Shown here one piece after another: positions 1-42,683 of a stretch of DNA of 42,683 nt. Source of the stretch: Betaproteobacteria bacterium (lineage in GTDB: Bacteria > Pseudomonadota > Gammaproteobacteria > Burkholderiales > Burkholderiaceae_A); the NCBI GenBank assembly GCA_016868305.1, contig VGHK01000019.1:1-42683 (forward strand), written 5' to 3'. Below the pieces are notes generated by a model, which was not told where the DNA came from, ran no database searches, and saw only the letters and a list, made by a program, of their open reading frames with translations. Position numbers and translations under genes: made by a program. The stretch's first letter is position 1, and each line of letters starts with the position of its first letter.

Positions 1-523
1 GGCATGCGGCGGTGGCGACCCCAGCCTGGGGGTCGCTGGCGAGCTGCTGGGCAACGCCTGCAAGCAGCTGCGGTGGCATCAGGGGTTCATCCCCCTGCAG
101 GTTGACGATGATCTGGTCATCCGGTGCCCCAGCCTGGCGCGCAACCTCGGCGAGCCTATCTGTGCCGGTAGGATGATCCGGGGCGGTCAGCATCACTTCG
201 ATGTGCGGAGGTGTGGTGGCTGACGTAATGGTCGGCGCAGCCGTGGCTGGCAGAACTTCAGGCCCAGATGCTTGCGCGAAAGCAGGCGGGATCCCCAGCC
301 CGCCACCTTCTGCGGCGCGTCTTACGGTATCGAAAATCTCCTGGTCATCGGTGGCCACAATCACCCGACGCGCCCCGGACTGCACTGCCACCGAGGCTAC
401 CCAGAGCACCATGGGCCAGCCGCAAAGGTCTGCCAGGGGCTTGTCGGGAAGACGGCTGGACCCCCGTCGGGCCGGAATACAGACCCAGAAGTCAGCGACT
501 GCGCTAGGCGTCGGTGTTGACAT
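1..523 (-). CDS. kdsB: 3-deoxy-manno-octulosonate cytidylyltransferase (CMP-KDO synthetase), C-terminal part outside window
   Basis: Activates KDO with CTP in the cytoplasm for addition to lipid A. Reading leftward from the ATG at 523, the protein shows the nucleotidyltransferase start VCIPARRGSSRLPDKPL (residues 14-30), then WPMVLWVA, and RVIVATDD followed by QEIF. It later has DHPTGTDRLAEVA and IIVNLQGDEP, the hallmark KdsB motifs. About 174 codons are visible; the rest lies beyond base 1. The start lies inside the 3' end of the Trm112-like gene (20-bp overlap), so the two are probably translationally coupled in the lpxK-trm112-kdsB operon. An Ala/Pro/Thr-rich stretch (about residues 85-100) interrupts the usual sequence before the motif PHIEVMLT, another low-complexity insertion of the kind seen elsewhere in this window. 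Confidence 0.95.
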   Translation of the reverse strand, partial: MSTPTPSAVADFWVCIPARRGSSRLPDKPLADLCGWPMVLWVASVAVQSGARRVIVATDDQEIFDTVRRAAEGGGLGIPPAFAQASGPEVLPATAAPTITSATTPPHIEVMLTAPDHPTGTDRLAEVARQAGAPDDQIIVNLQGDEPLMPPQLLAGVAQQLASDPQAGVATAAC

Positions 524-701
524 TGGCCACGCCGATTTCAGGCACTGCTATGGCCTCTTCCTCAAGAAGGTGGGCGATACCATCGACCACCGGATAGCCC
601 AGGCGCTCGGCCGGGCAGAGCAGCATCTGTCTGCCGGGGGCCCACTGCAGGCTACCGTGGCAGCTGGGGCAGACGAGAATCTCAAGCAGTTTGCCGTCCA
701 T
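504..701 (-). CDS. Trm112-family small zinc-ribbon-like protein
   Basis: A 65-residue protein starting MDGKLLEILVCPSCHGSL, the signature of the bacterial Trm112-like family (YcaR type), normally 60-70 residues and located between lpxK and kdsB. Visible cysteines are the CPSC pair near residues 11-14 and one at about 29 (LLCP). The family motif PVVDGIAHLL follows. Homologues of eukaryotic Trm112 activate methyltransferases; the role of the bacterial protein is not established. The start at 701 is chosen for family alignment; a longer upstream reading to 875 would run over lpxK. It overlaps the end of lpxK by 20 bp and kdsB by 20 bp, a tightly packed three-gene operon. Confidence 0.9.
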   Translation of the reverse strand: MDGKLLEILVCPSCHGSLQWAPGRQMLLCPAERLGYPVVDGIAHLLEEEAIAVPEIGVANVNTDA

Positions 702-2007
702 GGGCGGTGTTCCTTTTCGTAGTCTGATGCGTGGCGAGCTCGGCAATCCAGGGCTCTGGCAGCGGGGCATTAAGCTGCTGGGCCCACCAGTGCCTGCCAA
801 AGCCTGCCAACAGACTGCCAAGGTCTCCTGCGGGCGAGTCGCGCGAGAGGCAGGCGCTGCGAGTCTCCCAGGCAAACTTTACCGCATCTTTTTCGGTCAT
901 CACCAGCGTGGGGGGATCGGTCTGCGCATGGCCCATTTTCCAGCGGAGAACGGCTGGCAGGATCTCTTTGGCATGGTCTGGCAGGGTGATGGTATCCAGA
1001 AGGCTGAGCCCTTGGCTGCATAGTTGCTCGAAAAAAAGGTCTGGCTGGGCGATGCCAGCGATGGCCAGATAGGGGCCTGGGGGAGGCCGGTCTCGTACCT
1101 CGGGCTGCGGCGGCCAGTCGCCCCAGGCAAACCCAAGCCAGTCGCCGGGATCTCGTCTGCGGGCGATGCGTTGGGGTGGGTCAGCCGCAAACGGCTGGAA
1201 AATTGGCTCTAGGTCTTGCGCTTCCGGGGCAATGATGGCCTGGGGTTTATGCGCCGCTTCAGGGGGCCATGGCCCCCGAAGCGGGCCATCCGGCAACACC
1301 CGGCCATTGCCATGGCCACGGGAGTCGAGCACCAGCAGTCGAAGGTCGGGGCATAGGCTTGTCTGTGACAGACCATCGTCCAGAATCCAGAGATCGGTCT
1401 GCGGATGCTGCCTGAGCAGTTCCTCAGCCGCCTGCAGCCGGTTGGCTCCGATGCCAACCGGACAGCCCGACCGCCAGGCCATGAGCCAGGCCTCGTCGCC
1501 CACGTCTGCCGGGTCGGCCTCCGACAGGTCTGCACTTGTAAGCACCCGCACTCCAGAAAGAGCTTTTCCGCTGGACTGCCCAAGACTGGCTGGCAGGATT
1601 CCGGAACCAAGCCGGTAGCCGCGGGTAAGGATGGCAGGAGACCGCCCGTGGGCGCGTAACGCCTGGGCAAGCGCGATACAGATGGGCGTTTTTCCGGCGC
1701 CACCCGGGATCCAGTTTCCCACTGCGATGGCGATTCCTGAGGGTGCCCTCGGTGCGGCGCACTGTTTCTTGCCGCGCCGCCTGGCCTCCCAGCGGGTAAG
1801 CCGGGCGGCCAAGGGCAGCAGGGGCTCGGCGAGCCACCAGAGTAGTCTGCTGAGGTTTTTTGCTCTTCGCTGCCGAATGGATAGCAGCCGGCTGACCGGT
1901 CTGCCGAAGTCGTCCTTCCATGGGTTAGGATGGAGCGGTCCAAACCATCTCTCCCAGAGGCGGCTGGCCAGCTGCCGTGCAACAAACGCGGTCACCGACG
2001 GCAGCAT
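682..2007 (-). CDS. lpxK: Tetraacyldisaccharide 4'-kinase
   Basis: Phosphorylates the 4' position of the lipid A disaccharide at the inner membrane. A P-loop of the LpxK type, GNWIPGGAGKTP, lies near residues 97-108. ILDDGLSQ and the following DSRGHGNG...LPDGPLRGP correspond to the family's DDGLQ and GNG-LLPAGPLREP segments. The hydrophobic N-terminus fits the membrane-associated family. At about 441 residues it is roughly 100 longer than the common 330-350, partly through a longer N-terminal region and insertions. The start at 2007 (MLPSVTAFV) is preferred; an in-frame ATG at 2058 would add 17 residues. It heads the lpxK-trm112-kdsB operon. The exbB/exbD genes often found upstream in Burkholderiales are absent; xseA lies there instead, divergently. 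Confidence 0.93.
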   Translation of the reverse strand: MLPSVTAFVARQLASRLWERWFGPLHPNPWKDDFGRPVSRLLSIRQRRAKNLSRLLWWLAEPLLPLAARLTRWEARRRGKKQCAAPRAPSGIAIAVGNWIPGGAGKTPICIALAQALRAHGRSPAILTRGYRLGSGILPASLGQSSGKALSGVRVLTSADLSEADPADVGDEAWLMAWRSGCPVGIGANRLQAAEELLRQHPQTDLWILDDGLSQTSLCPDLRLLVLDSRGHGNGRVLPDGPLRGPWPPEAAHKPQAIIAPEAQDLEPIFQPFAADPPQRIARRRDPGDWLGFAWGDWPPQPEVRDRPPPGPYLAIAGIAQPDLFFEQLCSQGLSLLDTITLPDHAKEILPAVLRWKMGHAQTDPPTLVMTEKDAVKFAWETRSACLSRDSPAGDLGSLLAGFGRHWWAQQLNAPLPEPWIAELATHQTTKRNTAHGRQTA

Positions 2008-2297
2008 GAAAAGCCTGTGGATAACTCTGTGGAGAGTTCTGGCGTGCGCCTGATGCAAGCGCCCGGGCGGCTGCGCGCCCGACTTGCAAAAGGGTGCCGA
2101 ACTGCGGTAGACGGCTGCCGGACTTTCACTGTAATTTTTTTAATCATTAAAAATCAATAATTTATGTATCATTATGCGGATATCCAGCGGACGGCGGCAG
2201 TCAAGGCCCCGTCGTCTCGCCAATTTCCTACTGAAACCCCCGGTATAACGGGCGCTGTGGAGAAGTCATCACATTCTAGCCCTGCAGGCAAGCCATT
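2008..2297. promoter_or_regulatory. Divergent intergenic region between lpxK and xseA
   Basis: No convincing gene is seen in these 290 bp. A strongly AT-rich island at about 2125-2175 (long T and A runs, then ATTTATGTATCATTATG) contrasts with GC-rich flanks and is the likely site of one or both divergent promoters. I cannot define exact -35/-10 boxes with confidence. Confidence 0.4.
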
Positions 2298-3527
2298 TTG
2301 ACCGACCAAGACCTGCCGCTATTGAGTGTTTCCGGGCTAAATCGCCTGGTCGCCCAGGCGATTACTCAGAAATTTCCCCTGGTGCGGCTCAATGCCGAGC
2401 TATCTCAGGTGGTGCAGGCCGCCAGTGGGCACTGGTACTTTACCGTGAAGGATACGCAGGCAAGCCTTCGCGCGGTGATGTTTCGCAAGGAGGCGGCTCA
2501 GTTGGCATTTCGGCCCGCTGAGGGTATGCAGGTTTCGCTGCGTGTAGCGCCGGGCCTGTATGAGCCGAAGGGCGAGTTTCAATGCCGCATTCTGGCTATG
2601 GCCCAAGAGGGGCAGGGGTCTTTGTTTGAACGGTTTCAGCGGCTGAAGAGCCTTCTTGCTGCCGAAGGGCTTTTTGACCCAGCCCGCAAGAAGCCTTTTC
2701 CGCAGCGGGTGAGGCGCATAGGGCTGATCACCTCGCTGGGGGCCGCGGCCTTTCGCGATATTTTGGTGACACTGGGCCGGCACGCGCCCCGAATACCCGT
2801 GACCGTGTTCCCGTCTCTGGTACAAGGGGCAGATGCCCCGGCTGCCCTTCTCAGTGCCCTAGGGCGGGCGGCCAATGCCCCGATTGACCTTCTGGTGCTG
2901 GCCCGTGGGGGAGGCAGTCTCGAAGACCTCTGGGCCTTTAACGACGAGCGCCTGGTAAGGGCGCTGGCTGGCTTTCCAGTCTACACCGTCTCCGGGGTTG
3001 GCCACGAGACAGACTTCAGCCTCTCAGACCTTGTCGCAGATCACCGTGCGGCCACCCCAACGGCTGCGGCCCTATGGGCAAGCCAGCGCGAGCAGGAGGC
3101 CTGGCAGTGGCTTGGGGAGACTCTCCATCGGCAGTCCCGGGCCATGCAGCGGCGGCTGGCTGTAGCGCAGCAGCAGCTCGATCGGGCGGGGCTATCCTTG
3201 CCCAACCCAAGGGCAAGGCTGGCCCTTCAGAAAATGCGTTGGAGTCGTATGGCGGGACTCTTCATGACCCTGGGAAAAAACCGTATCCAGAGCGAACGCA
3301 GCCGCCTTGAGGTTCTCGGAGGGCGGCTTGCAGCGCTTGATCCCATGGCCGTGCTTAGCCGTGGCTATGCCCTGGTGCTTGACGACCAGGCGGGGCCGGT
3401 GAGCTCCGTTCAGGGCCTGACGGTGGGCCAGCCGGTGGCTTTGGCCTTCGGCGATGGAAAAGCCCGCGCGTCGATTACGGAAATCAGTCAGGCTGAGGGC
3501 AAACCCGATAAGCCATCGCGCCCATAG
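2298..3527 (+). CDS. xseA: Exodeoxyribonuclease VII large subunit
   Basis: Catalytic large subunit of the ssDNA-specific exonuclease VII, which works with XseB (not in this window). The 409-residue protein begins with the OB-fold ssDNA-binding region (SVSGLNRLVAQAI, then ELSQ and GHWYFTVKD, residues 10-60). The catalytic domain follows: RIGLITSLGAAAFRDIL, LARGGGSLEDLWAFNDE, VVSGVGHETDFSLSD-type residues (here YTVSGVGHETDF) and DHRAATPTAAA. The C-terminus has SRGYALV. Length is near the family's 400-460. The start is a TTG at 2298 with only a weak ribosome site. It is followed by sodB, a pairing common in Alcaligenaceae. Confidence 0.95.
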   Translation: MTDQDLPLLSVSGLNRLVAQAITQKFPLVRLNAELSQVVQAASGHWYFTVKDTQASLRAVMFRKEAAQLAFRPAEGMQVSLRVAPGLYEPKGEFQCRILAMAQEGQGSLFERFQRLKSLLAAEGLFDPARKKPFPQRVRRIGLITSLGAAAFRDILVTLGRHAPRIPVTVFPSLVQGADAPAALLSALGRAANAPIDLLVLARGGGSLEDLWAFNDERLVRALAGFPVYTVSGVGHETDFSLSDLVADHRAATPTAAALWASQREQEAWQWLGETLHRQSRAMQRRLAVAQQQLDRAGLSLPNPRARLALQKMRWSRMAGLFMTLGKNRIQSERSRLEVLGGRLAALDPMAVLSRGYALVLDDQAGPVSSVQGLTVGQPVALAFGDGKARASITEISQAEGKPDKPSRP

Positions 3528-3564
3528 CGCGCCCGTTGCGTCGATAATGTCAAATTATCTCTCT

Positions 3565-3592
3565 ACGAACTGTGGCCTGCGGGTCAGTTCGT
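3565..3592 (+). promoter_or_regulatory. Inverted repeat in the sodB leader
   Basis: ACGAACTG and CAGTTCGT (8-bp arms, 12-base interior) lie 33-60 bp before the sodB start. They could form a leader hairpin or an operator. No T-run follows, so a terminator for xseA is less likely. Function is unknown. Confidence 0.35.
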
Positions 3593-3625
3593 GGCCCCAT
3601 TTCTCAACCCTTCGGAGATTCCAGT

Positions 3626-4204
3626 ATGGAACATGCTCTTCCTGCTTTGCCCTATGCCATGGACGCTCTGGCGCCCCATATTTCCAAAGAGACCCTGGAG
3701 TACCACTACGGCAAGCATCACCAGGCCTATGTGACAAACCTAAATAACCTAATTAAGGGTACTGAGTTCGAGTCTGCCGGGCTTGAGGATATTGTGCGCA
3801 AGTCCTCGGGCGGCGTTTTTAATAATGCTGCGCAGGTCTGGAACCACACTTTTTATTGGCACTGCCTCTCGCCCAAAGGCGGTGGCGCGCCCTCCGGTGC
3901 ACTGGCCCAGGCAATTGCGGCCAAATGGGGCAGTTTTGATGGCTTTAAAGAGGCCTTTACCAAAAGCGCCATCGGTAACTTTGGCTCAGGCTGGACCTGG
4001 CTGGTGAAGAAAGCCGATGGCAGCCTGGACATTGTCAACACAAGTAACGCGGCAACCCCGCTTACTACGAGTGATAAGCCCCTTATGACCTGTGATGTCT
4101 GGGAGCATGCCTACTATGTGGACTACCGCAACCGTCGCCCCGACTACCTTGGCGCCTTCTGGTCGCTGGTGAACTGGGACTTTGTTGCCACGCAGGCCGC
4201 CTAA
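3626..4204 (+). CDS. sodB: Iron superoxide dismutase
   Basis: Converts superoxide to peroxide and oxygen in the cytoplasm. The 192-residue protein has the Fe/Mn-SOD N-terminus [19 protein letters not shown], metal ligand regions [12 protein letters not shown] and [12 protein letters not shown], and the C-terminal [15 protein letters not shown] with metal-binding Asp and His. FGSGWTWLV precedes it. The AAQVWNH context favours Fe-SOD (SodB) over Mn-SOD. The start at 3626 follows a GGAG at 3615 and matches the family; upstream in-frame codons are not used by homologues. It faces the DUF192 gene convergently with a 27-bp gap. Confidence 0.96.
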
Positions 4205-4231
4205 AAGGCCAAGCTGCACGTCGGCGCCGGG

Positions 4232-4768
4232 CTAGCGTCGGTCGGGAATACCGCGTACCCGGTCTCCCGGCCCGACCCCGTTTCTGGCGAACCATCCCTG
4301 GCGGGTCTCGACTGCGTAGCGAGCGGGCCGCGTGGCGCAGTGTGCGGTGTCTGAAAAGGGCGTCATATCGGCGAGGTTGATAATCTTTCCTGAGGCGTCA
4401 ATGAAGGCCACCGAAAGGGGCAAAGGGGTGTTTCGCATCCACATGCAGTGACGCTCGGCCTGGTCAAAGATAAAGAGCATCCCCTGGTCCGGCCCGAGAT
4501 CGGTCCGGTACATAAGGCCGCGGGACCGCAGCTCTGGGGTGTCCGCAAGCTCCGCAGCCAGTCGTCTTCCCGCCAGTGTGAGCTCTACTACCCCCTGGCT
4601 GGGACTGGGGCCGCTTGTGCTGGCGTGCGCCTGGTTTAGGCTCCAGACCGTCTGTCCAAGGGCCTGGCGACCTATCGTTATGATCAGCCATAGGGCGAGA
4701 AAGGCTACCGCAAGACGAAGCATGAGGTGTCGTCTGCCCGGCCGAACCCGTAACATCATATTCTCCAT
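4232..4768 (-). CDS. DUF192 family membrane-anchored/secreted protein
   Basis: A 178-residue protein with a basic N-terminus and one hydrophobic segment (LRLAVAFLALWLIITIG, about residues 17-33), a signal peptide or anchor. The DUF192 domain follows: VELTLAGRRLAAELADT, RSRGLMYRTDL, GMLFIFDQ, HCMWMRNT, LSVAFID and the C-terminal RYAVETRQGWF. The family is widespread and of unknown function; the domain is normally exported. A downstream ATG at 4759 is also possible as start. It commonly neighbours icd in Burkholderiales, as here. Confidence 0.88.
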   Translation of the reverse strand: MENMMLRVRPGRRHLMLRLAVAFLALWLIITIGRQALGQTVWSLNQAHASTSGPSPSQGVVELTLAGRRLAAELADTPELRSRGLMYRTDLGPDQGMLFIFDQAERHCMWMRNTPLPLSVAFIDASGKIINLADMTPFSDTAHCATRPARYAVETRQGWFARNGVGPGDRVRGIPDRR

Positions 4769-4795
4769 GAGGCGCGAGCATACCGCGCAATAAAA

Positions 4796-4826
4796 AAAGC
4801 GGGCCCCGTAAAAACAGGCCCGCTTT
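4796..4826 (-). terminator. Rho-independent terminator of the small secreted peptide gene
   Basis: Perfect 10-bp arms AAAGCGGGCC (4796-4805) and GGCCCGCTTT (4817-4826) enclose an 11-base loop. Read on the minus strand, the stem is followed by a run of seven T residues. It lies 27 bp downstream of the minus-strand peptide gene and just upstream of the DUF192 gene, separating their transcripts. Confidence 0.85.
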
Positions 4827-4852
4827 GGCAGATAAGCGAAAGAATACTGAAA

Positions 4853-4999
4853 TTACTTTTTCTTGCAGTCTGCGTGGTCTTTGTTTTTCGCGTCTTTGCA
4901 GTCAACCGCAGGCTTTTGCGCGGGGTTGGCAGGCGCGGTTTGAGCGATGGTCACAGCGCTGAAAAGGCCAAGCGTTACAGCAGCGATCAGAGTTTTCAT
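4853..4999 (-). CDS. Small secreted Lys/Asp-rich peptide, unknown function
   Basis: A 48-residue product: MKTLIAAVTLGLFSAVTIAQ is a clear Sec signal peptide, and cleavage is likely near AQTAPA. The remaining two dozen residues (NPAQKPAVDCKDAKNKDHAD, then CKKK) are highly charged with two cysteines eight residues apart. The start at 4999 has a good ribosome site (AGGAACG); an in-frame ATG at 5053 would spoil the signal peptide. It has its own terminator at 4796-4826, which supports a real gene. I do not recognise a family. Short DCKDAKNKD-type periplasmic peptides occur in many Burkholderiales annotations as hypothetical proteins. Confidence 0.75.
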   Translation of the reverse strand: MKTLIAAVTLGLFSAVTIAQTAPANPAQKPAVDCKDAKNKDHADCKKK

Positions 5000-5254
5000 A
5001 CGTTCCTCGTAGTAGTAGAAGTAAATACGGCCGATAAAGCGCCGCAGTCGCACTATAGGCCGTTCTTTTTCGCTTTTGTGGCTCTAATTGTTTGAATATT
5101 CAGGAAAAATTTATTTGTCGCCAGATTTATAAAAATTTTTCCTAAAATATAAAAAGCGCTGTACAGGCTCGGCAGCAGGCGGCTAGGGACGAGGGGCTGG
5201 CGTAAAATTACAAAAAAACAAGATTTTCCACCTTCCCTATGAGGAGACGTTCGC

Positions 5255-6508
<1,254 letters not shown>

Positions 6509-6568
6509 CTGCTTCTAGGCGCGGGCAAGGCCCCCAAGGCCTCGATAGACTGCAGCAAGCCGCAATAA

Positions 6569-6595
6569 AAAACCCCCGGGCAAGCCGGGGGTTTT
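6569..6595. terminator. Bidirectional terminator between icd and the cold-shock gene
   Basis: Perfect 11-bp arms AAAACCCCCGG (6569-6579) and CCGGGGGTTTT (6585-6595) with a 5-base loop. A-rich and T-rich flanks make it work on both strands. It separates the convergent icd (+) and cold-shock (-) genes. Confidence 0.9.
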
Positions 6596-6613
6596 AACTT
6601 GTTCGGTTCGGGT

Positions 6614-6820
6614 TTAGCCCTGGGGAACAATATTGGAAGCCTGCTTCCCTTTGGGACCTTGCACGATGTCGAACTGCACCTTCTGACCCTCTTTGAGCGA
6701 GCGGAACCCGCTGGTTTGAATGGCCGAGAAGTGCGCAAAGACATCTTCACCACCTTCGTCGGGAGTGATAAAGCCAAACCCTTTGGCGTCGTTGAACCAC
6801 TTGACAGTACCTGTAGACAT
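6614..6820 (-). CDS. cspA: Cold-shock domain protein
   Basis: A 68-residue single cold-shock domain binding ssDNA/RNA. It has the typical start [21 protein letters not shown], with RNP1 (KGFGFI) and RNP2 (DVFAHFSAI). The C-terminus [19 protein letters not shown] is standard. The start at 6820 matches the family and follows an AGGAAAAG ribosome site; an in-frame ATG ten codons upstream is unlikely. The 200-bp region before clpS leaves room for a long structured leader. Which paralogue (cspA, cspD or cspE) this is cannot be decided, though position beside clpS-clpA is the place where cspD usually lies. Confidence 0.93.
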
Positions 6821-6996
6821 AAAACTTTTCCTACCTTCACAAAAAAACACTAACTACTAAAACCGCACGTCAAGAAGGCCAAAGAACTGTACTGAACCCC
6901 GTGCAACAGGTGCAACGGTCTTCGCGCACCACGCGCCAGACCTTTTGGGCATGCGAGCCGCAAAACTACCCTTCAATATAGGGCATGACTGAGGTT

Positions 6997-7024
6997 TTGT
7001 CCAACGCATTTATCCCCGTAAAAT
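6997..7024 (+). promoter_or_regulatory. Predicted clpS promoter immediately before the start codon
   Basis: TTGTCC at 6997-7002 and TAAAAT at 7019-7024 are separated by 16 bp and resemble a sigma-70 promoter. A start of transcription about 7 bases later would fall on the clpS ATG at 7031, and no ribosome site is visible before that ATG. Confidence 0.4.
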
Positions 7025-7030
7025 CAATTT

Positions 7031-7378
7031 ATGTCTGACAAGACGCCATCCCTGTCCCCCAGAGCCCCCGCCTCTCCGCAGCAGACCGACCTGCCGGTGC
7101 TAGAACGCCAACCGGCAAAAGTCAAGCCGCCGCCCCTCTACACGGTGTTTTTGTTGAATGATGACTACACCCCGATGGAATTTGTGGTCATCGTTCTGCA
7201 AAAATTCTTTCTTATGGATAGAGATCGGGCTACGCTGGTGATGCTAAAGGTGCATCGTGAAGGACGGGGCGCCTGTGGCCAGTACCCCAAAGAGGTCGCC
7301 GAGACCAAGGTAGAACAGGTCAACGGCTTTTCGCGGATGCACCAGCATCCGCTGCAGTGCACGATGGAGGAAGCATGA
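7031..7378 (+). CDS. clpS: ATP-dependent Clp protease adaptor ClpS
   Basis: Delivers N-end-rule substrates to ClpAP. The 115-residue protein has a disordered Pro-rich N-terminal 35 residues, then the folded domain: [17 protein letters not shown] (the substrate-pocket motif [10 protein letters not shown]), [19 protein letters not shown] and the C-terminal [14 protein letters not shown]. It ends in an ATGA overlap with clpA, the canonical operon arrangement. No Shine-Dalgarno is visible upstream of the ATG (see findings). Confidence 0.96.
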
Positions 7379-9786
7379 TTTCTCAGGAGCTCGAAGTCAG
7401 TCTGCATATGGCCTTTGTGGAGGCGCGGCAGCAGCGGCATGAATTTATTACGGTGGAGCATCTGCTCTTGGCGCTGCTCGACAATCCTTCGGCCTCCGAC
7501 ATCTTGAAAGCCTGCGCAGTGGATTTTGATGTGCTGAGAAAGAGCCTCACCGGGTTTATCTCTGAGAACACGCCGGTGATTCAGGGCTCTGAAGAGGTGG
7601 ACACCCAGCCTACGCTAGGCTTTCAGCGGGTCATTCAGCGGGCCATCATGCATGTGCAGTCAACCTCCAATGGCAAAAAAGAGGTTACCGGTGCCAATGT
7701 GCTGGTGGCCATCTTTGGCGAAAAAGACTCCCACGCCGTGTACTACCTGCACCAGCAGGGCGTTACCCGGCTCGATGTTGTCAACTACATCGCCCATGGC
7801 ATTACCAAGGCGCCGCCCGCGGCGAGTCAGCAGCCCGAGGAGCAGTCCGGCGAAGCCGAAGCCACCGCCTCTAGTTCGGCGGGCCAGGCGCCGAGCCAGC
7901 CTTCGCCCTTAGACCAGTTCACCCAGAACCTGAACAAGCTCGCCCAGAATGGCAAGATCGACCCCTTAATTGGGCGTGAGCAGGAGGTTGAGCGGGTCAT
8001 CCAGACCCTTTGTCGTCGCCGCAAGAACAACCCGCTGCTGGTCGGCGAGGCCGGAGTGGGCAAGACCGCCATTGCAGAAGGGCTTGCCTGGCGCATCACC
8101 GAGGCTAATGTGCCCGAGATTCTCGAAAAGGCAACGGTCTATTCGCTCGATATGGGAGCGCTTTTGGCCGGCACCAAGTACCGGGGCGACTTCGAGCAAC
8201 GGTTAAAGGCGGTGCTCAAGCAGCTTAAGGCCGACCCCCATGCCGTGCTTTTTATTGACGAGATTCATACCCTGATTGGTGCGGGCTCCGCCTCTGGCGG
8301 AACACTCGATGCCAGTAACCTGCTAAAGCCGGCGCTGTCCTCGGGTCAGTTGCGGTGTATTGGCGCCACCACCTACACCGAGTATCGGGGAATCTTCGAG
8401 AAAGACCATGCCCTGTCACGTCGTTTCCAGAAAATCGACGTTACAGAGCCCACGGTGGATCAGACGATTCAGATTCTCAAAGGGCTGAAGTCGCGGTTTG
8501 AGGAGCACCATGGTGTGCGCTACCAGGCGGGGGCGCTTACGGCTGCTGCTGAGCTTTCGGCGCGCTACATTAACGACCGGCATCTGCCCGACAAGGCCAT
8601 CGATGTCATCGACGAGGCTGGTGCCGCCCAGCGCATTCTTCCCAAGAGTAAGCAGAAACGCACGATTGGCAAGTCGGAGATCGAAGAGATTGTCTCCAAG
8701 ATTGCCCGCGTGCCGCCGCAGACGGTCAACACCGATGACCGGCAGATTCTTCTAAACCTCGACCGCAATCTCAAAAATGTGGTCTTCGGCCAGGATGCGG
8801 CCATTGAGGCCTTGGCCACCGCTATCAAGATGGCCCGGTCGGGGCTGGGTAAGCCTGAGAAGCCCATCGGCTCGTTTCTGTTTAGCGGCCCCACGGGGGT
8901 GGGTAAGACCGAAGTGGCCCGGCAGTTGGCCTTCTTGCTCGGTATCGACCTTGTGCGGTTCGATATGTCTGAGTACATGGAGCGCCATGCCGTCTCACGC
9001 CTGATTGGCGCCCCGCCGGGCTATGTGGGGTTTGACCAGGGCGGACTGCTGACCGAGGCCATTACCAAAAAGCCGCATTCGGTGTTGCTGCTCGATGAGA
9101 TCGAGAAGGCCCACCCGGAGATCTTCAATATTCTCCTTCAGGTAATGGACCATGGCACGCTCACCGACAACAACGGGCGCAAGGCCGATTTCCGAAATGT
9201 GATCATCATTATGACCACCAATGCCGGGGCGGAGATGCTCAACAAGCGCACTATTGGGTTTTCCAACAGCCGCGAGCAGGGCGACGAGATGCAGGAGATC
9301 AAGCGGCAGTTTACGCCGGAGTTTCGCAACCGGCTCGATGCCATTGTGTCATTCCGTGCGCTTGATGAAGAGATCATTCTGCGGGTGGTTGATAAGTTTC
9401 TCATCGAGCTTGAGAACCAATTGCAGGACAAAAAGGTCGAGGTCTCTTTTGATGACAGCCTGCGTAAGTTTCTTGCCAAAAAAGGCTTTGACCCTGCCAT
9501 GGGTGCAAGGCCCATGCAGCGCATCATCCAAGACAAGATTCGTAAGGCCTTGGCCGACGAGCTGCTGTTCGGCCGGCTGGTCAATGGCGGCCGGGTGGAT
9601 ATTGGCCTTGCCGAAGACGGTGAGTCTGTAGACCTGCGATTTGAGTCTGAGAGCCTTTTGGAGCCGCCTGTTCCTCCAGCGCTCGGATCGGCAAGGCCTG
9701 GGGCTGCCATAACTGCGGGCCCGAAACCGGCAGGCGGCAAGGGCTCTCGCAGGGCAAAAGAGCCGGCGGAAGAGGCATCTAACTAG
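7375..9786 (+). CDS. clpA: ATP-dependent Clp protease ATP-binding subunit ClpA
   Basis: AAA+ unfoldase that feeds substrates to ClpP. The 803-residue protein starts [17 protein letters not shown] (the Clp N domain), then a Ser/Pro/Gln-rich linker near residues 145-175. The first AAA+ module has Walker [10 protein letters not shown] and Walker [11 protein letters not shown]. The second has GPTGVGKTE and [19 protein letters not shown] and the missing coiled-coil M domain distinguish it from ClpB. The C-terminus after about residue 755 is a Pro/Gly/Lys-rich tail. The start is ATG 7375, overlapping the clpS stop (ATGA), with AGGAAG just upstream. Confidence 0.97.
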
Positions 9787-9917
9787 CAGTGGCGGTACAG
9801 CATGCGGCGACTTGCATAAATGCCCTAACTGACTGACACTTGTCCAATGCGGATCGGTTTGTCTTTTCCGCCATAACAAGTTTTAGGCTGTTGTTCATCA
9901 AAAGAAAAGGAGACCCC

Positions 9918-10229
9918 ATGCGAAAGATCGCGTCCATTTTGATTTTGCCAGCGGTGCTGCTAGCTGCCCAGTCGGCGTATGCCAATAATCCGCTTGCGGG
10001 CCGCTACCTGGCGGCCAACTGTGCAAACTGTCACGGCACTAATGGCCAGAGCGTGGGGGGCATGGAGTCGCTTGCCGGCTACGATAGGGGCCGCTTTGTG
10101 CAGACCATGAAGGCATTTCAGTCTGGAGAGAGACCTGCCACCCTTATGCACCAGATCGCCAAGGGCTACACCGACGAACAGATAAATCTCATGGCCGATT
10201 TTTTCGCGGTCCAGAAAAAAGCGCGGTAA
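9918..10229 (+). CDS. Class I cytochrome c, probable sulfide dehydrogenase heme subunit
   Basis: A 103-residue periplasmic monoheme cytochrome. The signal peptide is MRKIASILILPAVLLAAQSA, ending in YANN. The heme site is CANCH at residues 35-39, and a probable axial Met is M77 in LMHQIAKGYTDEQ. GGMESLAGY is typical of the c-553/c4-type cytochrome subunits of flavocytochrome c. The start at 9918 has a strong AAGGAG site. It lies 29 bp upstream of the flavoprotein subunit gene, so the two almost certainly form FccAB (SoxEF), passing sulfide electrons to the respiratory chain. It is shorter than diheme FccA of Allochromatium, so this is the monoheme type. Confidence 0.88.
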   Translation: MRKIASILILPAVLLAAQSAYANNPLAGRYLAANCANCHGTNGQSVGGMESLAGYDRGRFVQTMKAFQSGERPATLMHQIAKGYTDEQINLMADFFAVQKKAR

Positions 10230-10258
10230 GACGGGCATTTATTTAGGGAGAAAAGAAT

Positions 10259-11569
10259 ATGGCAACGAAATTCAATAAGTCTCGCCGTGGAATTGTGAAG
10301 GCAGGGGCGGGTGCGGCTGTGGTTGCGGGGGCAGTGGGTCTTACGGGCTGCGCTGCCACAGGGCCCTCGGTGGGTTCGGGTGGAAAGAAGCTTGGGCGGG
10401 TGGTTGTTATTGGTGGGGGCTATGGGGGCGCCACTGCCGCAAAGTATATTTCCATGTGGAGCGAGGGCGCCATTGAGGTCACGATGATCGAGCGTGAGCG
10501 AGAGTTCATCTCCTGCCCAATCTCGAACCTGGTGATTGGTGGTAGCGTCAAGATCAACGAGATCACGCGCAGCTACAACAATCTTGAGGGGCGCGGCGTA
10601 AAGGTGGTGCAAGATGAAGTTACGCTGATTGACCCTGCCAAGCAGACGGTTACCACCCGTAAGGGTCAGACCCTGCAGTACGACCGTCTGGTCGTTTCGC
10701 CTGGTATTGATTTTCAGTTCGAAAAGATCAACGGCCTGAATGCGGAGGCCCAAAAAGTGGTGCTGCATTCCTGGAAGGCAGGGGCCCAGACCATTGCCTT
10801 AAGGGCTCAGCTAGAGGCAATGCCCGACGGCGGAACCTATATCTTGTCTATTCCGAAGGCTCCCTATCGCTGCCCTCCTGGCCCTTATGAGCGCGTCTGT
10901 CAAGTAGCCAGTTACTTTAAGCAGTCCAAGCCCAGGAGCAAGGTACTGGTGCTCGATGGCAACCCCGACATCCAGTCCAAGAAGGGCCTGTTCACTAAGG
11001 CCTGGAATGACCTCTACCCCGGTATCATCACCTACACCCCCAATATGGTGGTGAGCGAAGTCGACGTAAAGAATAAGACCTTGGTTACTGAGGTAGGGGA
11101 CCGGGTTCGCGGCGACGTTCTCAATGTTGTGCCCGAACAAAAGGCGGGCAACCTCGCCAGTGCCGTTGGCCTGGTTAATGTGAATAACCGCTGGTGCGGC
11201 GTAGACTGGGTAACGCTTGAGTCAACCGTGCACAAGAACATTCATGTGCTGGGAGACGCCACGGCCTCTGCGCCAGCTATGCCGAAGTCTGGCCACATGG
11301 CCAACCAGCATGGTAAGGCAGCCGCAGCCGCCATCGTAGAGATAATGAACGGACGGCAGCCCATGGCCCTGACCATGGCCAACACCTGCTACAGCTTTGT
11401 AGACCCCCAAAACGTAGTCCACGTTGCGAGTGTCCATTCCTTCGATCCTGGGCAAAAGACCATGGTTGCGGTCAAGGGCGCCGGTGGCCTTTCTACTGCC
11501 GCCAATGAGGTCGAGGGCAAGTATGCCTTGGCCTGGGCTCGTAATATCTGGGCGGACATGCTCACCTAA
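10259..11569 (+). CDS. fccB: Sulfide dehydrogenase (flavocytochrome c) flavoprotein subunit, TAT-exported
   Basis: FAD-dependent oxidation of sulfide in the periplasm. The N-terminus has a twin-arginine motif (SRRGIVKAG, residues 8-16) with a hydrophobic stretch ending in LTGCA. The FAD loop is VVIGGGYGGATAAKY (49-63). C86 in ISCPISN fits the cysteine that holds FAD covalently in Allochromatium FCSD. C205 (in YRCPPGPYERVC) and C377 (NTCYSFV) fit the redox-active pair; the spacing to the known Cys42/161/337 is consistent. DVLNVVPEQKAG and HVLGDATA complete the fold. 436 residues, AGGGAG-type ribosome site upstream. Co-transcribed with the preceding cytochrome. Confidence 0.93.
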   Translation: MATKFNKSRRGIVKAGAGAAVVAGAVGLTGCAATGPSVGSGGKKLGRVVVIGGGYGGATAAKYISMWSEGAIEVTMIEREREFISCPISNLVIGGSVKINEITRSYNNLEGRGVKVVQDEVTLIDPAKQTVTTRKGQTLQYDRLVVSPGIDFQFEKINGLNAEAQKVVLHSWKAGAQTIALRAQLEAMPDGGTYILSIPKAPYRCPPGPYERVCQVASYFKQSKPRSKVLVLDGNPDIQSKKGLFTKAWNDLYPGIITYTPNMVVSEVDVKNKTLVTEVGDRVRGDVLNVVPEQKAGNLASAVGLVNVNNRWCGVDWVTLESTVHKNIHVLGDATASAPAMPKSGHMANQHGKAAAAAIVEIMNGRQPMALTMANTCYSFVDPQNVVHVASVHSFDPGQKTMVAVKGAGGLSTAANEVEGKYALAWARNIWADMLT

Positions 11570-11708
11570 GCAGTTACGCCGCCTTCGGCGGGGAACTGGG
11601 CTGCGTGCTTCGCGTCTCTGCTCAGCATTCCGCCGAGGCACGTTCGGCAGATCGGTAGTGATTAAGGCATGATGCAGGGCTTGTTCCTCTTCATGCCTTT
11701 TTAATTTT
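11570..11708. other. Gap between fccB and tal with CCGCCTTCGGCGG palindrome
   Basis: 11579-11591 reads CCGCCTTCGGCGG, a 5-bp-arm palindrome just past the fccB stop; no T-run follows, so it is at best a weak terminator. The AT-rich stretch at 11690-11708 precedes tal directly and has no ribosome site. TTGTTC at 11681 could be a -35 box; the -10 is uncertain. Confidence 0.35.
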
Positions 11709-12668
11709 ATGAATGCGCTGGATGCCTTAAAGCAGGTTACGACGGTCGTGGCCGATACCGGAAGTTTTGCGCTCATGCGGGCCTTTGCCCCCCAAGACGC
11801 CACGACAAATCCCAGCCTTATTCTGAAGGCGGCAACCGACCCGCAGTACGCGGAGTTGCTTGGTCATGTGCGCGGTAAGGCTGACGCGGTGGACCGGCTT
11901 CTTGTTGCCTTTGGGGTCGAGATTCTGAAGATTATCCCAGGTAGAGTCTCTACAGAGGTCGATGCCCGATTGAGCTTCGACACGCAGGCCACCATTGCCC
12001 ATGCCCATAGCCTTATCGACCTTTATGCTGCTCAGGGCATCGCTGCTGATCGGGTGCTCATTAAGATCGCGGCCACCTGGGAGGGTATTCGCGCCGCCCA
12101 GGTGCTTGAGAATCAGGGCATTGCCTGTAACCTGACGCTGCTTTTTTCCCAGGTTCAGGCCCAGGCCTGTGCCGAGGCGGCGGTAACGCTTATCTCCCCT
12201 TTTGTTGGGCGCATTACTGACTGGCACAAGGCCCGCGGTGCGGTCTGGTCCTCGGTGGAACAAGATCCTGGTGTGCTGTTTGTGCGCACTGTCTATGGTG
12301 GCTATCAGTCACGCGGGGTGCAGACCGAGGTTATGGGCGCAAGCTTTCGTTCTGCGGCCCAGGTGCTTGCCTTGGCTGGCTGTGACCTGCTCACCGTGAG
12401 CCCCGAACTGCTGGCGGAGCTGCAGTCTTTGCCTAGTACCTCGGCCAGCCCTCGGGAGCAGACTAGTGCGCCTCCGCTGACACCCCGCAAGATCGGCCCG
12501 CGCCTGCCAGGTCGGGCAAGAGCGCTGCGGGGGCCGGGAGAAGGGCTAGGGGAATCGGATTTTCGATTTGGTTTGAACGAGGATGCCATGGCAACGGAGA
12601 AGCTTGCCGAAGGAATTCGCAGCTTTGCCCGAGACGGCCAGAAGCTGCGTGACCTGGTGCGCGCCTAA
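11709..12668 (+). CDS. tal: Transaldolase
   Basis: Transfers dihydroxyacetone units in the non-oxidative pentose phosphate pathway. The 319-residue protein has [14 protein letters not shown] (residues 10-23), the DATTNPSLI motif, a glycolysis-type [24 protein letters not shown] segment given here in parts ([14 protein letters not shown]), and the Schiff-base lysine in [26 protein letters not shown] and [17 protein letters not shown] mark the C-terminus. A Pro/Arg/Ser-rich insertion of roughly 35 residues (about 240-280, TSASPREQ onwards) replaces a short loop of E. coli TalB. The ATG lacks an obvious ribosome site. Confidence 0.95.
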
Positions 12669-12693
12669 CCGCGCAGCGCGCGAGAGACTTCCT

Positions 12694-13146
12694 ATGCTGA
12701 CGATAAAACTGCGGGTGCTTGATCCACGGCTTGAAAAGGCCATGCCGGCCTATGCGACACCGGGTTCTGCCGGGCTTGACCTGAAGGCGGCGATTGATTC
12801 GCCCTTAGTACTTGCGCCGGGGCAGACAGCACTCATTCCCACGGGGCTATCGATCTTTATCGCTGATCACGGCTATGCAGGTCTCATTTTGCCGCGCAGT
12901 GGGCTGGGCCATAAGCATGGCATCGTACTGGGTAATCTGGTGGGTCTTATCGATTCCGACTACCAGGGGCCCCTCATGGTATCGGCCTGGAACCGCAGTC
13001 AGACGTCGTTTACGATTGACCCCATGGAGCGCTTGGCGCAACTGGTAATCGTTCCTGTGGCGCAGGCGGCCTTTGAAAAGGTAGACACGTTCGATGCCAC
13101 AGCCCGTGGTGAGGGCGGCTTTGGTAGTACGGGCCGAGCGGGCTAG
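12694..13146 (+). CDS. dut: dUTP diphosphatase
   Basis: Hydrolyses dUTP to dUMP as a homotrimer. All five dUTPase motifs are present in 150 residues: [10 protein letters not shown] (1), [11 protein letters not shown] (2), [11 protein letters not shown] with catalytic Asp (3), RLAQLVIVP (4) and [10 protein letters not shown] (5). The start at 12694 is 25 bp after tal. It runs convergently into coaBC; the two stop codons share the palindrome CTAG at 13143-13146. Confidence 0.96.
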
Positions 13147-14438
13147 CCCTCTTCCTTTCGCAGTGCGTCGGCGATTGCTAGAATAAGCTGATGGGCCTGG
13201 GCCGCCTTGGTGTTTGTGGGAAGGACCTGGGTGTGGCTGCCGTCAAAAAGTACCAGCCGGGCAAGATCTTTTCCGAAGGTATCGGTTGCCAGATTGCCGA
13301 TGAGAAGGTCTGCCCCCTTGCGACTGCGCTTTGGCCCAAGTAGATTCAAAAGGCCTTCCTCAGTTCCGGTTTCAGCTGCAAATCCCACCGTGAAAGGGCG
13401 TTGGTCTGCCGGCCGGTGGCCCACCGTGGCAAGGATGTCGGGGTTTTCTACCCAGCGAACAGTGTCGAGCCCACCACCCTGATCTTTTTTGATTTTGCCG
13501 TCGTGAACCTGGGCGGGGCGCCAGTCGGCGACGGCGGCAACACCGATAAACACGTCACGGGGGCTCAGCGGTAGAGACGACTGCACGGCATCGGACATGT
13601 CTTGGGCCGTAGTGACATCGACGCGACGCAGCCCTTGCGGAGTGGCCAAGGAAACGGGCCCCGCCACCAAGGTGACTTCGGCCCCGGCCGCCACGGCTGC
13701 CTCGGCTAAGGCAAATCCCATCTTGCCGCTCGAACGATTGGTGATGCCGCGTACGGGGTCTATGGGCTCGAAGGTGGGCCCTGCGGTAATGACGACACGA
13801 CGGCCATCGAGCAGGCCACGCAGGGGCACTCGCAGGGCTGAAACCGAGGCCTCAGGGTCGTGTTCCGGGTAATTGAGAACGACGGTGTTGTCCGCGAGGG
13901 CTGCCTGCAGATGGTCGATAAGTTCCGCAGGCTCGAGCATGCGCCCGTCGCCAATCTCGCCGCAGGCCTGGCTGCCCTGGCCGGGGCCCCAGAGAGTCAC
14001 CCCATGGCTGCGCAGTCGCGCCACATTTTCTTGGGTGGCGGGGTGTTGCCACATCTGTCGGTTCATCGCCGGGGCAATCCAGAGCGGCACCTCGCGGGCT
14101 AGGCAAAGGGTTGTGAGCAGGTCGTTGGCCTGCCCCTGGGCGAGTCGGGCCATAAAGTCGGCACTGGCCGGAGCCACCAGTATGCCGTCGGCCTCGCGCG
14201 AGAGGTCGATATGCGGCATGTGGTTGGCCACGCGCGGATCCCAGGCGTCGGTGTACACCGGTCGTCCTGAGAGGGCCTGAAAGGTCATGGCAGAGACAAA
14301 TCGGGTGGCCGCCTCTGTCATGACTACCTGCACGCTCATGCCGTGGTCTTGCAGTCGGCGTACCAGTTCGCATGATTTATAGGCGGCGATGCCGCCGGTG
14401 ATGCCGAGCAGCAGGTGGCGGTTGCGCAGTCTGGTCAT
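13143..14438 (-). CDS. coaBC: Bifunctional phosphopantothenoylcysteine decarboxylase / phosphopantothenate-cysteine ligase
   Basis: Two steps of coenzyme A synthesis. The N-terminal FMN-binding decarboxylase has [18 protein letters not shown], catalytic His in [38 protein letters not shown] and the active-site Cys in [11 protein letters not shown]. The C-terminal CTP-dependent ligase has [26 protein letters not shown] and VGFAAETG. 431 residues. The start is ATG 14438, in ATGA overlap with the lspA stop, so it is translationally coupled as the last gene of ribF-ileS-lspA-coaBC. Confidence 0.96.
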
Positions 14439-14911
14439 GCAGGGATCTCCGGCTGTCGGCGCCAACGAACGAGTTCGTCGAGGATCATTACTACTGCCCC
14501 TATGGTAATAGCGCTATCGGCCAGGTTAAAGGCGGGCCAGTGCCACTGGTTCCAGAAAAAATCCAGGAAATCGATAACCTCGCCAAAGACCAGTCGGTCA
14601 ATGAGGTTGCCGATGGCGCCCCCAATAATCAAGGCAGCAGCAAGGCAAAAGAGCCTCTGGTCTGGCGCCTTACGGATCATTACGATGAGCACCGCCGACA
14701 CCCCGATTGCGAAAAAGGCAAAGAGCCAGCGCTGCCATCCTCCCGCATCGGCAAGAAAACTAAAGGCCGCACCAGGGTTACGCACATGCACGAGATTGAA
14801 GAACCCGGTGATCGGAATGACCTCGCCCAGGGGCATGGTCTGCAGCACAAGCCATTTGGTGGCCTGATCGGCCAACAGTACCAGGCCCGCGATGCTAAGC
14901 CATAGGCGCAT
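14435..14911 (-). CDS. lspA: Lipoprotein signal peptidase (signal peptidase II)
   Basis: Inner-membrane aspartic protease that cuts prolipoproteins. The 158-residue protein has four hydrophobic segments and the catalytic aspartates in GGAIGNLIDR and FNLADSAI. The periplasmic loop motif VHVRNPGAAFSFLAD is standard. It starts 2 bp after the ileS stop and overlaps coaBC by four bases. One substrate in this window is the lipoprotein MltD. Confidence 0.96.
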   Translation of the reverse strand: MRLWLSIAGLVLLADQATKWLVLQTMPLGEVIPITGFFNLVHVRNPGAAFSFLADAGGWQRWLFAFFAIGVSAVLIVMIRKAPDQRLFCLAAALIIGGAIGNLIDRLVFGEVIDFLDFFWNQWHWPAFNLADSAITIGAVVMILDELVRWRRQPEIPA

Positions 14912-14913
14912 GG

Positions 14914-17900
14914 CTAGGTATCCTGCAGGTTCTCAATACAACGGCCACAGAGGGTGGGATGGTCCGTGTGAGATCCGACATCAGGCCGCAGGTGCCAGCA
15001 ACGGGCGCACTTGGGGTCCTCCACCGGCCAGACCGTAACCCTAGAGGCGGCCGGGGAGCGACTGTCGTCTGCGACCACCAGGCGCGCCACCGAGGTGATC
15101 ATGACAAACCGCAGGTCATCCTCCAGGCTCTGTAAGGCCGCCGCGCGTTCGCCGCCCGCGCGGATCTCCACCCCGGCCTGCAGGGACGAACCCACCCGTC
15201 CCGCCTCACGTTCTTTTTCGATAGCCTTGAGCACATCGGCCCGTACTTCTCGTATCAGGGCCCAGCGCGACAATAAGCTGTCCTCATCGGGCAATGAGGG
15301 AAGCGTTGCGGCAGCATGTTCGAACACCGTGTCACTGCGGCCCGGGCTCCGTAACACCTCCCAGGCCTCATGGCTGGTAAAGGAAAGAATTGGCGCCATG
15401 AGGCGCAGTAGGCTATCGGTGATCTGCCAGAGGGCGGTCTGGGCCGACCGCCGGGCCAGCCCTTTGGTCTGGGTGGTGTAGAGCCGGTCTTTGAGAATAT
15501 CCAGGTAGAAGGCACCCAAGTCTTCGGAGCAAAAGCCCGTGATCCGCGCCACCGCCGGATGAAAACTAAACTGGGCATAGTCATCCAAGACCGATCGTTG
15601 CAACTGCGCTGTCAGGGCCAAGGCGTAGCGGTCGATATCCATCATCTGCGCGAGCGGCACCGCATCGGAGGCAGGGTTAAAGTCGTTCAGGTTGCCCAGT
15701 AAAAAGGTAAGCGTGTTGCGGATACGGCGGTAGGCTTCGACCACGCGTTTGAGAATGGTGTCTGAGATGGAGAGCTCGCCAGAGTAGTCGGTAGAGGCCA
15801 CCCACAGGCGTAGGATTTCCGCGCCAAGCGATTCGGAGACTTTTTGTGGGGCCACCACATTACCCATCGACTTCGACATCTTGCGGCCCTGGCCATCGAC
15901 CACAAAGCCGTGGGTGAGCAGGGCCTTGTAGGGCGGCACGCCATTGATCATGCAGCTGGTGAGCAGGGAGGAATGAAACCATCCCCGGTGCTGGTCGCTG
16001 CCTTCGAGATACAGGTCTGCCGGGAAGCTGGACTCTAATGCATGGGACCCCCGAAGCACCGTAGCATGGGTGGTGCCAGAGTCGAACCAGACATCAAGCG
16101 TGTCTCGGTTCTTCTCCCATTGCTGCGCATCAAAGGCCGCTACGCGCAGCGCCTCGGCTGAGACCCCGGCGGTGGTGCGGGCAATGACCTCTGCAGACAG
16201 GTCTGCGGGGGGCTGGGGCAGCGCCTGGACTGCAGCAAGAATGGCCTCCACCGAGAGCGACTGCCAAGACTCAATGCCCCCTTGTTCCACCGCCTTGGCC
16301 ACGACGTCAAATACCGCCGGGGTAGAGGGGTGCAGGGCACCGGTTTCTTTATGCAGAAGAAAGGCCATGGGTACACCCCATTGCCGCTGGCGTGAGAGGG
16401 TCCAGTCGGGCCGGTTGGCAATCATGTTGTAGAGCCGGGCCTTCCCCCAACCGGGATAGAAGGCAGTGGCCTCAATGCCCGCCAGGGCGCGCTCGCGCAG
16501 GCTTCCCCCGCCTTCGGCGGGCGCGATATCCATACCGGCAAACCATTGACTGGTCGCCCGATAAATAATCGGTGTCTTGTGCCGCCAGCAGTGCATATAG
16601 CTGTGGTCGTATCGGGTCACCCGCAGCAGGCTTCCCACCGAGGCCAGGGCCTGCACCACCTGAGGGTTGGCCTTCCAGATATGCAGGCCGCCAAAGAGGG
16701 CCAGACTCCCGGCATAGACACCGTCGCCCATCACGGGGTTGAGCACCTCGGACTCTGGCCGGCCATCCGACTTCCAGGCATGAAAGTCGTCCACGCCATA
16801 GGCTGGAGAGCAGTGCACGATGCCGGTGCCAGAGTCGAGGGTGACATAGTCGCCGGGAATCACCCAGGCCTGTCGTCGGTAGCTTTGGTGGGCCTCTGAT
16901 AAAGGATGGTCAAACCCAAGGCCGGTAAAGGCCGCGCCTGGCGCCTCGGCCAGGATTTCTCCGGTGAGGCCCCAGTCGGTCAGGCAGGCCTCCACCCGGG
17001 CTGCAGCAAGCAGCAGCCACTGGGCGTTCGTGGCCTGAGGGGCAGACCAGGTCGGCTCGGCCTCTGTGGTCGCCACAGGCTCGCCGCTGGCTGCTGCTGC
17101 GGCTGAGGTAGTTGCTGTGACTGGGGATGCGGCCTTGGGCGGTCCGCCAGAGGTCTTCTTGGCCGTGACTGCTGCCAGGCTAGGCGCCGTAGGCCGGCTG
17201 GTAAGCCGTACGAGTGCCAGGGGCGCCTCGGGATGTACGTTTAAGGACTGGTTGGCCGGCAGTGTCCACGGGGTGGTGGTCCAGATGACGGCGGCCCCAG
17301 GACCGGCGAGAACCTCGGCGATGGCTGCAGACCGGCCTTGGGAGCTGCCCGCATCAGTACCAAGTACAGCCCCAGCCCCGCTGCTTACCGCCTGGTCTTG
17401 AAAGACCTTGCAGAGCGCCTGACGCGTGGCCAAAGAGGCCGAAAAGGTAACCTCTACCGCGAGGTCAGACTTGTCGGCATACTCCACCTCGGCCTCCGCG
17501 AGCGCCGAACCGCAGTCAAAGCACCAGTTCACCGGCTTGAGACCCCGAAAGACAAAGCCCTTTTTGACAATCGTTTTCAAGGCACGGATCTCGTCGGCCT
17601 CATTGCGAAAGTCCATGGTCTTATAGGGCGTCTCCCATTGGCCGAGTACGCCAAGACGCAGAAAGTCTTTTTTCTGCCGCAGTATCTGCTCCTCGGCATA
17701 GGCGCGGGACTTTGACTGCACCTCGGCCGTTGGCAGGCTCTTGCCAAACTGTTTTTCGATCTGAATCTCAATGGGCATGCCGTGGCAGTCCCAGCCCGGC
17801 ACATAGCGTGCGTCAAAGCCCGCAGTGACCTTTGACTTCACGATCATGTCTTTCAGAATTTTGTTGACCGCATGGCCGATATGAATGTCACCGTTGGCAT

Positions 17901-18150
17901 AAGGCGGGCCGTCATGGAGCACAAAAAGAGGTCTTCCGGCAGTCGCGACACGGATCCGCTGATAGACCCCCTGCTCGGGTGTTGCGCCCTGCCACTGGGC
18001 CACCCACGCGGGTTCGCGCTTGGCCAGGTCGCCGCGCATCGGAAAGGGAGTCTCGGGCAGGTTCAAGGTCTGCCGATAGTCGGGGCTATTGCTGGCGGTC
18101 TCTGGGGCGGGTTTGTGTTCGGCCGACATGGGTGAGTGGGGCGCTTTCAT
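14914..18150 (-). CDS. ileS: Isoleucyl-tRNA synthetase with low-complexity insertions
   Basis: Class I synthetase, 1078 residues against about 940 in E. coli. The HIGH motif is at residues 90-93 ([11 protein letters not shown]), KMSKS at 757-761 ([10 protein letters not shown]). The editing domain shows [11 protein letters not shown] (290-300) and [17 protein letters not shown] (439-455). The C-terminal zinc ribbon has CARCWHLR and CGRC. The extra length is mainly an Ala/Thr/Pro/Ser-rich segment inside the editing domain (about 317-376), a smaller one at about 253-283, and about 35 residues near 645-680. The start at 18150 or 18129 (MSAEHKP) is undecided. The gene follows ribF by 84 bp in the usual operon order. 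Confidence 0.96.
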
Positions 18151-18234
18151 TCTATGGTGCGAAGGCAGAGTCTGGAAGTGGCGGTAAATGGGGTAGAGGC
18201 TTTGGTAAAGGTGGCAGTTATGGCGAATTACGGC

Positions 18235-19287
18235 TCAGGCAGGCTGGTGAGCGAAAAAGGCCCGCGCCCTGGCAAGGTCGTCATGCATCTGATGGGTCAT
18301 CGCCGCAATCGAGTCAAACCGTAGTTCGGGCCGAAGGAATTGTCGCAGGGTTACGCGCACCTGGCGACCATAGGCATTGCCTGACCAGTCAAAGACAAAG
18401 ACTTCTAAAACGAGCCGGCCTTGGTTTTCCACGGTTGGCCGTCGGCCGAGGCTTGCGACGCCTGTCAGCTGCAGGGCGGCTGCCCCATTATCCTTATAAA
18501 CGGAAGCCTCTCCAGGGGAGTCGGTGCTGCCATCGGGCGGCAGCCCGGCAACGGTGACGGCAAAAATTCCTCGTGCAGCCAGGTCGTGGGGCATGGCAAT
18601 GTTGAGGGTTGGAAACCCCAGAGTACGGCCAAGCTTTTGCCCATGCTGCACCCGGCCTGAAAGCCTGTAGGGGCGGCCCAATAGGGCCTCTGCGGTGTGC
18701 AGGTCTCCTGCGATAATGGCTTCGCGTAGCCGCGAACTTGAAATCCGTTCGCCCCCGCTGCAGACCGGACCGATGGCGCTGACCCCAAAGCCCAGTTCCC
18801 GCCCCAGTTGTTGAAGCAGCGCGACATCGCCTTGACGTCGGGAGCCGAACCGAAAGTCTTCGCCAACCACCACATGGCCGCAGGCCAGATCACGGACCAG
18901 AATGTCTGTGACAAAGTCCGATGCCGTTGTGCTCGCCAGGGCGCGGTTAAACCGCAGAATCTGTGCCTCATGGATGCCAAGCGCGTCTAGTTCGAGGCAT
19001 TTATCCCGTAGAGGGAGAAGTCGTGCGGGCGCCTTTTCGGGCTGAAAGAAACCCCGCGGATGCGGATGAAAACTGAGCAGGCTTGGCACAAGGCCCTTGT
19101 CGGCAGCGGCCTGGGTGCAGGCCGCCAAGAGGGCCTGATGACCGAGGTGCAGGCCGTCAAAGCTGCCGATGGCAATCGACCGTCCGGTCCGCGAGCCCGA
19201 ACGAGGGGGCGGACTGGCCGTTGCGGGGGAGAACCGAATTCGGTGACCAGATACCAAAGGTGCCATAGATGCCAGAGCCTGGAGCAA
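18235..19287 (-). CDS. ribF: Bifunctional riboflavin kinase / FAD synthetase
   Basis: Makes FMN and FAD, used in this window by FccB, CoaBC and the BLUF protein. The adenylyltransferase half has GSFDGLHLGHQ (about 42-52), SFHPHPRGFF and GEDFRFGSRRQGD, plus ISSSRLREAI. The kinase half starts YRLSGRVQHGQKLGRTLGFPT, shown here in part (GRTLGFPTLN), then TGVASLGRRPT and EVFVFDW. The usual PTAN motif is PTLN. A Gly/Asp/Ser-rich loop (PPDGSTDSPGEAS) precedes YKDNG. Start 19287 or 19266 (MAPLVSG). It heads the ribF-ileS-lspA-coaBC operon and is divergent from purN (91-bp gap, which must hold both promoters). Confidence 0.94.
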   Translation of the reverse strand: MLQALASMAPLVSGHRIRFSPATASPPPRSGSRTGRSIAIGSFDGLHLGHQALLAACTQAAADKGLVPSLLSFHPHPRGFFQPEKAPARLLPLRDKCLELDALGIHEAQILRFNRALASTTASDFVTDILVRDLACGHVVVGEDFRFGSRRQGDVALLQQLGRELGFGVSAIGPVCSGGERISSSRLREAIIAGDLHTAEALLGRPYRLSGRVQHGQKLGRTLGFPTLNIAMPHDLAARGIFAVTVAGLPPDGSTDSPGEASVYKDNGAAALQLTGVASLGRRPTVENQGRLVLEVFVFDWSGNAYGRQVRVTLRQFLRPELRFDSIAAMTHQMHDDLARARAFFAHQPA

Positions 19288-19378
19288 GGGGGCAGCAGAT
19301 ACCGGTCGGTGCCTTGGTCGCTGGCCGCAAACCCGTGATTATAAGGACTTAGGGCTCTGGGCCTGGTGCCCCCGTAGA

Positions 19379-20149
19379 ATGCCGGCCATGGTAGCCAATC
19401 CTTCTGAGGCCCCCGCAGGGCAGTCCCAAGACCCTCGTGCGGGGCGCAGGCCACGCGTGGCAGTGTTGATCTCTGGGCGCGGCAGCAATCTGCGCGCCCT
19501 GGTGGGGTATTTTCCGTCGTCGGCAGCGCCGCACTGGCGGGTGATCAGCAACGAGCCACAGGCCGCGGGTCTGGCATGGGCGCAGGCCCAGGGCATTGCC
19601 ACAGAGTCTGTCTGCCACCGCGATTTTCCAAGCCGTGCCGCGTTTGATGCGGCGCTGCTTGCCCGGCTGCAGGCTTTCGATCCCGACCTGGTGGTACTGG
19701 CAGGCTTTATGCGCATTCTTACCCCCGACTTTTGCCAGGCCCTGGCAGGCCGACTTATCAATATCCACCCCGCCCTGCTGCCTGCCTTTACAGGTCTGGA
19801 TACCCATGCGCGTGCCCTGACGGCCGGGGTGCGGCTGCATGGCGCAACAGTGCATGCGGTGACCGCTGAACTCGACCATGGGCCAATTCTTGCCCAGGGC
19901 GTTGTCCCCGTGCTGCCTGACGACACACCCGAGCGTCTGGGCGAACGGGTGCTTGAGATTGAGCATCGGCTCTATCCCCAGGCAGTGGCTGCAGTGCTCT
20001 CGGGCGCCATGGCCTGGCAGGCGGAAGCCGGGCGCTGGGTGCGGCCGATGCGGGCCGCGGGGGAGGACGACCCCGGCCGAGCCTTTACGCCCTTGGTTTT
20101 GCATCCCTTGCTCTGCGGCCCAGCAGTGACTGGCCTGCCGCCTTCATGA
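19379..20149 (+). CDS. purN: Phosphoribosylglycinamide formyltransferase
   Basis: Formyl transfer in purine synthesis with 10-formyl-THF. The protein has VAVLISGRGSNLRALV (about 27-42), VVLAGFMRILTPDF, the catalytic INIHPALLPAFTGLDTH (Asn and His) and HGATVHAVTAELDHGPI with the catalytic Asp. At 256 residues it is about 40 longer than E. coli PurN, with a Pro/Ala/Gly-rich N-terminal extension of some 25 residues and a longer C-terminus. If translation begins at ATG 19388 it is three residues shorter. It overlaps rsmB by ATGA. Confidence 0.93.
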   Translation: MPAMVANPSEAPAGQSQDPRAGRRPRVAVLISGRGSNLRALVGYFPSSAAPHWRVISNEPQAAGLAWAQAQGIATESVCHRDFPSRAAFDAALLARLQAFDPDLVVLAGFMRILTPDFCQALAGRLINIHPALLPAFTGLDTHARALTAGVRLHGATVHAVTAELDHGPILAQGVVPVLPDDTPERLGERVLEIEHRLYPQAVAAVLSGAMAWQAEAGRWVRPMRAAGEDDPGRAFTPLVLHPLLCGPAVTGLPPS

Positions 20150-21513
20150 ACCGACTGGCGCGTTCGCCTTCTTCCCCAGGCAGACAGGGCCGCACCACCG
20201 CGCGGGGTGGTTCTGCCAAAAGGTCACCCAAGGCCGACCGCTATGGTCGTCTGGCACAGCTCTTGGCAGCCCTTGAGGGCTTTGCCGAACCGGCAGATAC
20301 CGTGGTCCATCGGTTCTTTCGCGCCGGCCCTGGGCTTGGGGTGAAAGACCGGTCATTTCTGGCTGAGTCTGCCTTTGCTGCCATTCGCAGGTGGGACTGG
20401 ATCGAGGCTCGACTGGGCCAGGCCGGCTTTTTGCCGGCAGGCCCCTCGTATGCCCGTAGGCGGGCCCTCATGGCCGCAGGCCTGGGCATTGGCTTTGACC
20501 GCATGGTCTCGGAACTCTCTGAGGGCGAGCGGCACTGGCTGCGTGCCGCCTTATCGCCTGAAGGAGATTCTCTGCAGACGGTCTATGCCATTCCCAACTG
20601 GATATGGCAGGACTGGCAGGTCCAGCTTGGGCTGCCAGAGGCTGAGGCCCTTGCGCAGGCCATGGACCGGTCCGCGCCGCTGGACCTGCGTGTCAACACA
20701 CTGAAGGCTACTGCCGCGGAAGTTATTGCCTCGCTCGCCCAGGCCGGGATTCGCGCCCAGTTGACTGAGGCGCTGCCCGAGGCCGTGCGTGTATGGGGCC
20801 GTCCGGCGCTACAGAAGGCTGAGGCGTTTGCCAAGGGCTGGTGCGAGGTGCAGGACCTGGGCAGTCAGTGCCTAGCCCGGCTGGCGGGGCCAGGGCGGGG
20901 CAAGACCGTGGTCGACTTCTGCGCCGGGGCGGGCGGCAAAACACTTGCCCTGGGCAGCCTCATGCACAACACCGGACGACTCTATGCCCTGGACCGGTCT
21001 GCAACCCGGCTGGCCAAGCTCAAGCCCAGGCTCGCCCGCAGCGGCCTTTCTAATGTCTGGCCGATTGCCATTTCGGGCCTGCGCGACGAACGGTTGAAGC
21101 GGCTTCGTGCCAAGGCCGACATGGTCCTGGTGGATGCTCCCTGTTCCGGCCTGGGAACCCTGCGGCGTAACCCCGACCTCAAGTGGCGTCAAAAGCCCCA
21201 AGACCAGGCCAGTCTGATAGCCCTGCAGCAGGAGATCCTGGACGCGGCCGCAGACCTTGTTGCCCCGGGGGGGCGGCTTGTCTATGCCACCTGCAGCACC
21301 CAGAGCACCGAGAACGAAGACCAGGTGGCCGCCTTTCTGGGGCGTAGTACGGAGTTTTCTCGCCTATCGGCCTCTGAGATTCTGAGCCGCCAGGGGCTGT
21401 CATTGCCTGCGGATTGGCGCGCCTTTGGCCCGAATGGTGAAATGCGGCTCTGGCCCCACCGCACGGGGACTGACGGGTTTTTTGCGGTGGTGTTGGCACG
21501 GGCCAGGCGATAG
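20146..21513 (+). CDS. rsmB: RsmB/NOP-family RNA (cytosine-5) methyltransferase
   Basis: SAM-dependent rRNA m5C methyltransferase. The N-terminal 200 residues carry basic Ser/Arg-rich sequence and a helical region, then LDLRVNTLKATAAEV. The catalytic domain has VVDFCAGAGGKTLALG (SAM motif I), YALDRSATRLAKL, VLVDAPCSGLGTLRRNPDLKW with one catalytic Cys, and LVYATCSTQSTENEDQV with the other. 455 residues. Its coupling to purN is a common Burkholderiales arrangement. Assignment to RsmB (C967 of 16S rRNA) rather than another NOP2-type target is likely but not provable here. Confidence 0.85.
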   Translation: MNRLARSPSSPGRQGRTTARGGSAKRSPKADRYGRLAQLLAALEGFAEPADTVVHRFFRAGPGLGVKDRSFLAESAFAAIRRWDWIEARLGQAGFLPAGPSYARRRALMAAGLGIGFDRMVSELSEGERHWLRAALSPEGDSLQTVYAIPNWIWQDWQVQLGLPEAEALAQAMDRSAPLDLRVNTLKATAAEVIASLAQAGIRAQLTEALPEAVRVWGRPALQKAEAFAKGWCEVQDLGSQCLARLAGPGRGKTVVDFCAGAGGKTLALGSLMHNTGRLYALDRSATRLAKLKPRLARSGLSNVWPIAISGLRDERLKRLRAKADMVLVDAPCSGLGTLRRNPDLKWRQKPQDQASLIALQQEILDAAADLVAPGGRLVYATCSTQSTENEDQVAAFLGRSTEFSRLSASEILSRQGLSLPADWRAFGPNGEMRLWPHRTGTDGFFAVVLARARR

Positions 21514-21624
21514 CCCGTTTTCTTTCGTCTGTGCTCTGCCTGAACCCCTTGGACTAAGCCCTTTTCCAGCGGCCAGAAAAGCCTCGCCTTACAGCGAAAA
21601 GGTGAGACAATTGAGCAACTTGTA

Positions 21625-21674
21625 GGTTGTTTTCTTCAGGGGAGTGGTTGGTTGTTTTCTTCAGGGGAGTGGTT
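21625..21674 (+). repeat. 25-bp tandem duplication spanning the desaturase ribosome site
   Basis: The sequence GGTTGTTTTCTTCAGGGGAG, followed by TGGTT, occurs at 21625-21649 and again, identically, at 21650-21674. Each copy contains an AGGGGAG ribosome site, so the gene has two candidate sites 25 bases apart. The second sits just upstream of the TTG at 21676, the first just upstream of the TTG at 21652. Confidence 0.9.
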
Positions 21675-21675
21675 C

Positions 21676-22800
21676 TTGATTAGTGTCATCGAATTCGTTC
21701 AGTATGGCCTGACAGGCTGGTCTTGGCCCGCCATCGTCGTTTACACCCTGGTGGTGACCCATATCACCATTGCGGGGGTCACTATATTTCTGCACCGCTG
21801 CCAGGCCCATCGGGCCGTCGAACTCCATCCGGCGGTCTCGCATTTCTTTCGTTTCTGGCTCTGGATGACCACTGGCATGGTCACCAAAGAATGGGCTGCC
21901 ATTCATCGCAAGCACCATGCCAAGTGCGAGACCGAAGACGATCCCCACAGCCCCATGACCAAAGGCCTGTCCACGGTCGTCTGGCGCGGGGCCGATCTTT
22001 ACCGTGATGCTGCGAAAGACAGGGAACTGGTAGATCGCTATGGTCACGGCTGCCCAGACGACTGGCTTGAGCGTAACTTATACACGGGGCGAAGTGCTCT
22101 GGGGGTGAGCATCATGCTGGTAATTAATGTTGCCCTGTTTGGGGTTGTGGGCGCTGCGGTCTGGGCTGTGCAAATGATGTGGATCCCGTTTTTTGCTGCA
22201 GGGGTTATCAACGGAATCGGCCATTTCTGGGGTTACCGTAGCTTCAAAAGCCCCGACACCAGCGTCAATATTTTTCCTTGGGGCATTCTCATCGGTGGAG
22301 AAGAACTGCATAACAACCACCATGCCCATGCCACCTCGCCCAAGCTTTCCTCAAAGTGGTACGAGTTCGATATTGGCTGGCTCTATATTCGAATCCTCGA
22401 ATCGGTCGGCATGGCCAAGCCTCGGCATCTGCCGATGGCTGGTGTGGCGCTTAATCCCAACAAATTTGAGATTGACGCCGACACGATTCAGGCAGTGATT
22501 TCGAGTAAGTACGAGCTGATGGCCCGTCTTGCCAAGCTCGCCAAAAAGGTAAAGGTACCCGTCACAGGGCCTGCCAATGCGGCAAATGCGTCGTCGCTTT
22601 TGTCGCAGGATCTGGTGCGCCGGGCCTCTGAGCTGCGTCAGGAATTCGAGGCGATCTGGAACCGTCGGTCTCTTTCGGTGGAACAGGCAATCGCCGCGCT
22701 TCAGCAGTGGTGTCAGCAGGCAGAGGCCAGTGGTATTGCGGCCTACGAAGAGTTTTCGCGGCGGCTGCGCACCTACACCATAAAACCCGCCATCGCCTAG
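21676..22800 (+). CDS. Acyl desaturase (delta-9 type, membrane di-iron)
   Basis: Integral membrane desaturase introducing a double bond into acyl-CoA or acyl lipids. It has the three histidine boxes in order: HRCQAHRA (after a first hydrophobic pair), HRKHH in WAAIHRKHHAKCE, and HNNHH in GEELHNNHHAHATS. NGIGHFWGYRSF lies between boxes two and three. About 374 residues; a C-terminal 100-residue extension is helical and charged, as in many bacterial homologues. I chose the TTG at 21676, right after the second copy of a duplicated ribosome site; TTG 21652 would add eight residues. Its stop shares CTAG with the convergent mltD. Confidence 0.9.
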   Translation: MISVIEFVQYGLTGWSWPAIVVYTLVVTHITIAGVTIFLHRCQAHRAVELHPAVSHFFRFWLWMTTGMVTKEWAAIHRKHHAKCETEDDPHSPMTKGLSTVVWRGADLYRDAAKDRELVDRYGHGCPDDWLERNLYTGRSALGVSIMLVINVALFGVVGAAVWAVQMMWIPFFAAGVINGIGHFWGYRSFKSPDTSVNIFPWGILIGGEELHNNHHAHATSPKLSSKWYEFDIGWLYIRILESVGMAKPRHLPMAGVALNPNKFEIDADTIQAVISSKYELMARLAKLAKKVKVPVTGPANAANASSLLSQDLVRRASELRQEFEAIWNRRSLSVEQAIAALQQWCQQAEASGIAAYEEFSRRLRTYTIKPAIA

Positions 22801-24386
22801 CGGGTTACTATGCGTTTGCCAGAGGCGTCGGTAACGACCGTCTGGCTTCGCGCAGGGGTGAGCACGATAAGGCTGCCAACCTTTAAGTCCTGAATCGACT
22901 TGTTGAGCGCGCGAAGCCGCGACTCAGCAACTCGAAATCGTTTCGCAATCGAGACCCAGGTGTCGTTCTTGCGCACCCTGTAGGTTCTCGCGGGAACCGT
23001 AACCACCTCGACAGTACGTGCCCCGGAGAACCGTGCCAGGGCGGTTTCAATGGCAGGAACCTCATGGGGCTTCACCGAGGCGGGCGCCAGCAACACAGTG
23101 CCCGGTAGCAGTCGGGCGTTGGCATTTGTCAGGCTATTGGCCTTTGCCAGGGTCTCTGTGGTAACGCCGGTTTCTTTGGCAATGCTTGCCAAGCTGTCTC
23201 CCTTTTTGAGCGTGTAGGGCTTCCAGGTAACCAGTGGCCGCTTCTTGGCAAGATGGCTCTCGAGGTTTCGGTGGAAGGCGTCGACATTCTCGATGGGCAG
23301 GACCACGCGATTAGTTCTGCTTACGGTAATCACTGGCCTGCGCAGATGGGGGTTTAAGGCCTGAAATTCTTGGAGGGGCAGTTCGGCAAGTTCCGCGGCG
23401 AGCTTCAGGTCAATGGACTGGCTCTTATCAATTACCGCGAAGTAGGGCTTGTTCTCGACAAAAGGCAGTTCGACCCCAAAGGACTTCGGGTCGCGCAGGA
23501 TATTGCGCAGGGCAATGAGTTGGGGCACATAGTGGGATGTCTCTCGCGGCATTTTGAGACTGAGATAGTCGGTTGGTTTTCCCGCGTCTTTGTTGCGCCT
23601 TATGGCGCGGCCCACCGCCCCCTCCCCCCAGTTGTAAGAGGCTAGGGCTAGAAACCAGTCATTGCCTTGCAGCTCATAGATCTTCTCGAGATACTCCAGG
23701 GCTGCACGGGTTGACTCGATGACGTCGCGTCGCTCATCCATCCACCAGTTCTGTGACAGGTTAAACACCCGGCCGGTAGAGGGGATGAACTGCCAGAGCC
23801 CGGCTGCCTTGGCGTGCGATGTGGCCTGCGGGTTAAAGGCACTTTCTACGACTGGTAGAAGCGCGAGCTCCGTGGGCATTCCCCGCGCCTCGATCTCCTC
23901 GACAATGTGGTGCAGGTAACGCCCCCCTCGGTCGAAGATGCGATTGAGGTATTCGGGATTGGAGATAAATCGTTTGGTATAACGGTTCACCAGGCTACTG
24001 GGTAGGTCTGGCATGGAAAAGCCTGCGCGGATGCGCTCGAGCAGATTGTCATAGGCCGATGTGCCAAAGCTCTGTCCCGCCGCGCTGGCCGACTCGTTTG
24101 CTGGGAGCTGCAGCAGGGGGGGTGCATTTCCAAAGGCTGGAATACCACGCTGTGCGGGCACTGCCGGTGCCGCCTCTGTTTCACTCGGGGTGGTCTTGGG
24201 CTCTCCAATCGATGCCGCTGCCGTGGCGGTGTCTTCAATGGCGGGCCCGAGGTTTGCAACCGGGGCCGGTGTTGGCGGTGCCACAGTTGCGCAGCCAGAC
24301 AGACCCAGGCCTACAAGAATGACAATGGAGACGCGTGAGACAAAATGACATGGCACGGGCTGCCGCAACGAAGAGCGTTTTTTCAT
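22797..24386 (-). CDS. mltD: Membrane-bound lytic murein transglycosylase D (lipoprotein, two LysM domains)
   Basis: Cleaves peptidoglycan glycan strands in the periplasm, anchored in the outer membrane. The signal ends in the lipobox LSGC near residue 32. A Pro/Ala/Glu-rich linker runs to about 100. The SLT domain has LLPVVESAFNPQATS with the catalytic Glu, then AKAAGLWQFIPSTGR and ALASYNWGEGAV. Two LysM modules follow, starting YTLKKGDSLASIAKET and YRVRKNDTWVSIAKR. 529 residues, close to the 450-530 of the family. It follows gloB on the same strand by 45 bp, the conserved mltD-gloB pairing. The stop codon shares CTAG with the desaturase. Confidence 0.95.
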   Translation of the reverse strand: MKKRSSLRQPVPCHFVSRVSIVILVGLGLSGCATVAPPTPAPVANLGPAIEDTATAAASIGEPKTTPSETEAAPAVPAQRGIPAFGNAPPLLQLPANESASAAGQSFGTSAYDNLLERIRAGFSMPDLPSSLVNRYTKRFISNPEYLNRIFDRGGRYLHHIVEEIEARGMPTELALLPVVESAFNPQATSHAKAAGLWQFIPSTGRVFNLSQNWWMDERRDVIESTRAALEYLEKIYELQGNDWFLALASYNWGEGAVGRAIRRNKDAGKPTDYLSLKMPRETSHYVPQLIALRNILRDPKSFGVELPFVENKPYFAVIDKSQSIDLKLAAELAELPLQEFQALNPHLRRPVITVSRTNRVVLPIENVDAFHRNLESHLAKKRPLVTWKPYTLKKGDSLASIAKETGVTTETLAKANSLTNANARLLPGTVLLAPASVKPHEVPAIETALARFSGARTVEVVTVPARTYRVRKNDTWVSIAKRFRVAESRLRALNKSIQDLKVGSLIVLTPARSQTVVTDASGKRIVTR

Positions 24387-24431
24387 TGCGCTATTTTACG
24401 GCGAATATACTTTGACGCGAATATTTTTGGC

Positions 24432-25187
24432 TTAGGGTCGAAAGTTATCTTTGGCGGTGCGCCGTGCAGCGAATTCCGCAAGGTTTGCCTCGGCTACTGA
24501 GAGCAGGAACGGGTTGGTTTTCTTCTCCAGGCCAATTGTCGAGGGCAGGGTGCTCAGCCCCTGTGCCCTTTGGTCTTTCACCTGAATCAGTCGGTTACGA
24601 ATCGCAGCATTCTCGGGCAGTGCCTGCGCTGCGAACAAGAGGTTGCTCAGCGTGTACTCATGGGCGCAGAAAACCCGGGTATCGTCCGGGAGCGCCGCAA
24701 ACCTGCCTAGCGATTGAAATAGCTGAGAAGCGGTTCCTCCCAAGAGACGGCCGCACCCCCCTGCGAACAGGGTATCCCCGCAAAACAGAAGGGGCGCCTG
24801 CCCCGAGGGATGGGCGAAAAATGCAATATGGTCCACGGTATGCCCAGGACAGGCCATTGTTTCAAGCCGCAGGCTATGGTTGAAGAGCCAGACCTCTGAC
24901 CCGTCTGTTACCTCGTGGGTGACCCCGAGGCTCTTGCAATAGCCGGGGCCAAACACCGGAAGCGGCCCGACTGTCCTCGACGGGAACTGATTGAGAAGGT
25001 CGCTGATACCGCCGGTATGGTCGGCATGGTGATGGGTGATCAGGATGCCCGATAGCCCGAGGCTTTGGTCTGCTAGAAACTGCAGCACCGGTTCGGCCTG
25101 ACCAGGGTCCACCACCACGAGTTCGCCTGCAGACTCCAAGCCCCAGATGATATTGTCGGTAAATGCAGGCAGCGCATGTATTTTCAT
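24432..25187 (-). CDS. gloB: Hydroxyacylglutathione hydrolase (glyoxalase II)
   Basis: Hydrolyses S-lactoylglutathione in methylglyoxal detoxification. The 251-residue metallo-beta-lactamase-fold protein has ALPAFTDNIIWGL at the N-terminus, the metal motif THHHADHTGG, CPGHTVDHIAFF, LFCGDTLFAGGCGRLLGGT and CAHEYTLSN. The C-terminal NPFL is the glutathione-binding end. A ribosome-site-like AGGATG lies upstream on its strand. Its start is only 17 bp from that of the divergent methyltransferase gene. Confidence 0.95.
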   Translation of the reverse strand: MKIHALPAFTDNIIWGLESAGELVVVDPGQAEPVLQFLADQSLGLSGILITHHHADHTGGISDLLNQFPSRTVGPLPVFGPGYCKSLGVTHEVTDGSEVWLFNHSLRLETMACPGHTVDHIAFFAHPSGQAPLLFCGDTLFAGGCGRLLGGTASQLFQSLGRFAALPDDTRVFCAHEYTLSNLLFAAQALPENAAIRNRLIQVKDQRAQGLSTLPSTIGLEKKTNPFLLSVAEANLAEFAARRTAKDNFRP

Positions 25188-25204
25188 GAAGGAGCATCCT
25201 CGAT

Positions 25205-25987
25205 TTGCAGCAGAACCCCTATTTTGCCTGGACCCGTTGGCTCGATAGCCCTGCTGGTCAGTCGCTCATCAGGCTGGAGCAGGCCTGGCTCAATGACCGG
25301 CTGCAGGACAGCTTTGGCTATCGTGCTTTGCAGGTGGGACCTTCCCGGCTCGATGCGCTTGCCATGAACCGTATGCCCTGTCGCGCCCGTGTGAGTTTTT
25401 ATCAGCCGCAGCCTGTTTCTCCGGAAGAAGGTGAGGCCGGTAGAAACCAGCTGGTCTGTCTGCCGCATGCTCTGCCTATTGAGAGCGAGTCGACCGACCT
25501 GATTGTCATGGCCCATTGTCTGGAACTTATCCCTGAGCCGCATGATCTGCTGCGCGAGGCAGAGCGAGTGCTGATTCCCGATGGCCGGATTGTTATCCTA
25601 GGCTTTAACCCCCTGAGCCTCTGGGCCCTGCATCGTCCGAATGCCACGAGCCTTTTCCCCCCGGTGGAGGGGCATTGGCTGAGTCTGAGCAGGGTAAAGG
25701 ACTGGTGTCGGCTTTTGGGGCTGGTACCAGAGGCCGGAGCCTGCGGTATCTATCGCCCGTTTATGGCGCACCCCAATTGGTGGAATCGTCTTCAGTGGCT
25801 CGAGCCTGCCGGTGCCCGCTGGTGGCCAGGTCTGGGCGCTGTCTATCTTCTGGTTGCGGTGAAGCGTCGAGAAGGGCTTCGTATGATGCGGGCCGGCTGG
25901 AAGGGCCGCCGAACCGCGCGTTCGGGTGTTGTGGCGACGACCCGGGTTGCCGGCCAGGAGCGTTCGGAACTTGGATGCCGGCGGTGA
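25205..25987 (+). CDS. Class I SAM-dependent methyltransferase of the gloB-rnhA locus
   Basis: A 260-residue methyltransferase-domain protein. Visible elements are [15 protein letters not shown], then [20 protein letters not shown], given here as the motif-IV-like [38 protein letters not shown] follows. The usual glycine-rich motif I is replaced by [14 protein letters not shown], as in this conserved family found between gloB and rnhA in many proteobacteria. The substrate is unknown. The start is TTG 25205, with AAGGAG at 25188-25193 inside the gloB start region. The basic C-terminal 40 residues ([10 protein letters not shown]) are variable. The 3' end overlaps the rnhA start by 13 bp. Confidence 0.85.
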
Positions 25988-26466
25988 ATTCTGTTTCCGT
26001 TTTAGCCGGGCAGACAACTACGGCAACTGTAGACCTCTATACTGATGGGGCGTGCAAGGGAAATCCAGGGCCCGGGGGCTGGGGAGTTCTCATGCGTTTC
26101 GGTGCGCATGAGAGGGAGTTGTATGGTGGTGAGGCGCAGACAACCAATAATCGTATGGAGATGCGCGCGGTGATTGAGGGGCTCAATGCCTTAAACCGCA
26201 GCTGTCAGGTACGAATTTTCACCGACTCACAGTATGTCAAAAATGGTATTGAATCCTGGCTTGCTGCCTGGAAGACCAAGGGCTGGAAGACTGCGGCGGG
26301 TAAGCCCGTGGCCAACCAAGATCTCTGGGAGGCGCTTGATGCAGCGCGCAGCCGGCATCAGATTGACTGGCATTGGGTGAGGGGCCATGCAGGCCACCCT
26401 GAAAATGAACGAGCAGATGGCCTGGCCAATCGCGGGGTAGAGCAGGTGTTGCGGTCTAAAGGGTAG
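25975..26466 (+). CDS. rnhA: Ribonuclease HI
   Basis: Degrades RNA in RNA-DNA hybrids. The catalytic set is D24 ([17 protein letters not shown]), E62 (NNRMEMRAV), D84 ([11 protein letters not shown]) and D148 (NERADGLAN), with the loop RGHAGHPEN. 163 residues, close to E. coli's 155. I chose ATG 25975, which overlaps the methyltransferase end by 13 bp and has AGGAG at 25956; GTG 25984 in the same frame is the alternative. Confidence 0.95.
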
Positions 26467-26482
26467 CGTGAGAGAGGAAAGT

Positions 26483-27751
26483 GTGAAGACTCGAGTCCTG
26501 GCAGTAACGATAACGGCGGTGGTCATACTTGGCCTGGTGGGCCATCGGCTTGACTGGTGGGCGGCCCTGTTTCCTGGCGGTTCGGCTGGTCCTACCGCCG
26601 GCGGGGCGGCGCCGCCTTCGGCGGCAAACTCCGCGGGCGTAGCAAAGTCGGGGCCCGGTGGTGACGCGGCCCAGGGTGGTGCCTCGGCGGGGGGTGGTGC
26701 AACTCCCGGCGGTTCAGCCCCTGCTGGTGGGGGCCCCGGCGGCCCCGGCGGTGCCGGTCCTGGTGGTGGCCCCGGCGGTGCCGGAAAGGGTGGGGGCGGG
26801 CCTCCCACTGTGGTAGAGGTCTTGCCAGTGGTGCAGCGGGACATCTCAGAGATTCTTTCGGTTACTGGGGAGTTTCGTGCGGTGAACTCTGTGGAACTCA
26901 AGCCCGAGATCCCTGGCAGAATCGTACGAATCAACTACAAGGACGGACAATCGGTGGCAGCCGGCGAGCTGCTCATTGGGCTTGACGATCGTATTGCGCG
27001 CGCTGAGCTCGCCCAGGCCCAGGCCGAGGCCGACCTCGCTGCCTCTAACTTCAAGCGCGCCCAAGATCTGTTCGGTCGTCAGTTTATTAGCTCGCGCGGG
27101 CTTGATGAGGCCAAGGCCAATGCCGAGATCGCGGCTGCCAAGCGGGACCTTGCCCAGGCCCGTCTTGCCCGCACAGAGCTCAGGGCGCCCTTTGCCGGCC
27201 GGGTGGGATTGCGTCAGCATAGTGTCGGCGATTATGTGAAGGACGGTGAGTTGCTGGCGGTGCTTGAGGATAGCCGCCGCATGCATTTCGACTTTCGGGT
27301 ACCCGAGCGGTTCGCTGAGTTGGTCCGAGTCGGACAGCGGCTGATCGTGCAGACTGATCAGGCCGATCGTGCGATGTCCGCCCAGGTGGCTGCCGTCGAT
27401 GTGCGGGTGGACCAGGACGGCAGGTTTCTGCAGCTGCGTGCATTGGTGGACAACCCAAGTCAGCAGTTTAGGACAGGCATGTTTGGCCGCGCCCGCCTTA
27501 ATCTCTACGACCGCCCGGGTGCGCTCCTGGTCTCTGAGGAGGCGCTGGTCGGAGACCGTGAGGGATTCTTTGTCTGGCGAGTCAAGGACGGCCGGGTGGA
27601 GCAGGCACGGATTCAGACCGGTATTCGGCTGCAGCGTGAGGTAGAAGTGCGTTCGGGCCTTGCCCTGGGCGACTCCGTGGTGGTTGCCGGTCAGCTCAAA
27701 ATTCGGGCTCCTGGCCAGCCAGTAAGGGCTACGCCCGCGCCGGGCCTGTAA
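26483..27751 (+). CDS. RND efflux periplasmic adaptor (membrane fusion protein)
   Basis: Links an inner-membrane RND pump to an outer-membrane channel. After an N-terminal hydrophobic anchor (VLAVTITAVVILGLVGH) comes a Gly/Ala/Pro/Ser-rich linker of about 75 residues, unusually long for the family. The fold then follows MFP order: VVQRDISEILSVTGEF, PEIPGRIVRINYKDGQSV (lipoyl), an alpha-helical hairpin (AELAQAQAEADLAASNFKRA...), LRAPFAGRVGLR, and a beta-barrel ending RTGMFGRARL. I chose GTG 26483, behind GAGAGGAAA; GTG 26468 is an alternative. The pump gene begins 3 bp after the stop. No outer-membrane factor gene is nearby. Confidence 0.9.
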   Translation: MKTRVLAVTITAVVILGLVGHRLDWWAALFPGGSAGPTAGGAAPPSAANSAGVAKSGPGGDAAQGGASAGGGATPGGSAPAGGGPGGPGGAGPGGGPGGAGKGGGGPPTVVEVLPVVQRDISEILSVTGEFRAVNSVELKPEIPGRIVRINYKDGQSVAAGELLIGLDDRIARAELAQAQAEADLAASNFKRAQDLFGRQFISSRGLDEAKANAEIAAAKRDLAQARLARTELRAPFAGRVGLRQHSVGDYVKDGELLAVLEDSRRMHFDFRVPERFAELVRVGQRLIVQTDQADRAMSAQVAAVDVRVDQDGRFLQLRALVDNPSQQFRTGMFGRARLNLYDRPGALLVSEEALVGDREGFFVWRVKDGRVEQARIQTGIRLQREVEVRSGLALGDSVVVAGQLKIRAPGQPVRATPAPGL

Positions 27752-27754
27752 GCC

Positions 27755-30700
27755 ATGCGCCTTTCTCAGATCTGTATCGAGCGCCCGGTTTTTTCCACCG
27801 TGCTCTCACTTGTTCTGGTTTTGCTTGGACTTGTGAGCTTTGACCGGCTAACGATTCGGGAGTATCCGAAGATCGATGAGCCGGTGGTCACGGTAAGCAC
27901 AAACTACCGCGGTGCCTCCCCCGAGATCATCGAGTCTCAGGTGACCAAGCCCCTTGAAGACTCCATTGCCGGCATCGAGGGCGTTGAAGTCCTTACCTCA
28001 ATCTCTCGGTCGGAGCGCTCGCAGATTACCGTGCGGTTTAACCTGTCCCGAGACCCGGATAGTGCCGCATCAGACGTGCGCGATCGCGTGTCTCGGGTGC
28101 GATCTCGACTGCCAGATGGCGTGGATGAGTCGGTGGTTGCCAAGGTCGAGGCAGATGCCCAGCCGATCATCTGGCTTACCCTCAATAGCCCAAAGCTCTC
28201 TTTAATGGAACTCTCCGATATTGGCAACCGTCTGGTAAAGCCAAGACTGCAGAACCTGCCCGGTGCGGCTGATGTCACGATCTTTGGTGACCGTCGCTAT
28301 GCCATGCGCATCTGGCTCGATCGCGATCGGCTCGCTGCCCAACGGGTCACTGTGCAGGATGTCGAAGACGCCTTGCGCCGTCAGAACGTTGAGATTCCCG
28401 CAGGACGTGTAGAGACCCCTGGCAGAGAGTTCTCTGTTATGGCGCCCACGGACCTGCAGACGCCGCAGGAGTTTGCGGCCATTGTCTTGCGGGCCCCCCA
28501 GGGCACGGGGGCGTTGGTGCGCCTGGGAGATGTTGCGCGGGTGCAGATCGCCCCGCAGGACGAACGACGGGTCGCACGGTTTCGGGGTCGCACGACCGTG
28601 GCGATGGGGGTAATTAAACAGGCGACTGCCAACCCGCTCACCCTGTCTCAGGCCGTGACCGACGCGGTACCGTCCATACAGCGCGACCTGCCGCCTGATG
28701 TGTCCATTGAAATTGCCAACGACAACTCGATCTTTATTGATCGCTCGATCCGTGCGGTGGCAAAGACCATTACCGAGGCGGTGATTCTGGTAGCCCTGGT
28801 GGTCTTTATTTTTCTGCGTTCGCTGCGGGCGTCGATTATTCCCATCGTCACTATTCCGGTCTCGCTGATCTCAGCCTTTACCATCCTCTTTGCACTTGAT
28901 TATTCGATCAATACGCTGACCATGCTGGCGCTCGTGCTTGCCATCGGTCTGGTGGTCGACGACGCCATTGTGGTTCTGGAAAATTCTGCCCACCATGTGG
29001 AGCAGGGTATGTCGCCAGAGCAGGCTGCCTCGCGGAGTATGAAAGAGATCAGCTTTGCGGTGGTCGCCATGACCCTCACCCTTGCGGCGGTGTTTGCCCC
29101 GATGGCCTTCTCAGAGGGAAGAACTGGCCGGCTCTTTACCGAGTTTGCCATGGCCATGGCAGGTGCGGTTCTCATCTCGGGGTTTGTTGCCCTAACCCTC
29201 ACTCCCATGATGTGCAGCCGTCTGCTGCAGTCACCGCAGACGCTGCAGGCAAAGCGGGCGGCCCGGCCGGGTCTGGCTTGGGCCCATCAGGCTGGCGACT
29301 GGTTTGAGCGCGGGTTTCAGGGGGTGGTCACTGCCTACGACCATTTTCTTCCAGGTCTTCTGCATCGTCGCAAGACGGTGCTGCTTGGGGTAGGGCTGGT
29401 GGTCGCTCTGGGCATTGGTCTGTTCGGTACGATCAAAAAAGAACTCTCCCCGTTTGAAGACCGAGGGTTTTTCGTTGTCCCTTTATCCGCGCCGGAGGGC
29501 AGCTCCATCGACTACACGGCCCGCTATGCCCTGCGCATAGAGAAGACCTTCGAAGCGGTGCCTGAGGCAGATAAGTATTTTGTGATTGCTGGCACCCCTA
29601 CGGTAGAGCGTGGCATTGCCTTCTTCCGGCCTGTTCCCTGGGAAGATCGCAGCCGCTCAACCCAACAGATTGCCGCCTCGTTGCAGCCTCAGCTACTGTC
29701 GATACCGGGCATCAATGCCTTTGCCGTGCCCCCCCCTTCGTTCGGTCAAAATATCCGGTCTCGGCCGATTCAGGTGGTGGTTCTCTCTACCGCCCCCATC
29801 GAGCAGCTTGCCGCCGTCACCGAGCAGCTGCGCCGTGAGCTGATCCAGAACCCCATGCTGCAAGGCGTTGAGACCGATCTACAGCTTAATAAGCCTGAGA
29901 TTCGTATCGAGATCGACCGGGAGCGGGCCGCAGACCTTGGCGTACAGGTGGAGTCTATCGGCCGAACGCTTGAGAGCCTTTTGGGTGGGCGGCAGGTAAC
30001 GCGGTTTAAGAAGGGCAACGAACAGTACGACGTGATCGTGCAGCTCGAGCGCCGTGACCGCGACACCCCGCAGGATATTCGCGATATCTATGTCCGCGGC
30101 CGAAATGGGGCGCCCGTGGCGCTTTCCAGTGTCTTGAAGTTCTCCGAGTCGGTAAGCCCGCGCGAGCTGAACCATTTCCTACAGCAGCGTGCAGTGACGA
30201 TTACCGCTGGTCTAGCACCGGGGGTCTCGATCGGCGAGGCGCTTTCCATGGTTGAGGCGCTGGCCCGCGAGAAGCTTCCTGCCGACTATCAGCTCGACTA
30301 CGATGGCCAGTCCCGCGAGTATCGAGAAAGTCAGAGCACCCTTTTGTTTGTCTTCGTGCTGGCACTGGTCTTCATCTTTTTGGTGCTCAGCGCCCAGTTC
30401 GAGAGCTTTCTTCATCCCCTCGTCATCCTGGTAGCAGTGCCCTTGGCCCTTACCGGGGCGCTTTTCACGATCTGGGTTACCAAGGGGTCGCTCAATGTCT
30501 ATTCCCAGATTGGGCTTGTCGCCCTTATCGGCCTGATTGCCAAGAACGGTATTCTGATTGTGGAATTTGCCAATCAGTTGCGGGCTCAGGGCCTAGAGGT
30601 CTATCAGGCAACCCACCGCGCCGCGGTACGAAGGTTTCGGCCGATTCTTATGACCACCATTGCTACAGTCAGTGGGGCCCTTCCCTTGGCCCTGGCCACC

Positions 30701-30853
30701 GGCCCAGGCGCCGAGAGCCGCCGCGAAATTGGCTGGGTGGTGGTGGGTGGCATGAGCCTGGGCACCTTGCTCACCTTGTTCGTTCTGCCTACTATTTACG
30801 CATGGGTAGTCTCTCGCGTCTCGTCGTCCTCGATACCGAAACCACTGGCCTGA
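27755..30853 (+). CDS. RND efflux pump, inner-membrane permease (AcrB/MexF-like, HAE1)
   Basis: Proton-driven drug or solute exporter of 1032 residues. It has a first TM helix RPVFSTVLSLVLVLLGL, a porter domain beginning YPKIDEPVVTVSTNYRGASPE, given here in part (VTVSTNYRGASPE), and TM4 with the proton-relay pair LAIGLVVDDAIVVLEN. The second half has the TM block IGLVALIGLIAKNGILIVEFANQ and RFRPILMTTIAT. Substrate cannot be read from sequence. The last 52 bp overlap the dnaQ start. Co-transcribed with the preceding adaptor. Confidence 0.95.
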   Translation: MRLSQICIERPVFSTVLSLVLVLLGLVSFDRLTIREYPKIDEPVVTVSTNYRGASPEIIESQVTKPLEDSIAGIEGVEVLTSISRSERSQITVRFNLSRDPDSAASDVRDRVSRVRSRLPDGVDESVVAKVEADAQPIIWLTLNSPKLSLMELSDIGNRLVKPRLQNLPGAADVTIFGDRRYAMRIWLDRDRLAAQRVTVQDVEDALRRQNVEIPAGRVETPGREFSVMAPTDLQTPQEFAAIVLRAPQGTGALVRLGDVARVQIAPQDERRVARFRGRTTVAMGVIKQATANPLTLSQAVTDAVPSIQRDLPPDVSIEIANDNSIFIDRSIRAVAKTITEAVILVALVVFIFLRSLRASIIPIVTIPVSLISAFTILFALDYSINTLTMLALVLAIGLVVDDAIVVLENSAHHVEQGMSPEQAASRSMKEISFAVVAMTLTLAAVFAPMAFSEGRTGRLFTEFAMAMAGAVLISGFVALTLTPMMCSRLLQSPQTLQAKRAARPGLAWAHQAGDWFERGFQGVVTAYDHFLPGLLHRRKTVLLGVGLVVALGIGLFGTIKKELSPFEDRGFFVVPLSAPEGSSIDYTARYALRIEKTFEAVPEADKYFVIAGTPTVERGIAFFRPVPWEDRSRSTQQIAASLQPQLLSIPGINAFAVPPPSFGQNIRSRPIQVVVLSTAPIEQLAAVTEQLRRELIQNPMLQGVETDLQLNKPEIRIEIDRERAADLGVQVESIGRTLESLLGGRQVTRFKKGNEQYDVIVQLERRDRDTPQDIRDIYVRGRNGAPVALSSVLKFSESVSPRELNHFLQQRAVTITAGLAPGVSIGEALSMVEALAREKLPADYQLDYDGQSREYRESQSTLLFVFVLALVFIFLVLSAQFESFLHPLVILVAVPLALTGALFTIWVTKGSLNVYSQIGLVALIGLIAKNGILIVEFANQLRAQGLEVYQATHRAAVRRFRPILMTTIATVSGALPLALATGPGAESRREIGWVVVGGMSLGTLLTLFVLPTIYAWVVSRVSSSSIPKPLA

Positions 30854-31524
30854 AGCCCGAAGACGGGCACAGGGTCGTTGAGATCGGCTGCATCGAAATT
30901 CTCGGCCGTCGCCCTTCGGGCCGACGGCTGCACTATTTTCTAAATCCAGAACGAGCCATTGATGATGCGGCCATGCAGGTGCATGGGCTTACCTTAGAGC
31001 GCCTGGCCCATGAACCGGTTTTTGCGCAGATCGCCGAGGCACTTTTGGGATTCTTAAAGGGCGCCTGCCTGGTGATACACAACGCCCCCTTTGACCTGGG
31101 TTTTCTGAATGCGGAGTTCGCTCGTCTGAAGATGCCAAATCTGGCCTTCCATGGCGATATATCTGTGGTGGATAGCCTTGAGATGGCGCGGCAGATGCAC
31201 CCCGGGCAACGAAACTCTCTCGATGCTCTGTGCACGCGTTACAACGTCTCCAATAGCCATCGGCAGTTGCACGGGGCACTGCTTGATGCGGAGTTGCTTG
31301 CAGAGGTGTATCTGGCCATGACCCGCGGGCAGGAGTCTCTGGCCATGGCCACGGCCGACGACGACCCCAGCATGCCGCAGGCCAGCGATCCGGCGTTGCT
31401 ATCGCGGCTACGGGTGGTCAGGCCCTCGCCCGAGGAACTCTCCCAGCACGCGGCCTATCTTCAGGCGCTTGCCCGCGCCTGCCCACAGGGGCCTGTTTGG
31501 AACCGAACGGTGGCGGCTCCATGA
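30802..31524 (+). CDS. dnaQ: DNA polymerase III epsilon subunit (3'-5' proofreading exonuclease)
   Basis: Proofreading exonuclease of the replicative polymerase. ExoI is VVLDTETTGL with D11 and E13, ExoII is HNAPFDLGFLNAEF with D98, and ExoIII-epsilon is HGALLDAELLAEVYL with H157 and D162. The C-terminal 60 residues are the expected variable tail that binds the alpha subunit. 240 residues, like E. coli. The only suitable ATG, at 30802, lies inside the pump gene in another frame (52-bp overlap). Adjacent to rnhA in many proteobacteria; here the pump operon has been inserted between them. Confidence 0.95.
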   Translation: MGSLSRLVVLDTETTGLKPEDGHRVVEIGCIEILGRRPSGRRLHYFLNPERAIDDAAMQVHGLTLERLAHEPVFAQIAEALLGFLKGACLVIHNAPFDLGFLNAEFARLKMPNLAFHGDISVVDSLEMARQMHPGQRNSLDALCTRYNVSNSHRQLHGALLDAELLAEVYLAMTRGQESLAMATADDDPSMPQASDPALLSRLRVVRPSPEELSQHAAYLQALARACPQGPVWNRTVAAP

Positions 31525-31910
31525 TTCTGACGGTCTACCGCTCCGAGCAGGCCTACTCGGTTGCTGCCGAAGAGGTTCTCCGGGTGGTGGCGTCAGCCCA
31601 ATTCGTCCCTGCGTGGCAGGGCCCCGCGGCCTCTGAAAGCGTGTCTGGTCAGCTTGGGTTCGCGCTGGGGCAGCCAGTGCTTGCGTGTGAGCCCGAGGGG
31701 CTGCTGGGAGCAGGCAGGCTTGGCGGTGGGGCGCGCCCAGAGCAGGGGGGTCCGGTATCGCCGCTTCCTGCCCGCCATCTGGTGCTTCTGCAGTCCTGTG
31801 ATGGCGATGTTCGGCACGCGGTCTGGGCCGATGGGCTAGACTGGCAGCCGGGCGAAGAAAGATCGAATCTGGCGCAGTCAATGGGCGCGGATTCGCAGAC
31901 CCTGGGTTAG
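31521..31910 (+). CDS. Small protein, possibly a divergent CheW-like domain
   Basis: 129 residues, starting MILTVYRSEQAYSVAAEEVLR by ATGA overlap with dnaQ (only the first part resembles CheW: a strand, then YSVAAEEVLRVV). LGQPVLACEPEGLLG matches the CheW strand pattern RGxVVPVxDLxxLLG, and HLVLLQSCDGDVRHAVWADGL matches VVxxxGxxVGLLVDxV. The C-terminal strands of CheW are absent and it is 25-40 residues short. This is a guess from hydrophobic pattern, not a recognised homology. It lies 5 bp before a membrane coiled-coil gene. Confidence 0.55.
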   Translation: MILTVYRSEQAYSVAAEEVLRVVASAQFVPAWQGPAASESVSGQLGFALGQPVLACEPEGLLGAGRLGGGARPEQGGPVSPLPARHLVLLQSCDGDVRHAVWADGLDWQPGEERSNLAQSMGADSQTLG

Positions 31911-31915
31911 GGCAG

Positions 31916-32668
31916 ATGGCGGAGCAGAAGGGGCACACGATGGGCTTTTGGGTGACACGGTCTTTGGGAATGGCAGCGGGACTGCTGCTGCTCTTTGCGG
32001 CGCTGGCCTATGCGCTAGACCTGGTATTTCTGCCGCCAACGCCTGGGCAGTCCTCTGACTGGGCACCCCATTGGCGCGCCTATTCGGCGCTGTGGAACTT
32101 TGCCGAGCAGGTGGGCCGATCAGGGCTGCGCGAAGGGTTTTTCCCCTCGGTGATTCGTCGGTTTGATGACGACGGCATGCCCGCATTTTTGCCCTGGGTA
32201 GTGCTTGGTCTGTGCATGGGTATTCTCACTCTGGTGTCTCTTTTTCTCGTGAATGTTATGGGGGGCGAGCCTGCCATGCCCCAGGAGGCCCATAGCCGTG
32301 AGCCTGCGCTTGGCCCTGTTGAACCCCCGCCCGACCAGGGCAGGATTACGCGGGAGCCGCCTCTGCCATTTCCCCCTGTCTCGATTCGGGTGGCGCCTGC
32401 AACCGGTAGCGGTACCTTCACAAGAGGTCTCGAGCAGAAGCTTTATGATTCTGAGCAGGCCTTGGCCCTTGCAACGCAGTCTCTTGAGGACCTGCGACGA
32501 GCTGCCGTAAACCTGGTGCTTGACCCCACGGCGGCCCAGGTGAACCAGGATCTCAAAGAGGTGCACGATGCCCTTGATGAGCTTGAAATGGCATTTGATA
32601 AGCTGCGGGGCCAGCAGCATGCGCTGATGGCCAGTCTAGCGCAGTCCCAGGGGCAGCCATCCCGCTAA
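31916..32668 (+). CDS. Membrane protein with two TM helices and C-terminal coiled coil, unknown
   Basis: A 250-residue protein. TM1 is GMAAGLLLLFAALAYALDLVF (about residues 18-38, 21 residues; described here as a Leu/Ala-rich helix). A periplasmic loop of about 50 residues (SDWAPHWRAYSALW) follows, then TM2 FLPWVVLGLCMGILTLVSLF. After a Pro/Glu-rich cytoplasmic linker, residues 170-245 form a helical heptad-like region (YDSEQALALATQSLEDLRRA and LKEVHDALDELEMAFDKLR) ending in Gln/Ser. The layout is like a small receptor or a scaffold but no HAMP or MCP signature is present. ATG 31916 or 31940. It appears to form an operon with dnaQ and the preceding gene. Confidence 0.7.
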   Translation: MAEQKGHTMGFWVTRSLGMAAGLLLLFAALAYALDLVFLPPTPGQSSDWAPHWRAYSALWNFAEQVGRSGLREGFFPSVIRRFDDDGMPAFLPWVVLGLCMGILTLVSLFLVNVMGGEPAMPQEAHSREPALGPVEPPPDQGRITREPPLPFPPVSIRVAPATGSGTFTRGLEQKLYDSEQALALATQSLEDLRRAAVNLVLDPTAAQVNQDLKEVHDALDELEMAFDKLRGQQHALMASLAQSQGQPSR

Positions 32669-32742
32669 TTTTTGGTCCTAGACCCGCTTTGGCCTGAATT
32701 TTTGTCTGCGTTCCCTAATGGTTGCAAAAGCGTCCATAAAGG

Positions 32743-32761
32743 TTGACACTACAACCTGTCA
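32743..32761 (+). promoter_or_regulatory. TGACA-N8-TGTCA palindrome in the BLUF gene promoter region
   Basis: TTGACA (32743-32748) is a consensus -35-like box. TGACA (32744-32748) and TGTCA (32757-32761) form an 18-bp interrupted palindrome, so an operator could overlap the promoter. A -10 at the right distance is weak; the perfect TATAAT at 32777-32782 is too far (28 bp) and overlaps the ATG. Confidence 0.35.
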
Positions 32762-32780
32762 GGGAGCGCAGAATCATATA

Positions 32781-33233
32781 ATGTCGATCTTGTCCACACT
32801 GGTATACCACAGTCAGGCGGCTGAGCCCTTTAGCGAGGTCGAGCTCCTGTATCTCCTTGCAGCTGCCCGAGCGCGTAATCGCGCCGAGGGTCTTACCGGT
32901 CTCTTGGTCTATGACGAGGGTCACTTTTTTCAGTGGATTGAAGGCCCTCCGCTTTCGCTACAGCGGGTGTGGCATGCCATTCAGAAAGACAGTCGCCACC
33001 AGAATATTCGGGTGATCACAGACTCCGAGATTCCGATCCGGCTCTTTAGCCAATGGCATATGCAGTTTGCCCATCGCGGCGGTGCTGCAGCACTGCATAT
33101 CGATGGCCTGGTAGAGGCGTCTCCCGATGTCTTAGAGGCACTGCGGCAGAACCCCAATCGGGCGCCCGAAATCCTTGCCGAGTTTAGTAGCCTTGGCGCT
33201 GGACCCTTTGCTCGCAGCCTAGAGTTACGGTAA
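32781..33233 (+). CDS. BLUF-domain blue-light photoreceptor
   Basis: A 150-residue short BLUF protein binding FAD. Key residues fit the family: Tyr9 in STLVYHS (AppA Tyr21), Asn33 in ARNRAEGLTGLLVY, and Gln51 in HFFQWIEGP (AppA Gln63), with W92 and M94 in SQWHMQF. The remaining 50 residues are a helical cap with no output domain. No output partner is obvious; neighbours are the membrane coiled-coil protein upstream and a dehalogenase downstream. The start at 32781 gives the usual N-terminus; a GGGAG lies 14 bases upstream, rather far. The stop codon is formed by the first unit of a palindromic repeat (see 33221-33345). Confidence 0.93.
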   Translation: MSILSTLVYHSQAAEPFSEVELLYLLAAARARNRAEGLTGLLVYDEGHFFQWIEGPPLSLQRVWHAIQKDSRHQNIRVITDSEIPIRLFSQWHMQFAHRGGAAALHIDGLVEASPDVLEALRQNPNRAPEILAEFSSLGAGPFARSLELR

Positions 33234-33332
33234 TTACGGTGTAATTACGGTGACAGTTTAATTAATTCCCTTTAATTACGGTGACAGTTTACTTAATTCC
33301 CAGAGGGAATTAAGTAAACTGTCACCGTAATT
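33225..33332. repeat. Cluster of AATTACGGTGACAGTTTAC repeats ending in a perfect 28-bp hairpin
   Basis: A short TTACGGTAA copy makes the BLUF stop. Another partial copy follows. Unit A is 33243-33270. Unit B (33274-33301, differing from A at one base) and its exact reverse complement (33305-33332) form a 28-bp stem with a 3-base loop (AGA). The cluster fills the space between the convergent BLUF and dehalogenase genes. Related copies lie at 35101 and 41723. Confidence 0.95.
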
Positions 33333-33342
33333 TAATTCGTAA

Positions 33343-34023
33343 TTATAGTAAGAGATCGGCCAGGCTTCTGCCTTCGTAGTCAGGTGTGGCGTCGAGCTGC
33401 TCAAGTGGCTGCGACGACCGATTGACCCAGAAGGTCTTAAAGCCAAACCAATGGGCGCCGATCACGTCCCAGCAGTTCGAAGACACCATAAGTACCTCTG
33501 CCGGGGAACAACCAAACCTGTCGCAGACGAGCTGATAGACACTGGCATCGACCTTAAACCGTTTCACGGACTCGGCAGACAAGACCGCATCGAAAAGGCC
33601 ATCCATATTCGCTGACGATACGGCCGATGCCAGCATCTCAGGGCTGCCATTGGAAAGGATACATAGCGAAAGCCCTCGGGCCTTCAGTGTCTGTAACGCA
33701 GCGAGGTTTTCAGGAAAAGCCTTGAGCACCGCGTATTGGTCGAGCAGCCCTTGCTCCTGCGCCGAGGACATTGCCAGGCCCAGAGACTGTGTTGCGAACC
33801 GAAGGCTGTCGATGGTGATCTGCCAGAAAGACTTATAGCGGGTAGGCCCCGCCATTGAGCGCAGGCGCGTGTACTCAATCTGCTTGTCGCGCCATGTTTT
33901 GGCAAGCGCCGCACCCTGGCCGGGCCAGTAGCTTTCGGCCTGGGCGGTTATCGCATAGACGTCAAAGAGGGTGCCATAGGCATCAAAGGCGATTACGCGC
34001 GTACTAGGGTTTGCTTGGTTCAT
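33343..34023 (-). CDS. (S)-2-haloacid dehalogenase, type II (HAD superfamily)
   Basis: Hydrolytic dehalogenase-like HAD enzyme of 226 residues, the normal length. Motif I with the nucleophile is AFDAYGTLFDVYAI (Asp14). The family's substrate helix follows (WRDKQIEYTRLRSM). Motif II is ILSNGSPEML. The lysine is in ESVKRFKVDASVYQLV, and motif III is MVSSNCWDVIGAHWFGF. Real substrate may be a 2-halo acid or another small phosphate-free acid; glycolate is less likely given DAYGTL. Its stop lies at the edge of the repeat cluster. It is divergent from the methionine synthase gene with a 68-bp gap. Confidence 0.88.
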   Translation of the reverse strand: MNQANPSTRVIAFDAYGTLFDVYAITAQAESYWPGQGAALAKTWRDKQIEYTRLRSMAGPTRYKSFWQITIDSLRFATQSLGLAMSSAQEQGLLDQYAVLKAFPENLAALQTLKARGLSLCILSNGSPEMLASAVSSANMDGLFDAVLSAESVKRFKVDASVYQLVCDRFGCSPAEVLMVSSNCWDVIGAHWFGFKTFWVNRSSQPLEQLDATPDYEGRSLADLLL

Positions 34024-34091
34024 GCCCTGAGGATACGGGAAATCGGTTTGAAGCTGGTACCGTATGCCTTATCGCTTTTACGGAGTCATTT

Positions 34092-35111
34092 ATGTTTAGA
34101 ACCGCAATCGCTGGCAGCCTGCCGAAACCGCATTGGCTGGCAGAAACCGAAAAACTCTGGCCGGAGTGGCGCCACGAGGGCCCTGCGCTTGCGCAGGCCA
34201 AAGACGACGCTACCCTCTTGTGGATTAAGGCCCAGGAAGACGCCGGGCTCGATGTCATTGGCGACGGAGAGCAGTCGCGCCAGCACTTTGTGCACGGGTT
34301 TCTGGAGCAGGTTGAGGGCATCGACTTTAAGAACAAGGTAAAGATGGGCATCCGCAACAATCGATATGACGCGATGGTGCCGCAGGTGGTTGCCCCGCTC
34401 AAGCTCAAGGGCCGGGTGCATGCCCGTGAGGCACAGCTTGCGCGAGCCCATACCAAGAAGCTGCTGAAGTTCACGCTGCCCGGCCCAATGACCATCGTCG
34501 ACACGGTGGCCGATCGTTTTTACAACGACCGGGTGAAGATGGCGATGGCCTTTGCTGAACTTCTCAATCAAGAGGCCCTGGCATTGGAGGCCGATGGCGT
34601 GGACATTATTCAGTTTGATGAGCCTGCCTTTAATGTCTATATGCAAGAAGCCGCCGACTGGGGAGTGAAGGCCTTAGAGCGTGCGGCCCAGGGACTGCGG
34701 TGCAAAAAGGCGGTGCATATCTGCTACGGCTACGGCATTCAGGCCAATATCGACTGGAAGCAGACGCTCGGTCATGAATGGCGCCAATACGAGCAGGTAT
34801 TTCCAGCGCTACAGAAAAGCAGCATTGATCAGGTAAGCCTGGAGTGCTTCCATTCTCACGTGCCTATGGACCTTATTCGGCTTCTGGACGGCAAAGAGGT
34901 GATGGTGGGCGTAATCGATGTCGCAAGCGATGTTGTTGAAACCCCCGAGCAGGTTGCCGACACCATCGGCAAGGCCCTGCAGTTCGTACGCAAAGACCGA
35001 CTGATTGCCTGCACCAACTGCGGCCTGGCACCGATGAGCCGTGAGGTAGCGATTGCCAAACTGCAGGCACTCGCCCAAGGCGCAGCGCTCGCCGATCAGA
35101 AATTACGGTAA
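34092..35111 (+). CDS. Folate-independent methionine synthase, MesD-like (core MetE domain only)
   Basis: A 339-residue protein like the C-terminal catalytic half of MetE. Zinc ligands fit: H209 and C211 in VHICYGYG, E251 in SLECFHSH, and C307/C310 in CTNCGLAPM. TAIAGSLPKPHWL at the N-terminus and DGEQSRQHFV near residue 58, with LPGPMTIVDT and IIQFDEPAFNV, fit the MesD group described for Acinetobacter and others rather than full MetE. MesD is known to work with MesX (DUF1852); no such gene is in this window. The start at 34092 fits the family. The last codons and stop (KLR, TAA) come from an AATTACGGTAACAG repeat copy. Confidence 0.85.
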   Translation: MFRTAIAGSLPKPHWLAETEKLWPEWRHEGPALAQAKDDATLLWIKAQEDAGLDVIGDGEQSRQHFVHGFLEQVEGIDFKNKVKMGIRNNRYDAMVPQVVAPLKLKGRVHAREAQLARAHTKKLLKFTLPGPMTIVDTVADRFYNDRVKMAMAFAELLNQEALALEADGVDIIQFDEPAFNVYMQEAADWGVKALERAAQGLRCKKAVHICYGYGIQANIDWKQTLGHEWRQYEQVFPALQKSSIDQVSLECFHSHVPMDLIRLLDGKEVMVGVIDVASDVVETPEQVADTIGKALQFVRKDRLIACTNCGLAPMSREVAIAKLQALAQGAALADQKLR

Positions 35112-35128
35112 CAGTTACTGAATGTGTA
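35101..35128 (+). repeat. Copy of the gene-end repeat overlapping the mesD-like stop
   Basis: AATTACGGTAACAGTTACTG, followed by AATGTG, is a variant of the 33243-33301 unit. The TAA in ACGGTAAC is the stop of the methionine synthase gene. Confidence 0.75.
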
Positions 35129-35488
35129 GCCACCTTAAGTAGTCTTTGGGCTGTTGTGGTCTGTCTGCGTGACTGCACTAAGCCGTTCGCCATGTAATTG
35201 TTTTTAAGGATCGAAATGGCAGCATCGATACGCTGTTGGGCAGTTTTCCTTGCATCGCGCGTCACCCCGAACTGCTGATGGTCAAGGATTATCGCAATCG
35301 AACGCTCGATCAAAGCCCTAATAAAACCTTCGAGCGTTACATGCTGAACATTATGCTGAGCCGAATCAATGCGGATCCCGCCTTACAACGGTCTCGCCGC
35401 TTTGGCAGCAGGGCCAAAAGCATCTCCATTCTTAGCAGTCTTGAGGCGATTCGATAGCGTAAAAACTCCATCCTTCTCGTTCATAACA
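35112..35488. other. Gene-poor stretch after the methionine synthase gene
   Basis: I see no convincing gene. On the minus strand, a stretch at about 35120-35330 could be read as ERSIAIILDHQQFGVTRDAR plus more, but it has no start signal or known motif and may be a decayed coding remnant. This is the left border of the accessory region. Confidence 0.4.
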
Positions 35489-35617
35489 TCACTCTGCGGC
35501 GACGGCGAAGGACCGCAGCCAGGGTTCAAGGTGGCCGATATCAAAGGTGCCAGACTCGAACATCCGCATCATCTCGGCATAGATCTGCTCAGCCACGGTC
35601 AGATAATCGTGAGCCAC
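35489..35617 (-). CDS. Possible 42-residue ORF directly after the RHH antitoxin, unknown
   Basis: A GTG three bases past the antitoxin stop, in the same frame, opens a 42-codon reading: VAHDYLTVAEQIYAEMMRMF, then ESGTFDIGHLEPWLRSFAVA and AE. It is helical and acidic, not a Doc or RelE toxin. It may be a coupled small protein, a remnant, or the extension lost when a repeat-like sequence (CACAGTTTACTTAG on the plus strand) introduced a stop. Low certainty. Confidence 0.3.
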   Translation of the reverse strand: MAHDYLTVAEQIYAEMMRMFESGTFDIGHLEPWLRSFAVAAE

Positions 35618-35620
35618 AGT

Positions 35621-35851
35621 TTACTTAGCCAACTCGCGGTAGAGGCTGTCGAACTCATCCAGACTCGATGCGAAAGAGGCCATCACGTGGCGGCGGGGGC
35701 GCTCCCTCTGATGCCGGTCGATGTAGTCGCGCAGGGCCTCGTCGAGTACCGCCTGAAACTGGCGGCCTTGGCTTTCTGCGATCTGGCGCAACGCGGCCAG
35801 CACATCGGGCGCGGCCTGGGAGGAAAACTTTTCGCGGAGAACGGTGGTCAT
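35621..35851 (-). CDS. Orphan RHH-type antitoxin (of Doc-associated type)
   Basis: 76 residues starting MTTVLREKFSSQAAPDVLAA, then LRQIAESQGRQFQAVLDEAL and RDYIDRHQRERPR. It looks like the ribbon-helix-helix antitoxin family that usually precedes a death-on-curing (Doc/Fic) toxin. No toxin gene follows, so it is an orphan. The start at 35851 is chosen over 35866 by family resemblance. The stop is at a CACAGTTTACTTA sequence resembling the gene-end repeat. Confidence 0.75.
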   Translation of the reverse strand: MTTVLREKFSSQAAPDVLAALRQIAESQGRQFQAVLDEALRDYIDRHQRERPRRHVMASFASSLDEFDSLYRELAK

Positions 35852-35861
35852 GGCCAACCCA

Positions 35862-35889
35862 TTCATGATCTATCTTGACGTTTCATGAT
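35862..35889. promoter_or_regulatory. Paired TTCATGAT sites upstream of the RHH antitoxin
   Basis: TTCATGAT occurs at 35862-35869 and 35882-35889, 20 bp apart (about two helical turns); each contains the palindrome TCATGA. Their position at the antitoxin start suggests autoregulatory RHH operators. Confidence 0.5.
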
Positions 35890-36027
35890 AAAGCAAGCCG
35901 GTAGCGTTTGCCACCTAGTAAGTGGCGTTCGATGCCTGACTGGGTTACGAACCTTCAATGACCCGCGCCACGTCGCCGTGGCATTCGGAACACTTGCCAA
36001 CCAGGCGCCGCCCCGACCGAAAGCACA

Positions 36028-36208
36028 CCCATTTACTCCCATTCGAGCCGGGTGTTCTTAAAGGCAATCCAACTGATGGTGCAGACGAGGAGGATCGAAT
36101 TCCCGACCTTCGCATTGCAAATAATATTTAGTTATAAATAATTTATTTCAATAGTTATTTTTGAAACCTGTTAGGTAGAGCTAGCCCGCCTTCGAATGGG
36201 CGTAAATG
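36028..36208. mobile_element. MITE-like segment bounded by inverted repeats, 181 bp
   Basis: Left end CCCATTTACTCCCATTCG (36028-36045) and right end CGAATGGGCGTAAATG (36193-36208) are inverted copies matching at 15 of 16 bases. A second pair with the same end sequence lies at 40260-40511. The interior holds a tRNA 3' fragment. No coding capacity. Whether it ever moved is unproven. Confidence 0.45.
36077..36120 (-). other. tRNA 3'-half fragment (att-like), copy 1
   Basis: On the minus strand this reads anticodon-loop-like TTTGCAATGCGAAGGTC, T-arm GGGAATTCGATCCTCCT, acceptor CGTCTGC and ACCA. It lacks any 5' half, replaced by an AT-rich arm. Copy 2 is at 41831-41875. The 3' half of a tRNA is a usual integrase attachment site. 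Confidence 0.7.
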
Positions 36209-36334
36209 AAATTACGGGTTCCAGTTTTCTAAAATGCACTTAACCGGCATTTCGCCGCACCGTCATGACTTTGACATGCAAAACGGCGAGCACTTGGCTC
36301 GCCGTTTATTCCTGCAAAATGACTCGGGGCGGTT

Positions 36335-37624
36335 TCAGCCCGGCAACGGGACATTCACGCCGTCGGGGGCGTTGATAAAGGCGAATGGATTCAGAAACTG
36401 GCGCCTCCAGAACAGCGCCTGGTCCACCTCACTTAAGGCCGCCTCTGCACTGATGGACGGCCATTTCTGCGCAATGGTCTTGACCTGATGATTGACGATT
36501 TGGATGGCCTCTTGCTGGCTCAGCAGGAACACCGATGCGGCAGCAATGCAAACCCCGACTTGACTGGTCCGCTCTGCGCCACGGATGAGCATGGCTTGCA
36601 AGGCCTGCTGACCGGATCGCGATTGCGGGCAAATGTCGTAGGCGGGCGTTAAGGTCAGTTGGTGTCCGTCCCAAAACGCCGCATGGTTGCGGGCGTGGTC
36701 ATCGGTGTTGCCGCACAGGATGTTGAAGACGATTCGAGAGAACAGCTCCCGCAAGGTCGCCTTCGGATTGACGAAGCGGTGGCGAATGATCTCGGCCAGT
36801 TTTTCGTAACTGGCGAAGGCCGCCATCATTTCGTCGAGTTCGAACATCGTCGGCGCAGACACCATGGCACGCCTTTGCCAATGGCCGTCTGCCCACACCC
36901 GGTCAAAGCGCTCAATCAACAGGACATCTTTGCCCAAGGCTTTACGCAAGTGCACCGGTGCGACATCGAGCCCCACCTCGTCGGCCAACCGCATGGCCAT
37001 GAACTCCGCCTTGACCACGCTGTAGAGGTCATTGCGCGCAGAAAACTTGGCGATGAATTTGCGCTCGCCATCTTCGAGCAACACCTTGGGCCTGGCACCG
37101 CCCAGGGAAGTGCCATGCAGCAAGGCCTGATCCAATTCGGGCGAAAGTGGCATACCCCGCTCGACTTTCTCGGCAGCCATCAGCAGCTCCTCTAGTGTAG
37201 ATTGCTGTGCGTGCCTGGGTACGTACTGGGTCGCAGATTGCTGAAAATCCAGCGCACCAATTCGGTCAGAGCCTGAATCGAGTAAATAGCTCAACTCGTC
37301 CAATTCAACCAGGGCGGCATCCCCGCCCTTGATGCCCGATTTGCGATTGACCAGCACGCGCCGCCCCCATGCATCTGGCGATGCATCGCGAATGCAGCTG
37401 GGCATGTTCAAGCCCGGCAGCAGCGCAAGGGCCCCGGGGCGCAGCGGCAACTCTGGCGCATAGAGGGCGATCGCGTCCGGGCGGGCCAGATAACTGCGAC
37501 CGTAGTTAAAGACGAAAGTGCCACCTTGTTGGCTGAGCAAGCCGGCCACCACAGGCTCTGTGGCGCCGGGTAGCCAGATCCAGACGTAGGCCTCTGAATA
37601 TGGGGCATCTTTCTCAGAAGTCAT
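36335..37624 (-). CDS. hipA: HipA-family kinase toxin (copy 1)
   Basis: A 429-residue HipA-like Ser/Thr kinase. N-terminal couple domain near residues 10-110 (VWIWLPGATEPVVAGLL). HGTSLGGARPKVLLED is the glycine-rich loop region and KFIAKFSARND holds the ATP-site lysine. LLIERFDR, then NILCGNTDDHARN with the catalytic Asp and Asn, and LTPAYDICP as the Mg-binding DFG-like site. Arg replaces the usual Lys in HARN. E. coli HipA phosphorylates glutamyl-tRNA synthetase; the target here is unknown. It overlaps hipB by 11 bp, translationally coupled. Confidence 0.88.
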   Translation of the reverse strand: MTSEKDAPYSEAYVWIWLPGATEPVVAGLLSQQGGTFVFNYGRSYLARPDAIALYAPELPLRPGALALLPGLNMPSCIRDASPDAWGRRVLVNRKSGIKGGDAALVELDELSYLLDSGSDRIGALDFQQSATQYVPRHAQQSTLEELLMAAEKVERGMPLSPELDQALLHGTSLGGARPKVLLEDGERKFIAKFSARNDLYSVVKAEFMAMRLADEVGLDVAPVHLRKALGKDVLLIERFDRVWADGHWQRRAMVSAPTMFELDEMMAAFASYEKLAEIIRHRFVNPKATLRELFSRIVFNILCGNTDDHARNHAAFWDGHQLTLTPAYDICPQSRSGQQALQAMLIRGAERTSQVGVCIAAASVFLLSQQEAIQIVNHQVKTIAQKWPSISAEAALSEVDQALFWRRQFLNPFAFINAPDGVNVPLPG

Positions 37625-37952
37625 CTTTCACCCCTTTGGTACGCGTTCTGACGGCTTTGGGCATCAAGGCCATTTTTTCTCGGTGCAGTGCCAGATGGGT
37701 GGTCAACTGCCGTTGCTCCTGATCAAACAGCGGCACGCCACACAGGGTGGCCACCTCGAACACCACGCCAATCGAACACCCCGGGTCTCCGCGCTCGATG
37801 CGTTGCAGCAAGGCCCGTGAAATGCCTGCGCGAGCCGCCAGATCCATCGTGGTCATGGCCTTGCCCAAGCGCGCTTCACGCACGAGTTGGCCCAGCAAGG
37901 CCAGCGCATCCAGGCTGTACTGAGAGAGGGGGCGGGAGACTGGCTTAACCAT
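37614..37952 (-). CDS. hipB: HipB-like XRE antitoxin/repressor (copy 1)
   Basis: 112 residues with an HTH: LVREARLGKAMTTMDLAARAGISRALLQRIERG, seen here as AMTTMDLAARAGISRALLQR. C-terminal tail is basic (RTRTKGVKDDF). Its small size and coupling to hipA mark it as antitoxin and repressor. Start 37952 (MVKPVSRP) is preferred; ATG 37964 lies in the operator palindrome. The probable operator is at 37960-37971. Confidence 0.8.
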   Translation of the reverse strand: MVKPVSRPLSQYSLDALALLGQLVREARLGKAMTTMDLAARAGISRALLQRIERGDPGCSIGVVFEVATLCGVPLFDQEQRQLTTHLALHREKMALMPKAVRTRTKGVKDDF

Positions 37953-37959
37953 AAAAAGA

Positions 37960-38006
37960 CTCATTAATGAGCCATGAATACTGACCATGCAACATTTATG
38001 AGTCAT
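37960..38006 (-). promoter_or_regulatory. Probable hipBA-1 promoter and operators
   Basis: CTCATTAATGAG (37960-37971) is a perfect 12-bp palindrome covering a -10-like CATTAA on the minus strand; TTGCAT (complement of 37987-37992) lies 17 bp upstream as a -35. A second palindrome ATGAGTCAT is at 37998-38006 and a half-site TTAATGAG at about 38066. Fits HipB autoregulation. The transcript start would be only a few bases before the hipB ATG. Confidence 0.55.
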
Positions 38007-38033
38007 TGTCTTGCTGAACCAAGACAAAGTCAA

Positions 38034-38278
38034 TTAGCTGAGTTACTAACAAGTCAGAAAGCTCTTTGGGGTCTGTTAATGAGCCATTTGACGCAAGAGC
38101 GCGAAGCTCAGGCTGAAAACCCAAACAGCCTGCGCTGCTCAGCCTAGTCCCGAGGCAACGGCTTATGCCGGCCTCGCAGCGCTTGCAACTTGAGATACCG
38201 AGGTCCGTGTGGGCATACTAACCTCCCTCGAAATCTATTGGCAGAATATGCCAACCCAGTCGACACAGGTCAATTCGA
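38034..38278. other. Intergenic, between hipB and BrnT remnant
   Basis: No gene seen in about 245 bp. It contains the outlying TAATGAGCC half-site near 38067 and should hold more of the hipBA-1 upstream region. BrnA, the antitoxin that normally follows BrnT, is not present here. Confidence 0.5.
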
Positions 38279-38536
38279 TTACTTTCCAATCCAGTGGGGC
38301 AGTGAGGAAAGATTCGGATGATTGTCCGGTTCGCTCGAAAGCCGCTCTATCCCGATTACAAGGAACCGACCATCGATACGGCCGGTCACTTCGTAACGCT
38401 CTTCGCCATAGCTGTATCGGGTATCTTCTTCAACCAATCGATTCGGATCGAAAAAGACGCGAGCAGCAAAGGCAAAATCGAAGCGCCGCTCCCGAAAACA
38501 CGCTTCGCTTTTGGCCTCATCCCACTCAAAGTTCAT
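38279..38536 (-). pseudogene. Degenerate BrnT-like toxin
   Basis: The first 60 codons read as BrnT: MNFEWDEAKSEACFRERRFD, then FAFAARVFFDPNRLVEEDTR and GEERYEVTGRIDGRFLVIGI. After ER the expected DTIRIISAR ending is absent; another frame shows TIIRI at about 38315-38330, so a frameshift near 38325-38345 is likely. No BrnA downstream. I treat it as an inactivated orphan remnant. Confidence 0.6.
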
Positions 38537-38595
38537 GGACAGAGTGTAGTCCATTGAACCACCTTAAAACTTATGTCCATGAGACAGCCCTAAGT

Positions 38596-39855
38596 CTATA
38601 TACTTGCTAGCCGCCGAATCGTCAGGGCGCAGCGTTGTTCAATCAAGGTGTTGATTTGCTCAACCAAAGCATTGCCAGCAAAACTGTGTCCGGGCTCAGA
38701 CTGGAGCTTGCGAGCCGTCGCAGGCAGTAACTTTGCCAATTCCATAATTCGCCGTTTGGTCTGAGCCTTGGTAAAGCCTACACCTTCGGCGAACTGCTCC
38801 CATTGCCTCGCCTGGACTTCGCTGAACTTGTACTTGCTGCCGATTTTCATCGCCATCTTTTGCGTTAGTGTTGGATACACCGCTGTCGAGAGCGTGTCGT
38901 AAATCGGTGCCAGAACGGGGGCCTTGTCTGAATACAGTAGGGAGAAATTTTTGGCGTGCGCATCATGATTGCCAATGAGCGCATTGAAGATCACGTAGTC
39001 GAGCAGTCGCAGGACTTGCGGCGCACTGGGTCGTGTCGCACTGCGCACCAGATCAAAACACTGCGCCAGATCCGGGCCACCTTCATTCTGGTATTTCATT
39101 TCCGGCACCACGCCAAGTGCCTGGCAAAAGTCCTCTTGATGAAGCCGTTGCCGTTCCCCCAGAGCATCGATCAGTCGGTCGTAGCGCTCAACCAGTAGAA
39201 GGGAGCGATCCAACACCCGGTGAACTTTTGATTTAGCTGGCTTGAGTTGCATGGCCTCAGCCAGTGCCATGCAAAATCCTTCGTTGATCACGCTGTCTTC
39301 AACGGCGTGGATGGCCGGTTTCAGGATGTGGGAGCTAGGCGTGCCGTTGAGGGGAAGCCCGATGCACGCACCATCGAAAACCACTGGCAACTTGTCTTGG
39401 GTACCCGCCAAGGAGAGTCGAAAGCCGTCTGTGCCTGCCAGCATGGGGCGACGCGGCAATTCATCCAGGATGGCAACGACTTCCTCGTCGCTCAGCCATT
39501 GAACGTCATCGCTGCGGGTCGGCACAGGCAAAGCCTGCCCCGGTTTAAGGAAGGTCACAGCCCCGGCACATTCGCCACCGATGTGGTCTAGCAGCGCAAA
39601 GTCGTTCTGACCGGAAACCTGGAACTGCTGGGCAATGAGGCGGCGCATCTGACCTTCGGGTAGAAGACCAGCAAAGAAGGGACGCGTTTTGCGATCATCG
39701 AACGGTTCCGCTTGCAGCGGCAGTGAGGCGGACAAGGCCACAGCGTCTTTGAGTGACAGCCAACCTGGTGCGTAGCAAAAGTTAAGTCGCCCATCGACCA
39801 GCGCCAAAGTGCCGACACGATCGGCGAAAAGCCAGACGTCCAGCTCATGGGCCAT
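38596..39855 (-). CDS. hipA: HipA-family kinase toxin (copy 2)
   Basis: A 419-residue classical HipA. It has VWLFADRVGTLALVDGRL, FFAGLLPEG, RLSLAGTQDKLPVVFDG (with the P-loop serine region), SSHILKP with the ATP lysine, LLVERYDR, HQEDFCQALGV and the catalytic LIGNHDAHAKNFSLLY, then LAPIYDTLST. All canonical motifs are intact, so activity is expected. It overlaps hipB-2 by 11 bp, the same as copy 1. The two HipA proteins are of different subfamilies, not recent duplicates. Confidence 0.92.
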   Translation of the reverse strand: MAHELDVWLFADRVGTLALVDGRLNFCYAPGWLSLKDAVALSASLPLQAEPFDDRKTRPFFAGLLPEGQMRRLIAQQFQVSGQNDFALLDHIGGECAGAVTFLKPGQALPVPTRSDDVQWLSDEEVVAILDELPRRPMLAGTDGFRLSLAGTQDKLPVVFDGACIGLPLNGTPSSHILKPAIHAVEDSVINEGFCMALAEAMQLKPAKSKVHRVLDRSLLLVERYDRLIDALGERQRLHQEDFCQALGVVPEMKYQNEGGPDLAQCFDLVRSATRPSAPQVLRLLDYVIFNALIGNHDAHAKNFSLLYSDKAPVLAPIYDTLSTAVYPTLTQKMAMKIGSKYKFSEVQARQWEQFAEGVGFTKAQTKRRIMELAKLLPATARKLQSEPGHSFAGNALVEQINTLIEQRCALTIRRLASI

Positions 39856-40105
39856 GGTCGTCATCCTCACCTTGATCGTCGGACGCAACTGATGGCAATC
39901 CGGTCAAATGGATTTCACCGCCTAGGGCGTCAATGACCCGCAGTACGTTTTCCAGCCGCAAGGTGGGCTTGCCTGCTTCAAGGTCGACAATGAAGCGCAC
40001 ACCCACCCCAGCGGCCAGCGCCAACTGGGGCTGGGTCAGCGCGAGCTGCTTGCGAGCGGCACGCAGTGCACGCCCTAGTTGTTGAGGTGATCGAATAGAT
40101 GCCAT
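39845..40105 (-). CDS. hipB: HipB-like XRE antitoxin/repressor (copy 2)
   Basis: 86 residues: SIRSPQQLGRALRAARKQLA, then LTQPQLALAAGVGVRFIVDL and EAGKPTLRLENVLRVIDALG, a standard XRE-HTH. The acidic C-terminus (SDDQGEDDDHGP) is a likely disordered tail. It represses its own operon in known systems; three matching palindromes lie upstream. Confidence 0.88.
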   Translation of the reverse strand: MASIRSPQQLGRALRAARKQLALTQPQLALAAGVGVRFIVDLEAGKPTLRLENVLRVIDALGGEIHLTGLPSVASDDQGEDDDHGP

Positions 40106-40117
40106 GGCTTGCTCAGC

Positions 40118-40231
40118 TTCCCGTTCGGGAAATTATTCGACAAAATCTAACCAAGTGCAAGCTATATTTCCCGAATGGGATATTTAGAGTAGTTTGGACA
40201 TGATTCGGACTACTAATTCCTGATCGGGAAA
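40118..40231 (-). promoter_or_regulatory. Three evenly spaced hipBA-2 operator palindromes
   Basis: TTCCCGTTCGGGAA (40118-40131) is a perfect palindrome around a 2-base centre; TTCCCGAATGGGAT (40168-40181) and TTCCTGATCGGGAA (40217-40230) are close variants. Centres are 50 and 49 bp apart. The first lies 13 bp upstream of the hipB-2 start. Confidence 0.8.
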
Positions 40232-40259
40232 TAGTGATACTTTTGATCCCAAATTGACA

Positions 40260-40511
40260 CCCATTTACATCCAATACGTAATCGGTCTCCAGAAATGCAG
40301 AAGCCACCTAAAGGTGGCTTCGCGCCCAGCCACCGAAGTCACGTGGTTACCCGGTACGCCAGCAAGCAGGCCTAGGGTCGTCTCGGTGCCTTCCGCAGGT
40401 GCTTCATCGGTTGCCTTGTGTCATCAGTTGCGCACGATTGATAGAGCGCGCATTGGCAAGCAAAGCGGTGAACTATCCGCAACGGAACACGCACGAATGG
40501 GTGTAAATGGG
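40260..40511. mobile_element. Second MITE-like segment, 252 bp
   Basis: CCCATTTACATCCAATAC at the left (40260-40277) and CGAATGGGTGTAAATGGG at the right (40494-40511) are imperfect inverted repeats with the same end sequence as the pair at 36028-36208. Interior holds a hairpin, no coding region. Confidence 0.4.
40300..40321. repeat. Perfect hairpin GAAGCCACC-TAAA-GGTGGCTTC
   Basis: Nine-bp arms with a 4-base loop. No T-run on either side, so a terminator is doubtful. It lies inside the 40260-40511 segment. Confidence 0.6.
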
Positions 40512-40703
40512 CGGGTTCTTAGATTATGGCGAATCGAACGCGATTGGCATCAGCGCGCCGTGCTCGTAAGAGTATTAAGTGTGCTTATAAACTGCCCCCA
40601 TAATTGATGGTGTGTAAACTTTGCTGGTAGGCTGGTGACAAGTTTCGAACCAATTCTCCCGGCGCCTCGGTACCGCTGGGCCATGGCCAGCCGAAAGAGC
40701 GGG

Positions 40704-40750
40704 TTCCATTTTGGTCCCTTATGGTCTATAATAGCCTCGAAAAGGAGGCT
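40704..40750 (+). promoter_or_regulatory. Promoter and ribosome-site hairpin of the ParD/RelE operon
   Basis: TTCCAT (40704-40709), 17 bp, TATAAT (40727-40732). AGCCTC (40733-40738) and GAGGCT (40745-40750) form an inverted repeat whose right arm includes the AAGGAGG ribosome site. It could be an operator for the antitoxin or a leader hairpin blocking translation. Confidence 0.6.
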
Positions 40751-40753
40751 CTT

Positions 40754-40963
40754 ATGGCCATCAATGTCAAACTTTCCGAAGCCTTGGTTGAGACCGCCAA
40801 GCGCTATGGCACCATCGAGCACCGCTCGGTGCCCAAGCAAATCGAATACTGGTCTAAGATCGGAAAGATCGCCGCAGAAAACCCTGATCTCCCGTTCAGT
40901 GTCATCCGCGATATCCTGATCGCTGACCAAGAAGAGCCCGTGGGTGAGTACCAGTTCGGCTGA
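40754..40963 (+). CDS. ParD-like antitoxin
   Basis: 69 residues starting MAINVKLSEALVETAKRYGT, then IEHRSVPKQIEYWSKIGKIA and AENPDLPFSVIRDIL. It matches the ParD-like antitoxin family (TA_antitoxin ParD type) with an MA-N-VKLSE start and QIEYW core. The stop overlaps the toxin start (TGATG). AAGGAGG ribosome site 7 bp upstream. Confidence 0.85.
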   Translation: MAINVKLSEALVETAKRYGTIEHRSVPKQIEYWSKIGKIAAENPDLPFSVIRDILIADQEEPVGEYQFG

Positions 40964-41241
40964 TGCGCATCCTTATAACACCAACCTTCGAGCGCGCCGT
41001 TAAAAAGCTGCACAAGCAGCAAAAAGCTACGATTGACGAGGCGGTTCGAACTATCGTCGGTCAACCGGAAGCCGGCGAAACTAAAGTCGGCGATCTGGCT
41101 GGCGTGCGTGTCTATAGGTTCCGCATGGACAACCTGATGTGCCTACTTGCCTATCGCGTTCTGGATGACAACACACTCAAATTGCTGATGGTCGGTCCGC
41201 ACGAGAATTTTTATCGCGACCTCAAACGCACCGAGCATTGA
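40963..41241 (+). CDS. RelE/ParE-family toxin
   Basis: 92 residues: ILITPTFERAVKKLHKQQKA, then TIDEAVRTIVGQPEAGETKV and GDLAGVRVYRFRMDNLMCLL. The RelE/ParE fold pattern (GDLAGxRxYRFR, LLAYRV, LKLLMVGPHENFYRDLKR) is clear. Likely an mRNA endonuclease-like toxin of the YafQ/HigB side of the family; target not readable. Coupled by 1-bp overlap to the ParD-like antitoxin. Intact. Confidence 0.88.
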   Translation: MRILITPTFERAVKKLHKQQKATIDEAVRTIVGQPEAGETKVGDLAGVRVYRFRMDNLMCLLAYRVLDDNTLKLLMVGPHENFYRDLKRTEH

Positions 41242-41461
41242 CAGCAATGCCTTGCCCCGAGGGGCGATTTCGGTAAGTCGCGCCCTGCGCTGCTCGTGCA
41301 GAGTAATTTACTCAATGAGCTTTTACGGCATCGTTACCTGGTTAACCGGTAAGCCAGCAACCCCAACCACTTGTGCAGAGCCGTCTGCCAGTGCATCAGG
41401 CTGTGGGCCAGCGAGTATTCGGTCAGCGAGAAGTAAGGAACATGCATTTACGGAGCTACAT
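41242..41461. other. Intergenic stretch before the vapBC scar
   Basis: No supported gene. A minus-strand run of about 35 codons near 41341-41450 (VPYFSLTEYSLAHSLMHWQT and on) is open but unrecognised. 41332-41355 resembles 40338-40362 (GGTTA-CCGGTA-GCCAGCAA), suggesting a second decayed copy of something. Confidence 0.3.
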
Positions 41462-41721
41462 CATGACGACTGCTACCTTAACCAGCAAAGTACGACGCGG
41501 ACCGCTCTGACATCGCGCAAATAGCGCAGCGGTTCCTCAGCATTCGACAACTGGTTGTTCAGCAAGCTGAAGTCGTCTGGAAGGCCCTACGCAAATTTCA
41601 GGGATCGAAAGCGGATTTTGCGGATTGCCTGGTTGAGCACTTGGCGCTCGCTGCAGGATGCTCGTCCGTCATGACCTTTGAAAAGGCAGCAGCGAAAGGC
41701 GGGATGAGTCTGCTGAAATAG
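41462..41721 (+). pseudogene. Deletion scar of a vapBC toxin-antitoxin operon
   Basis: ATG at 41462 begins MTTATLTSK, the N-terminus of AbrB-type antitoxins (normally followed by GQ.TIP), then the frame ends after a few codons. In another frame from about 41482, KYDADRSDIAQIAQRFL, then EVVWKALRKFQGSKADFADC and VMTFEKAAAKGGM read as the C-terminal half of a VapC PIN-domain toxin, ending at TAG 41719-41721. One internal deletion from antitoxin codon 9 to the middle of vapC explains it. The PIN N-terminal Asp motif is gone, so it is inactive. Confidence 0.75.
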
Positions 41722-41722
41722 A

Positions 41723-41748
41723 AATTACGGTGACACTTTGCTGAATGC
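41723..41748 (+). repeat. Copy of the gene-end repeat after the vapC remnant
   Basis: AATTACGGTGACACTTTGCTG followed by AATGC starts right behind the vapC TAG stop. Related to 33243-33301 and 35101-35128. Confidence 0.75.
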
Positions 41749-41830
41749 ACTTCAGGCGGGTGACCCCGCTTCAGCATGCTCTGAATAGTGCGATGACGGG
41801 GTGTCTCGGTCGTAGAGTCCATGATTTAGA

Positions 41831-41875
41831 TGGTGGAGACGAGGAGGATCGAACTCCCGACCTTCGCATTGCGAA
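41831..41875 (-). other. tRNA 3'-half fragment (att-like), copy 2
   Basis: Minus strand: TTCGCAATGCGAAGGTC (anticodon loop TTCGCAA, stem TGCGA, variable AGGTC), T-arm GGGAGTTCGATCCTCCT with a 5-bp stem (one G-T), acceptor CGTCTCC and ACCA. This fits the 3' half of a tRNA-Ala with anticodon CGC. The matching 5' half is absent; AT-rich DNA follows, similar to copy 1 over about 60 bp. Confidence 0.75.
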
Positions 41876-42063
41876 TAATATTTTATAGCTACAAATGATT
41901 GATTTTGATAGTTATTTTTCAAAACCTGTAAGATTCCTGTTAAGCTTCCTCGAGGATTTTGACGGAATGATCTACGCAAGTCTCTACCCCCTCTAAGCTG
42001 TGCAATCGCGTGTGATCAGATCGTCTAGTTTCGTACTTGTGGGTAATAGCGCAACCTCATGCG

Positions 42064-42683
42064 CTACCCACCCCCGCCACCTCCACCGCCTCCGCCACCG
42101 GGGTCGACGCCACCGGGGTCGACGATGCCAACTAGGGTTACAGAGGTGTCATTAATCACCACCGAGGCGCTCTGCCCCTGTAGGTTGACCTGCAGTGTCT
42201 CTCTGCCTTCTGTTAGGTTGTCTGCCGCTATGGGGATGGAGATGGTTGCCTTGCCATTGCTTCCTACATTGATCGTTCCCGATAGCTGCCCGCCCACAAT
42301 GTCAGCGGCACTTACCCCCGTGATGGTGTAGGCAAGCTGTGTGCCTGCAGCCACATTGACCGTAGAGACATCAAATACGGCTGTCTGCCCTTCATTAACC
42401 TCAGCAGCCCTTGATACCACCCGGTACTCCTTACTTGTATAGGGCTGAAACACCACCCCAGCGCTAATGAGCGATGATACCCCGGCCTTGTTCTCTGCCG
42501 ACTCTGAGAAGTCTGCCAGCACCTTGGCGCGGGTCTTCTCTGGGTTGGTCCGCAGCTCGTTGAGCCACCAGTTGTAGCCCGCTGGCTCAGGCTCTCGGCC
42601 CAATACGTTTTGATACACCCGGGTGAGAAACACCGCATCACTGGGGTTGTTGCCATAGATTGACCGAAACTCGTTGGAGTCGA
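42064..42683 (-). CDS. Secreted protein with DUF4214 and Calx-beta-like region, poly-Gly C-terminus (partial)
   Basis: Only the C-terminal 206 residues are in the window; the 5' part lies beyond 42683. DUF4214 is seen in SIYGNNPSDAVFLTRVYQNV, then LGREPEPAGYNWWLNELRTN. A Calx-beta/cadherin-like strand region follows (VNEGQTAVFDVSTVNVAAGT, DNLTEGRETLQVNLQG). The end is DPGGVDPGG and a run of eleven glycines up to the stop. DUF4214 proteins are typically secreted, often through type I systems. The role is likely cell-surface or extracellular; no function is known. Base composition is closer to the core genome than to the TA island. Confidence 0.8.
   Translation of the reverse strand, partial: DSNEFRSIYGNNPSDAVFLTRVYQNVLGREPEPAGYNWWLNELRTNPEKTRAKVLADFSESAENKAGVSSLISAGVVFQPYTSKEYRVVSRAAEVNEGQTAVFDVSTVNVAAGTQLAYTITGVSAADIVGGQLSGTINVGSNGKATISIPIAADNLTEGRETLQVNLQGQSASVVINDTSVTLVGIVDPGGVDPGGGGGGGGGGG

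Follow-up and report, generated by a model that had tools for sequence, protein, structure and literature searches.

Downstream of dnaQ, the DNA analysed here (the window; 42,683 nucleotides of contig VGHK01000019.1, from a member of the Burkholderiales) carries two unrecognised genes, termed X and TM, followed by a gene for a BLUF photoreceptor. Two questions arise, namely what the unrecognised proteins are and whether the photoreceptor works together with them. A light-responsive receptor complex, the idea raised in the initial annotation, is plausible and may represent a new kind of light-sensing complex. The features concerned are the following.

30802..31524, + strand: dnaQ (DNA polymerase III epsilon), the upstream neighbour; TIGR01406 (dnaQ_proteo), E 1e-81
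31521..31910, + strand: X, 129 aa, predicted CheW-like fold (AlphaFold2 model and structure searches); ATG start at 31521
31916..32668, + strand: TM, 250 aa, with two hydrophobic spans, a proline-rich linker and a helical hairpin of cytoplasmic type (sidedness putative)
32501..32527, + strand: tip of the TM hairpin, AAVNLVLDP (25-row alignment)
32669..32780, + strand: 112-nt gap without Y, the gene found here, ahead of BLUF, in most relatives
32781..33233, + strand: stand-alone BLUF photoreceptor, candidate member of the AppA lineage (PF04940, alignment of 12 sequences, tree)

Gene order and distribution of the module

The start of X overlaps the stop of dnaQ (ATGA) and TM begins 5 nt past the end of X, in agreement with the tight coupling to dnaQ noted earlier for the two unrecognised genes. 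The description of the locus as a dnaQ-linked cassette fits this spacing, whereas a functional tie is improbable. In four loci of the genus UBA954 (L080, L081, L083 and L229), three other genes lie between dnaQ and X. Thus, dnaQ was rejected as a functional partner of the module, and its link to X is probably one of shared transcription only.

In relatives, TM adjoins X and is followed by a further gene, Y (~235 aa), which precedes BLUF where BLUF is present. The usual order dnaQ-X-TM-Y occurs in all three genera of one family of uncultured, light-harvesting Burkholderiales, and searches of other families for the module gave no match. X, TM and BLUF of the window are each kept in other genomes of this family, with identical order and strand. 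In the window, Y is missing between TM and BLUF, and the sole Y found in the window's genome (G000) lies at C3:80230-80922, at a paralogous locus. The paralogous X-TM-Y set occurs beside two-component and type VI secretion genes, and a PAS-like membrane protein is also encoded there. In G000, a single copy each of X, TM and Y is left, spread over the two loci.

Co-occurrence in relatives had been proposed as a check on the association with BLUF and was found: X-TM lies just upstream of BLUF in all 12 genomes with this BLUF, which belong to two genera, and in no genome examined does this BLUF occur apart from the module. X-TM-Y without BLUF is found in the third genus as well as in G001, G002, G003, G009 and on contig 13 of G008, and therefore the module can exist independently of BLUF; in half of the window's genus the module is retained while this BLUF is missing. 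Outside the family, neither X nor Y was found near BLUF in any of 70 loci (80 of 281 matched BLUF loci were taken, 70 of them extra-family). Among the matches listed in a search of open-licence papers by title and beginning of abstract, none described such a gene set.

Predicted relationships of X, TM and Y

No Pfam or NCBIfam family was listed for X at E values up to 5, and comparison with plasmid records gave no naming match. The suggestion that the 129-residue protein contains a CheW-like domain was supported by structure prediction. With the AlphaFold2 model (pLDDT 81.6, pTM 0.72) as query, ranks 1-9 of a Foldseek search of the PDB were all CheW or CheA (next row: E 1.8, probability 0.03), as were the first 11 rows of a VIA structure comparison (Z 6.9-5.1; next row 4.1). 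The model thus argues strongly for a CheW-like fold. Among profile comparisons, the first, with eight CheW sequences, did not find similarity. A profile score of 21.6 against CheW was reached by none of 150 column shuffles, and comparison with a wider CheW set gave P 0.0052, one among 15 query-target pairings tried; the match weakened when CheA-P5 sequences were added to that set (P 0.057). The best match of the X profile among PDB sequences (E 0.053) was judged to be due to chance.

The predicted fold of X is shared with CheW and CheA P5 (PF01584) and is collinear with it over ~100 residues; as with CheW, the gene adjoins one for a two-TM hairpin protein. X differs in having no PF01584 match, in a shortening of the NLRG stretch of CheW to GxxxGxPV and in not forming a complete domain, as the VIA alignments stop near CheW residue 110-121 and the C-terminal part of CheW has no counterpart.

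TM agrees with its earlier description as a two-TM protein: hydropathy places two spans within residues 13-42 and 94-112, and the tail is hairpin-like. Searches of Pfam and NCBIfam gave only weak matches of coiled-coil type (best E 0.04). The hairpin tip is the most conserved stretch of the protein, and its Asn (codon 32510-32512) and second Leu are invariant in 25/25 aligned rows. The two hydrophobic spans and the putative helical hairpin (its cytoplasmic side being putative as well) resemble the layout of methyl-accepting chemotaxis proteins (MCP; PF00015). However, the hairpin of TM is short, NLxLD replaces the MCP tip and TM has neither a PF00015 match nor profile similarity. A profile resemblance of the tail to MCP was rejected: only 2 of 60 shuffles scored as high, yet the result was set aside because a reversed control scored higher.

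Three Y proteins had no match in Pfam, HATPase included, and neither a His nor a GxG is invariant, or close to it, across 24 aligned Y rows. In a Foldseek search with the Y model, ranks 1-5 were CheA at probabilities of 0.18-0.30 and low TM-scores, with one unrelated row at 0.44. VIA aligned 182 residues collinearly with CheA 293-668 at Z 6.3, with unrelated rows within ~1 Z. Against a CheA profile, whole Y scored at shuffle level (13/60 shuffles as high), and the best match of its profile among PDB sequences (E 0.54) was judged to be chance. When Y was compared by part, none of 40 shuffles scored as high as the P5-like end against CheW (P 0.069) or the P3-like part against a mixed CheW/P5 set (P 0.33); the remaining 13 of the 15 pairings were unremarkable. 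The likeness to CheA is therefore purely structural, and the model suggests only weakly that Y is CheA-like. CheA (P3-P4-P5) is the best structural match, with a possibly similar domain order (Foldseek probability at most 0.30), whereas Y measures ~235 aa against ~380 aa for CheA P3-P5 and is without a HATPase match, a conserved His or sequence support.

The BLUF protein and photosynthesis genes

The BLUF domain was identified by PF04940 (92.8 bits, cut-off 25; E 1.4e-26). Its gene most likely starts at ATG 32781 and not at 32718, because the BLUF proteins of relatives begin there. Tyr9, Asn33, Gln51, Trp92 and Met94, which we take to be the photochemical and flavin-pocket residues, are invariant in 12/12 aligned BLUF proteins. 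A conserved C-terminal tail of ~50 residues follows, and the protein ends at ~150 aa with no SCHIC/B12 second domain, so the earlier description of a stand-alone BLUF with all photochemical residues and no output domain holds.

The best solved relative in the PDB is AppA. In a tree, a node at 95/85 sets this BLUF, AppA-like proteins and 14 short BLUF proteins of Paracoccus type apart from 20 other short BLUF proteins; placement inside the 57-row AppA group reaches only 80/25. The protein seems to have become detached from AppA, a regulator of photosynthesis. AppA is a BLUF-SCHIC antirepressor of PpsR, and the window's genome does encode PpsR (TIGR02040, E 1.4e-135); in contrast to AppA, the window BLUF is without the SCHIC/B12 domain, and a B12-binding gene is separate, beside ppsR.

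PpsR is above cut-off in 23/26 genomes of the family, reaction-centre genes together with PpsR occur in most of it, and a PpaA-like gene is present. Co-loss of the module with photosynthesis was considered and rejected. G007, where X, Y, BLUF, reaction centre and PpsR are all absent above cut-off, fits it; it is contradicted by G041 (X and Y present, reaction centre and PpsR not above cut-off) and by G024 (reaction centre and PpsR present, X and Y absent). The strict motif TGTC-N10-GACA, presumably the PpsR box, was not found near the module in the window or in the loci of nine relatives. The only strict site lies ahead of the PpaA-like gene in L250. Loose TGT-N12-ACA sites number 0-4 per locus and in L083 and L084 fall inside or beside module genes.

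A possible kinase-less scaffold and competing explanations

Our tentative reading, for which the case is close to balanced, is that X-TM-Y is a diverged, chemosensory-like scaffold in the membrane, without a kinase, to which a detached light sensor of AppA type is coupled. X, TM and Y would assemble at the inner membrane into a small complex that has diverged strongly. In it, TM, with two spans and a conserved-tip hairpin, would take the role of receptor and X that of coupling protein, and Y would be a shortened, non-catalytic CheA with dimerisation-like helices, a reduced middle and a P5-like end. Instead of relaying signals through a kinase, such a complex would serve as an allosteric or recruiting scaffold, since G000 has no match of CheW/CheA type (PF01584, E up to 1) and none to PF00015 (MCP signal). 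In part of the family, BLUF, cut loose from AppA and encoded at the end of the module, may feed in a blue-light or redox signal. As output, control of photosynthesis genes through PpsR/PpaA, the task that AppA serves elsewhere, would be the most likely.

Counted for coupling are the structural matches of X and Y, the X-CheW profile score above all shuffles, the TM tip, the three-genus module, the 12/12 adjacency, the paralogous set beside two-component genes, the single X, TM and Y left in G000, the AppA-side BLUF, and PpsR with its B12-binding neighbour. Counted against it are the shuffle-level Y-CheA score, the low Foldseek probabilities of Y and its unrelated rows of similar rank in both structure searches, the missing TM-MCP link, the null first X-CheW profile tests, the 15 pairings behind P 0.0052, the BLUF-less modules of the third genus and half of the window's genus, the 70 extra-family loci and the imperfect photosynthesis link (G041, G024).

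Chemosensory arrays are commonly viewed as kinase machines. If the coupled reading is true, a conserved, kinase-free set of CheW-, receptor- and CheA-like proteins would mean that the scaffold can be retained for other use and that such systems hide beneath the reach of profile searches. A detached AppA BLUF would illustrate a possible way of dismantling a photosynthesis regulator of two domains and would make the need for the second domain in light input to PpsR testable. A broader proposal is possible but rather doubtful. The three proteins would be a miniaturised chemosensory core, unseen by family models and encoded in a near-core operon of one family of anoxygenic phototrophs mostly without detectable chemotaxis genes; once duplicated, it would be paired with the AppA-derived BLUF at one locus and, at the other, with the PAS-like membrane protein and two-component system near the type VI secretion genes.

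A BLUF gene directly adjoining chemosensory genes is described for Spongiibacter nanhainus (PMC8805636). The genes there are ordinary che genes with motA/B, whereas those of the window are chemosensory-like by prediction and G000 has no CheW-domain or MCP-signal match.

A serious but less probable possibility is that BLUF is independent of X-TM-Y, being a split-off AppA sensor with a direct effect on PpsR or PpaA, with adjacency as inherited gene order and another input to the scaffold. Its AppA kinship and the prevalence of PpsR would suit this, as would the occurrence of X-TM-Y without BLUF and the spacing, for BLUF lies 58-112 nt past the preceding gene and the other module genes nearly overlap. 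A precedent is LdaP of Dinoroseobacter shibae, a LOV protein that acts on PpsR as an antirepressor (PMC10890935); it too is a blue-light protein without AppA architecture, but LOV rather than BLUF, and BLUF-PpsR binding is only putative here. However, the 12/12 adjacency over two genera is kept in the window despite the loss of Y and the usual downstream genes, and among the genomes examined this BLUF occurs only together with the module, although half of the window's genus has the module without it.

It is unlikely that X, TM and Y form an unrelated membrane complex, such as an envelope- or secretion-linked scaffold, whose CheW/CheA matches reflect common beta-barrel and alpha/beta arrangements. 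X and Y have no sequence-family match, their VIA Z values are under 8, profiles do not support Y-CheA or TM-MCP and the paralogous set adjoins type VI secretion genes. However, the nine best matches of X all come from one fold family, far ahead of the following row, its CheW profile score beats 150/150 shuffles, and X and Y, folded separately, indicate one system. Least probable, and by our estimate improbable, is a decaying remnant in which Y was deleted and X, TM and BLUF no longer cooperate. Y is absent between TM and BLUF, a palindromic repeat lies 3' of BLUF and the genes usually downstream of the module in relatives were not found after it in the window. Yet the reading frames of X, TM and BLUF are intact and uninterrupted, TM retains its invariant tip, and Y is retained elsewhere in G000, so that one copy of each of X, TM and Y remains.

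Organisation and distribution of the X-TM-Y module

X-TM-Y is a recurring gene unit whose neighbouring sensors differ. In the window genome (G000; 2.26 Mb, 97 contigs, completeness 97.45%), the genes for X, a 129-aa protein, and TM, a 250-aa two-span coiled-coil protein, lie between dnaQ and a stand-alone BLUF photoreceptor gene:

30802-31524, + strand, dnaQ, overlapping the start of X at ATGA
31521-31910, + strand, X, no known family matched
31916-32668, + strand, TM, 5 nt past X, no known family matched
32781-33233 (most likely), + strand, BLUF, 112 nt past TM, clear family match

In relatives, a third gene, Y (about 220-270 aa), comes next after TM. Spacing ranged from -67 to +12 nt between X and TM (18 loci measured), from -23 to +41 nt between TM and Y (those of the 18 with Y) and from 58 to 91 nt between Y and BLUF (the eight loci carrying both), some gene starts, and hence some overlaps, being mechanical ORF starts.

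The Burkholderiales family of the window genome was sampled as 26 genomes in three genera. A profile search matched X in 21 of them, including 10/10 high-quality genomes; the profile rows were drawn from 15 of the 21, and six matches were new. Four of these six belong to the third genus, and another, in G003, is weak (E 8e-4) yet occupies the same genomic slot. A neighbourhood check of third-genus genomes G041, G014, G012 and G016 placed X directly behind dnaQ, followed by TM and Y genes, and thereby recovered the G016 copy missed by the profile search. The local ORF list of G018, of the same genus, holds TM and Y and no X. Y was matched in 22/26 genomes (profile rows from 14 of the 22), plus G012 by local search. 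Neither X (9/300 genomes of the order matched) nor Y (12/399) was found outside the family, and the one X match among 369 genomes of the class was the window's own.

Several features of the flanks were also recorded. The dnaQ start (30802-30853) sits within the 3' end of an upstream RND pump gene (overlap 52 nt). Two other genes, presumably argA- and hrpA-like, come after the module in several relatives; neither lies directly behind BLUF in the window, where the locus seems to be rearranged. A type II haloacid dehalogenase gene (- strand) and then a MetE-like methionine synthase gene occupy 33343-35111. Directly 3' of BLUF (33242-33335) is a repeat, TAATTACGGTGACAGTTTA..., present twice in direct orientation (29 nt each) and once inverted; the palindromic arms measure 31 nt and the loop 3 nt. 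A weaker further copy lies at 41724. Four matches were found against 0 expected by chance, and the repeat may represent a terminator or the end of a mobile element. Farther behind the module, at 36335-41241, are several small genes whose ORF translations we take to resemble toxin-antitoxin pairs (HipA/HipB-like, RelE/ParD-like and BrnT-like). X is preceded in the UBA954 genus by three genes. Two encode an HTH and a TPR protein, each carrying a Cds6_C NTF2-like domain, and the third encodes a YkuD L,D-transpeptidase; the domains were called at locus L080 (1884-4719) and the genes matched by position at L081, L083, L085 and L229.

Comparison of X, TM and Y with chemosensory proteins

The AlphaFold2 model of X (19 sequences, mean pLDDT 81.6, pTM 0.72) is nearly all strands (nine). 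In a Foldseek comparison with the PDB, ranks 1-9 were CheW or CheA (E 0.013 to 0.34, probability 1.00 to 0.80), and the next row dropped to probability 0.03 (E 1.8). None reached E 0.001, and TM-scores were <0.5. The first 11 VIA rows were likewise all CheW or CheA, with Z 6.9 to 5.1 (next 4.1), values below 8 that may reflect a common arrangement. X was read as CheW-like despite this, because of the gap to the next rows and the single family. The predicted structure agrees with the CheW-like domain suggested in the initial annotation. An earlier profile comparison with eight CheW sequences had found no similarity; with 25 X rows and wider alignments, X and CheW scored 21.6 and were collinear along the whole of X (P 0.0052, one pairing out of 15). 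Column shuffles averaged 9.8 and peaked at 16.3, none of the 150 scoring as high, and reversing the alignment gave 12.6. X covers about CheW residues 10-120, and therefore the CheW end is without a counterpart in X. The window genome has no match to PF01584, which also picks up CheA, or to PF00015. Across the family, PF01584 was above cut-off in 2/25 genomes examined and MCPsignal in 3/26.

In TM, two hydrophobic spans are followed by a variable-length linker and about 75 residues resembling two helices and a turn, which reads NLxLDPxG in many rows. The Asn and second Leu of this turn are invariant in 25/25 rows and are the most conserved positions in the protein. Receptor tips bind CheW and CheA, and conservation of the TM tip is what would be expected if it bound a partner in a similar manner. 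Profile comparison gave no link between TM and MCPs, the reversed control outscoring the real alignment.

The Y model (15 sequences, pLDDT 79.1, pTM 0.71) begins with an N-terminal helix, followed by a helical hairpin at residues 49-89, a mixed region (90-172) and an end made of five strands (176-230). CheA chains took Foldseek ranks 1-5 (E 0.02 to 0.16, probability 0.30 to 0.18, low TM-scores), with an unrelated row at probability 0.44; VIA aligned 182 residues to CheA 293-668 (Z 6.3, rmsd 5.3), with unrelated rows up to Z 5.1. Y is not matched in Pfam and lacks a conserved His or GxG, and its sequence similarity to CheA is at shuffle level (13/60 shuffles as high). The chances that Y is a CheA derivative are about evenly balanced, chiefly because a separate test of X leads to the same system. 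The most economical mechanism would be a chemosensory-type membrane scaffold that has lost its kinase and that may pass on or localise a sensory signal.

BLUF and the photosynthesis regulators

BLUF was present at 59% identity or more in 5/11 genomes of the window's genus, 7/7 of the UBA954 genus and 0/7 of the third genus. It comes after the module in all 12 genomes carrying it, an outcome of the co-occurrence check that favours the initial annotation. Nine have the whole X-TM-Y-BLUF; a contig end within Y splits it in G017, Y is two matched pieces in G019, and Y is missing from the window's BLUF locus. Of 281 matching BLUF loci, 80 were retrieved, and in the 70 of these from outside the family neither X nor Y is found near BLUF. 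Independence of BLUF from X-TM-Y is the main rival reading and a plausible one.

The best solved relatives of BLUF are AppA; beyond the family, its nearest proteins include many long ORFs. All six scanned contained BLUF, and in five it is followed by B12-binding or AppA_SCHIC matches, each of them under the curated cut-off. A tree of 91 rows recovers the 11 stand-alone BLUFs of the family as one group (100/97). A 95/85 split separates 20 other short BLUFs from a set made up of this group, the long ORFs and 14 short BLUFs of Paracoccus type; where the group falls among the long ORFs has poor support (80/25).

Reaction-centre genes occur in 19/26 family genomes (10/10 high-quality), and PpsR is above cut-off in 23/26. 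The window genome carries both, and a PpaA-like, B12-binding gene lies directly 5' of its ppsR. With BLUF, the components for an AppA-like role are thus in place; unlike in AppA, BLUF and the B12 sensor are encoded apart. Two publications describe a role of AppA in PpsR/PpaA control (PMC4844311; PMC10890935). Because of that role, the signal would be expected to reach PpsR/PpaA where BLUF is present. In the ppsR region of the window genome, a strict site of the PpsR-box form TGTC-N10-GACA is found at position 5147 of L250, just 5' of the PpaA-like gene and ppsR.

A paralogous set near type VI secretion genes

A second X-TM-Y set, complete or partial, occurs in G004, G006, G008 and G010. In G004 and G008, the paralogous Y is followed by a 486-495 aa membrane protein that by eye seems to contain PAS and has no Pfam match (G004 protein and window-genome homologue); further on in G004 are a response regulator of LuxR type, a histidine kinase and a homologue of TssC, the sheath protein of the window genome. 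The type VI region of the window genome (TssF, VipB) has Y and the homologous membrane protein, regulator and kinase, and no X or TM. In trees, the window X joins the dnaQ-locus X (97/92), and the Y of this genome joins the type VI-locus Y (92/90, slightly short of the tool's support mark). The window genome thus has one X, one TM and one Y spread over two loci, as would be expected if all three were jointly needed, although more copies could hide in contig gaps. A second X row there (E 0.097, 26% identity) was judged to be chance. G008 carries a further X-Y pair without TM on contig 15 (L071, 73-1125); contigs 13 and 42 of this genome hold X-TM-Y and TM-Y, respectively.
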